Positions 1 through 64,000 of a stretch of DNA of 64,000 nucleotides are shown here, piece by piece. The translations under genes were made by a program, and so were the position numbers. Below the pieces are notes generated by a model. It did no database searches. It worked only from the letters and a program-made list of their open reading frames with translations, and was not told the DNA's origin. Source of the DNA: Meloidogyne chitwoodi. Taxonomy: Eukaryota; Nematoda; Chromadorea; Rhabditida; Meloidogynidae. The DNA is taken from positions 1,612,001 to 1,676,000 of the forward strand of contig JACZZP010000007.1 in the NCBI GenBank assembly GCA_015183035.1. The letters run 5' to 3'. How positions within the stretch are numbered: the first letter of the stretch is position 1; the number at the start of each line of letters is the position of its first letter.

Positions 1-388
1 TATTTTCTTGTCGACGTTTCTTTAGTACTTCAAAATCATTTTCAGATAAATAATCCTAGAAAATTTTGGTTAAATTAACAAATTGTTTTGAAGGAGAATT
101 TTTAAATTAAATATGTATATGCTGAACTAGGGGAATAAGTATGCGTTTAAAAGTAAAAACATATTAGAATTTAAAATTACCTCAAAATTTATATCATCTT
201 CAAAGTCAAAAATGTTGTTCAAAAAAATTGTAAGAAGAACCTAAAAGATAAAAAAATAAAACTAAAAAATTAAAATAGAAACAAACAATATTAAAATGCC
301 TATTAATCCCTACAGGTTTGTGATTAACCAATTTCAATAGTAATCGATTCACTGCTTCCAAAGGCCAATTATCCATTGAATTTGACAT
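1..388 (-). CDS. MRGBP/Eaf7-like NuA4 subunit (5' part, runs off left edge)
   Basis: Three exons are visible: 287-388, 181-240 and 1-55, joined by GT-AG introns. The first exon starts MSNSMDNWPLEA and carries LVNHKPVGINRHFNI, which matches the family hallmark HKPVGVNRHFHM of MRGBP/Eaf7 (seen plus known family). Later exons are acidic (FDFEDDINFE, then DYLSENDFEVLKKRRQEN), as in the family segment after the first helix. In other organisms this protein bridges MRG15 to the NuA4/TIP60 histone acetyltransferase in the nucleus. The start is the ATG at 388-386. The 3' end lies outside the window. It is the last gene of the minus-strand series, 571 bp after the capping-enzyme stop, so operon membership is less sure than for the others. 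Homology rests mainly on one short motif. Confidence 0.72.
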
Positions 389-958
389 TTTTTGATATTT
401 TAAAAAAACCTTTTGAGAAAATTTAATTAATTTAAAATTCAGATAATCAAAATTTAAAATAAAAAGTGAGTTTATATACAACAACTCATATAAAATAATT
501 AATTATAATTTAGTATTTATCCATTTTTATACATCACAAATAAATATTTTAATGAAAAATTAACTTTAATTATCATTTCTTTGATGTTAAAAAGGATAAA
601 TAATTTATTTAAAAAAGAGTATTTCAAATAATAAAATTTAACAATAAAATAAGTACAATATTATTATTTGGGGACTAAATTCAATATTTAATCAAGTCTT
701 CTTTATATTGTGTAAATTCCTCTAAAACCGTGAAGAGATGAAAGATTAAAAATTAAAATCTCCATGTAAAGACATATGTAAACCTCTATATTGTAATCCT
801 TTAATAAAATTATATTCCAAAGAATTCACACAATTAATTAAACAACGACTATAAGTAATTAATAATAAAAATAATTAAAATAAAGTGTTTTTCTCTCATC
901 TGTCAATATTTCTCACAAATATTATTTAAATAAAAAATATCATCTTTTAACCATAGTT
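389..958. other. AT-rich intergenic stretch
   Basis: This 570-bp gap lies between the capping-enzyme stop and the MRGBP-like start. No coding exon or RNA gene is seen. It would hold the 3' UTR of the capping enzyme and either a promoter or a trans-splice acceptor for the MRGBP-like gene. Confidence 0.5.
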
Positions 959-3808
959 TTATTGTATTTGTCTCATTACGAAAGAATGAATAAAATTCAA
1001 AAGATCATCCCGATTAATTGGGTATTTTATAGTGCTTAAAACAGATGTTGCTGTTGAAAGGGCATTTGGATGACTTTTATCAGTACGTTCACGCATAAAT
1101 TCCCAAACATTTTTTTCACGCTTAGAAAAAAAAAGAAATATTTTAAAGTAGAAAATTTCATTATAAATTATTAAAAATATTACTAAAAATTTGCATTCAA
1201 TAATCTTTCTGTCATATTTCTTCAATTGATTAGTTGCTTTAAGAAAAGCAAAAGGTACATCCAAATGTAGAACGTGTAATTCCCCAATCCATTCAGGCAA
1301 TTCTCCAGTACGTTGAACTTTTTTAATTTCTAACCGAAAATCAATTGTTGCTAATTCTGGTGGTTTCCATTTTAATAAATATTCGTAACGGCCAGATATA
1401 TAAGGCTAAAAATTTTAAAAAATCTTAAAAATTATAGCAAGACCCTATATTATCAATTTTTTAAAATTAATTTAAATTATTTTAATAAAATATTATATAA
1501 AAAAATAATCCCCAACCCTTTTAACTGGCTGAAATACAAGTCCATCAATTTCATGGCAACCAGAAATAGTGTTCATAAAATCAGATTGAAATAATTTAAA
1601 AGTTTCTTTAATCGGCCAAAAGTCTTTTCTACGAATACCCATTGTTTCATAATCTCGATTAAAGAGACCAAGTTTCATTGCTGCTTTTCTAGGTTCAATT
1701 AATTCAGCATCAATTGCTTTAAATCGAACATCAAACCTTTCTTTTTTAAGATTGATATTCTGTTAAAAAAATAATTAAATTAAGGTCAAAGTGTTTGTTA
1801 ATTTCCAAAAGATCAAAACCTATGGATCTGTTAAATATGAAAATGACTCCAAAATAGATCTGAAGTTTTAATCCCAAATGTTTGAACTAATTTAAATTAA
1901 AAATAATACGTTAAAATAAATCAAATCATAGATAAGTAAACGAGGAACTTCTTTTCCATCAACTGTATCAATAACCATTTCAGCATCAACAAGTGTTCCT
2001 TTCAAATAATCTTCTTCAGAAAGAGGATATTTTAAAGGTGAAAGACATTTTGCTTTTTTATTTAAAAAAGTAACATTATTAATTTGAAAAGGATTATTAT
2101 CTCGATCAAAGGCAAAAACACGGTCAGGGCCATCAATAAGTACTAAATATCTGTAAATTAAAAAATTAATAATAAGTTTAGTTTTAAATAACCTAACACC
2201 ATCAGCCTTCCAAGAAACCATATAAGGCTCATTAGCCAAAAATTGTATATTATTATTACCATGTGGGCCTTCTAAAGAAACTGGCTAAAAATAAATAAAA
2301 TATAAATTTCTGGCATAAAAATTAATTTAAAAAAAATTTACTTGACTTCCAGGAAATCCTTTAGATTTGTAGCTACAATAATTAATAGCCTTAAAAATAT
2401 TATTTTTTAATTTAAAATTTTTTTTATTTATTCAACTTACTTGACTTTGTATACTTTTTCTTAGTTCAGGATCTTCAACATAATATACATTAGGTATTCT
2501 ACCATCCATAAAAAGAGGAGTTTTCTTTGCTTTTTTACCTCAAAATTAATAATATTAAAGTTGTTGTTTTTATTTAAAAAAATACCAGGAGAAGTATTAG
2601 AATTAAATGAAGGAATTATTGTTGTATTATCAATAATAGAAGTTGAAGTAGTAGGAATTGAATTACCATTTAATACATTATCATCATCAATAGTAAAAAG
2701 ACCGTCCATTGTAAATTCTTCAGTAGATAATGGCCCATTTTCCCAAAGAGGACGACCTCGAGACTATTTTTTTTAATTAAAAAATATTTATAAGATAAAA
2801 ACCTCAATTTTCTCATCATCTTCATCACCATATCGTTGATGTAGTTCATCTAAATATAATTGTTTGTAGATTCCCAATGGTCTACATTCAGCAAATTCTT
2901 GAGTCGCCATTTCTATACTCAAACCTTCTCTTTTAAAAAGATAAGAGGCGATTAAAAAGCCTGTACGATTCTAAACAATTAAATAAAAAATTTATAAAAG
3001 CAAAATAATTTTTATTGTAAAACTTACAAATCCATGTGTGCAATGTACAACAACAATATCATTTGGATGTTCCTTAAAAAGTGCAAAAACAATTTCAGAA
3101 TTTTTAAATTATCTTTTAAACCTCAAAGAATCTGTCAACAATATCAATGAAATGTTCAGTCTGTTCAACAGAAGGTGCTTCGCCATGTCCAACCATTCTA
3201 ATCTTTTCATATTTACAAGGCAATGGAATCTAAACATTTAGTAGAATATGTATTAAACAATTATCTTATTCAATTTAGAATGGGCAAAAGTAGAAATAAA
3301 CCCAAATTAAACATTTGAGAATTCTCCACTCACTCACGTGAATGGAACTACCCAAATAATAATTTAATACAAATTAACCTCACTGGGCTGATAAAAACTA
3401 TTAGAATTTGTCAAATCAATCCATAACAAAATTTTAGCATCAGAATGAACATCACGCAAAGGAGTGCGAAAAACCATATCAGGATGAAAATAATATTTGG
3501 GTGATTCAATTAAATGATCATAGGAAGTATCCAAAGGAGCTTTCATTGGAAGAAACTTTCTCGCAACTATCTGATAAATTTTATTTCCAAAAATTAAAAA
3601 TATTTAAGAAAAAAACCTTTCCCATTGGCGGACAATAAAGCCAACGTTGAGGGAGTCGAGTTTTAGGTTTAACCCATTGATTATTATTAGATACTTGAGC
3701 TCCATTACCGCCACCATTTACAGCTAACAAAATAAATTTTAAAAACAAGTCATTCAAATTAGATTTTATAAAAAACTTACAACTGTCTTGACGAAGTCTT
3801 TTTGACAT
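959..3808 (-). CDS. cel-1: mRNA-capping enzyme (RNA triphosphatase plus guanylyltransferase)
   Basis: Makes the 5' cap on nascent RNA polymerase II transcripts in the nucleus in two steps. The N-terminal cysteine-phosphatase-type triphosphatase is clear: exon 5 ends in HCTHGF and exon 6 begins NRTGFLIAS, giving the HCx5R(S/T)G loop. The guanylyltransferase has the lysine-nucleotide motif in YMVSWKADGVRYLVLIDG (about 2190-2240, continuing past an intron) and a later motif LVDAEMVID. The C-terminal OB-fold region follows, with LPEWIGELHVL and the tail SFVMRQIQ. First exons are 3781-3808, 3617-3723, 3379-3570 and 3122-3229. A 47-bp intron near 2540-2586 keeps the frame into KKAKKTPLFMDG. The start ATG is at 3808 with a 28-nt first exon. 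It sits 163 bp downstream of the CSTF3-like gene on the same strand. Orthology to metazoan RNGTT/CEL-1 is strong. Confidence 0.95.
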
Positions 3809-3970
3809 TTGTTTAAAACTAATTAAAATTAAAGAATTTTAAAGTATTAAACAAAGTTAAATAAAAATAAGAAAATAAACAAATGTATTAATTTTTAACA
3901 AATTTATATTAAATTTATTCTTAAAATTAAACATGAAATAAATTGAAAAAATAAATAAAAAATTTATTTA

Positions 3971-6900
3971 TTATTTTGCTGTTTTGATTTGCATTCTATT
4001 TTTGTAGAGATCACCCCCAAGTGCTTGTCTCTGTGATTCGTCTTCAGAATCTGAATCCCCTGTACTATTATTAAATGTTCTTTTTCTAGAACCAAGTATT
4101 GATTGCTGCTGTTGTTGTTGATATTCATGAGAGGCCATTAACTGAGAAAATATTATTTATTATTAAAATTAATTACAAAATTAAATTCTATTAATTTAAC
4201 TGAATATCAAAAACAAGATAAAAAATTAATATTAAAAAGAACTAACAACAATAGGATCTGTTGTTGTATTAAGCAATTGATAAAGTTCTTTTTTCACATC
4301 TGCTGCTCGATAATCGTCAAATGTTGCATTTGGATCAAGAAAAGGGCCTTCTTTTAAATTTACTCTTGGAGCTTAAATATAATTAAATTTTTCAGAAATT
4401 TAAAAAATTAAATAAACTTACGTTCCCGATTAAAACTGCCTAAACTTTTGACCAATTCTTCAATATCTACATATGGACCTGTAAATGACCTTGGAGGAGG
4501 CAAAACTTGTAATAATTGAGAAATAATTAAAGGTGGTGGATATATACCTAAAATAATAAAATTAATTTAAATATTTTAATAAATAAACCGCCAGGCACTG
4601 GATGATATGCTGCCGGTGGAAGTTTTGGTTTAAAAGGCAACATTTGACTAGTATCAGGTCGTGTATAAGCAGCCCCTAATTCAAGCATTCCACCAACATT
4701 TGTTGAAGTAATATTTGTAGAACTACTAATGTTGTGACTTTGAGTAGGTTTTAAATGGCCATTTAGTATTGTTGTTGAAGGAATGTGAGAATGTCCAGTA
4801 TGAGAAAGATGTTTTGAACATTTCTAAAATTATCAAAAAATATTTATTTTGAACATTCTTAATTGTAAACTTCTTAGGAATGCTTTTTTTTCTTAAAAAT
4901 CAATATTTTTGACAAAATTTATATTTATCGAACTTTGTTTATCTTCAATAAAAATATAAAACTTACTAAAGAATAACCCATTAGTTTCAATTCATCAAAA
5001 GTGCATGGAGTTAAACTTAAAAAACGATAACGATCAATTAACAAAAGAGCATTGTGTTCCTCGCTGTGTGGATTAACTGCTCGCCTTCTTTGATCAACAT
5101 TTAAAATACTTGTAAGATCACCAACTTGTGATTCAAAATCAAGATATTTATTCCAGACATCACTAAAAATGATTTTTAAAATTTTTTTAAAAATAAAAAT
5201 TAACCCAGAATTTTCAGGTGCTAAAGCATTTTCGGAATTTAAAATACGTTCAAAAACAACTCTAGTATTTGTTTCTTCTAAAAAGAAATAAAATTAATTA
5301 AAAAAAAATTTTAATTCCAACTAACCGTTCAAATTAGAAAGAAAATCAACATAGGCAAGTGCATATTCTGAATCTTTAGAAAACTTTTTTAAACCCAAAT
5401 CAAATATTCTTTTTGCTATTTCAGGTTCCTATAATAATTTAAAAATACAAATAATCACAAAAATATTTTTAGGAATTTAAAAAGTAAAAATATTAGAAGT
5501 TTTATTAAAATAATTAAAATCCTTGCCTTGCTGCAATAATATTCCATATACGCAGCAGCAACATAAACATGGAAATTAGTACGTTTATCCTCTCGTGCAC
5601 GTTTAAATACTAGCCTAGATTGTTTTAAACCTTCTGTTCTCCTAATAAATTTCATTAATTGAATATATGTCTAAAATAAATTTAAAAATTATTTTTTTAA
5701 ACCAATAATTTATTCACCAAACTCTGGTCAACGTTTTGTTGGGAAAGTAATCTGTCATATATTTTCTTGGCATTTTCGTATTTACGCCTCTCTTCTTCAA
5801 AATCAGCATAAGCAAAATGTAACATTTGATTGGATTTCATTAAACCAGATATTGCCTTTTCATATAAATCTAAAGAAAGAACAATTAAGAAATAAATTTT
5901 CTTATTTTTACAAAATTAAAATATATAACTAGTGAAAAAATAATAAAAAATATTTACGAATTATATCATTATACATAGCAGTTGAAAGTTTTACGTCACC
6001 CTTTTCAGCCAATTTTTGTGCAGCTTGTTGCTGAAAGAAAGCTGCTTCATACCAAATATCAGGCATATAACCAAGACAAAGAAGTGCTTGTTCATATGAA
6101 TAAATAACTAAATTGTTAACATTTATTTTGTTTTATTTATAAAAAGTTTAAAACCTCGACGTGCATATTGTCCATATTCCTCATTATTCAAAGGATTGCT
6201 TTTTTCCCATTGTATATATTTTCTCCAAAGTTCTGCTTGTTTTATTTCTGTTGCTGTTCCTCTTGGTGGAATTGAAATTGCTTAAAATTTTAATTTAAAA
6301 ACTAAAGTAACTTAAAAATACCTTGACGATTAATTCCTCGAACTATTTGTTCGTATTGTTTTGCTACTTTACTAGCATTCTGTTAAGATTTATTTAAAAA
6401 TTAGATGAAATTCTTAAAATATATCTATACTTACTGCTAGGCTATAATCTAAGAACCTATTTAATGGGTAGCACAATAAAGTATTTTTTAATTAATCAAA
6501 AATAGCTAACCAGAAAATCCTTTTTAATGTCTGAAATCATTTTTTCAGCCAAAGCTTGATTTACACTCTGCAGTTATAAAATGATATTTACACTTGTTAA
6601 AATGTATAAAAAAACCTTTTCAAAAGAACAATAATCATTCCATAACTGTTCAATATTGGCCATTGGTGTAACCAATCCTTTTTTAAAAATTTTTCTAATT
6701 GCAGTAATTTTTTGATTTTCAGCATATTGACCTTTAACTTCTCTTAAAAAATATATTTAACATAAAAACATTGTAAAATCACATACTGTTGTTTTAGAAA
6801 TGTAACACAATCATTGTAAATTGAATAACTGGAAGAGAAAGTTTCAAAAATGTTACTTGATTAACAAAACCTCTGAAAATCAAGACCAACTTTATCAATT

Positions 6901-7292
6901 GCAAAATCGTAAGTTTTGGCCATTTGTTCTCTAAAAGAGGCCAAATGTCCTTTTGTTTCTCTTACATAGAAAACATAACATTTCCATAGATCAACATTTA
7001 ATACCCGGACAAGACATCTTTCAAAAATTTTTTCAACATTTTCAAAATTTTTTGCCCTCAGTTCGTGCTCAATATATGCTTTCCAATATCGACCTGAATT
7101 GTTGAATTGACCAACAAGACGCTCATAGAAACTACGAACTTGATCTATGGGTCGTGCCTGAAAATACTTACTTTATTTTTAATTCATTAAAGAGATTAAA
7201 GTTCAAATAACCTGTGATTCACGTAAAAGTAAATTCCAAGCATCAACATCAAAAGGATTTAATTCAATTCGTCGTTCTGGACTGAGAACCAT
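3971..7292 (-). CDS. suf-1: Cleavage stimulation factor subunit 3 (CstF-77/suppressor of forked)
   Basis: Scaffold of the CstF complex, which recognises the downstream element and promotes pre-mRNA 3'-end cleavage. The protein begins [19 protein letters not shown], matching the first HAT repeat of the family. It then shows typical HAT helices such as [36 protein letters not shown] and [21 protein letters not shown] (exon at 5522-5655). The C-terminal third has the proline-rich hinge ([10 protein letters not shown]) that binds CstF-64 partners in other animals, then a Q-rich acidic tail ([23 protein letters not shown]) ending [13 protein letters not shown]. There are more than ten small exons. 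The start at 7292 gives the family N-terminus. It is 182 bp downstream of the UTP4-like stop and 163 bp upstream of the capping-enzyme start on the same strand. Confidence 0.94.
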
Positions 7293-7473
7293 TAATATAT
7301 GTAAGAAATTTAAAATAGGATTAAAAGTTAGATAAATGTAATAAATTTATAAGTATTTGTATATGAAAAAACAAATGCAAAACAAAAAATAGCAAATCAA
7401 AGGCAGGATATTTAAAATTTAAACAATGAATTAACAAAATCAATAATAAAATATAAAAAACAAATGTAAATTT

Positions 7474-10400
7474 CTATTTCTTGAAGGAACGTAAATTCAT
7501 AGGTTTTTCATGTGCTTTTCTTGGCTTTATTTCCTCATGGCCTACAAGTATAATATGCTTTTGACCATCTTTAGTACATCTTTGACCCCAGAACGATTCG
7601 ATACGGCGATCCGCAATTTTTAAAAAGGCATTATTTTTATCATTATCAGAGAATTGCATAGCATAAATACTTATTTCCTGTAAATTAAAAAAAAAATAAA
7701 GATAAATGGAAAAGGAGTATGAAGTCAACCGAGACCCTTAAAAATGCCACAAACAATTTTTTCAATATTTTAAAAAAGCTCTAAATGATTATACGATTCC
7801 TTCTTCTAAAAAATCAGATACATAATATGGTTATGCTTTTGAATTGATAAAACAAGAAACCTCGTTTGGCCCAATTTGAATAATATAAACACGTCCTTTA
7901 TTTGTTGTTCCAAGTAAAAGATAACTAATATTTTGTTCACTATTTTCAATAGTAGAGGAATGGCAACTTAAATGCGAAATCCATTCAGAATCTTGACATC
8001 CAAAATCTGCGGCTGATTTGATTATTTGATGGCCATTTGTTAAATTGTATAAAGAGAAATGTTGTTCCAAATCTGAAGCTAATAATACGACTCTTGAATC
8101 ATCAATAAATAAACAGTCAAAAATTGAATTAACTTTTGAAGTTGTGGGAAAAATATTGAGTTGCTTTGAAGTAAAAAGAGACGATGGTTGTTTTTTAATA
8201 ATTTTATCTTGAATAATCGATGTATCATTTTCGTCTTCGTTTATGTTCGTCATAGTTTCATTAGAATTATCTATAAAACAACAAGGTAAATTAATCAAGG
8301 AATGTCAAAAGGCAATTTTCCTAAATTACTGACCCAAATGAAGCAAATAATTAGTTATATTTTAACAATTGATTACATAAATAAAAATTAAATAATAACA
8401 TGCCTGTCATAGAAATATCTGCTTGCTCTTCAATATTGAGATTGATAAACAAAGAGCTTCCTTCAGTTGTTAATGCAAATAAGCCAGTTTCTGAAGGGTT
8501 AACACATATTTTAGTTATATGTCCAAAATCAGCTAAAAATTATTTTTTAAGCAAAAATTTAACAATAAAATTAAATCGTACATTTTTGTGCAATTGTAGT
8601 TAAGGATTTTGAATCTAATTCAAGCCTCATTAGTTGATATTCACCAGTTGCATAATACAAATAATTATTAGTACATTGCATTGCAAAAACTGTTTTACCT
8701 CCTTTAAATTCTGAAACTTCTTTAGAAATTAATTGATTGTTCCAATATTGTTTAATTAATGTATTTAAATCTAAAGATTCGTTATTTTCATCAGTAGCTT
8801 TATCCTTTCTGTTTTCCAAATCTCTTTTCATTAATTCTTCAATGACATTTTCATGTAGTTCAACTACTGAAATAGCGCCTTTTATTGTACAAGCATAACA
8901 AATATATTTTCCATTAGGAGAAATGCATGACTTAAAATTTTTTTTAGCATAATAATGTATAGAAACAAAAACCTGTTTAACAAAACCCATATCACCACTT
9001 TGAATTCGAATTAATCTTTTCGGAGGTAATACACATTTTATGTATCTCAAATTAAAAAATTTCAAATAATAATATTTAACAAAAAACCTGCTCTGTCTAA
9101 TATTTGAAAAACTCATAACTGAAAATTGATCTGGTTTGTACCAAACATCAATACTACTTAGCTGTCTTGTCAATATAAGACCTCGATCAGGTGAAAATGC
9201 ACACTCTGGCTGAAAAAATAAAAATTAATTAATTAAAAAAATGAATAATACCCTTATTTGAGGTTTACAATATAAATGAGCACTGGAGATAAATAAACCT
9301 TCAAATCCTCCAGAGACGAGCCATTTTCTGTCTAATGCACATAATGACCGAACATCTAATTAAAAAAATTTTAAATTAAAAAAAGCAAAAGTCAATTTAT
9401 AGCAAATAAAAACCATTTGTGTGATGTTGTCGTTGGCCAACTATAAGCCAGCTCATAGCTTCCTAAAAAAAAGTTGAAAATTAGCAAATTTGTTTAAATG
9501 TAAAATAAATTTATTTTTAAAGTTTTGCAAAAACAATTCTAGATAAAAGATTCTTACAATAATACCTTTAAATTTATGTTAGTCCTAGTTCTTACCATCA
9601 AAAATCATAGTAGGTATAAAAAGAAAAATGATTTAACTTAAGTTATTGTTAACTATGAGAAGTTAAAATTATTTATAAACTTTACTTTTCTTTTTCCTGT
9701 TAATGAGAATATTTGTATCCGAAAATCGGCACCAGAAGCGTATACTCGAGAATAATCAGTGGCCAAAGTTAAAACATGGGTTTGATGAGATTTAAAAATC
9801 TTGAGGAAAAAAATAAATTTGTAAAAAGTTAATAAAAAAACCTTATAAACAACACCATTTGCTGGATTGTAAATTGTTACTTGACCAATAGAATCGCCAA
9901 CAAACAAATAGTCATGACTAGAAAATAATCAAATATTAAAAAAATATTAAAATAAAATTACTAAAAAAGAAGTGACCAAACAATAATAGAATTTTTATTA
10001 TGAGGTAACTGAATATCTCGACGTGAAGCAATTTTCATATCATCCACATTTTGTTCATTACTCAATGTAATAATAGTTAACCAGTTGACCATTCCAATAG
10101 CAATCATTTTAGGCTTGTGGCTTTGTTTTTGTGAGCTATTATATCTAAATATTGAAAATACATTAAAATTTAATATATAGTCATACATTTATTTTAAATC
10201 AATAAAACCCTACTTATTGGCAAAAAAATATATTTTTTTACACAAGTCAGTTATACATTATTTCTTCAAAATAGGTATTGAGAATTTCAGTTAAAATAGA
10301 GGTCATAATATTTAAATAATACAAAATTTTAACAAATAAATTAAGAAAAACATAAATACATAATATCCAAAAAAAAGAATATATATTTTTAACATATGCA

Positions 10401-11405
10401 AAACCCAAATTAAAATCCTAAAAATAAAATACCTGCACTTTGTGCATGCAAGAGAAGTTGGATGACGATCAGCCATAAAATTCAATAATTTTTTTGTTGT
10501 AAAGGTTGGAATTCGACGAATTCTTTCAGGCGTAAAAGTAGTATTTAAGCTATTATTAGATGATGTTTTTTCTTCAAAATCAAGATTAATATCATTTTCA
10601 GTATCATTTCTTCCAAGCAAAATTAATTGACCAGTTTTACTAACAACACAAAAGTTAGAATTATCTAAACAGTCCATTGAAACAATTTCTGAGGGGCAAA
10701 GTTGGATTCTCTATAATCGGAAAATAATTTTTTTTAATTTTAAAAAGAAACAAACCCTAAATCGAGTAGTAAAAGGAGTGAAAAGATATAATTGACCAGA
10801 TAATCCACCAACAACCACCCATGTATCAATCCAAACAAGTGAACTAAGCGAATCTAACAAAGGAATACTCTTTTCAAGAAAAATAAGTGGTGGATTTGAA
10901 ACATTGTAGAATTCAACAAAGGTTAAAACATTTAATTGACTTTCCTGTTCAGTGCCAGAAGTAAAACTAAAGTTTAAAAAATCTAACAAATAAATGACGA
11001 ACTGACCCTTTCTTCTCAACTCTTCTGAGAACACATAACTAAAAAGTTGAAAATATAAATTAAAAAAAAACAAATATAAATAACCCTCTTTGTAAATTTA
11101 GAGTGAGCCATAGAGTGAACTTCAAGCGGTTGATATAAATGAAAATTACAACGCTCAGCAAGAACATCATTAACGATGACAGATTCATCACTCCCACTAT
11201 GTATAGATGGATCTTTTTGTTGCTGTTGATTAATGTCCATTCTATCTTCAAGTTTTACCTCGTTATTTATTTCTTTTAGTGTTGTACAAGGCTCCAATGC
11301 AGGCAATTCATCTTCAATATTATTTTCATCGCCTTTTGATGGTGAAGGTTTTGAACAATCATCAACTTCATTTTTTATTTTTGAAAATCTTCGTTTTCTT
11401 GTCAT
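7474..11405 (-). CDS. WD40 beta-propeller protein, probable UTP4/cirhin (small-subunit processome)
   Basis: A multi-exon gene for a WD40-type protein. The N-terminus is low-complexity and acidic ([16 protein letters not shown]). Then [20 protein letters not shown] and [14 protein letters not shown] resemble the opening of cirhin/UTP4 (FHRVRFF... DGTVEIYNLS). Further blades are [68 protein letters not shown] and [21 protein letters not shown]; the last resembles the cirhin stretch HHTHDVRTVAH...LISGG. UTP4 is part of the t-UTP complex that links rDNA transcription to 18S pre-rRNA processing in the nucleolus. The C-terminal propeller ([34 protein letters not shown]) is more divergent. The start is the ATG at 11403-11405; the stop is at 7474. 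WD40 identity is sure; the UTP4 assignment is inference from motif order. Confidence 0.68.
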
Positions 11406-11493
11406 TTCAAAATTTGATAATGTTATATAAAAAATATTACTTAAATTTGTAAAATTCTAGATATCTTTACAATTAGAAAAAAGAAAGGTATTT

Positions 11494-11583
11494 ATAATCA
11501 AATTTAAAATCATTTCTCAATAAATTTATACAAAATATTTTTATACTGTTTTTATATCAAAACAAAAGCAAGAATAACATATT
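11494..11583. repeat. Direct repeat R1, copy 1
   Basis: A stretch of about 90 bp starting ATCAAATTTAAAATCATTTC and ending near GCAAGAATAACAT recurs in the same orientation at 15503-15592 with only a few differences. The duplication is seen directly. It lies just upstream of the UTP4-like start codon. Confidence 0.85.
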
Positions 11584-11691
11584 GAAATTAACACATTATA
11601 TAAAGACAATTCAAAATACATTTATAATATTAAAAAAATTAATATTGCAAACCTTTCTATGTTCTATTATTCCCTAATTATGCTGTTCGGT

Positions 11692-12342
11692 TCATTGAAA
11701 AATATAAAACATCTTTGCACGTTTAGTCTCTGGTTGTTCAGAAATTGATGAGGAAGGCTGTGATTCTGAAGATCCACCGGGTTCCTGTCGTTTTCTTTGC
11801 TGTGACGAAGAAACAGGAGGATTTAATTTACGCTAAAATAATGTAAATAAATCAAAATAAATAAAAGAATTTAAACTTTATCTTGCATAAAAAGTACAGA
11901 ATTAACTTTTGAACTGTCAGGAGCTTCATCAAAATCGGAATCATCCGAAGCTATTCACAAAATAAAGAAAATTAATTAATTGACAAAAACTAACCATCAG
12001 CTGCGTCAATATCTGCTCTAATTTTGGTACCACTATTCTGTTCCATCATTTTGTCAACATTTTTGACAGCCCTAGAACGCGACTCAACTAAAAATTTAAA
12101 GAAACACTAATAATGCAAATCTGAAAACCAGGGAAAATAAAAAAAACTAATTATCAACCTGCAATTTCATCGGCAGCCTTAACACGCTGCTTTTTAGTTT
12201 TATTTTCATCCTTTTCAGATTTAGATTTTTTGCCCTTCTTACCATCCTTTTTCTTCTTTCCATTTTTGGATTTCTCATTTTGTTCACCATCATCGTCACC
12301 CTCTCCATCTTCATCAGAGCTAATTTCATCTTTGATTTTCTG
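11692..12342 (-). CDS. Orphan 3' exons of an unrecognised Lys/Glu/Ser-rich nuclear-type protein
   Basis: Four well-formed exons splice in frame. The first opens at an acceptor near 12342 (KIKDEISSDEDGEGDDGE, then a lysine-rich block). The second reads VESRSRAVKNVDKMMEQNSG, the third ASDDSDFDEAPDSSKV and the fourth RKLNPPVSSSQQRKR to the stop at 11692-11694 (KRAKMFYIFQ). I do not recognise a family; composition suggests a nuclear or nucleolar protein. No ATG exon is seen upstream: the next sequence is the 3' end of the PA2G4-like gene. A donor-like CTG|GTGTAG at about 12430 would splice into this block if one A were removed from the A-run in the PA2G4-like last exon, so it could be an alternative or real C-terminal extension of that gene. 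Otherwise it is the 3' remnant of a disrupted gene. Confidence 0.5.
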
Positions 12343-12439
12343 AAATATTATAGTAATTAAGCAATTTTAATTAAAACTTTTAAGAATAAAATGTTATCAC
12401 TAGATGTAAAAATTAAAGGTCTACACCAGAATCTTGGTC

Positions 12440-14454
12440 TTAATCCTCCAATATATACTTTTTTTTTTGTTTTTCTTTAACGAAAATATTTTCTTCAACT
12501 TTTTCTTCCTTTTTTAAATTATTATTTTCTTCCTTTTTATTTTCAATTTCTTTATTAATTTCCTTATCTCCTCCTCCACCTTTCTTCTTTTTTGGTTTTA
12601 ACGGTTCATTTAAAAGTGCCAAAAATTCACTATTATCAATTTTCAAATCACACTTTAAAGTAGCATTATCCAAAGGAATTCCTGTTATTTTATATATTCC
12701 ATTAGGCATTATTATTGCCGTACATTTAAATTGAGCAACATATTCACCTTCCTTCTCATAAAGAACCTAAAAATATTAAAATAAAATATTAAAATTAATT
12801 TTTTAAATAAATTTACTGGATATGACTGCATCAAATCATGTTTAGCACATTCAGTACTTCCAATTTTTGCTACTTTTTCATCTTCAAAATCTCTTATCGA
12901 GAAAGGCATTGAAACAAACTTTTTCAGTGCTTTGTGGAAAAAAGTTCGTGATTTCTTTAATTTTAGATTGTGTAGACTATAAAGAATAAAATCTTTATTC
13001 TTAAAAATTGTTGTTCTAGCATCAAGAGTTTTTGATTTACCTAAAAAAATATTTTTTTAAATAAATTAAAATTAATTTTTTAAGACGAAGTCTTTCAACT
13101 TTTAGAATAATTTTGCAATTTTTATTACTATAAATATATATTTGCATATTTAGGGATAAATATGGCGATTTTTATCTTAACAAAAAATCCAAAATTTTTA
13201 CTAAAATATTAGCAGTAATAAAATGATCAAAAAGTTAAATATCTTAATTCTCAAGTGTCAAAATTAGTTTAAAAATCAGAAAATAATGTTAAACACACAG
13301 TCACGATTCTAAAAGTATTTTTCAAAAGTCGTGACTGTCGCCAGTATCATTGCAAAATATACACAACTATGGATAAAAGTTTTGATTTTTTTTCATTAAA
13401 AATCCAAACTAAACAAAAATTAAAAAAGAAACCTTCTCCAGTTGAAATAAGTATATCAATTGTGTAAACTTCAAAAGTCTCAAAGGTGCACTTCTCTGTT
13501 TTAGTCTTTTGAGGATTTTGTATAATTTGTTTATCACCAACTGGTTTGAACCGCTCAACTTGATAAGAAGGCATATTCTCAATTGGAGTCTAAAATTAAT
13601 TTAGAAAAAAATATTTTTAAATAAAAAATAAACCGTTTCATAAAATTTTGCCATTTTTCCAATTCGCTCAGATACGTCAATATTTTTAAAATTCTTCTCT
13701 GGTTTCAACATCCTCAACACCATTTCCATAATATTATAGGCAGAAACAATTACATTAGCTTTTTTGCCAGTCACTTTATTATCCTTATAAAAGATTTTTA
13801 ATTAAATAAAATATTTTAAAAAATTACTCTAGTGGCTCCAACAACAATTGTATGAGCTGCCGTAGCAATATAACCATCAACATGAGCACCCAAATCTATC
13901 TTTACTAATTGGCCTTCTTTAAGAAGAACTGGAGGTTCGCTTCGAAGTGGAGAAAAATGACAGGCACAATTACAATAGAAATACACGTTGGCATTGCTAA
14001 ATTTTGGGTTAAAATTCTTAAATAAATTTATTTTTATTTCTTTTTAATTTTTTCTATTTATTGTTCTTAATCAATAAACTTGAAAAAATAAATTTTGAGT
14101 TAAAAAATACCAATTCCTTTCTGAACATTTTTCTCACGCTTAAAAAGAACAGAAGTCATTTCCAATAAACGTTCATCACCACGAGAACAAAGCTTTCCAA
14201 CTTCTGCATCAACTTTTACTTCAGTAATTAATTCCTTCAAAAAAAATATTGTAAAAATAAAATAAAAAAGATTTGGAAAAAAAACCTTCAAAACCATATT
14301 AACAATATCAGCAACGATTCCATATTTATTAAAAACTTTTTTATTTGCTGGAGAAGCATCTTTCACATCACCAATACTTGAACCATTTTTTGAATGATCA
14401 GATTTTGAACTATCCGGAAATAAATCTCGTTGTTTTTTTTTGTTTTGTTGACAT
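12440..14454 (-). CDS. PA2G4/EBP1-like proliferation-associated protein (non-catalytic M24 peptidase fold)
   Basis: Clear homolog of PA2G4/EBP1, a pita-bread-fold protein related to methionine aminopeptidase 2 that binds RNA and ribosomes. Collinear motifs include [89 protein letters not shown] and [20 protein letters not shown]. The tail is lysine-rich, as in the family, ending [12 protein letters not shown]. The natural ATG at 14454 (MSTKQKK) is out of frame with the rest by one base in a run of nine A; a tenth A would give a continuous reading frame into [16 protein letters not shown]. This is either a sequencing or assembly slip or a real defect; the next in-frame ATG is well inside the conserved fold. 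A short tract of its 3' end recurs at 15.65 kb and 16.4 kb. Confidence 0.9.
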
Positions 14455-14835
14455 TTAAATTTAAATTAATTTCTAAATTTAATAAAGACGTAAAAAACTA
14501 AAATAAATACTGTTACAACTTGAGTTCATGCAAAAATATTTTACTAAGCAAATACTAACACTAATAATAAAACTAATAAAAGGCTGCGCCTTTTATACTA
14601 TATCGCCACTACCAACAAATACTTTGAACAAATGCCAAATGCAAAAATTTTTAAACGGAACGCCATATAATTTCAACATACTGTAGACTTTTAAATGTTT
14701 TTTACTTTGAAAAAATTTAGCCAAATCATGTCAAACTTTTCCAGTCCATGGCCTTAATCCTAATAAGTGATTTTTACTTTTTTTACAAAAATTAACTTTA
14801 TAATTTTTAATTTAAGTGAGACAAGATCCAGAACA
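14455..14835. other. Intergenic stretch upstream of the PA2G4-like gene
   Basis: About 380 bp with no recognisable coding sequence. It lies between the PA2G4-like start and the phosphatase remnant, so the promoter or trans-splice site of the PA2G4-like gene should be here. Confidence 0.4.
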
Positions 14836-14839
14836 CTAC

Positions 14840-15503
14840 AATGAGCAAATCTGGAGGTTCAGCTGTTTTCAATCGAATATGTTAAATTAAAAAATTTTTT
14901 TTTTTTAATTTTGATAATTTTTTTAGCTCGATCTCTGCGAATTTGCTCGTCGACATTTGGTTAGAGGTCATAAGGCATATCGATATAAATTTGGTCAGCT
15001 CCAACAGCTCGTCAACCGCGCCGTTGATTCACTTAACAACAACCATCATTAATTGAAACAACTGGGCCAATAAATATTTGTGGTGATTTACATGGGCAAT
15101 ATACAGATCTTTTGAGAATTTTTCATTCTTGTGGACCACCACACAAAACTCGTTATCTCTTCCTTGGCGATTTTGTTGATAGAGTTATTCGTTGGAGGTT
15201 TGTTTTAAAAAAATATTTTTAATTTATTTTATTTAAATTTTAAAGATTATTTGCTTGTTTGTAAAGTTCAATATCCTAAATACATTTTTCTGTTACGTGG
15301 GAATCACGAATTGCATCATATCAACAAGTAAAATTATTAATTTTTTATTAAATTATTAAAAAATAATTTTATAGAGTTTATGGCTTTTATGATGAGTTAG
15401 TACGTCGTTTTGGAGTAGAACAGGCTGAACAGTTGTGGAATGACTTTAATGATGCTTTTGCTTATTTGCCTTTAGCTGCTCTGATTGGAGGGAAAAATTT
15501 TTA
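14840..15503 (+). pseudogene. PP1-type Ser/Thr phosphatase remnant
   Basis: Metallophosphatase signature motifs are present in order: [18 protein letters not shown] (GDxHG), [10 protein letters not shown] (GDxVDRG) and YIFLLRGNHELHHIN (RGNHE), then [14 protein letters not shown] and [15 protein letters not shown] before a stop at about 15503. The reading frame is broken at least twice. It shifts between SLNN and QPSLIETT near 15050, and the G of GDFVDRG is lost by a one-base deletion near 15180. The C-terminal third, including the later metal-binding histidines, is absent: homology ends where repeat R1 begins. In life the family removes phosphate from Ser/Thr with two metal ions. Residual intron boundaries show it is a genomic and not a processed copy. 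Confidence 0.85.
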
Positions 15504-15592
15504 ATCAAATTTAAAATCATTTCTCAATAAATTTATACAAAATATTTTTATACTGTTTTTATATTAAAAAAAAAAAGCAAGAATAACCTGCT
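15503..15592. repeat. Direct repeat R1, copy 2
   Basis: Same 90-bp sequence as at 11494-11583, same orientation. It sits exactly where the phosphatase remnant is cut off, so it marks a junction of rearranged DNA. Confidence 0.85.
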
Positions 15593-15654
15593 GAAAATAT
15601 ATGTACTATAGTAAAATTTATTACATTTTAAAAAAAGTAAGAAAAAGTTGAAGA

Positions 15655-16019
15655 AAATATTTTGGTTAAAGAAAAACAAAAAAAGTCTACTATATTGGAA
15701 GATTAACTGACAACGTAAGAGGTTATTTATTGAATGTTTTTTTTTATTTTTTTTTGTTATAGCTAGATGATGCTTTCCAAAAATTTGGACTCATTAAAAA
15801 GATTTTGGTTGCTCGTCGCCCTCCAGGATTTGCATTTGTAGACTTTGATAATCATAATTCTGCAAAAAATTCTATTATGGCTTTGGATGGAAAGTTTGTT
15901 TTTAAGATTTTATTTTAACATTTAAATATTTAATTTAGACTTATATGTGGAGTAAAGGTTCGCGTGGAATTTCCCACGTCTAATCATATTAAAAATCAAT
16001 ATAAAAATTATATTCTTAA
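15655..16019 (+). pseudogene. SR-protein RRM fragment, plus-strand copy joined to a PA2G4-like 3' tract
   Basis: After a tract that reads VEENILVKEKQKKSTILED and stops (a near copy of the PA2G4-like C-terminus at 12440), an intron acceptor leads into LDDAFQKFGLIKKILVARR, PPGFAFVDFDNHNSAKN and, after a second intron, LICGVKVRVEFPT. This is the RRM of an SRSF3/SRSF7 (rsp-6)-type splicing factor, with the RNP1 motif PPGFAFVDF. The first RRM strand (VYIGGL) is not in frame here and there is no RS domain. This is the left arm of an inverted duplication. Confidence 0.8.
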
Positions 16020-16372
16020 TTTTTCTAATAAAATAATTTAAAAATTAAGGAATATAATTGCTTGATTTTTAATATGATTCGACGTAGGAAATTCAACGCG
16101 AACCTTTACTCCACATATAAGTCTAAATTAAATATTTAAATATTAAAAAAAATCTTAAAAACAAACGTTCCATCCAAAGCGATAATTGAATTTTTGCAGA
16201 ATTATGATTATCAAAGTCTACAAATGCAAATCCTGGAGGGCGACGAGCAACCAAAATCTTTTTAATGAGTCCAAATTTTTGGAAAGCATCATCTAGCTAT
16301 AACAAAAAAAAATAAAAAAAAAAACATTCAATAAATAACGTCTTCAGATGTAATGTCGTTAGATAATCCTCC
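15690..16372. repeat. Inverted repeat, about 330-bp arms with a 26-bp spacer (SR RRM pair)
   Basis: Bases 15690-16019 and 16046-16372 are reverse complements with scattered differences. Example: CGAGCAACCAAAATC on the right mirrors GATTTTGGTTGCTCG on the left. Both introns and both exons are present in both arms, so the event copied genomic DNA. Confidence 0.88.
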
Positions 16373-16425
16373 AATATAGACTTTTTTTTGTTTTTCTTTA
16401 AAATAAATATCAGAAAATATTAAAT
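16046..16425 (-). pseudogene. SR-protein RRM fragment, minus-strand copy
   Basis: On the minus strand the first RRM strand is intact: [20 protein letters not shown], then an intron, then LDDAFQKFGLIKKILVARR and PPGFAFVDF. A one-base loss in the stretch after HNSAK (near 16190) shifts the frame before the second intron. No start codon and no RS domain are seen. Related to SRSF3/7-class splicing regulators; as it stands it cannot encode a full protein. Confidence 0.78.
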
Positions 16426-16651
16426 TAGTAGGATATGAGATTATTTTAGTTATGTGGCAAAGAATAGATTAGCTAATGCGTATGTATTTAAGTGCAATTG
16501 CAAATGGCAGATTAAGGGTGGGAATGATTTTCTTCTGGTATAAAACAATTAATTTTAAAATAAATTATGGTGTAGAAGAAATTTTAAGATGCCCAAAACT
16601 ATAAAAGAATTATCAATCTAAATATAGTACGTTTTTACGGGTTCGTAGATT

Positions 16652-19600
16652 TAAAGATCTGTATCAAACCAAGAACCATTATGCTTATTTCCTTCAATGT
16701 GATCTTGACGAAGTTCTCCAAGACTTGGAGGATAATTGTAAAGTTCGTTGTATAACTCTGGTTCCTTAATTTTTTAAATTTTAAATCAAAATCCAATTCT
16801 TTAATATCTTGAAAATAAAAAATCTCACCATCCCATCATTTAGCCAGCCCATTTGTTGTCGACTTTTATTTCCAGAAAGTCTTTCAAGAGAGTTATTAGC
16901 AGAATCTGTTTGTTGTAAATTGCTAGAAGATCTTAAAGCAAATCCATTGCTATTATTATTTCCATTGTAATTGCCATTGTGCGACATAAAAAGAGATTGA
17001 TCTATTCCCATATTTTTGAGAATTATAGAGGCATACGCAGCTAGAAATTTGAATAAAATTGAATAATAAATTATAAAACAACCTATAGATTTATGAGGCG
17101 ATTGAAGTGCTGCATAAACATGTGGTTGTGCTTCGTATGCAATTATAGTTTTAGCACCATCACAAGATTTTGTCAACTGATATAGAAGACCCATAATTTC
17201 ACGCATTAACAATTCATCATTTGTTGAGTTAACATCCGGATTTGAAATAAGCTTAACAAAAAGGAATTATTTAAAAAATTAATTTTAACTATAAATAAAT
17301 TGTTCTAGTACTATTACAAAAATCGATTTTATAGATTGAGACTAATAGCATTTTTAATAAAAAAAATTCTTACATCGACAAGCAAATTCATAACTAATGG
17401 TCGATGCAAAATATATGCGGCAGAAGTTGGATCTCTAGCAAATTGATGAAGAGCAGATATTGCACCTTCCACCATCTCAAGTAATGAAACACCGTCTCTT
17501 AAACCAAACCAATCTTGGGCCAATTCTCTACCAGTCTCCTCAAGGAATTCTATTGCTAATGTCAAAACGTTGACTCCATCTTTAGTTTTTTCCTGAAAAT
17601 TGTTCATGAGTTAAGTAAAAAATTATTTCCATATAAGAGGACAATTTTCTCATATGATAAATTAAAACCTAATAGAAAAATAATTGCTTTTCTTAAATGT
17701 TTACCGCCTAATCTTATTTTTTATAAATTACAAACATTTAATATAAGTCTCAAATTCTCGTTAGACAATGAACAATTTCGCAACAATCCCAAGGACGCTT
17801 TAACAATTGGAGGTCTACCAGTCGATAAAAGATCAAGCATTATTCGATGAGCAAATTGCAATTCATTTTGAGCATGATGTGCAAGTGGGTGACGAACTGT
17901 ACAATGACGGAGTGTACACAATGCTGGTTCTGTGACATCCTCAATATTGCAAAATTTTTTAAGTGCGTTAGCTAGGCAACGAATTCCACCAGCATTACAT
18001 ACCTTTACATTATTAAAAAACAGTGAGATAAAACAAATTTAATAATAGAAATCAAAAATAAAAGTAACAAACTAAAAAAAATTTTTAAACTCAAAATTAA
18101 ACTAGACATAAGGAAATACCGTTTTTTTGTTTAAAATATTGTTGCAAGTAAGATTAGAAAGAATTCCACACGCACATCCAACTAATTCATCATCATCATG
18201 TTGGGAAACCAAAATTATAAGCTCGTTAACCAAAGGAATAAGCGTATCTAAATTAGTAGCTGCATCAGAGAGGTTTCTAAAGGAAAAAATTTTAAATTTT
18301 AAAATAGGCTTTAAAGTTCAAAAGATATTACAATGTATAAAATTAATTAATTTAAAAAAAATTTAAAAAAATAAAATCCTTAAAGAAACCTTAGAGCATT
18401 TAAAGTAGCTAATTTCCTTTTATTATCATCCATTAATTTAAAAGCACGATGTAAAAGTTCAATTCCACCTATTTAAGATGATTCAAAAATTTGAATAAAA
18501 AATATATAGAATGAACCTATTGCAATTAACATAGCTTTATTTTCGTCATTTGTACTTATTGAGCGAATACATCTTACGACAGCATATAATAATTTAATAT
18601 AGTTGTTCTCTGTACGTAAAATTTCAACCAAATAACGAGGGCCTTGTAATGAAAGGAAGGTGCTTTTGCATTGAAGTTGATCCAAAAGAAGAAAATAGAG
18701 TGAATCAGCCACCTAAAGCGGAATTTATAAAAAAATATTTTGGTATAACGAAGCATAAATTTTGAAAAGTAAATGATTAAAATAAAAATTTGTGCTAAAA
18801 TACAAAAAAAATAAATAGGATTGATTTAATAATAAAATGAATCCTAAAATTTAATTTAAGAACTAACCATAGCTTGAAGCTTTGGATTAGGTCCTGATAG
18901 AGGAATAACGGTTTGTGGTGCCAATAACGGCACAAACGCCTCTAAAGCACCACATAAAATAGCTTCCTGCTTTGCTAGTTCAACATAGACAAGTAAATGA
19001 TGCAGAGTTGTAGTCGCATAATTAATAACAGAAGAAATAGGGCAACGTAAAAGGCGAACAAGTTCTGCTATACCACCACTTCGAAAAATGTGTGCAGCAC
19101 CAAGTTGGTTAGCAGAAAGATGAGCAAGTGCTGCAGCAATGTGACGTCTAGTCTCCTCGTCAGATGCGGTGCTAAAAAATAATTAAAGCATGAAAATTAA
19201 AGTTGCAAATAACTTTAAAGTTCGAATCAACGCATCAACAAGAGGTTCGCTAGAGGCAAGACTGACAACGATTTTTTCTTCTTTCGACAAATGATGAAGC
19301 ATTTTAGCTGCTTGTAATACTTCATGCTTAATAAATCATTTATAAAAAATAATTTTTTTATATAAAAATTTAAGGATAAATAAATTTAATAAAGTACCTG
19401 ATCATTTGTAGAAGAAAGCTTTTGTACAAATTGAGGAATACTATTTGTCACAACAACCTCAGGTGCCAATTGCGGTTGAGTTCTAACATTTAATAGATCT
19501 AGAACAGCCTCTTTAAGCTTTTGAGTTGGTAATGCAAACTGAGAAACAATAGATGTTTTAGAATACTCTTCATCAATTTCTTCATCACCAGTCACAATTT

Positions 19601-19743
19601 CAGGGAAAAGAATGCGACGTATTCGATTAGTTGTTTTTGTATAAACTTCTAAATGAAAAATTAAGATAATACCTATTCAAACAATTACCATGAAATTCAC
19701 TGCTTGTGTTGAATTCAGAATAAACTGTCTCGTCCAATGACAT
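16652..19743 (-). CDS. Beta-catenin (armadillo-repeat adhesion/Wnt protein)
   Basis: Starts MSLDETVYSEFNTSSEFH at 19743 and ends with GSWFDTDL, the C-terminal PDZ-binding tail typical of beta-catenin. The armadillo domain is collinear with vertebrate beta-catenin: LPTQKLKEAVLDLLN, AAALAHLSANQLGAAHIFRS, GGIAELVRLLRCPISSVINY, LNALRNLSDAATN, ACGILSNLTCNNKKTK and VTEPALCTLRHCTVRH. Beta-catenins link cadherins to alpha-catenin and, in some paralogs, carry Wnt signals to TCF. The short N-terminus has no visible DSGxxS phosphodegron, which recalls the adhesion-type nematode paralog HMP-2; that choice of paralog is inference. Low-complexity Asn/Ser sequence (NGNYNGNNNSNGF) precedes the tail. About ten exons. 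It is divergent from the UBAP2-like gene across about 980 bp. Confidence 0.93.
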
Positions 19744-20436
19744 ATTAGAATTTTGCTTAAATTATATACGAAAATAGATAAATAAGAAATAAAAAACTAA
19801 AATAAAAGTAATACAAAGTGAATACTCTACAACGTAAGTGTAGACTCAAATGACAAAATTAAATTCGCGTTTAAACATTAAATTACCGTAAACTTTCAAT
19901 ACTTTTCTTCCATAGTTTATTTTTTATCATTCTCTCTCGTATAGCTATTCTAATTTACAAAATTTATGAAAAATATTAGCGCAAACGGTCTATTTTATGA
20001 CGAAATCAAAGGGATTTTAAAAATTTTCTCATTTAAAAAAAATTTTTTTCAAATCATTTTTCAAAAAAGTATTTCAAATTAAAGGGAGAAAAGGTATAAC
20101 ATTGCAAAGTGGATTGTGTTTTTTTCTGACCCACCGTTATTACTTTTATTTTTATTATTTTTTTTTTGAATGGTGAGTGTGTGCGTGTGATCACATTTTT
20201 TTACTAACCTTGAGTGGAGCCGAACGCGATAAAAATAGTCATGGACTCTTTACTAAAAGTTTTTTTAGACATTAAATATCTAAAATAGAACACCAGTCAT
20301 TTGTATATTCAGATTATAAATTTTAAATTAAAACCATGTGAATAAAAATTAAATTTATGAAGTTCATTATAAGTTAAAAGATCATCCTGTTTTTACCTAT
20401 ATAATCCTTAGACTACCTCAATTTATGTAGATTACT
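19744..20436. promoter_or_regulatory. Divergent intergenic region between beta-catenin and the UBAP2-like copy 1
   Basis: No coding exon is seen. Both flanking genes are transcribed away from it, so it must hold the beta-catenin promoter or trans-splice site and part of that of UBAP2-like copy 1. It includes a GT-rich stretch (GTGAGTGTGTGCGTGTGATC) near 20175. No specific transcription-factor site is claimed. Confidence 0.4.
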
Positions 20437-23400
20437 TTTGATCAGTTTTTAAGGAAAATATTCTATTTTGAAAGAAGGCGATTTTTTCTTATTTGCATAT
20501 ATCCTACTAATGCGAGTGTTTTTACCTTCAATCTATGAGTCATTTGTTCATATACATTTTCGATTTTTTATTAATGTTAAAATAGTAAAAATTTTCATTT
20601 TTTAATTGAGCGCGATAATTTTAAAGAGTGTTCGTGTTTTTAACTTTAATTTTTCACACCTTTTCATTCAAAAATTTCAGATTTTTTTGACACACTATAA
20701 ATTGATTTGTTTATCAAAGTTTTGTAATGACAGATTTTCAAAAACAACCGAAATTAGCGACAAAAGAACAATTAAGGCTTGCAGAGCTTCTTTTACAACC
20801 TGGACGTCAATCTTTGAACACGAGTGACGATGCTGCTTCACAGAAACGACTGAAAAAGGTTTATATATATATTTCGATTAATTAAAAAATATCTAGGTTA
20901 TTGAGCTTACAAATTGCACGCCATCTGTGGCTGAAGTTGCACTTATTGACAGCGAAGGTAGTGTTGAAGCAGCCGTGTCTCTGTTGTTGGATAAGCCAGA
21001 TGAACTTGTTTTATGGAGTCATCAAGGTTCAAAGTTACGCAATCGGCCAATTAAGACATCGGCAATAGCGTTGAATTCTGGGATAGGGACAGCTGGACAG
21101 CAAAGACAACAATCAAAATCAGCAGTTATCACATCCTATGGAGGCGGTGGACGAAGAGGAGACTCTCAACGAGGTGGTATAATTTTATTTTCAATTAAAA
21201 TAGCAAACAATTTTTTCTTCCGTCCTTAGAAAAACAAAATTCTTTTTATTAAATAATGATTTTGTTATGGGAATTTATGTTTATTAATTACTTAGAGAAT
21301 CGTTTTCGTCGTGATTGCCAGAATGCACTTGATGGAAAACAAGGAATATCTGGAGGAAATACGCAAAAGAGAGTTTCTTCTAACCGAAATGGAGAGCAGC
21401 AAAAGAATGGATAGTTAGTTTGTTTTCTTATCATTTTTGGTTAAACATTACATTTAAGTTCTGATCGTTCCAAATCACATGAACGCTTCGGAGAACGACC
21501 TTTTAAACCTCGTGGTGATCGCGTTAATGCCTCTGGCGTTGCAAATGGTGGATTTCGTCGTCGAAACAATAATCCTAACGCTTCTAGTTCGTTTTTATTT
21601 ATGATTAAATCTTAATTTTTTTAAATTCAGTTCGAGGGATTTATTTTCAGATAACTCTATAGAGCTTTTTGTAGTATTTATTTTTTCAGATAATGCGTTG
21701 TCACCTAATGAGGTTAGTGCAGATAGCAGAACAAGGAATGAAGTAAAAGATCAGAAAACGAATGACAACAATTATGGCAAATGGACTAACAGCATTGTTG
21801 GTGAAAACGCGGATGATACTAACTTTTCTATTGGAACATTTACTGCTGGTTTAGAGACACAAACTACTAAAGCACGAAATTCTACGAACAATGAAAATGA
21901 AGAATGGGTTATAACTTTTTATAATAAATAAATTTTTGATATTATAGAAAGTTGGACCACGCGTCTACGAGCCATCAACTTTAAAATCTGCCAACACTGT
22001 TAACAATTCAATTATTACTCCATCTTCAATGGCGCAGTCTCCAGCAGTTAACACTTCGAGTTGGCCATCGTTAAAGCATAATAACAGTACTTTAACTCTT
22101 GGGACAACTGCGAATGCAACAACAATTGATATTGAACAACCGCCAAAACCAAAAACTTTTGCATCTGTGGCCGCTTCAAAGAAGACTCAACCACCACCTC
22201 TTCCACAGCAACCACCAATGATGATTATGCAACAATTTTCTGATATCATTTCATCATCTGACGCTTCGGGTGAATCCTCACGGGTAATTAACATTTGTAA
22301 ACTTTTTATAACAATTTTAAATAATTATATTATCAGGCCAAGCAACAACATTATAGTCGTCAGTCCTTTCAACAACAACAACCTGCTGAAACTAATTCAA
22401 TGCTATTGGATGTGAAGGCAGCGAACGGAAATTGTGTAAATGAAAATACGTCAGTCGAGCAAGAGTAAGATATTTTTGTTTTAGAAATTTTGAATATTTT
22501 TGAATTTAAAAAAATAAATATTAATTTAAAAAAGTTCCAGTCACTTTTTATGCATATTCTATTTATTAGATGGAGCACTTCTGTTGACTGGGGAGTACCA
22601 ATCAGTCCGCGATTGGGTAATGGTGGTCAAACAGTTGTTCCTAATTCAAACTCAATACCTCATTCCGAATCAATATCAACTGCTGCTATTGCGAGGGCGC
22701 CAGCCGATTCTTTTGGCGCATCTGCTGCTCATTCAATGTCAGTCAATCAGGAATACACTAATCAGTTAAAAAGCGCAATTGGCCTTATGCAACAGCCTCA
22801 AAATCAAATTGGTCATAAGCAGCAGCATTCTCCACAAGGCAATCAGCAACAACATTTGACATCACAAAATTCTTCTAATCTTGCGCAAACAAATCGAATG
22901 AGTACTGCGTCATCTGTGGAATTTTTTCAACAACAAATATCTCAGATGCACGATACTCTTGCTGCTGATGCCTCTGATTGTATGTTATTTTCAATAAAAA
23001 TTTTTTTTAATTTTTTTAAATAATTCAGTTGATAAAAAAGTGGAATTTGCAACGGGTGATTTACCACCTCAAGCAGTTGCAAATATTGCCAGTAATTATC
23101 AATTTGGCTTTCAATTCGATGCAAAAAATGGGATTCCTTCGGCTGCGTCATTAAACGGTGCATGGTCAACAAAGCACATTTCTTCTGTTGAGGTAACATT
23201 TTTTAGATAATTTTTTAATTTTTTTTAAGATGGATCGCTCAATGTTAAAAGACTCTACAGCTGCAAATGTACTCAGCACAATGACAAGTATACCGACAAC
23301 AAGCTCAAGCGTCACTGCTCACTTTTCTACTTCTATCCATGCAGCAGCTCAACATCTGTCTCATGATTATAGATCACAACAACAGCAGCAGCGTAATGCA

Positions 23401-24763
23401 TCAAATGCTGGAAATGTAGGATCTGCAGCTCTTTCGTATGTTTTTTGATGAAACAATTCTATAATTTTATTATAGATTTACTGACACAGCTTCAGTCAAC
23501 TATCCTCCAGTTAATTATTCTCAAATTAACTATCCTCCTACAAATAATTCGAATATTGGCATGACTTTGAACAATGTAGCATCTTCGGCCAGTTATCCTC
23601 AAAGTACAACATCATTAATAGCTTCTACAACGTCTGGTGTTTCTCAAACGATGCAGCAACAATCGCAACAACAGCAAATTAACAAAACTACAATGGCATA
23701 TTATACTGCTGCTAACCAATCGGTTTGTCAAAATTAATTTTTTAATTTATGCTATTTTTCTTGTAATTATAGCAGCAACAACAAATGCATCCTTCAATGA
23801 TGGCTGCTGCAGCTGCAGCAGCGGCTGCATCTGTACAACAACAATCATCGGCCGCTACTCATATGCCACAACCACCTACACATCATTTGCAGCAACATCA
23901 ACCGCCTCCTCAAACAATTTATCATCATCATCAGACTTCGACTGCACCACCACCTACAGCTAGTGCTGTTTCGCAATTTCCTAGCTATAACATGCCGTAA
24001 TTTTTTTATTTTTTATGCTTCAAATATCCTTTTTAAAGGTATATGTACTCTCCTGTAGCTGCTGCGCAAACATTACCAGGTGCTTCAGTAGAAATTGACC
24101 GCTTTTTACTTCAACAGTATGGACCGTACAGAGGATTGGACATGCAACTTGGTGCTATGGTAAATTAATTTTAATCTATTTAAAGTTATTAAACATATTA
24201 AGACACTTGGACCGCCGACAACGCTAGCTCCAGCATCTCATCGTAATCAATTGGATTCATATATGGATACTAAATTTGGGCCGCAACAACAAGCAGGTTT
24301 ATCTTTAATTATTTTTTCAAACCTCAATAGTTTTTTTAGTCAATCAGCAGGGTCAATTTTCTAATAATCCTGTAACTGCAGCCCAACAGCAACGTGCAGG
24401 GCCACCTGTTCAGGCTGATGCTGCAGTAGCTGCCGCTGCTGCTATGTTCGGAGGAGGCCATGTTGCACCGCCACCAGGTTTTGGAATGCCTACGCCACCG
24501 GCACAGGCTTCGTATATGCCTCAACCGGCGAATTTGCAGTCTCTATTTCAGGTTAAAAATCTTTTAAATTCATTCTTTCAATTTCAATTCTCAGATGCCA
24601 ACATATCATCCTCAAATGTCCTACCAGCATCAGCATCAATTTAATGAACGTTGATGAGAATCCATTGAAGGATTAATTGGAGAATCAATTGAAAGTTATT
24701 TATGAGAAAATGTCAAAATTTTGTTTATTAAAAATTAAATAAAGTATACTTTTTTATATTTTT
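20437..24763. repeat. Left arm of a large inverted duplication
   Basis: Position x in this arm pairs with 50248-x in the right arm. Every ORF inside has an identical mirror partner. The differences I could find inside the core are a C/T change near 20655 (His/Tyr in a non-coding ORF upstream of the start codon) and one A in an intronic A-run near 20890, which shifts the mirror sum to 50247. Identity falls to roughly three quarters outside 20490 and ends near 20437. Confidence 0.95.
20727..24654 (+). CDS. UBAP2/UBAP2L/Lingerer-like UBA-domain protein, copy 1
   Basis: Starts MTDFQKQPKLATKEQLRLAE. Next comes a UBA-type helix bundle (KRLKKVIELTNCTPSVAEVA, DSEGSVEAAVSLLLDKPDE) matching the ubiquitin-associated domain of UBAP2L/Lingerer. 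An Arg/Gly-rich stretch follows (YGGGGRRGDSQRG, FKPRGDRVN, GFRRRNNN), then long Q/N/S/P-rich disordered sequence. A conserved-looking WSTSVDWGVPISPRLGNGG patch and a C-terminal region with EIDRFLLQQYGPYRGLDMQL and APPPGFGMPTPP end at HQHQFNER. In other animals this family associates with stress granules and ribosomes and binds RNA. About 13 exons. It sits wholly inside the left palindrome arm and is convergent with its twin. Family assignment rests on the UBA position and overall composition. Confidence 0.8.
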
Positions 24764-25484
24764 TTAAATCTATTTTTTAGACCTATGATCCCCCAAATTT
24801 GTTTGGTTAACCTATTACAGTTATAATTTAAATATTTATTTTTGATAAAGATGGAAATGTTTTATAAATATTTGTTCTTTGCTACTAAATATTTTTTAAT
24901 AAGAGAATTTATTCCAGCTTTATTATTGTTGCCGATGGCTAACAAATATCGAGGGTTTTAATATTAGAAATAACAGAACAATCCAAAATTAATGTTACCT
25001 TTAGTTGTTTTTATTTAATTATGGAGATAATAGAGTTATTAAAAGAATTATCTCCAATTTTGTTAGTTTTATAAATATATTAGACAGATTTCTAAAAAAC
25101 TTAAAACATTTCTAATTTTGGAAACATCAAAATATTTATGTAAATAATATAGAAAGCTACCAATTCATTCAAGAAATAGAAAAGATTAGGTGGATTGATG
25201 CTAGAAGCTCTCAGAAGTTGATAAAAGTTTAGTAATTTATTTCAACGTCATTAAAAAATTAATTGCTTACACTGTTTTCATGCACTTGGAAACTTACTAA
25301 AGGAACAGACTAATGCGCAATCAAAAATCATAAAAACTATTAGTTTAAAAAATTTATTAAATTTTTCAATAGAATTTATCTTGCGTAGATTTAAGCCCAG
25401 AAATGGATGTTTATTAAATATTTGCTTGCTTACATTAGTTATTGACGAAATCGTTTGTTTGAAGCAGAAGCAAAATAACACAAA
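24764..25484. other. Spacer of the large inverted duplication
   Basis: About 720 bp of unique sequence between the arms. No gene is recognised; a minus-strand ORF at 25278-25481 has no family resemblance. Both copies' polyadenylation regions (AATAAAGTATAC near 24738 and its mirror) lie at the arm edges. Confidence 0.7.
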
Positions 25485-28400
25485 AAAAATATAAAAAAGT
25501 ATACTTTATTTAATTTTTAATAAACAAAATTTTGACATTTTCTCATAAATAACTTTCAATTGATTCTCCAATTAATCCTTCAATGGATTCTCATCAACGT
25601 TCATTAAATTGATGCTGATGCTGGTAGGACATTTGAGGATGATATGTTGGCATCTGAGAATTGAAATTGAAAGAATGAATTTAAAAGATTTTTAACCTGA
25701 AATAGAGACTGCAAATTCGCCGGTTGAGGCATATACGAAGCCTGTGCCGGTGGCGTAGGCATTCCAAAACCTGGTGGCGGTGCAACATGGCCTCCTCCGA
25801 ACATAGCAGCAGCGGCAGCTACTGCAGCATCAGCCTGAACAGGTGGCCCTGCACGTTGCTGTTGGGCTGCAGTTACAGGATTATTAGAAAATTGACCCTG
25901 CTGATTGACTAAAAAAACTATTGAGGTTTGAAAAAATAATTAAAGATAAACCTGCTTGTTGTTGCGGCCCAAATTTAGTATCCATATATGAATCCAATTG
26001 ATTACGATGAGATGCTGGAGCTAGCGTTGTCGGCGGTCCAAGTGTCTTAATATGTTTAATAACTTTAAATAGATTAAAATTAATTTACCATAGCACCAAG
26101 TTGCATGTCCAATCCTCTGTACGGTCCATACTGTTGAAGTAAAAAGCGGTCAATTTCTACTGAAGCACCTGGTAATGTTTGCGCAGCAGCTACAGGAGAG
26201 TACATATACCTTTAAAAAGGATATTTGAAGCATAAAAAATAAAAAAATTACGGCATGTTATAGCTAGGAAATTGCGAAACAGCACTAGCTGTAGGTGGTG
26301 GTGCAGTCGAAGTCTGATGATGATGATAAATTGTTTGAGGAGGCGGTTGATGTTGCTGCAAATGATGTGTAGGTGGTTGTGGCATATGAGTAGCGGCCGA
26401 TGATTGTTGTTGTACAGATGCAGCCGCTGCTGCAGCTGCAGCAGCCATCATTGAAGGATGCATTTGTTGTTGCTGCTATAATTACAAGAAAAATAGCATA
26501 AATTAAAAAATTAATTTTGACAAACCGATTGGTTAGCAGCAGTATAATATGCCATTGTAGTTTTGTTAATTTGCTGTTGTTGCGATTGTTGCTGCATCGT
26601 TTGAGAAACACCAGACGTTGTAGAAGCTATTAATGATGTTGTACTTTGAGGATAACTGGCCGAAGATGCTACATTGTTCAAAGTCATGCCAATATTCGAA
26701 TTATTTGTAGGAGGATAGTTAATTTGAGAATAATTAACTGGAGGATAGTTGACTGAAGCTGTGTCAGTAAATCTATAATAAAATTATAGAATTGTTTCAT
26801 CAAAAAACATACGAAAGAGCTGCAGATCCTACATTTCCAGCATTTGATGCATTACGCTGCTGCTGTTGTTGTGATCTATAATCATGAGACAGATGTTGAG
26901 CTGCTGCATGGATAGAAGTAGAAAAGTGAGCAGTGACGCTTGAGCTTGTTGTCGGTATACTTGTCATTGTGCTGAGTACATTTGCAGCTGTAGAGTCTTT
27001 TAACATTGAGCGATCCATCTTAAAAAAAATTAAAAAATTATCTAAAAAATGTTACCTCAACAGAAGAAATGTGCTTTGTTGACCATGCACCGTTTAATGA
27101 CGCAGCCGAAGGAATCCCATTTTTTGCATCGAATTGAAAGCCAAATTGATAATTACTGGCAATATTTGCAACTGCTTGAGGTGGTAAATCACCCGTTGCA
27201 AATTCCACTTTTTTATCAACTGAATTATTTAAAAAAATTAAAAAAAATTTTTATTGAAAATAACATACAATCAGAGGCATCAGCAGCAAGAGTATCGTGC
27301 ATCTGAGATATTTGTTGTTGAAAAAATTCCACAGATGACGCAGTACTCATTCGATTTGTTTGCGCAAGATTAGAAGAATTTTGTGATGTCAAATGTTGTT
27401 GCTGATTGCCTTGTGGAGAATGCTGCTGCTTATGACCAATTTGATTTTGAGGCTGTTGCATAAGGCCAATTGCGCTTTTTAACTGATTAGTGTATTCCTG
27501 ATTGACTGACATTGAATGAGCAGCAGATGCGCCAAAAGAATCGGCTGGCGCCCTCGCAATAGCAGCAGTTGATATTGATTCGGAATGAGGTATTGAGTTT
27601 GAATTAGGAACAACTGTTTGACCACCATTACCCAATCGCGGACTGATTGGTACTCCCCAGTCAACAGAAGTGCTCCATCTAATAAATAGAATATGCATAA
27701 AAAGTGACTGGAACTTTTTTAAATTAATATTTATTTTTTTAAATTCAAAAATATTCAAAATTTCTAAAACAAAAATATCTTACTCTTGCTCGACTGACGT
27801 ATTTTCATTTACACAATTTCCGTTCGCTGCCTTCACATCCAATAGCATTGAATTAGTTTCAGCAGGTTGTTGTTGTTGAAAGGACTGACGACTATAATGT
27901 TGTTGCTTGGCCTGATAATATAATTATTTAAAATTGTTATAAAAAGTTTACAAATGTTAATTACCCGTGAGGATTCACCCGAAGCGTCAGATGATGAAAT
28001 GATATCAGAAAATTGTTGCATAATCATCATTGGTGGTTGCTGTGGAAGAGGTGGTGGTTGAGTCTTCTTTGAAGCGGCCACAGATGCAAAAGTTTTTGGT
28101 TTTGGCGGTTGTTCAATATCAATTGTTGTTGCATTCGCAGTTGTCCCAAGAGTTAAAGTACTGTTATTATGCTTTAACGATGGCCAACTCGAAGTGTTAA
28201 CTGCTGGAGACTGCGCCATTGAAGATGGAGTAATAATTGAATTGTTAACAGTGTTGGCAGATTTTAAAGTTGATGGCTCGTAGACGCGTGGTCCAACTTT
28301 CTATAATATCAAAAATTTATTTATTATAAAAAGTTATAACCCATTCTTCATTTTCATTGTTCGTAGAATTTCGTGCTTTAGTAGTTTGTGTCTCTAAACC

Positions 28401-29815
28401 AGCAGTAAATGTTCCAATAGAAAAGTTAGTATCATCCGCGTTTTCACCAACAATGCTGTTAGTCCATTTGCCATAATTGTTGTCATTCGTTTTCTGATCT
28501 TTTACTTCATTCCTTGTTCTGCTATCTGCACTAACCTCATTAGGTGACAACGCATTATCTGAAAAAATAAATACTACAAAAAGCTCTATAGAGTTATCTG
28601 AAAATAAATCCCTCGAACTGAATTTAAAAAAATTAAGATTTAATCATAAATAAAAACGAACTAGAAGCGTTAGGATTATTGTTTCGACGACGAAATCCAC
28701 CATTTGCAACGCCAGAGGCATTAACGCGATCACCACGAGGTTTAAAAGGTCGTTCTCCGAAGCGTTCATGTGATTTGGAACGATCAGAACTTAAATGTAA
28801 TGTTTAACCAAAAATGATAAGAAAACAAACTAACTATCCATTCTTTTGCTGCTCTCCATTTCGGTTAGAAGAAACTCTCTTTTGCGTATTTCCTCCAGAT
28901 ATTCCTTGTTTTCCATCAAGTGCATTCTGGCAATCACGACGAAAACGATTCTCTAAGTAATTAATAAACATAAATTCCCATAACAAAATCATTATTTAAT
29001 AAAAAGAATTTTGTTTTTCTAAGGACGGAAGAAAAAATTGTTTGCTATTTTAATTGAAAATAAAATTATACCACCTCGTTGAGAGTCTCCTCTTCGTCCA
29101 CCGCCTCCATAGGATGTGATAACTGCTGATTTTGATTGTTGTCTTTGCTGTCCAGCTGTCCCTATCCCAGAATTCAACGCTATTGCCGATGTCTTAATTG
29201 GCCGATTGCGTAACTTTGAACCTTGATGACTCCATAAAACAAGTTCATCTGGCTTATCCAACAACAGAGACACGGCTGCTTCAACACTACCTTCGCTGTC
29301 AATAAGTGCAACTTCAGCCACAGATGGCGTGCAATTTGTAAGCTCAATAACCTAGATATTTTTAATTAATCGAAATATATATATAAACCTTTTTCAGTCG
29401 TTTCTGTGAAGCAGCATCGTCACTCGTGTTCAAAGATTGACGTCCAGGTTGTAAAAGAAGCTCTGCAAGCCTTAATTGTTCTTTTGTCGCTAATTTCGGT
29501 TGTTTTTGAAAATCTGTCATTACAAAACTTTGATAAACAAATCAATTTATAGTGTGTCAAAAAAATCTGAAATTTTTGAATGAAAAGGTATGAAAAATTA
29601 AAGTTAAAAACACGAACACTCTTTAAAATTATCGCGCTCAATTAAAAAATGAAAATTTTTACTATTTTAACATTAATAAAAAATCGAAAATGTATATGAA
29701 CAAATGACTCATAGATTGAAGGTAAAAACACTCGCATTAGTAGGATATATGCAAATAAGCAAAAATTCTCCCCTTTCAAAATAGGGATATTTTTTCTGTA
29801 AAAACTGATCAAAGA
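25485..29815. repeat. Right arm of the large inverted duplication
   Basis: Reverse complement of 20437-24763. The inner edge is abrupt at a shared TTTTTTATATTTTTTT tract. The outer edge decays gradually between 29757 and 29815. Confidence 0.95.
25594..29520 (-). CDS. UBAP2/UBAP2L/Lingerer-like UBA-domain protein, copy 2
   Basis: Exact mirror of copy 1, with the same start (MTDFQKQPKL), splice sites, UBA region and stop (HQFNER at 25594). All compared coding exons translate identically. The upstream flank to about 29757 is also shared, so promoter-proximal sequence and the first exon are duplicated. If the assembly is right, both copies could be expressed, giving convergent, fully complementary transcripts. 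If the palindrome is an artefact, there is one gene here and not two. What the protein does is as described for copy 1. Confidence 0.75.
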
Positions 29816-30127
29816 TTAAAGGCATCAATCAAATATGGGTAATTCGTTTACTCATTTTTATTCTATTTATTTACATAACACTTGATAAGAATTTTTGTTT
29901 ATTTAGTAAGGGAACGCTTTTTTTTATTCTTTTTAAATAATGTAAACAAATATCTATTTTATTACAATAATATCGATTTCCGATGATATTAAATACAAAT
30001 ATATTTTGATTTTTATTTTACATTTTATTTAATCAGATTAAATGTATATTTTTTAGAGAATTTAATGTTTATTTAAAATTTTGCTATACAAAATTCTTTA
30101 AATATATTTATAAAATTAGCAGCATTA
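29816..30127. promoter_or_regulatory. Upstream region of the LITAF-like gene
   Basis: About 310 bp without coding sequence, between the palindrome edge and the LITAF-like ATG. TTTTTTAGAGAATTTAATG near 30050 is a possible trans-splice acceptor context. Nothing else is recognised. Confidence 0.35.
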
Positions 30128-30834
30128 ATGGATAATAATCAGCCACCACCACCTTATTATTCTGGATCATTTAATGATATAAATAATAAAACAACAAAAG
30201 AAGAAGGTCCAATTTTTACAGCACCACCTTATCCACCACCGTCAACACAGTCATATATTATTGGAGTTGAATCATTGTTAATTTTGTATTTAAATATTTA
30301 AAAAATATTAATTATTTAGACCGATGAACACTAATGGCATTTCGCCTCTTCAACCACCACCTATCATCACTAATCGACCAATTCATGTTTTTACGCCTAA
30401 GTTTGGACCTTACCCTCTGGAAATGGATTGGTAACCTTTTATTTAATTTTTTATCATGCCAAGATAATTCAGTGACAGAGAATTCTTTTTTCAATTTAAT
30501 TAACGTGAATTTCCTTTGTTTTAGTCCAAACTGTCACTCACATATTGTTACGCAAACGATTAAAACGCCGGGAGCGCTACCTTGGATGTAAAATTTTTAG
30601 AATTTTAGCTTATTTTTAAACGGATAATCTTTCTTAGAATTATGGGAGTTTGCTTTGTTCTTGGCTTTTTTCTGTTGATTCCATGGTGTATATGTTGTGT
30701 GCCTTTCTGTATTGACTCCTGTTTGGATGTCGTGCACTCATGTAAGCAATTTATATAATTAAGTTCATTATGAAAAATTATTATTTTAAGGTCCTTCTTG
30801 TAAAAAGCCTCTTGGGAGGTTTTCTCGAGTCTAA
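30128..30834 (+). CDS. LITAF/CDIP-like zinc-binding membrane protein
   Basis: Starts MDNNQPPPPYYSGSF, with a proline-rich N-terminus (FTAPPYPPPSTQSY) containing PPxY-like sequences. The LITAF domain follows in split form: MDCPNCHSHIVTQTIKTPGA supplies the first CxxC knuckle, a hydrophobic membrane-embedded helix reads IMGVCFVLGFFLLIPWCICC, and the second CxxC is in SCPSCKKPLGRFSRV at the stop (30834). Family members sit on late endosome/lysosome membranes and bind Nedd4 and ESCRT components through N-terminal motifs. Introns are phase-consistent: ...VESL|PMNTNG and MDC across a TG|T codon. It is convergent with the DCAF7-like gene. Confidence 0.93.
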
Positions 30835-31191
30835 AAAGCTTAAGCACTGAGTCAAGTCATAATACTTTGTTGAGCGGCGTTATTTTATATAAACAAAAAC
30901 TTATTTAAACGTAAACTTAAATCACATTTTTTTATTTCTCTTTTAAGACTGTCGTCAAAAGTAGTCAATAGATTTAAGAAATCTTTTATAAATTACTTTT
31001 GCGACATTCATAAGTAAATAAGAATTGTATTAATAATCAAAAACAATTATTTTTATGATATACATAATGCCTAGATTCGGCCCTTGAAATATTTTTTAAT
31101 TTATTTTCTATTAATTTTTAAGATAATTTTAAAAAGTTCATTCCTTTTTATTTACATAAAAATATATACGATTAAATATTTCTCTCTTATC
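30835..31191. other. Convergent 3' intergenic region
   Basis: 357 bp between the LITAF-like stop and the DCAF7-like stop. It should hold both 3' UTRs. No gene or RNA is seen. Confidence 0.45.
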
Positions 31192-32997
31192 TAAACTCGT
31201 AAAAGTTCCAAATTCTTATCATAACAAATAGAGATCCAATCAGTCAAAGTACTTGACCAACATACTTGATTAATCTTTTAAAAAATAAAATTTAATTTAT
31301 AAAATTAATTTTTAACCTCTTCTCCAGCTAAATATGCCAATATAGGATCTTCTACTGCTTAAAATATTTTAAAATTACATATATATATTTTTTAAATTAT
31401 TTTAAACCTCTAATTTGATGGACATCCCAAATAAGTGCTTGGCAATCTTCTGCTGAAAAATTTATTTTTATTTTTGATTATTTTTTTGAAAAACCTGCAG
31501 TGACTAAATGACATGCTGAATGAGGTGCCCATGCAATTCCATTAACAGAGCCGGCATGATTTTTGAGAACAGAAACAGGCATTGAAGGAATCCTTATGTC
31601 GAGAATAAAAATCTAAAAAAATATTTTTAATATTTTAAAAAATTAGAAAAAAACCTCATTAGAATTTTGGGCAAATGTTGCAAGAAAATTGTGATCTTGT
31701 TTATTCCAAGCTTTTAAAAAAGAAAATTAAATTATATTCTAATTATTTTTTACCAAGTCTTAGCAATGGTTTTCTTGAAGGTTCTTCGAAAACTATAGTA
31801 GAATATTCCATATGACGAAGATCTAAAAATTGATTTTTTTGATAAATTAACATATAAATTATGTATTTACCAAACATTCGAATACTTCCATCAGCTCCTT
31901 AATTTAATATTTTTATTAATTAAAATAAATAAATATTATAATTAAAAATTACCTGCAGAGGCAAAAATATCTCTACCAGAAGAAAGTTTAGAAAATTCAA
32001 CATCAAAAACTTCTTTATCATGAGCAATTAATTGTGTCTAATTTTTAAAAATATAAAATTATTATTTTTATTTTTTTATACTTTAACATTTCCTTCTATT
32101 GAGCGCTCAGTTGTTGATAATGCCTGTCCTGTCTAAAAATTAAAAAAAATATATTTATTTATTCAAAAATACTTCAATTTGCCAAATAGTGCAAGTTGTA
32201 TCAATACTTGATGTGGCAATCTGAAGAAATTAATTAAATTTTATAAAAATTTATTTTATAAAATACCAATGAAACATCAACTTCATTCCAATCAGCAGAT
32301 GTCTATTAAATTAATAAATATTTTAAATAAAACAAAAAATGATTAAAATATACCAAAGGAGCACAATATTCAGAGGATCGATTCTATTTAAAATAATTAT
32401 AAAATAATTAAACAAATTCTTTTTTACATTATCAAGGCGTACTTCCAAAGAAACTCCATTATTATTGTGAATACCTCCATCAACTTTCCACAAACGTAAA
32501 TAATCTCCTGTTGTAGCCAACAAGTCAGGATATATACTTTTAGGATCAGGAATCCAAAGAACTTTAGTTGCTGGATAACTAAAATAATTAATAAAAAATA
32601 TTTAAAAATATAAAAAAAATATTACGGATGTTCAAATGTTCCAATATGTGCAAATTCTCCTTGCTCTTCTTGTAATTGAACTATTGAAACCTAAATAAAT
32701 AATTTTAAAATTAATTTTTTAAAAATTATTTATTTACTTTGTTATTATATTCTTCAATAAAACTCCCAACTGCTAAACGAAATTTCAAGTGATGGTCAGG
32801 TTTTGTAGACCAAGCAGATGCATAAAGACCAAAAGGTGCGGTATATCTTTGTTTAAAAAATAAATTTATAAATAATTTAAAAAAAAAACTTGTAAATTTC
32901 TTTTCTTCGTTGTCCCAATCCTCCTTGAAATTGATGTTGAACGTCTTTAGATTGTTGTTGCAATTCTGCATCTAACAATGACGCCATACAATTTTTT
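31192..32997 (-). CDS. DCAF7/WDR68-like WD40 scaffold (SWAN-1 family)
   Basis: A WD40 protein collinear with DCAF7/WDR68/AN11. Motifs in order: YTAPFGLYASAWSTKPDHH, FRLAVGSFIEEYNNKV, FEHPYPATKVLWIPD, LLATTGDYLRLWKVD, IDTTCTIWQIETGQ, TQLIAHDKEVFDVEFS, FASAGADGSIRMFDLRHME, LRLAWNKQDHNFLATFA and HAGSVNGIAWAPHSACHLVT, ending NLELLRV at 31192. The family binds DYRK/HIPK kinases and, in plants and nematodes, acts as a signalling scaffold. The start MASLLDAELQQQ is at 32997. Exons are tiny and introns about 50 bp. A copy of its exon at 32744-32846 appears at 49931-50033. It is 416 bp downstream of APEX1 on the same strand. Confidence 0.94.
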
Positions 32998-33413
32998 CTT
33001 ATTCTAAATTATTCAAATTTAAAAAATTAAAATAAATTTATTGAAATAATTGGGCCCAGAAAACAATGTTTCCTTGAATTTAAAATTATTTTTAAATTAA
33101 AAATACTACTCAAAATCAGTTAATAAATATTTCAACAATAAATAATAAAAAATTATTTATATTGTCTTAACAAATTGTAACAATAAACAAAATCTGAATC
33201 ATATGAATGAATAAATTGGCTTGTCCTGGGATTTTTGACACTTTAATAGGTATATAAAAAAAGATGCGCGAAAAATAGATTTGTAATGTTTTCTGTAATT
33301 TAAAAAATAAATTTTAAAGATCGATAATCTTTTTTTGAACATCTCTAAATTTTAAATTTATTTCCATCTTCGGTGTGCAATAAAAAAATAAATTTTTTAA
33401 ATTTTAATAATTT
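32998..33413. other. Intergenic region between the APEX1-like and DCAF7-like genes
   Basis: 416 bp, same-strand genes on both sides. No coding sequence is seen. It may hold a trans-splice acceptor for the DCAF7-like gene. Confidence 0.4.
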
Positions 33414-35217
33414 TTAAATATCAATAGTCAAAGAAAGAGGACAATGATCACTCCCATGTTGACTTCCTGTAATTTCTGAATGAAGTTCACATTCAAGTAC
33501 TTTATCCAAAATTCGTTCGCTTACTACAAAATAGTCTAAACGCCAACCAATATTTTTAGCTCTACGATTGCCAATATAAGACCTCAAAATTAAAAAAATA
33601 AATAAAAATAAAATATATTATTAAAATATAACCAATATGTATAAGCTTCAATAACATCAGGATTTCGTGAACGCCATACATCAACAAAACCAGCTTCTAA
33701 TAATCGAGTAAATGCCTCTCTTTCTTGGTCAGTAAAGCCAGCAGTTTTATTTCGATTTGTATCAGGATTTTTTAGATCTAAAGAAGAAATTTTTTAAAAT
33801 GGGATATTTTGTAAGAAAAAAATAATAATAAATTCTTAATCATAATATTTAAAATTGTAAATAAATATATTTACCAATCTCTTTATGCGCAACATTCATA
33901 TCACCAGCAATAATCACTGGTTTGCGTTTATCCAAATTTTTAATACGTTTTAAAAGCATTTGATCCCAACGACCTCTAGCAGACAAATTAACTAATCCTG
34001 CACCACTGTTTGGAACATAAATGGAAATGAAGAAAAAATTTTCAAATTCAGCTTCAATATAACGGCCAAACATGTCAAAATCTTTGTCTCCAATACCAAC
34101 AACAACCTGGAAAATAATATTTTTATAGCAGTAAAAGTCAAAGCATATAAAAATATATAATATGTAATTAAATGTAAATAAAATTTACTTTAATTGGCAT
34201 TTCTTTAGCAAGCATAGCAACACCAGCCTGTCCTCCATTTTTAGATGAATTTGCAAGTTTTGTGAAACAATATTCATCCAAAGCCACAATTTCAGGCGGT
34301 AATTCTGGACATTTTGTTTCCTGTAAGCTAATAAGGTCAGCACCAGATTCTCGAATTCTAAGATGTCCATTTTTCTAAAATTTTAAAAACATACAAGTAC
34401 AAAATTTCAAAATAAAAACCTTGACATTAGCTCTAAGCCCAGCAACGTTCCATGACCAAATTTTTAATGGCTGTCCTTTCTTAAATTTTTTGACTTCTTT
34501 GTCTTTACCCTTTTCAAAAACAGGAAAATTTTTTCGCTTTTTAGGTGCTTTCTCCTCTTCTTTCTCATTAGTATTATCGTTTCTATTACTTTCAGTGCTA
34601 TTATTACTACTTGTACCTTCTTCATTGTTTTGTTTGGTGGCTCTAGTACTTTCTTGGCTTTTGACAATTTTCCCATTATCTTCTTTCTTTTTGTTGTTTA
34701 TTTCAGTGCTGATGTTTTTAATATCACCATTAATTTCAACTCTCCCAGAAGACTTTGAAACTGGCTAAAATATGATTTGTTAAATCTGAGATTAAAGAAT
34801 GAGATAAAACAAGAGTTTATTTAAAGGTATTTTCATTTAAAAAATATTTAATCGCATTTTACTTTATATAGAATATTAAAATGATTTAATGTTGTGATTG
34901 TTTTACACATTATTTAAATTCAAATAATTATAAAAGAAAATAGCTAACCTTATTGTTCTCGTTCTTACGAACAAGATTTTTCATCTCACTAGAAAAAAGG
35001 TTATATAGATAAAGGCAATAATTACGGCAGTGTTATTCTAAAAACTATTCTATATATACCAGTACGTGTATAAAGCTAAAATAATTAACTCATTAAAAAC
35101 TTACTAATTACGACCAGACCTAGTAGTTCCTAAAGCATATCCAGCAGTTAAACCGCTAACTTCTTTGATACTTGATATTAGCTTGTTTTTAACATTTGTC
35201 TTTTTCTTCGGGGGCAT
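33414..35217 (-). CDS. exo-3: AP endonuclease 1 (APEX1/ExoIII family)
   Basis: Base-excision repair enzyme that cuts DNA 5' to abasic sites in the nucleus. The N-terminus is basic and disordered (MPPKKKTNVKNKL; later KAPKKRKNFPVFEKGK), suited to nuclear import. The catalytic core starts LKIWSWNVAGLRANVKK and has LISLQETKCPELPPE (metal-binding Glu), YVPNSGAGLVN (family pattern YxPNSG), VIIAGDMNVAHKEID (catalytic Asp and Asn), WRLDYFVVS and GSDHCPLSLTIDI at the C-terminus with the catalytic histidine. All active-site motifs seen are intact, so the enzyme should be active. The start is at 35217; the stop is at 33414. It lies 232 bp downstream of the STRIP-like stop on the same strand. Confidence 0.96.
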
Positions 35218-35449
35218 TTTCCAAATTTTATAAGGAATTACAAATTTAAATGTTCTAAAAATCTGTGAGACAAAATTAATAAAGCAAAACAAAGATAGTA
35301 AAAATAATTAAAAATATTCATAATTTCACTATTTCAAGAAATCAACTTTAATAAGTTTTATTCAAATCAATCAAAAAATAAATATATTACATAATGCGCA
35401 TTTAAACAAAAAATTAAAATGAGTAGAAAATAAAAAGAAAAATCTTTTA

Positions 35450-38400
35450 TTAACAATATATATCCAAAAGACCACGTGATTTAAGCAATAATCCATCCCA
35501 ATCAGTTTGGTGGCCATAGACTTCCTGCTCTAACCATTGTTCATAATTTTGAAGAAAACGATCATTAAATACTGGTTCCCATGCCAATGCACTTTGAATT
35601 GACTAAAAAAATGTTTAAATTAAAAATATAACAGAAACGACAAATCACTCACATTATCCATTGGCTCCCAAACTTTTGGATCCCATTCACCGGCAAGCTC
35701 ATCCAAATGATTCGCTAAAAGATCACTACCATGTTGATTGTTTTGATGTAGGTAATCAGTAGAAGAAATATTATATAGATGTTCTAAAATCAGAAGATTA
35801 AAAATAACAAAATAATAATGTTTTTCTTCCTCACCAGCTGACTGTGAAGTATCAGCGACTGTTATTCCATTACGCAATTGATGATAAGGATATCGTCTTG
35901 TGTTGAATCGTCTTATTGCTATGCTTAATTCATTTTCATCTCGATGATAATCAAAAGATTTAGTTCTAGTTGTTTCATTTGCATATGCCCAATCATCATT
36001 AAGACGATGCCTACAACGCATATAAATAGCAGAAATAATATCCATATTTGTTTTACGCCATTGACGACCCAAATAACGGGCTTGCAGCTTAAGAAGTTTG
36101 AGTATATAAAGTTGAAATATTCCCTTAAATAAATTTTTATTATTTTCTTAAACAGAAATTACCAATTTGGCTTTCATACAACGTTTTAAAACCGGTGCTG
36201 ATTTGTAAACAACTAACATCATTGTACGTGCCTGTTTTCCTTTTACTAATTTATTTATAACACGCAAAAGGTTAATTGCCTTAAAAAAAAAGGATTTAAT
36301 TTATTCTTCTGTTCAATTAAAAATTCACCGAAAAAACATTTCTCCAGCGGAAATATCCAGGCAACTCAGTATTATTTCCGTCATCAACATTATCAACCGT
36401 TAGTGGTGGACGTTCATCTAAAATAAGGAAGTTTTATAATTTGTAAAATTAGAATAATTATCTTACTTCCGTTCCTTACAATATAAAGAGCACATTGAGG
36501 ATAATTGTAAGGTGCCAAATCATGTTTTGATTGGAAATAACGACAAATATTCTGATCAAGGAATTTCAACACTAAAGGCATACAATTTGCTAATATCTAT
36601 TAAAATGTACAAAAATAAAGAAATAATTCAAAAAATTTACCAAATATTGTGCAAAATTTTCAAATTGATAAATGTGATTAAGGCGGAAATGCTTAAGCAA
36701 TAGAATGATAATGGAAGACGCACCTTTGATGATCAGCTAAAATTATTTAATAATTTTTAGACAAAAAACCAAAAAAATTCTTAAAATAAAAATACCTCTT
36801 TATGACGGTTTATATCAATAGCAACACGTATATTGTCTTCTAATACATTTCCACTACCCAAGTGTGCAAGGTCAAGACTAATTGAATTGGACAATACTCT
36901 AAAGAAAAAGGAGAGATTAACTAATAGCAAAATATTATAATAAAATAAAAACAAACTCATTTGTATCTGTTTCTGGCGTAAGTACATCTGATAGAATTGT
37001 CACTGCATCGTTCTTTGCCTGAAAAGTTATTGAAAAAGTTTTATTTTCGTTAAAAACAACAAATAACCTTTGAAGAAGGTAATGATGCAAGAATTACTTT
37101 AAGGATCGCAACTACATATTCTGCCATTTCAGGCAACATATGCGAATATAGTCGTTCTGTAGGTGTTTCCTCAATGAATTCACGCTGTGAGAATGGATAT
37201 TTATTATATCGCTCCTCAGCCTTTAACTGAAATATTAAAAAAATATGTTAGAGTTAAGGGTATTTAAATTATTAATACAAATTCTAAACCTGAATTTCTC
37301 CCAAAGAAGTATACAAATTTCGACGAAGAGAATCAATGCTTGTTTGAACAGGCAATGGAAGTCCAAATAAAGTAGATGAGTCATTAGGTAATTGGTAGTA
37401 GAAAAATTTTTGACTAAAATTGAAAAATAAACATAAAACATTTTTATTTAAAAACAAAACCGAGCATGTTGAAGAAAATTATTAATATTATCTTCACGAA
37501 CTTTTGAACGCCAAGGAAGGCCTTGAATAAAAAATAAAATTTGGAAAATTTTAAATTATTAAACTCTATATAAAACTTAATCGAATCATAATTCAAGTTA
37601 AAAACAATAATAAAATTCATTCAGCTTAATAAAAATTTTAAATAATATAATAACCAGGTGGTGGAGGTGGTGGCCAAGGACTGGAAAGTTTTATCGGTGA
37701 TTGGCAGGCTTTCGGTGTTTGATCTCCTCCACCATTAGCAGAATCGTTGTTGCCATCATTTGTACGTTGAATAAGTGATTCATTAAACTGGACAGCAATA
37801 ATTGGATGACGCTGATACTGTTGTTCCTAAAAATATTTTAAAATTAATTAATAAAAGCGAAACCAATAAAAACAAAACCTCAATAAAATTCTCTTTCCCA
37901 GCGGTACTTTTGGAGAACATTGAAAAATTTTCGCGTTTAATATCGTACTCGCTCTTCTTTTTTTCAAGTTTAACATCTTCATCACTTGACAATTCCTTTA
38001 AAATTTCATCGAGTAAATCGGCAGCCACCGGCTTTTTTAACACATCTGAAACATCCTTCAAAAATCAAGTTAAAAAGGATAATAATGAATATAAAACAAC
38101 TAAATTCACGTCTTGTCCCTCTTTAGTTTCTTGTTTCTCAAATTCATCTTCAACAATTTCTTCCTCATTATCACCACACGGCATTGAATCGTTTACATCA
38201 TCAAACACATCGACACTTTTAACATCGTCAGAACAATCGGAATTTACTTCTTTTAATTCTAATTTTGCTTTACCATCGCTAGAGTTAATAGTTGCTTCGA
38301 CTGAGTTGTAGTTAACATTATCAATACCTAGAAAAAAAGAATGAAAATCAAGAAATAAATAATAAAATGTATAGAAACAAAATTTCCAAAAATTACACAT

Positions 38401-40588
38401 AAATGCGCGAAAAATTACCATTCTCGTTGTTCGAAGAGGATGAAGAACAAGCGACTTGACGCTTGAATAGTCTATCTTTGGCGGCTAAGCGCATTTTACA
38501 ACCCAATACCCCTAAATCAATTAAAAATCGTTTGCAAGAATAAAAAACTCCGTAAAGCACTTTCTCCTCCATTTCCTCCGGCACCTCCACCAAGAGCAGG
38601 TCCAATGGATTGTGTCACAGGCTTCATAAGAATGGCAGCTTGAAGTGTGTCCTCAATAGGTTCGAGTAATACATCACGACGTTTTCGAGCTTTATCTTCA
38701 CGAAGAAAATTAATTCCTCCTAGCGTCGTCAATAGAACTTTCCAACAAAGCAAAATAACCTAAAAATTTAATGCTAAATAATTAAATTAAACGTTCTAAC
38801 ATAATCTATTGTGTTTTAGCATTTAAACTAACCTTTTTTATAGGATAATGAGGATTTTTAGCTCGAACAAAAGTAGGCATCATATCAAGCAAAATAATGA
38901 CCAATGGCATTTTGTTGTGTTCCAACGGTTCTTCTAGATAATTATATGATTTTAAGTAATTTAAGCGAAATTTATTAAAAACAAAAACCTAATTCAGCTA
39001 AAAATTGTTTGCGTAAAGTGTTTAAAGAAGCATGAACACTCCTTTCCGTTGAGGATGTCTTAGAAATAGAAAAAGTATGTTCCGGTGACTGATATTTCAG
39101 TTTTCGTTGTTCAAAGATGGAACAAACTTCATCAGAAATTAACTCCTCACGGCGCAAAGACTCAACCTTTAAATTCAAAATTTACAAAAATTCATGTTTA
39201 AACAAACTATGTGATATATACAATTCAAAACTACACGAATTCGTTCATTGTCGGCTAAAGTAGCAGATCGCCTAGAACGTCTTCGTTCAAAAGTGCCACT
39301 GGCAGAGCCTCCACCTCCATCCGGCGCTATTCCTGTTGATAAATCCATGTGAGAGGTTGAACGAGAATTAGAAACACTAGACTGGCGAGAATGATCAGCA
39401 TATCGTTCAAAAGGTAAGGAAACTTCCAAACGTAGAAGTGAACAGAGTGGCTTAAATGAAGTAAATTTGAGTTATATTCAAATAGAATTACAATTCTAAA
39501 TATATCAATTCAATAATAATTAAAAAACCTGAAATAATCCTTGTTCATAAAGAAGATAAGCATTTGCAGTTGAATTTAGCAAGCAATCAGATTCATAATC
39601 ACCTGTTCCATGGTCAGGTCCAAACCATTTTGGTAATCCCAATTCACTTGTTGTTTCATCTTCTTCCTCGCCACTTCCTGTATCACTACTGTTTTTACTA
39701 CCATCAACTTTATAGGATTTATTTTCAATAATTTCTTCGCCTAAATTATGAGAAGATGAAGGACGACGTCGTCTATTTCGACTACTACGACGAGAACAGT
39801 CGGCTAATATTGGCGCCTTTTGCTTTTTACCTTCCAATTCGGCAAAATCGCCATAGGCACCCTATAAAATAAAAATTTCAAGAATAATAAAAAAGAATAC
39901 CTGAAGAATATAAAGAATGATCCTAGTAGCTTGAAGACGCTGTTCCGATTCATTACTGTCAAAATTTGAAGACAACTCTTGTATAATTGAACACTTGTCT
40001 TTTCGTGGAAGTTGATTCCAAATTGGTTCTTTCTGTATAAAGAATACGTTTAATTTTAAAATTAAAAATACCTTTTGTTCTCGCATATATTTGACGAAAC
40101 ATTCAAAATTTAATGCAAATTCATCCATCTCGGAATATGTATAGAACTCAGCTAATTCGGCCTTATAAGAATCTGTATCAGCATAATTGAACTCTAATTC
40201 GCCCATCAAATTTGCTCGAGCACTCTGAAAAATTAAAAATATTATATCATCTTATAGAAATAAACCGTCAAAGGAAACTCTGTCGAAGAAATATTTAACT
40301 CATTAGATACACCGGCACACAACTCTCGTAACTTAGGCAAATTTGCTGAACGACGCTGTGCAAGTGCAGAAACACACAGATCGCTACCTGCAACAGATTC
40401 TCTACAAGTTGCAGAAGGTTCGCTGCTTGATAGTCTAGGCTCTGATGAAGATGAACGACGGTTAGGAGCACCATAGACTGAAATAAAATTGATAAGAAAT
40501 TAAGATTTAAAAAACCATCTTCAGCAAAAGAAGGCCTAACGGCTCCAGAACGTAAGCGATTTTTAGTGTCCGCATCCGTATTTGACAT
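35450..40588 (-). CDS. farl-11: STRIP1/2-like (FAM40, Far11) STRIPAK subunit
   Basis: Large helical scaffold of the STRIPAK phosphatase-kinase complex. The N-terminus (MSNTDADTKNRLRSG) is Ser/Arg-rich. The N1221 domain follows: SYKAELAEFYTYSEMDEFAL, RLQATRIILYILQGAYGDFA, then KKVILLCWKVLLTTLGGINF. An acidic, Ser-rich linker (DGSKNSSDTGSGEEEDETT) is inserted. The DUF3402 region gives DLAPYNYPQCALYIVRNG, YFRWRNVFSAINLLRVINKL, GKQARTMMLVVYKSAPVLKR and RYLGRQWRKTNMDIISAIYM, all collinear with human STRIP1, and the end matches the family (NYEQWLEQEVYGHQTDW). The start is at 40588; the stop is at 35450-35452. It is divergent from the topoisomerase-like gene with 304 bp between, and heads a same-strand series with APEX1 and DCAF7. 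Confidence 0.95.
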
Positions 40589-40892
40589 TACTTAAAATTA
40601 TATAAATGATGCTTAAATTAAGAACAGATTTTAAAGAAACCGGGAGTCGGCCGGCGCCTAGTTAGCCTAAGGGTATAGATTTTGGACTAAATGCAATTAT
40701 TTATTTTAGGACAAAATGCTATCGTCCAGAATTGACATCATTTGACGCATTATGTTTTAGGTGATTGGTTATTCAATTTTTTTAATTATTTTAACTTAAG
40801 TACATATGTAAATTTTGTTTAGAGTGATATTTAAAAATAAATTTTATTTTAGGGTAATAAAGTATTGTATCGTTATTAATTATTATCTAATT
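40589..40892. promoter_or_regulatory. Divergent promoter region (STRIP / topoisomerase-like)
   Basis: 304 bp between two divergent start codons. It includes a short GC-rich stretch (GGGAGTCGGCCGGCGCC, near 40645), unusual in this AT-rich window. The core promoters of both genes probably lie here. Confidence 0.5.
40841..40852 (+). promoter_or_regulatory. Probable spliced-leader trans-splice acceptor
   Basis: ATTTTATTTTAG ends 40 bp before the ATG at 40893. There is no candidate upstream donor exon, so this acceptor would suit SL trans-splicing. It also argues for the downstream ATG over the in-frame Met at 40815. Confidence 0.45.
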
Positions 40893-43800
40893 ATGGTTTC
40901 TACTAGTGGACAAGATTCGTCTGAAAAGCCAATAGGACCTCAGACTCCTCCAAATTCGCAGTTAAACAGAGAGATTGATAATTTTGAAATTAGTGATGAA
41001 GCATTCGAGGAAGGACATACGCAAATAATTTCAACAGCTGCAAATCAACAAAATGAAACTAATTCTGAGTTAAGTACTGGAGCTTCAAACACAGATCAAG
41101 TATTAAACTTTTATTTTTGAAAATTTTTCATTTTTTGATTTTTATAAAAATAATCTCAGAATTCCGTTGATATCAGCAAATTAATTCGTGCTCCTCCTCC
41201 TCCAGTTTCTCGTTCGGTAATTGTTCAAGCATTATATTTACTTATCGAAAATCACAATAATAAAGAAAAGCAAACAACTTTGGACGAATATACGGTTTTT
41301 CATAATGTTTTTGTTTATTTTTTCCAATTAAAGATAACTTGCCGTTTACGGAGTAGAACATCAACAAGTAATGGAAAAGAGGGTGTTGTTGCTCGTCATT
41401 TGAACGGCCCATTTAACCAAACAAACCATATTTTTAGTGCATCACGCCTCCGGGATCTTGAAGTTTTTAAATATAAATCTTTTTTTAGATTTGTAATTAT
41501 TAATTTTAGAAACGTGGCCGGGCTAAGCTTGTTTCTTCAAATGCTAGATATGAGGAAATTCAACAGCCAGTGCCCATGAATTTATTTACACTTATTCGAA
41601 TTGCAAGGTTTAATTTTTATCAAAAAATGATTAAAATCCTCTCATAGTGATCGATTGAATTTTTCTCCAAATTATACAATTGAATTGGCAGATCGTTTAC
41701 ATAAAAGCAAACTTATAACAAATCCAAGGACATTTGCTAAAGCTTATCCACTTGGATTTCCAAATGAAGGTTTATTATGTTTTTTATTTAAATATTTTAC
41801 TTTTAAGATTTTATCAAATCCATTATTAAACAAGCCGATGAAATTTGTAAGCTGCGTGTCGATACTAGAGTATTATTATTTATAATTTTCATAATTTTTT
41901 TCTTTTAAAATTTGCAGATAATTCTCGCTAATTTTAATCGTCCAAAATGCAGAGATCTTAGAAGCTTTGTTAGCAATAGCACTAAATTCATTAATTCAAG
42001 AAATTCACCTCCCATTCATCCTTGTATTTTGGCATCAAATGAAAATGCTGAAATAATGTTAGATCAGTGTTTAGAAGGTGAGAAATTTATTTTTATATTT
42101 TATTGTATATTATTTTATTAGAAATTATTTGAAAAAATTATTAATTTTTAGGTGACGAGATGGAATTATTGAAATTAATTTGCCAATATTTTTTTGCCAC
42201 TTGCCATCAGCCTTTTACTTATTCAGTTCATACTTTTGAGTTTGTTATTGATCTTTAAAATTTAAAAAATTAATTTAAAGATTTGAAACTGGTCCTGAGC
42301 GTTTTATGTGTGAATGCCAAGTGCTTGCAACACCAGGTTTTACAATTCATTTGCCTTGGATGCGTCCAAAGAATGTTAGTGATCATTTGCCTGAAGAATT
42401 TAGAAAGAAAAATCCAAGTCGTGAATATTATGTCAAGTAAGTTTTATTGTTTTAATTTATCTAGAAAACGTACAATAATTTTCTATTTATCTAGAAATGG
42501 TTTAATTGTTAATTAAATATTTTAAAAAATTCAGTGATGTCAAAAAAGTTGATTTGCCCAGAGATGAAACAAATGAATGCATTCTAGAATCTGATTTTAT
42601 TGAATTACTTGAAAAACGTGCTGTTGGAAATTCTCTAATTTTGGACACATTAAATGCTCTGGTTGAATTGAAACTTATTAATGTATTTATTTTAAATAAT
42701 TTTAATTACAAATTTCTTTTTTAAAGATTATCGGTCCAGGGAGACGTATTATGCCGAGTGCTAATGGTCTTGAATTAATGGAACAAGAATATCGAAAAAA
42801 GATAGACCAGATAGGTGATGAGAGTAATAATTTCACTGAAAATGTTTCTCAAGGTTTTTAATAATAAAAATTATAAGTTATAGAATATTAAATTACAAAA
42901 TTTAAGTCGAGCCAAACATTGGAGATGCTCAAGCTAATTCTACTTCTCATTCATCTTTAGCTTCTACAAATACAGTTTCTTCAGTTTCCAACAATATTGA
43001 AAATTTTACTTCAATTAATAATAAAAAAATATCATCAATTGCCATACCTTTTCAACGTAATTTTGGTTTTAGACAAAGAAATTTAGAATCAGCACATTCA
43101 GAATTTTCTGATTCAAGTACTAGAATTTCCATATCTGATATCCAAAATCAACAACAATATTTTCCATGTCAACAACAACAATTTCAACAATCAAAATTGA
43201 CATTAGAACAACAAAATGAACAGCAATCAACACCACAATTATTACAAAAATTACATATTGGAAGGAAAGAAGTTTCGGAACAAAATTTTAATAAAGTTTT
43301 TTTTAATATATTTTATTTATAAATTAATTTTATTTTTTAAAAAGGAAAGAGACAGTCACCACAAAATTTCTTTTGCTGCGCCATCATCACATCGTGACTC
43401 TCTTTCTCGCAATCGAACAAGATTAGAACGTGAAAATATTCGAAACAATATTTTAGATTTTGAAGAAGGAAATTTTAAGAAAGAATTCTCTGGTTCAGAA
43501 AATCCTTCTCCAACAAAATCAGAAATATTAAATCCTCGTAGATTAAGTTGGATGGCTATAATTACTTCAATACAACAAACATGTATAATTTTTATTTTTT
43601 ACTATTTTTCAATTTTATATTTAGCTTTGAAAAAAAATATTACTGCTACTCCACGTCGAAATAATGAGCGGAATTGTTCTTCATCTTTTAAATGTTCTAA
43701 TTCCAATTTTAATTTTTCTGCTACAGATGACGATTTTGGACGATATTCAAATAAACGTGTTCGTTTTGAATCACCAAGGCCAAGACGTTCAGTATCAATG

Positions 43801-44769
43801 GCACCAATAGAACGAAAAAACGACAATAATAATAATAATGATTTGTTTAATTTTAATAATAGAATTAAACAAATTTCTTCTGGCAGTTCTAATAATAATT
43901 CTTCCAAAGAATTTCAACAAAGAACACGTAAAATATCTAAAATAATATTTAAGAAGAGTTTTAAAGGACTAATTTTACATTATTTAAATTAAAATAATTT
44001 TTATAGGGACGTCACGTTGTCGTTCACCATCACCTGAACGTCGTCGTCGTCCTTCCTCTTTTCGCGATTGGTGCAATAAAGATAAGAAAAAAGATTATTC
44101 TCGTCATCGGGATAGAGATAGACATCAAAATAATAATAATAATAATAATAGAAATGATTCAAAACCTTCTTCTTCATCTTTATTGGGATCAAAAAGATCA
44201 TCTTTAGATGACATAAATTCACCAATAAAATCATTTAAACAACAATTATTAATTCAACAAAAAGAAAAAAGTGAAAAAAAAATAAATGATAGTAGTAAAG
44301 ACTATTATTCACAAAAACACCGTCAAAGTCGTTATGATAATCATTTTAGTAGAGGACATCGTGATAGAGATTGGAGAGATAGTAAAACTCAATCACACCA
44401 ATCACAGCGTTCTTCACATTCACGAGTAAATAAATAAATATTATTATTTAAAAATATAAAACAAAATTTTAATTATTATTTTTTTAAAAGTTTTGTCATA
44501 AAGATTCATTGTCACAATCTTTTTCTTATGGAAATTCAAGTAATAATAATAATTCTCGAAGACATCATTATCATCATCAACAACAACAAGAATCAAATAA
44601 AAATAATAAAAGAGGGCATTGTTATCAAAATGAACAACAACAACAACAATTTATAAGTAGTCAAGAACAAATAATTCCTCCAAAAATACATCCATTAATT
44701 GGTGCTACAGAAGATATTTCTACAATTCCTCCAAAAAGAGGTAAATGGATATGGGTAGATGATAAATAA
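40893..44769 (+). CDS. Topoisomerase III-beta-like protein lacking TOPRIM and the catalytic Tyr, with RS/Q/N-rich tail
   Basis: Starts MVSTSGQDSSEKPIG with about 100 disordered residues. The middle is collinear with the type IA topoisomerase core of TOP3B: VPMNLFTLIRIASDRLNFSP, TIELADRLHKSKLITNPRTF (family LYTQGLISYPRTE), NSPPIHPCIL (family DHPPITP), FETGPERFMCECQVLATPGF (family IGPELFTC...ISPGF), ILESDFIELLEKRAVGNSLI (family LTEAELITLMEKHGIGTDAS) and GRRIMPSANGLELM. The active-site tyrosine of SYPRTE is Asn (TNPRTF), the following Glu is Phe, and GIGTDA is AVGNSL. No TOPRIM domain precedes the core. After it come Q-rich, then RS/RD-rich basic stretches (RSPSPERRRRPSS, YSRHRDRDRHQ, FSRGHRDRDWRDSK), ending KRGKWIWVDDK. 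The enzyme reaction is therefore unlikely; an RNA- or DNA-binding scaffold is my inference. Exon joins in the tail are partly uncertain. Confidence 0.82.
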
Positions 44770-45440
44770 ATAAATAAATAATTAATTAATTAATTAAAAT
44801 TATAGAGACATTTTAAGTTATTTTTATTAATTAAATATATTCTTTAAAATTAAGAGATTTTCCATTTTTTTATTTTTTATTTTATTCCAATGGTCTATAC
44901 GAATCTTTTTTTTTTACCAAAATTATTTTAAAATATTTTTCTTTGTTTTTAATAAAAATTAATTTTAAAAATTATTAAAAAAAAAGATTCGTTTAAAGAA
45001 AAATTTATATTCTGACCATCGTTTTTTTAAATTATTTATATCTTTTTTAATTTTGTACAATTATTTAATAATTTATAATTGTGCATTTAATTTATTTATT
45101 TTATAGAAAATTGTTTTTATATATTTATTTCTTTGTTGAGCATTTAATTTATTATATATTTATTTATATTTTTTAATTTGTTAGTTGGAATGATATTTTT
45201 TAAAAATAAAATAAAATTGTTAATTTTAAATTTAAAAAATAATTTTTTATTAAAAAGAGAAGATTTTTTAATAAATTTATTTAATTTAAAAAATTATAAG
45301 AAAATATATTTATTTAAAAATTAATTTTAGAAATTAAATATATTCACTCTTTAGGTATTTTAGTAAATTTAAAATATTATTTAAGTATTAATTAATTATT
45401 TTATTTGGTATTATTAAGGCAATTAATTTGTTTTTCTTTT
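44770..45440. other. Convergent AT-rich intergenic region with a hairpin
   Basis: About 670 bp between two gene 3' ends. TACGAATCTTTTTTTTT at about 44898 and AAAAAAAAAGATTCGT at about 44980 are reverse complements and could fold. No coding sequence is seen. Confidence 0.5.
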
Positions 45441-47320
45441 TTAACGATTTATTGTGCTGCTGTAAGAGACCAATTGGCCGGTGACACCCACGGAGGAAGG
45501 GTTTGATGTGTATTCCTTTTTAAAAAATAATATATTTATAAAAATATTATTAAATTATTGGGCAATAATTATAATAAAAAGAAGAAACAAACTCTTCTGG
45601 GAAAACCTTATATCCACGATCATCACGAGGGTAATTAGCACCACTAATTTCAATTTGTTCATCTAAACCATGTATTCTTAAATTAATAAATTAAATAATT
45701 AAATTATTTAATTAAATTATTACCCAATAAATAAATTATAAGAAAATGCTCCTATTAATGCACCAATAAAAGGTATGGCAAGAGGAATCCAAAAATAAAA
45801 ATTATCATGACTATAAAAAGAATTGAAAAATATATTTTTAATTTAAAAATTAATAAATTACCTGAACATCCCCCATCCCATTCCTATACTTCTATAAATA
45901 ATTTTATTTATTTTTAAATTTATATTTAAATATATTACAACATAAAAAGTCTTGGACCAAGATCACGTGCTGGATTAATTGCAAATCCTCCATTAAGTCC
46001 AAATGTTAATGAAATCTATTTATTTATTTAAAAATAATATTTTTTAAAATATTTCTTTAATAATGAAATATCTTTTAAACAATTCTTTGAAAATTAAAAA
46101 AAAATATTTTATATTCAGAGATGTATCGAAATTTCATAAGAGTGATATTTCCTAGTTTAATTTACTAATTTAAATATTAAATAAAAAATTAAATATAAAT
46201 TTAAATAATAACCATAGTAAGTATTAAACCAGCTAATAAAGGAATAAGACCACTAGGCACTCTATTTCTTTTATCAGTAATTGCCCAAAGGCCAGCAGCT
46301 AATAAAGCAGTACCAAATAATTGATCTAATATACTTCCATAAATACTTAATCCCTTTAAATTAATTTTTATTTAATTTAATTATTATTTTTACATCTCTT
46401 GGATATGTAGCGAATTGACTGGCTTATTATGAATAATTTAATTTAATTAAATTTATTTTTTTTTAAATTTACCCAATTCTTGATCGCCTCTTTGAGAGTG
46501 AATGAGGCTACAATCCTCTATAATATTAATTTATTTATTTAAAAATAAATAAATATTTTTTAATTAAAAAACCAAAATGGCCAAGAAATGCGAGTGCAGC
46601 ACCCAGAAAAGCACCAATTAATTGTGCAGGTAAATATAATAAAAATCTTAAAGGAGAAATACCACCTCTTAGTAATTGGGCAAATGAAATAGCTGGATTA
46701 AGATGAGCACCTTTTAAAAAGAATATTTAATTATTTAAAATATATTTAATAAATAATTTAAAAATAAATAATTAAATATTTAATTAAATAAATAAATTTA
46801 CCAGATATTTGTAAAGACAAATAAACACCTAAAGATAAACCAAAACCCCAACCCAATTGATTGCCTAAATGTGAAGATGAATGTAATTGTGTTATTGTTG
46901 TTTGTGTAGAATTATTTAATGTAGCTATAGCTATAATTGTTGTTGTTTGAATATTTGCTGATATTCCAATTAACTTTTTTTTTAATTAAAAATTATTATA
47001 TTTTAATTATTATATTTTAAAATAAAAACCAAAAATAGAAGAGTTCCAACTAACTAAAAATAATTAAATAAATTAAAATATTTATTTTAAAACTCTAATT
47101 TATTCCAATTAATATTAATAAACATTCCCATTTATTCCAATAACTTTTAGTTATCTCATATGTATAAGTGAGAGTTAAGAATAATTATATTAAATTAATT
47201 ATTTAAAAAATAGAATATTTAAATAAATAATTTAAATAAACTAACTTCAGCCATTACTTCTCTTATCAATGAACTTTCAATTCTTAATCGGTGAGCAATT
47301 GCTTCACTAACTTTTTCCAT
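45441..47320 (-). CDS. Aquaglyceroporin (MIP family channel)
   Basis: Six-helix channel passing water and small solutes such as glycerol across the plasma membrane. It starts MEKVSEAIAHRLRIES at 47320. Hydrophobic segments include LGWGFGLSLGVYLSLQI, LYLPAQLIGAFLGAALAFL, LFGTALLAAGLWAI, GLIPLLAGLILT and FYFWIPLAIPFIGALIGAFS. Both pore motifs are present: first SGAHLNPAISF, then GGFAINPARDLGPRLF. The Asp right after the second NPAR marks the glycerol-permeable subgroup in established families. An extracellular loop after the second helix is enlarged and Thr/Asn-rich (NNSTQTTITQLHSSS). The C-terminal tail reads ISGANYPRDDRGYKVFPEE, then EYTSNPSSVGVTGQLV to the stop at 45441. Introns cut it into about nine exons. 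Confidence 0.92.
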
Positions 47321-49087
47321 GTTTTTTCTTTTAATTTAAATAAAAATAACAATTATTCTTTTCTTAATTTATAAATGCTAAAAATAAATTAATTGAAGAT
47401 TTTTTTAATAAAAAAAATAATTAAATATTAAAAGATAAGAGAAAAATAAACATTTTTTTAATTTTAATTATCCATTTTATAAATAAAAAATTTTAAAATA
47501 ATTAACAATGGAGGAAATAAATAAATAAAACTTAAATAAAATAAATATTATTATTTAAAATTAATTAATTTTAATTTTTAAATTAAACTAAAAATATTTT
47601 CTATTAATTTCAAAGAGAAAAATATTTTATAATTAAAAATATATTTAGAATTTAAATTTAAAAATTAAATAAAATAAAAAAGAATTAAATAAATATTGAA
47701 TTTATTTATTTTAACGTGGCAAATATTATAAGAGAAATAAAAAAACTTTTTTTAGTTATTTGTATAATATTACATATATTATTAGAATAAATTTAAAAGA
47801 AGAGAGAGGAGAAAAATAATATTATTTTTAATATGCAAATTATTTTCTTTTGTAAATAAACAACAGACTTTTTGATTAAATAAAATAATAATATTTTGAT
47901 TTTTTTGGTATAAATATTAAAATAAAAAATATTTTTTACGTGTAAAATTTTGTTTTTTTTTAAATTATGAGTAATTAATTATTTAAATATTTTTATTAAA
48001 TTTAATAAAAAATATTTAAAATTTTGAAAGAATTTTAGGCAGAAATATTAAAAAATCACTTAATTTATTAATTTTTAAATATTTTTAAAATAATAATTTT
48101 TAAATCTGAGTAATAAATAAATAAACAAGTATTTTAAAATATTTTTTTTAATAAAATTTATTTCAATAAAATAATTCAAGTATTCCTTCTTTTTTAAATT
48201 ATTTTTAAAGAATTTTAAAATTTAAAAAAAAATTGAATTAATATATAAATAAATAAATTTAATATTTTTTTATTTAAATAAATATTAAAAATAATTTTGA
48301 AAAAAATTAAAAAGTAGAAAATAATTTTTTTAAAAAGTCTGAAAACCCTTTTTTATTTAAATCATTTAAAAAATTTTTAAAATATTTTTGATTTGCTGAT
48401 AATAAAACGAGGACTTTTAGAAGAAGAAAATAATTAAAAAAATATTAAAAATGATAAAAGTATTTTTATTTTTAAAATTTAAATAAAATAATTTTTCTCA
48501 TTTTTTTTCCGGAAAATATCAATTTTCAATGAAAATGCGTCATTAAATTTTGTTTAAATTGTTAAAATAAATTAAAAATAAAATAACACAATTTTAAATT
48601 AAAATAATATATTTAGTAGTAAAAGAGACAAAATAAATAAATAAATTATTTTTTTTCAGCTGATATTTTTTATTTAAATAAATTTTTATTTAACACAAAT
48701 TACTGATAAGGCAACAAATAAAAAGACAAAATAATTAAATAAATATTTAATAATATTAAAAAGAAAAGATTATTATTATTACTTAAATATTAATTTTGAT
48801 TTAAATAAAAAAAGAAGAAAATAATTTTATTTTATTTCAAAATAATAATAATTAAAACTAACCAATTTATAGGTATAAAGAGAGGAAATTTAAAAAAAAA
48901 TATCCCGATGTTCATAAATAATTTAATATTTCTTTTTATTTAGTAAAATATTTTAAAAAGAAAATGAGATCATTAGTATTTTTTAATAATTAATATATTT
49001 ACTTTTATCCAGCTATAATGAGAATAAACTTTAATTTTAATTAAATAATTAAAAATTAAATTATTAAAACATTTAATTTATTTATTT
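47321..49087. other. Long AT-rich intergenic region
   Basis: 1.77 kb of very AT-rich sequence made largely of A/T runs and TAAATAAATA tracts. No gene, RNA or clear repeat boundary is seen. The aquaporin promoter probably lies at its left end. Confidence 0.5.
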
Positions 49088-51243
49088 TTAATTATCTTTA
49101 TTATTTTCAAATATTTTTAAAGGTAAATAACATGATTCTGAATTCATTAATTTAGCATAAGTTTCACAATGTTGAGAGGGACGAAAACGTTCAAAATGTT
49201 TATTTTTTTCTATCCAATGAAGACAAGAAGGAAAACATTCTGAATTAAATTAATTTATTTATTAATTTTATTTTATTTAAAAGTTGTTTATTAAAATAAT
49301 TATACAAAATAAAAAATAATATTTAAATTTTATTAAATTTCCTATTAAGTTTATTTATTTAACGATTAATTTTAAATTTTATTATTTAAAATTATTTAAT
49401 TAAAAAATATTTTTTTATTCAAATAAATTAAAATAATAAAATTTAAAATTAATTTTTAAATAAAATAAAATTAATAAGAAATTTAATAAAAATTAAATTT
49501 TATTTTTTATTTTGTATAATTATTTTAATAAAAAATATTTTTTATTAAATAGCGTCAGGTTTATAAATTTACTATTTTTGAAATAAACTGATAAATATAG
49601 ATTATTTTGGAGAACTTTTATTATTAAATATTTTAACATCATTGCATATTTTTTAATTATCTTTACAAAATTTATTATTTAATTTATATTTTATATAAAT
49701 AAATTAAAATAATTTTAATAGTTAGCTCAAATTTAATTAAAAAATAATTTTATTTAATTTTATTTAAAAATAATCTTTTTTGAAAATAATTTTTAAAAAT
49801 TAAAAATAAAATTCAGTGTTTATTTATTATTTTTTTAACTCGACAATTTATTATTTAATTTTTATTATTTTAAATTATTTTAATAAAAAATATATATTTT
49901 TTAAATAATTTATTTATTTTTTAAACAAAGATATACCGCACCTTTTGGTCTTTATGCATCTGTTTGGTCTAAAAACCTGACCATCACTTGAAAGTTCGTT
50001 TAGCAGTTGGGAATTTTATTGAAGAATATAATAGAGATCGGGATTTTGCCAAAATCTAATTCGAATCGAATAATTCGAAAAAATTCGATTGCGAATAATT
50101 TAACAAAAACATTCGATATTCGATCGAATAATTCAAAATAAGCCGTAAAAAGGTAAAAAAATGGATTATACATCTGACGCTATTTAATAAAAAATATATT
50201 TTTTATTAAAATAATTGAAATAATAAAATTTAAAATTAAATAATAAATAAATGAACAAAATGAATAATCAAAGATATAAACTTATTTTAATTTTTATTTT
50301 GCATAATTATTTTCATAAAAAATATTTACAATTTAAAATAAAAATTAATTAATATTATTTTTTATTTTTAAATTTACCATGTAATACTTTTTCTCTGTCC
50401 AAAACACAACTAAAAAATAATTTATTTAATTAAAATTAATTAAATTTATTTTTACTCTAATTCTTCATTATTATTATTATTTGTTAAATTATTTAAACAT
50501 TTATTTGTAAATGTTAATTTTTGTTCAATAGGTATAGTTGGTGAACGTAAATTTAAATAACATAATTGACGACATTTTTCACCAGAAAGTTGCCAACAAC
50601 AATTATAAGCTTTTTTTAATTAAATTAAAATAAAATAATTTAAATATTACCTCTTTTTTCAATAATTGAAGATTTATTTCCATAAAAATATTTTTCTAAA
50701 CAAATTCCAATTTTTAATGCTTTTTCATTTGAAAGTCCAAAACATAAAATATTTTTATCTTCAAATAAACGTTGACGACAACAATTTGACCATTCATTAT
50801 TACAACAATTTAATATACCTTTTTATATATTTTAAATTATTAAATTAATTTTTTATTATTTTTTTATTATAATTAATTAATTAAATAAATAAATAATTAA
50901 AATTTAGGTTATCTTTGTTCTCTCTAACCAAAATAAATTAAAATTATTTTTCCTTAAAATTTCTCTTTTTTATAAAAAAATGAAGTCTAAATAATGTTTT
51001 AAATCTAAAAAAATTTTCAAACTAATTTAATTTAGATTTATTTATTATTAAAAAAATATGTAGAAAAATACTCTCCCTTTGAATTATATTTAAATTTTTA
51101 AGAATAAAATTAATTTTTTAAATAATAAATTAATAATTGCCTTTTTCAATATTTTCATTGCTAACATATAAAGAATTTCCATTTATTTTATTTAAAAAAA
51201 TTAATTTAAATACTAAATGAATAAATAAAATAATTTTTAACAT
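49088..51243 (-). CDS. Secreted cysteine-rich protein, unrecognised family
   Basis: Five exons join in frame. Exon 1 (ATG 51243) encodes a signal peptide (MLKIILFIHLVFKLIFL, then NKINGNSLYVSN). Exon 2 (about 50652-50826) has NCCNNEWSNCCRQRLF and LCFGLSNEKALKIGICLEKY. Exon 3 has YNCCWQLSGEKCRQLCYLNL. Exon 4 (50379-50410) has CVLDREKVLHE. Exon 5 has CFPSCLHWIEKN, RPSQHCETYAKLMNSESC and the stop at 49088. Roughly 18 Cys in about 210 residues, with three CC pairs, point to a disulfide-rich extracellular fold. The CC...C...C spacing recalls nematode DB-type modules, but I cannot assign it. The first intron begins with GC instead of GT (AAAAAG|GCAATT). The fourth intron is 1.1 kb and holds repeats and an exon copy of another gene. 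Confidence 0.6.
49285..49531. repeat. AT-rich foldback repeat (about 100-bp arms)
   Basis: Bases 49285-49388 and 49434-49531 are imperfect reverse complements. The left arm starts TTATTAAAATAATTATACAA, and the right arm ends TTGTATAATTATTTTAATAA. It sits within an intron of the cysteine-rich gene. Part of the right arm recurs at 53716-53770, so it is dispersed. Confidence 0.75.
49910..50033 (+). pseudogene. Copied DCAF7/WDR68-like exon fragment
   Basis: Bases 49931-50033 match the minus-strand exon at 32744-32846 of the DCAF7-like gene almost base for base (ATATACCGCACCTTTTGGTC onward). Similarity extends some 20 bp into the preceding intron (TTTTTTAAACAAAG), so it is a genomic copy. One A/C is lost after GGTCTA, breaking the frame. 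It ends inside the exon at ATAATA. Confidence 0.9.
50036..50150. repeat. TTCGA-rich degenerate repeat
   Basis: ATTCGAATCGAATAATTCGA and CGATATTCGATCGAATAATT repeat an ATTCGA core at least seven times in about 70 bp. It may be the end of an unknown repeat. It directly abuts the broken exon copy. Confidence 0.5.
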
Positions 51244-51678
51244 TTTTATTTATTTTAATAATTTTTATAAAATAAATTTATTTATTTATATACTTCACAG
51301 AAGAACTAATAAAAAACATCTCTAAAAAAACAATTTTTATGTGAGATAATAATCCAAGGATTTATTTAAAAAAAAACTTTATTTTTCTTCCAAAATATTT
51401 TTTTATTTTCTTATTTTGTGGTAAAAAAATGCTTAAAAAAATAAATGGCATTGAAAAATAAAAATTATTGGATGCCATCTGTTAACATTTGTAATTTTTT
51501 CTTTAATTTTATAAAAAAAACTTTAATGTGAATATTTGAAAAATAAAATTATTTAAAATAATTTTATTATTAGAATATTAAGAATTAATTAAACTATAAA
51601 AGCATGAAATTCCTCATATTTTTAATCTTATTTAATTATACATATCTACAAATTATTCTTTTATTGTCAAATATTAGA
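51244..51678. promoter_or_regulatory. Divergent intergenic region
   Basis: About 435 bp between the cysteine-rich secreted gene (minus) and the membrane/spectrin-repeat gene (plus). No coding sequence is seen. Promoters of both would lie here. Confidence 0.35.
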
Positions 51679-52835
51679 TGGATTGGTTGATTGTTGCAAT
51701 TGTTCTTATATTTGTTTTGTAAGTTTATTTTTTGTTTTTATTTATTTTTTAAAAATTATTTTTCAGTATCTTCTTCGGATTTGTTTGGTTAATGTTCCAT
51801 ATTGTCAAGATGCATAAAAAAATTTTGGATGCAAAAAACCGTGTGGTATTATTTTTTAAAAATTTTTAAAAAAATTATTTATATTTTAATGTTTCTCAGA
51901 CTAAATTTAATATTGTTTCTTCCAAAATTCGAATTGTCCATCGTTGGAATTATAATAAATTCATATCAATTGCTCCAACTAAACGGGATGAACTTATTTC
52001 ACAAGTAAACGAAGATGCAAATTATTTACTTGGCGAAATCAATGATCCAAATGATCAACTTTCACTTAGTTTAAATGATAAATTAGCCTTAATAAATGAA
52101 AGAATTCGGGAATTGGAAAAAGTTCAAAAAGAAGATGAGATAAATTCAGCAACATTTGATAATAATTCTGTTGAACTTATTAGAAAATTTGAAGATGCTT
52201 TTAAAGAATTGGGTTAATGTGGACAAGTTTACAATTCCAAGCAATTTGGATGAATTAGAACATCAAATTAGAGAACATAAAATATTTGAGGATAATTTAC
52301 AGGTAATTTGAAAACAAAAATTAATTATCTTTTTTATTTTATTTTTAGGCTTTGGATGTTTATGTTTCTAACGTTAAAGAATTATTTGGGCAACTCATAA
52401 GTCCAACTCCCAATCAGTGTGCAAATAATGATTTATTGATTTCGTTGGAAAATTTATTGAAAAGTGTAGATGAAGTTAATGATCTTGTACTTCGTCATGA
52501 AGTAACACTTTCTTCTTTTGATGATATGCCTGCAGCATTGGCAAGTCTTCGGAGTGTTCATGTTCAGTTATTAGAATTATTGAGGATATTATATCAACAG
52601 AAAAGTATTGTTGAAAAATTGAACAATGACAATGCTAAAATACGTTCATATGTAGCAACAACACGAATTGGAGTACAAGAGTAAAATTTTAATTTTATTA
52701 TTTTTTAAAATTAAAATTTATTTTTAAATTTTTAGTCATCCAGATTTTGAGCAACTAGAAGTTTTAGTTACTAATTTGTCAATTCGTTGGGATAATGTAA
52801 TTAGTCAAGTTAATGAACGACTTCACATTGAAGCT
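51679..52835 (+). pseudogene. Membrane-anchored spectrin-repeat gene fragment, plus copy
   Basis: Starts MDWLIVAIVLIFVFIFFGF, a transmembrane segment, then HIVKMHKKILDAKNRV and, after an intron, KFNIVSSKIRIVHRWNYNKF and a helical stretch (LALINERIRELEKVQKE). At ELG the frame stops (TTGGGTTAATG near 52210). In the next frame the spectrin-type helices continue: LDELEHQIREHKIFEDNLQ, LDVYVSNVKELFGQL, LKSVDEVNDLVLRHEVTLSS. A 50-60 nt piece present in the minus copy (encoding a WEEIWELCRYY stretch) is deleted here. A short alternative N-terminus with a membrane helix followed by spectrin repeats is known for some spectraplakin isoforms, but that assignment is tentative. It ends where the inverted copy begins. 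Confidence 0.65.
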
Positions 52836-53640
52836 AAAAAAATAAATAAAATAAAAATATTATTTTAATAAAACAAACTTCTTCATCATATTGTGATTTA
52901 TAGACCATTTGTGTTTGTTGAGCTTCTTCAGCAATGTGAAGTCGTTCATTAACTTGACTAATTACATTATCCCAACGAACGGACAAATTAGTAACTAAAA
53001 CTTCTAGTTGATCAACATCTGGATGACACAAATTTAAAAAATAAATTTTAATTGTAAAAAATAATAAAATTTAAATTTTACTTTTGTACTCCAATACGTG
53101 TTCTTGCTACATATGAACGTATTTGAGCAGTGTCATTGTTTAATTTTTCAACAATACTTTTCTGTTGTTGTAATACCATCAATATTCTACTAATTGAGCA
53201 TGAACACCTCGAAGACGTTCCAATGCTGCAGGCATATCATCAAAAGAAGAAAGTGTTACTTCATGACGACGTACAATATCATTAACTTCATCTACACTTT
53301 TTAATACATTTTCCAAAGCTTTTAATCGTTCAACATAATATCGGCATAACTCCCAAATTTCTTCCCATCGAGAAATCATTAGATCATTTTTTGCACGCTG
53401 ATTGGGAGTTGGACTTATGAGTTGCCCAAATAATTCTTTAACGTTAGAAACATAAACATCCAAAGCCTAAAAATAAAATAAAAAAGATAATTAATTTTTG
53501 TTTTCAAATTACCTGTAAATTATCCTCAAATATTTTATGTTCTCTAATTTGATGTTCTAATTCATCCAAATTGCTTGGAATTGTACGAACTTGTCCACAT
53601 TCAACCAAATGTTTAAAAGCATCTTCAAATTTTTTTATTA
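52182..53640. repeat. Inverted duplication of spectrin-repeat exons
   Basis: 52182-52833 and about 52921-53640 are reverse complements apart from point changes and one internal deletion in the plus arm. The central 85 bp is AT-rich. The outer limit on the right is near 53640 (AAATTTGAAGATGCTTTTAA mirrored at 52186). Confidence 0.88.
52860..53640 (-). pseudogene. Spectrin-repeat gene fragment, minus copy
   Basis: Better preserved than the plus copy. It reads HLVECGQVRTIPSNLDELEH, DNLQ|ALDVYVSNVKELFGQL, SRWEEIWELCRYYVERLKA, ENVLKSVDEVNDIVRRHEVT and LERLRGVHAQLVEY. Then the frame breaks in the ATTACAACAACAG area near 53170. It resumes in HPDVDQLEVLVTNLSVRWDN, VNERLHIAEEAQQTQMVYKS and QYDEEV. 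These are spectrin-type helices; the last block resembles spectraplakins. There is no start codon and the 5' end is cut off at the duplication edge, so no full product is possible. Confidence 0.75.
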
Positions 53641-54174
53641 AATTTTATTTTTAATTATTAAATGTTATTTTAATAAAAAAAATATATTTTTTAATTAAAT
53701 AATTTTAACTAATAAAATTTAAAATTAATTTTTAAATAAAATAAAATTAATAAGAAATTTAATAAAATTTAAATATTATTTTTTATTATTTTAATTTATT
53801 TTAATAAAAAAATATCCAAGTAATAAAAAACCTTTATTTTTACACTATCTTTTTTTCAATAATATTATAAGTTATAAAAAATATTAATTTAGGTAATCTT
53901 TCGAAAAAAAACAATTCATTTAGGAATGAGAGCATTGTTGCAATTGGTTGGAAAAAATATTTTATTGAAATTTTATATTGAATAGTTAAAATCATAAGTA
54001 GACGAACTTTCCTCATTTATTTTATTGATAATAAAAGTTCTTCCAAAATAATCTATATTGATCATTTATCTTAAAAAAAGTTAATTATTTGTGAGTTCTA
54101 TCATACCTTTAAAAAAGGTTACTATAAAAGCTTTAGAATTTAAAAAATGTTTTTACTTCTATATTATAACAACA
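53641..54174. other. AT-rich intergenic region with a dispersed repeat copy
   Basis: Contains 53716-53770, which repeats 49434-49490 (ATAAAATTTAAAATTAATTT onward). No coding sequence is seen before the transporter ATG. Confidence 0.55.
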
Positions 54175-56578
54175 ATGTCCTCTTCTTATTTTCCTCTTTT
54201 CCAATCACAAATATCAAGTATTAGTACAGCTAGAGATGATTCTGATGAAGATATTACAAGTATAACAGAGACAACAGCAACAGCAGAATCAGAAAATACA
54301 GCAAAATCAGAAAATGAAGTGACAGCAGTTAGTTTAGCATTAAAAGATGACAAAACACAAATAGAGAAGGAACATGAAGATTCTACTATAGTTAGTGATA
54401 CACATACTGAACAGTCGTTAAAAGCTGGACTTAAGGTTTTTTTATTTTAAAATTTTAAAATTTAATAAAAAGGGAGTTTATACAAGTTCATTAATGCTTT
54501 GCTTATTTTCTTCTGGTTTTGGTAGCAGTTTTCAAGTTGGATTTCATCTTGGTTGTCTAAACACTCCTGGTATATTAAATTAATAATAAAGAGAATTGTT
54601 TGTTTATTTTAAGCAAAAATACTTATTGAATGGCAAAATAGTTCATATTTACGAATACATGGACCTAATGCTATTTATAAAGAAGAAATTATTTGGTAAA
54701 TTTAATAATAATTAATATATATTTTTAAATAATTATTTATTCTTTAAAAGGTCAATAACTGTCAGTATTCTTCTTATAGGTGGAATTTTAGCAAATGCTC
54801 TTCTTAGCTCTATTACCTATCGTTTTGGTCGAAAAGGAACACTTATGTATAATAATTCTTTAGTAATAATTGCAATAATATTACAACATTTGGCTAAAAT
54901 ATACGATAATTATATTTATATGATTATATCTCGTTTCTTTATTGGATTTAATTCTGGTAAATATTTAATTAATTACCTAATTAGGTTCTTCTAATTTATT
55001 TAAATTATTTTAAAGGAATTAATATGGGACTTACTTCAATATATTTAAGTGAAATTGCACCAATAAATTTACGTGGTTCTATTGGTTGTTTGTCCAATCT
55101 TTTCCTTTATTTAGGCTTTCTATTTGCTTTAATTGTTGGTCTTCCTTTTATGTTAGGTGATGAAAAGAATTGGCATTTAATATTTTTACTTTCATTTGTA
55201 AGTATTTTAAATAAATTTATTAATTTCTTCTTTAGATCCCTGTCAGTGTTCAATTAACATTATTAGGCTTTTTTGGTCCTGAATCACCCAAATATTCTTA
55301 TATTGTGCGTGGGCATGTTATTGATGCTGAGAAAAGTTTACAATTGCTTAGAGGAAGGATTGATGTATTTTTTAATTTTAATAATAATATTTTCCTTTTT
55401 TTTAAATAAAAAGGTAAGAGAAGAAATGGATATGTTAGATAAAGAATCATCTAAAGCTAGATCAATTTCAAATCAAAAGATTGGTATTTGTGAAATGTTG
55501 TCAAAAAAGTATTTACGTTGGTCACTTTATTTGGGTATTTATTTAATGTTTTCTGTACAAACTAGTGGAAGTGCTCCAGGTTATTAATTAATTTTAATTT
55601 AATTAATTAAATATTTTTTTAATAAAAAATAAAGTTGGTGTATATTCAACTAAAATATTCCAAGATGCAAATCTTTCACAACTTGGTAAATATATTTTTA
55701 AATATAAATTAATTAGTAAAATTATTTAAAGATGCTCAATTGGCAACTTGTGGAATTGGTGTAGTTAATGTTCTCTCTATTCTTGCTTGTGTTTATTTGG
55801 TAAAATTAAATATTCTTTAAATTTAAATTAATTTTAAATAAATATAATTGACCAAATTATATATTTATTTTCAAAGGTACAACATCCTAATATTGGTCGT
55901 CGATTATTATTTTTAACTTGTTTAATTGGTTGTTGTATATCTACTTGTTTGATTGGTATTTCAATTATTATGGCAGAAAAAGCCAATGAAATGACAAATA
56001 TTTCAATAAAAGAAGAAGAATTTACTTCAACAATTAATGAAGGGATAACAACAACTATTAATAGTAATAGTAATATAATAACTTCATCTAATGGAGGAAA
56101 TATAGCTGCATATTTTAGTATTGTTTTTATTGCTATTTATGTTATATTCTTTGCAATTGGATTTGGTAAGAATATAATTTAATTTAATTACTTATATTTT
56201 TGATTTTTATTAAATATTAGGGTCTATTACCGAATCATATTTGAGTGACTTTTTTCCTTCTGAAGCTCGTGCTACTGGATGTGCTGCTTCAACAATGTCT
56301 TCTCTTCTTTTTAGACTCATTGTGTTGTTTAGCTTTCCGATATTAAAGGTATTTTAAATTTATTTTTAAATATTTTATCTTAATTAATATTTAATTTTTT
56401 AAAAAAGAAATTAATTGGCCCTTCTGTTTTTTTTATTTATTCTGCTTGTTTACTTGTCTGTTCTATACTTGGATTTATTATTTTGCCTGAAACAAAGAAT
56501 AAAGAACCTGAAAGAATTTTGAGAGATATTAAAAGAAGAAGAATGCAAATTACTTCTCGTTGTTGTTGTAAACTTTAA
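54175..56578 (+). CDS. Major facilitator sugar-transporter-like protein (GLUT/SLC2 type)
   Basis: Twelve-helix carrier of the plasma membrane. It starts MSSSYFPLFQSQISSI with a long acidic, Ser/Thr-rich cytoplasmic tail. Then SSLMLCLFSSGFGSSFQVGF (TM1), SITVSILLIGGILANALLSS (TM2), YRFGRKGTL (MFS/GLUT loop motif), ISRFFIGFNSGINMGLTSIY, YLSEIAPINLRG (GLUT-like PxxxRG), FFGPESPKY (family PESPRYL), IGRRLLFLTCLIG (second GRR loop), SITESYLSDFFPSEAR and LPETKNKEPERI (family PETKG). The QLS helix-7 motif of class I glucose carriers is not seen; the substrate is unknown. The tail ends RRMQITSRCCCKL at 56578. About twelve exons with introns of about 45-60 bp. The start is the ATG at 54175. Confidence 0.88.
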
Positions 56579-59500
56579 AAAACAATTATTAATATTATTT
56601 GTTGAAATTTTAATTATATAATATTGTGATAAATTTAATAAAATATTAATAAATTATTAAAAATGTAAAACGATTAATTTTAAAACTAAAAATGGCTTAT
56701 AATTTTTGAACATTTTTGAAGTATAATTAAAACAAAAAAATATTTTTTATTAAAATAATTCGCTTCTAACTTTAAAAAATATATAAATATTTTAAATTTA
56801 TTTAATATTGTCCAAAATATGAAATAAATATATTTTTATTCTTTCTTTTATTGACATTATTTTTGCTTTCCTTCACTCCGTCTCTAACCTTTTTTTAATT
56901 CTCTCACATTTATCTAAAAGTAAAACAGCTGGCGCGGTGTTAGGCAGTATAATGTGTTTACTCTTTCTCTTAATAAATACTTTTTCTTTTTTATCTCTAA
57001 TTATCTTACGTCTCTCATATTTTTACTATCCTTCTCTTTCACCTATCTTTTATTTAAAGGTCAAATAAATTGTTTTTAATTTATTGATTTAATTTTAAAA
57101 AATTTTGAAAGCTTGATAAATGATAAAAAATTTTTAGAAATTTTTAAATGTTTGAACATTTTTATTCTTTTAAAACATACAATTATGTATAACCTTTTTT
57201 CAATAAATATTTAATAAAAATACATTAAAACCTTAGTTAAACCATTATTTTCAAACTTTTTAAAGATTTCTTTTTAAATTCAAATTCTTTTTTTCAATTT
57301 TCTTTTTTTTCATTTATTTATTTTTCATTTCCCGGTATTATTTTACTTTAGTCATTTTATATATTTTCCTTTTTTTCTCTAAATTCTCTCAATTTTAAAA
57401 TAATATTTCTTTTATTTAACTTTCTCTAATGCTCTTTTTTGTTAAATAAAGTATTTGAGATAAAAGCAATTTAGAGGGAGAGAAATAGTAAAAAAGAGAG
57501 AATATTTATATATATTCATTTTTAGTCAATTCTCTATTTTTCTTCCCTTGTCTATTTTCTCAGTTTACATTAACATTGAATTTGTGATGTTTGTCTAAAC
57601 TAAAGTACTTTTTTAAAATATATTTTAAAAATATATAGTAAGATAAGAAAAATATTTTTATTTAAACAATTTTAAATTTATTCTTATTTAGTTTAAAATT
57701 TAAAAAAGAATTGAAAATTTTATAAATTAAAATTAAGTTTATTGGTAAGTAATTCTTTTTTTATTTATTATTATATTTAAATAATTCAAAAAATTAAAAA
57801 TTACTTTATTTGCTACTACCCCAATAAATTCTTTCAACTTTAATATAACACAATTTCTTAAACTATTCATAACTTAATTGCAAGTCAGTTGAGTATATAT
57901 TTAGTAAATATTATTATTTTTATTAGATTTAAATTGATTTTATTTTTTATTTTTAATATTAGAAAATTCAATTTTTATAAATCCATTCTAAATTTATTTT
58001 TAAATTTGCTTTTTTAAATAAATATTATTTAATGTTTTTTCTTATGATTTTTTCGTAAAAGTCCAAAATTTTAACTTTATTTTTTATGACTCAAACTAAC
58101 TTTTTTTCATTGTCATTTATTACATAGTTAATGTGCAGGCACGCGAGCATTTTTCTATTAAAGAAAAGAGTTAGAGAAAAAGAAAAGAAAAGACAATTAG
58201 ACAAACATACACATTAAAGTGACAGCCGCTTATTTCTTTTTCTTTTATTTTCTTCTCTCTTTTACCGCCTCTGTCTAACCAATGAGAACAGAAAGAAAAG
58301 AAAAGGAGAGAACACTCTACACACATACCTAACATTAATAACTATAAGAGAGTATTTACTTACAGTCGAAGAAATAATAAATAAATATATTTCATTCTAA
58401 TTTCCTTCTTTTTTTTTAATACTTTTATTTATTGTTATTCAGCCAGTTTTAATTTTAAAGAAAAAATTAAGAAAATATTATTAGCTAAATAATATATTTT
58501 ATATTAAAAAATTATTTGAAAATTTTAATTAAATTAAAATATTTTATTAGTTTTTAATAAAAAATAAATAAAAAAAGAAAGTTAAAATATTTTAATTTAT
58601 CAAAACTTAAATTGGTTATCTTATTGAATTTATAGAAATTATTTTTTTAATTTTTATAAATATTTCTCAAAAATTTTAATAAAATAATAAATAAATATAT
58701 TTATTTAAATTATTTTATTTTTCTATTATTATTTAAATTAAATAAATATTATTTAACCGCAAAATTAAAAAAAAATTATTAATAAATTCTTTTTCCATTA
58801 TTTTTGCAAAAGAAACTATTTTCTATATAATAAAGCCTTTAAATATAAAATAACTATTTTATTTTTTTTTCTTTCTAAAAAAGAAAATTTTTTTTTTATT
58901 ATTTTTTATAATTCATAACACAATTTTTTAAACATTTTTATAATTAAAAATATTTTTTATTTATTTTACTATTTTTGGAAATATTAAAATTAAAAAATAA
59001 AAAGATTTTGGTCAATTATTTTATTCTTCAACACAGTTTTTTTATTTTTAGCTAAATTTTTGTGTTTATTTAAATATATATTTCCGCTTATTTTCACACA
59101 AAAAAATGTTTTATTTTTCTATTTATAGTTAAATAAACTTTATTTATTTTTTAAATTATTTTCCCTATTCTACTTTATTTATTTAATTATTATTTTGAAC
59201 AGAAAAGTAAAGGAAAAAGTTTTTTTATTTTGTTCTAATTTATTTGAAAATATTTTCTTAAAATTAAAATAAAATATTTAATATTAATTTATTTTTAAAA
59301 TATTTTAAAAATATTTCATTAATATTTTTATTTATTTTTTAATTATTCTGAACATTTTTAATATTTTTAATATTTTAATATAACTTTATATTATAGTAAT
59401 ATTAATATATTAAAAATATTGCCAAATAGTTTCAATTTTTTTTTCACTTTTTTTCTTCCTTTTTGAGTTTCCTCATAAAAATTAATGGCATCTTTCTTTT

Positions 59501-59885
59501 GGATAATACTCTCTAGAGAAAATAAAAATAAAAAGAACCAAAAGCCGATTTTGTCTTCTTTTTTTTATTTTATAAAAATATTTATTTATTTTTGCCTAAT
59601 AAAAATAATTTTAATATTTTTAAAAATATTTATTTAATTAAATTTAATTTAATTTATATTAATCTTTTATTTATTTAATAAATTAATTTATTCTTTTTTA
59701 TTTATCCTTTCCTTCTGTTAGGTCATAAAAATATCAAAATTTATTTTTAAAATATTTTCTTAATTCTTTTCTGTCAAATTTTTATTTTATTTTATTTATT
59801 TATTTTCAATTTTTTCGAGAAAATGACAGAAAGAAAAGGTAAAAAAGAAAAAAGTCTTTTAAAGCATTTTCTCTTACATACACTT
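56579..59885. other. Gene-free AT-rich region with polypurine/polypyrimidine tracts
   Basis: 3.3 kb with no coding exon recognised. It has pyrimidine-rich stretches on the plus strand around 56860-57060 and 57300-57420 (TCTCTC, TTTCTTTT) and purine-rich ones around 58160-58310 (AGAAAAGAAAAGG). A less AT-rich motif AACAGCTGGCGCGGTGTTAG occurs near 56925. Confidence 0.5.
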
Positions 59886-60570
<685 letters not shown>

Positions 60571-60599
60571 TTTTTCTCTTTTTTTTCATTTCTCAAAAA

Positions 60600-62009
60600 G
60601 CTTTACTTTATGGAATAAAATATTTATTTTTTTTCTCAACAAAATGTTTGTTAAATATTATTATTTATTAAAAAAATAAATAAATTATAAATTTACATTA
60701 TTATTATTATATAACTCAAAACTTTTTAAAAAAGCTAAAATATATTTATGAATTTACTAATAATTGTTTTTAATATTTTTTAAAGTTAAAACAAGTCCAT
60801 AGTTTTATTGTCTCTCGTTGAATTAATAAATAATATTAAATATATGTATATTATTTATTTGTTTTCTTTTTTAATTATTAAATTAATTAGTGTTTTTAAA
60901 TTAATTTAATAATAAATAAACAATTTTATAGAGAATTATTATTAGAAATATTTTATTATTTATTTGAGAAAAAATAAAATATAATTTACAATTTATTATA
61001 TATTTTAATTAAATATATTTTAATAATAAAAAAGAGAACTAAATGAATATTATATTTTAAATATAATCATTTAATAAATAAAAAAAATATATTTCTTTTT
61101 TTAAGATTATCTTTTTTTTTCTAATTTATTTTTTGATGAATTATATGTTCTCTCTTTCTCTCTCTCTCTCTCAAAGTGCTTTTTCTTTTCTTTTCTTTTT
61201 CCTGTTTTTTCTTACCAAGTTGCATCATTTTATTCTTTTTCTTTCTTTTTTCGAGAGTAAATATTAAAAAGAAAAAAAGAATAAATATTCTCTTTTATTT
61301 TTTTTAATTTTTTATTCTCTAAAAATACTAAGGAATAATTAAATAATAATAATTTTTTAAATTTTGAATATTTTTTAAATTTTTTGTGTTAATAAATAAA
61401 TAAATATATTTATTTTATAATTAAAATAATAAAAATTAATTAATTTATTTATTTATTTTTCTCTCTAATAAATTGGTAAGTAATTTATTTTTTATAAAAA
61501 TTGAGTTTTTATTTTTGTTTTAAATGTCTTATGATAATAAATATATTTTTATTATTTTCTTAAAAAAAGAGAAGAATAATAAATATTTTATTTAAATATT
61601 ATTAAAAAGATATTTTAAGATATTTATTTATTAAAAAATAATAATAATTATTATTATTATTATCTATCCTCTTTTTTTTAAAATAATAAAATCAATTAAA
61701 TATATATTTTTGTATGAGCACTCTCCTCAATTTTTCTTTCCCGTTGTGTTTCTTTTAGAATAAAAATAAATATATTTTGGGTAAAAAATATATTTAAGAA
61801 ATTTGGATATTGTTTTGTCTCTTTTTTATTTTAAATTTAGGTATATTTAAATAATTTTTATAAAATTAAAATATTTTTAGACCCTTTTTACTTAATTAAA
61901 TTAAATTAATTTTTAAATTCTCTTTTTTTCATTAATTCTAATAAATTGAGACTTTATAAAATAAATAAATAATTTAAGAGAATTAATTTAATTAAATATT
62001 TAAATTAAA
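60600..62009. other. Gene-free AT-rich region
   Basis: 1.4 kb with no recognised gene. It contains a short TCTC microsatellite (about 61150-61175) and ATT/TAT triplet runs (about 61640-61662). Confidence 0.5.
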
Positions 62010-62811
62010 GGCTGTACTATAGTATACCGGACGCAAAATTTTGTATCAAAAGACATACCATTCGATTCGTCTCGACGAGCTGAGTCGAATGGTACTACTC
62101 TCATGATGCGGAAATGCCTAAAAGTCGAGAGACAAGCCCCTAAAATTCGAAAACCCAAAGGGGGGAGTAAGCACGAATCTAGGGAAGTATAGGTGGTTTT
62201 TTTGTAGCAGTTAAAGTTACACAAGTGAGGTGTAATTCGAAAGAGCTCGGCGAGTTGAGTCGAACTAGCCCTGAACGAAGTCGGACCAACGACTCTGAGC
62301 CGAGATACAGACCCCCGAAAATCGAAAAACCATAGGGGGAAGTAAGCTCTACAAAGTGATTACCGCGGCTGCACCTAAATTATTTTCATTGAATTAATTA
62401 TTTTGTTGTAATTTGCGCCGTAGAATAACGCATGTACCAAAAAGCCAACGAGAGATGGGCTCCCAAATCAAGAAGTCATAAAACACTCCCAATAGGTCCA
62501 TGTTTGGCGTGCTTCAAGCAACTTCGATCCGTCATAACTTTGTTAATAATCGTTCAATCAAACTGATTTTGGTTTCATTCGATAGGTCTCGAAGAGACCT
62601 ATCGAATGAGCTATCATACTCCTATTTGAATTTTTACCCTCAAAAAGAGCTTACTCCCTCCTATGGGTTTTCGAATTTTAGGGGCTTGTATCTCGACTTT
62701 TAGGCATTTCCGCATCATGAGAGTAGTACCATTCGACTCAGCTCGTCGAGACGAATCGAATGGTATGTCTTTTGATACAAAATTTTGCGTCCGGTATACT
62801 ATAGTACATCC
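62010..62811. mobile_element. Non-autonomous TIR DNA transposon (802 bp) with apparent 8-bp target duplication
   Basis: The left end GGCTGTACTATAGTATACCG and right end (reverse complement GGATGTACTATAGTATACCG) begin terminal inverted repeats of about 160 bp (62010-62170 and 62649-62811). Both arms are flanked by AAATTAAA (62002-62009 and 62812-62819), consistent with an 8-bp target-site duplication, although the flanks are AT-rich. It is clearly less AT-rich than its surroundings. No transposase ORF is present; ORFs at 62000-62224 and 62500-62703 show no family features. Long arms fit foldback or Mutator-like non-autonomous elements; 8-bp duplications also occur in hAT-type elements. The superfamily is not decided. 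Confidence 0.87.
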
Positions 62812-64000
62812 AAATTAAATTTTAATATTTTATTTTTTTATTTTTCCCCTCAATTTTAATTTTTATCTACCAAAGTATATATTTAAATAAACCAAATAAA
62901 TATAATTAATTAATTAATTAATATATTCTACCTTCAATCAAAATAATTATATTTTTTCTTTTTTATTTTTTCACTGATTATTCACATGTCTTCGAAGAAT
63001 TACACAAGTTTTTTTATTTAATAAAATAATGGGAGTATATTTTAATTAAATATATTTTTATATAATAAATAAAAATATATTTATTTTTATATTTATTTTA
63101 CTTTTTTTTTTAAATAAAAAAATAAATATATTTTTATTTTCCCTTTTCGCAACAAATTAAAAGAATAAAATAAAATAAATAAAAAGAAACAAGTTTTATA
63201 TTTTATTAAGATTTATTAAAAATCTAAAATTTATTTTAAATTTTAAAAACAACTAAAATATTTTATATTCTACCAGGAACTGTTTTTTAGATTAAAATAT
63301 TTTGAGAAATTATATAAATATTTGATGGGTAAATTAATTAAAATTAATTATTATTTTTATTTTAAACTCTTTTGTGTTATTATAATTTAATTTAAAAAAT
63401 AATTTCATTTTTTTCCAAAATTTATCTTTTTTATTTTAATAAATTAAAAAAAATTAAGGAAAGACGTATGACTACAAATATTATAAATATATTGGAAATA
63501 AATAAATAAATAAATATATTTTAGTAAAAAACGAAAATTGGTCCATGACGTTTGAAAAGTGCTTTTCTTTTTTTTTAGTCCTTTTTAGAGAAGAAAAGAA
63601 GAAAATAATGTTTGGGAGGGGGTGTCTGCGCTCTCCCAATTATTTTATAAAAAAGAACAAATAAATAATAAGAAAAAAAGAATAAAAAATGGGGCCTTAA
63701 AAATAAAATAAAATTTTTTTTTTGCGCGAAAGAATTCTTTTTTTTTTGGTAATTTTATTTATTTATTATTTATTTATTGTTCTACTTGACTGTTTTTTTA
63801 TTTTGATAATATCTCCGACTTTCTAAAAACAGATGACTTGATTTTTAAATAAATAAATATTTATTTAATTAATTAATTATTTATATATTTTTTTAAATTT
63901 TTATCAAATATTTTCTTAAAATTATTTTTTTTAAATTATATTATTTATTAATAATTTTAATTTATTTTTTAATTTATTAGAATAACTTGTTATATTATTT
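62812..64000. other. Gene-free AT-rich region to the window end
   Basis: About 1.2 kb with no recognised gene or RNA. It has a short less-AT-rich tract TTTGGGAGGGGGTGTCTGCG near 63611. Confidence 0.5.

Follow-up and report, generated by a model that had tools for sequence, protein, structure and literature searches.

A 64,000-nucleotide window of the Meloidogyne chitwoodi genome (the whole stretch of DNA analysed, to which all window coordinates refer) contains a gene whose predicted product is a pseudoenzyme paralog of the type IA topoisomerase TOP3B. The parts needed for cutting are lost, yet the gene keeps an open frame and is conserved among related plant parasites, and the enzyme shape has therefore probably found a new use as a scaffold that does not cut. 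The features of the gene are collected in Table 1.

Table 1. Features of the TOP3B-derived gene, in window coordinates.
Feature	Position	Strand	Description	Basis
Whole gene	40893..44769	+	16 exons, 1019 aa, TOP3B-derived, without TOPRIM or catalytic Tyr	Splice model, reading frame, Pfam
Exon 1	40893..41099	+	Acidic low-complexity N-terminus, at the position of TOPRIM in TOP3B	Charge; no Pfam match
Exons 2-11	41160..42853	+	Topoisomerase-derived core: gate domain II, domain III, winged-helix part of domain IV	Pfam, alignment, fold of the Globodera ortholog
TNPRTF	41718..41735	+	Counterpart of TOP3B SYPRTE; codon 41721-41723 gives Asn in the Tyr column	Alignment
SPPIHP	42005..42022	+	Counterpart of DHPPITP; Asp-His pair gone, Pro-Ile-x-Pro frame retained	Alignment
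AVGNSL	42620..42637	+	Counterpart of GIGTDA; Gly retained, Thr and Asp gone	Alignment
Exons 12-16	42907..44769	+	Basic low-complexity tail, N/Q/S/R-rich, one RSPSPERRRR motif, no RS domain	
C-terminal PPKRGKWIWVDDK	44728..44766	+	Near-identical ends P[PT]KRGKWVWVDDNEGN in P0001, P0002 and P0004, the three homologs reaching so far	

The exons give a coding length of 3060 nt with no internal stops and are separated by 15 introns of 38-98 bp, all of them GT..AG. The window spans positions 1612001-1676000 of contig C28 and has a G+C content of 25.9%, in a genome of 47.48 Mb in 30 contigs. Five homologs, P0001 to P0005, were found; P0002 and P0004 are from M. enterolobii, P0003 is from M. javanica and P0005 (A0A914I5Y2) from Globodera rostochiensis. 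When the exon joins were compared with P0001, 12 of the 15 (joins 2-12 and 14) were gap-free over six residues, with 3-6 of them identical. Join 13 was also free of gaps, yet none of its six residues was identical, and joins 1 and 15 were gapped, so the least certain ends are those of exons 1, 14 and 16. Regarding composition, residues 1-75 carry a net charge of -11 and the protein from residue 481 onwards one of +36; the domain names used for the core were carried over from TOP3B through the alignment. A STRIP-family (N1221) gene on the minus strand (38500-40590) lies head to head with our gene across a gap of about 300 bp, and an aquaporin-like (MIP) gene, also on the minus strand, is found downstream (45500-47320). 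Rfam gave no matches within window positions 38000-48000.

The only Pfam family detected in the predicted protein was PF01131 (Topoisom_bac), with an E-value of 2.8e-22 and 79.7 bits (cut-off 35.1), residues 91-464 matching positions 45-383 of the 411 in the profile. Membership in this superfamily is given by the profile score, which exceeds the curated cut-off, and by fold matching. Toprim had no Pfam match at E up to 1 in this protein, nor at E up to 0.1 in the five homologs, and the zinc fingers and RGG tail of the TOP3B architecture are absent, Pfam giving PF01131 alone. Across the whole genome, Pfam Toprim occurs in two places, namely TOP3A and TOP3B. We also considered a hidden TOPRIM upstream of the gene and rejected it, since no Pfam Toprim is found there and the STRIP gene is so close. 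In a sequence search of the PDB, TOP3B chains were the best matches (human TOP3B, 2.7e-20, 76.1 bits); TOP3A (3e-06, 29.8 bits) and E. coli topoisomerase I were matched as well.

The alignment places Tyr in the catalytic column of both human and M. chitwoodi TOP3B, Asn in that of the window protein, P0001 and P0002, and Ser in that of P0005. The SYPRTE motif has become TNPRTF in the window protein, TNPATF in P0001, TNPTTF in P0002 and SSPLTS in P0005, and the GIGTDA column reads AVGN-S in the three Meloidogyne rows and ELGNYG in Globodera. The Asp-His pair before PPI and the GTD motif are lost in the window protein; in P0001-P0003 and P0005 both are lost together with the Arg of PRT. The closest Tyr downstream (in AKAYP) falls in the column of the second TOP3B Tyr. 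To place these losses in context, we used an alignment of 35 rows, comprising 31 prokaryotic rows of active-type type IA enzymes together with P0001-P0003 and P0005, the window row not being among them. The prokaryotic rows derive from 80 loci found by scanning contigs with a mixed alignment, 38 of which were trimmed to the core and 31 used; a scan of genome contigs with the TOP3B-pair alignment found no relative. Among the 67 columns conserved in at least 95% of the prokaryotic rows, 18 were kept in the four family rows, 20 were partly kept and 29 were kept nowhere, or 18, 18 and 27 after correction for four columns (P0005 positions 563, 564, 567 and 568) that lie outside the core and are meaningless. 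Thirteen of the 18 kept columns are Pro, Gly or Leu. With gaps scored as losses, the catalytic motifs are missing, among others, their Tyr, Arg, Asp/Glu, Asn, Thr, Asp, His, Thr and Lys. The AKAYP column is Tyr in 35 of 35 rows, and we therefore rejected this residue as a displaced catalytic Tyr. Finally, when the columns identical in human and M. chitwoodi TOP3B and ungapped in the family were counted, 39 of 194 were identical in all four family rows, here with the window protein included. Judged by its sequence, the protein lacks TOPRIM, the catalytic Tyr and further active-site residues of active type IA topoisomerases, and is predicted not to be one of them.

The gene is the third of the type IA genes in the genome, together with TOP3A (contig C30) and TOP3B (contig C6). 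TOP3B lies at about 739450-743515 on the minus strand of its contig and gives a spliced product of 890 aa. By eye, this product has both SYPRTE and GIGTDA as well as a Cys-rich part and a tail rich in RG; over its first 612 residues it matches Toprim as well as Topoisom_bac and scores 773.6 bits against human TOP3B. In the part of TOP3A that was examined, we found a Toprim match and, in a spliced stretch, both SYPRTE and GIGTDA, and a hand-joined version scored 452 bits against human TOP3A. Searching the genome with the core of the window protein gave ten matches, nine of them in the gene itself and one, a weak one, at TOP3B (24.1 bits).

Within the stretch shared with TOP3B, six of its seven introns are matched among the nine of the window gene, in the same phase and to within one alignment column (four of them exactly), and none of 200000 random intron placements equalled this match. 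When TOP3A was included in a new alignment, three of the introns shared with TOP3B matched exactly, five within one column and six within four columns. No TOP3A intron recurred in the window gene at any of the four tolerances, one TOP3A intron end having been picked by hand against the splice score. With six of seven TOP3B introns in common and none of those of TOP3A, the gene is therefore a duplicate of an intron-bearing TOP3B gene from which the TOPRIM part is missing. The same shared introns indicate duplication at the DNA level, and a retrocopy origin was rejected. So was an origin from TOP3A, given 29.8 bits versus 76.1 for TOP3B and no intron in common. By its higher TOP3B score and its shared introns, the gene belongs to the TOP3B subfamily through descent. 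Its first coding intron is in phase 0, like the TOP3B intron after residue 203, and both lie, by eye, 20-24 codons before the first shared helix; the TOPRIM exons may have been lost at this boundary. A tree joined the window protein, P0001-P0003 and P0005 in one clade with a support of 100/100, whose attachment point is not fixed by the tree alone.

Among the candidates scored, the family was found in Meloidogyne and Globodera only, and two profile searches over the best 7988-7993 candidates by shared words added nothing but a bacterial topoisomerase I (P0006). The Meloidogyne orthologs are about 80% identical to the window protein, which, like the G+C content of the window, is in keeping with a root-knot nematode. 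The Globodera protein is like it in having a dead active site and no TOPRIM and in falling in the same clade, and unlike it in that core identity is 35% and the tail differs. That tail has half an RRM match (residues 605-631), which could be a real domain or a fusion in the gene model. In an AlphaFold2 model of the Globodera protein the core is confidently predicted and has human TOP3B as its top fold match. At the other end of the Meloidogyne proteins, PPKRGKWIWVDDK is nearly unchanged although the preceding tail is poorly conserved, and is perhaps a short binding motif.

The initial annotation of this DNA had described a TOP3B-like core, and the sequence scores, the shared introns and the fold model of the Globodera ortholog bear this out. 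Its reading of TNPRTF for SYPRTE and of AVGNSL for GIGTDA was confirmed column by column, and the absence of TOPRIM and the intactness of exons and splice sites also stand. It had also named a better-aligned Tyr nearby, orthologs and a second, intact TOP3B as things to look for: the nearest Tyr downstream proved not to be the catalytic one, open orthologs exist with a core conserved more strongly than the tail, and a complete TOP3B is present in the same genome.

Our best explanation, which we hold to be somewhat more probable than its contrary, is that the gene encodes a conserved, non-catalytic scaffold derived from TOP3B, a function that we infer. An intron-bearing TOP3B gene would have been duplicated before Meloidogyne and Globodera split, giving a copy in which TOPRIM is absent, domain IV lacks its first part and there are neither zinc fingers nor an RGG tail. 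Catalytic residues and many conserved polar ones are lost, with the fold of the gate, of domain III and of the winged helix of domain IV retained. The gate domain, a surface for OB-fold partners in TOP3 enzymes, would bind a protein partner; RNA or other acidic polymers would be bound by the basic tail of low complexity. The broader proposal, on which we are evenly divided, is that sedentary plant-parasitic nematodes possess a conserved pseudoenzyme subfamily of type IA topoisomerases, in which a TOP3B copy shed its TOPRIM exons at an intron boundary and its gate and winged helix became a non-catalytic scaffold.

Since the protein retains domain II, a role in binding a protein partner is the likeliest reuse. 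In the excerpted text of PMC5296760, domain II of TOP3B binds the OB fold of TDRD3, the contacts in human TOP3B being hydrophobic residues on alpha-7 and Pro437. At the contacts given in that excerpt, the window protein retains Phe265 and Pro437, with an alpha-7 that is shifted and largely polar, and M. chitwoodi TOP3B has Ala, Ala, Lys and Glu in place of human Ile269, Met272, Met276 and Pro437. PF08585 was found in the genome only at a tandem pair of copies, near-identical by eye (contig C6:1287000-1289000), which we read as RMI1-like. No other PF08585 locus appeared up to an E-value of 10, an absence that carries little weight in a search made one exon at a time. A TDRD3-type OB fold was therefore not detectable in the genome. 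The likeliest partner candidate there is an RMI1-type OB protein. The link to TDRD3 suggested in the initial annotation is accordingly weak, given the PF08585 result and the contact residues missing from M. chitwoodi TOP3B. Neither did the RS tail that it had described hold up: the window protein has 11 RS/SR dipeptides versus a shuffled mean of 17.2, and no enrichment was seen in P0001 (11 versus 11.5) or P0002 (10 versus 14.9). With a count below the shuffled mean, identity as an RS-domain or SR protein was rejected.

One could argue that the topoisomerase fold, with its winged helix and groove, holds single-stranded RNA or DNA without cutting it. However, P0001-P0003 and P0005 have all lost conserved polar residues from the active site and the groove of type IA enzymes, and the window core has a net charge of only +3, so we find this unlikely. 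We consider it quite unlikely that the paralog acts as a dominant-negative regulator, competing with TOP3B or TOP3A for an OB-fold partner or for substrates. The retained gate domain, the binder of OB partners in TOP3 enzymes (excerpted text of PMC5296760), and the presence of TOP3B, TOP3A and RMI1-like genes in the genome would be consistent with such a role, but the PF08585 search detects no TDRD3, the core is 21.6% identical to M. chitwoodi TOP3B and the contact helix is altered.

Long branches, lost domains and a gappy low-complexity tail are what one might expect of a duplicate that is decaying and has little or no function under selection. Yet the core is far better conserved than the tail, with identities to P0001, P0002 and P0003 of 82.6%, 82.3% and 81.8% (3, 4 and 3 gap columns; P0004, without the first half of the core, was excluded from the core counts) versus 53.2%, 49.9% and 53.0% in the tail (72, 90 and 169 gap columns, P0003 ending early). 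The frame is also open across the 16 exons, as it is in the Globodera protein and in three from Meloidogyne (838-1009 aa). P0001 is a 1009-aa frame on contigs of at most 3187 bases and is therefore probably a spliced transcript. Decay is thus very unlikely. Finally, that the protein still cuts nucleic acid, with a TOPRIM from another protein and another nucleophile, is hardly credible. It is favoured by the retained fold and by the Arg of PRT, which only the window protein keeps (the homologs have Ala, Thr or Leu), and by nothing further, whereas none of the four family rows has kept the Tyr, His, Thr or Glu/Asp, and Toprim is matched in the genome at TOP3A and TOP3B only.

Under the preferred reading of a TOP3B-derived scaffold, a lineage with the type IA gate fold but no cutting chemistry would uncouple strand passage from the binding role of TOP3B, and the family would be a natural separation-of-function protein for testing. 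It is also a warning for annotation, as public records give the name 'DNA topoisomerase' to three of the five homologs despite their missing required parts. In the titles and abstract beginnings of the open-licence literature, we found no paper describing a TOPRIM-less TOP3B family of nematodes. Excerpts of a 2024 review of type IA topoisomerases (PMC10969213) had no use of 'nematode', 'inactive' or 'paralog', and those of a paper on C. elegans TOP-3 (PMC9178014) had none of TDRD3 or TOP3B.

Compared with TOP3B, human or M. chitwoodi, the window protein has in common the Topoisom_bac fold over about 375 residues, the places and phases of introns, and the best sequence and top fold matches; it differs in the absence of TOPRIM, the Tyr, the zinc fingers and the RGG tail, in its lost catalytic residues and in an identity of 22-23%. 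TOPOVIBL and Spo11 are likewise topoisomerase relatives turned to other uses, although they belong to the type IIB lineage, not type IA, and act in break formation.
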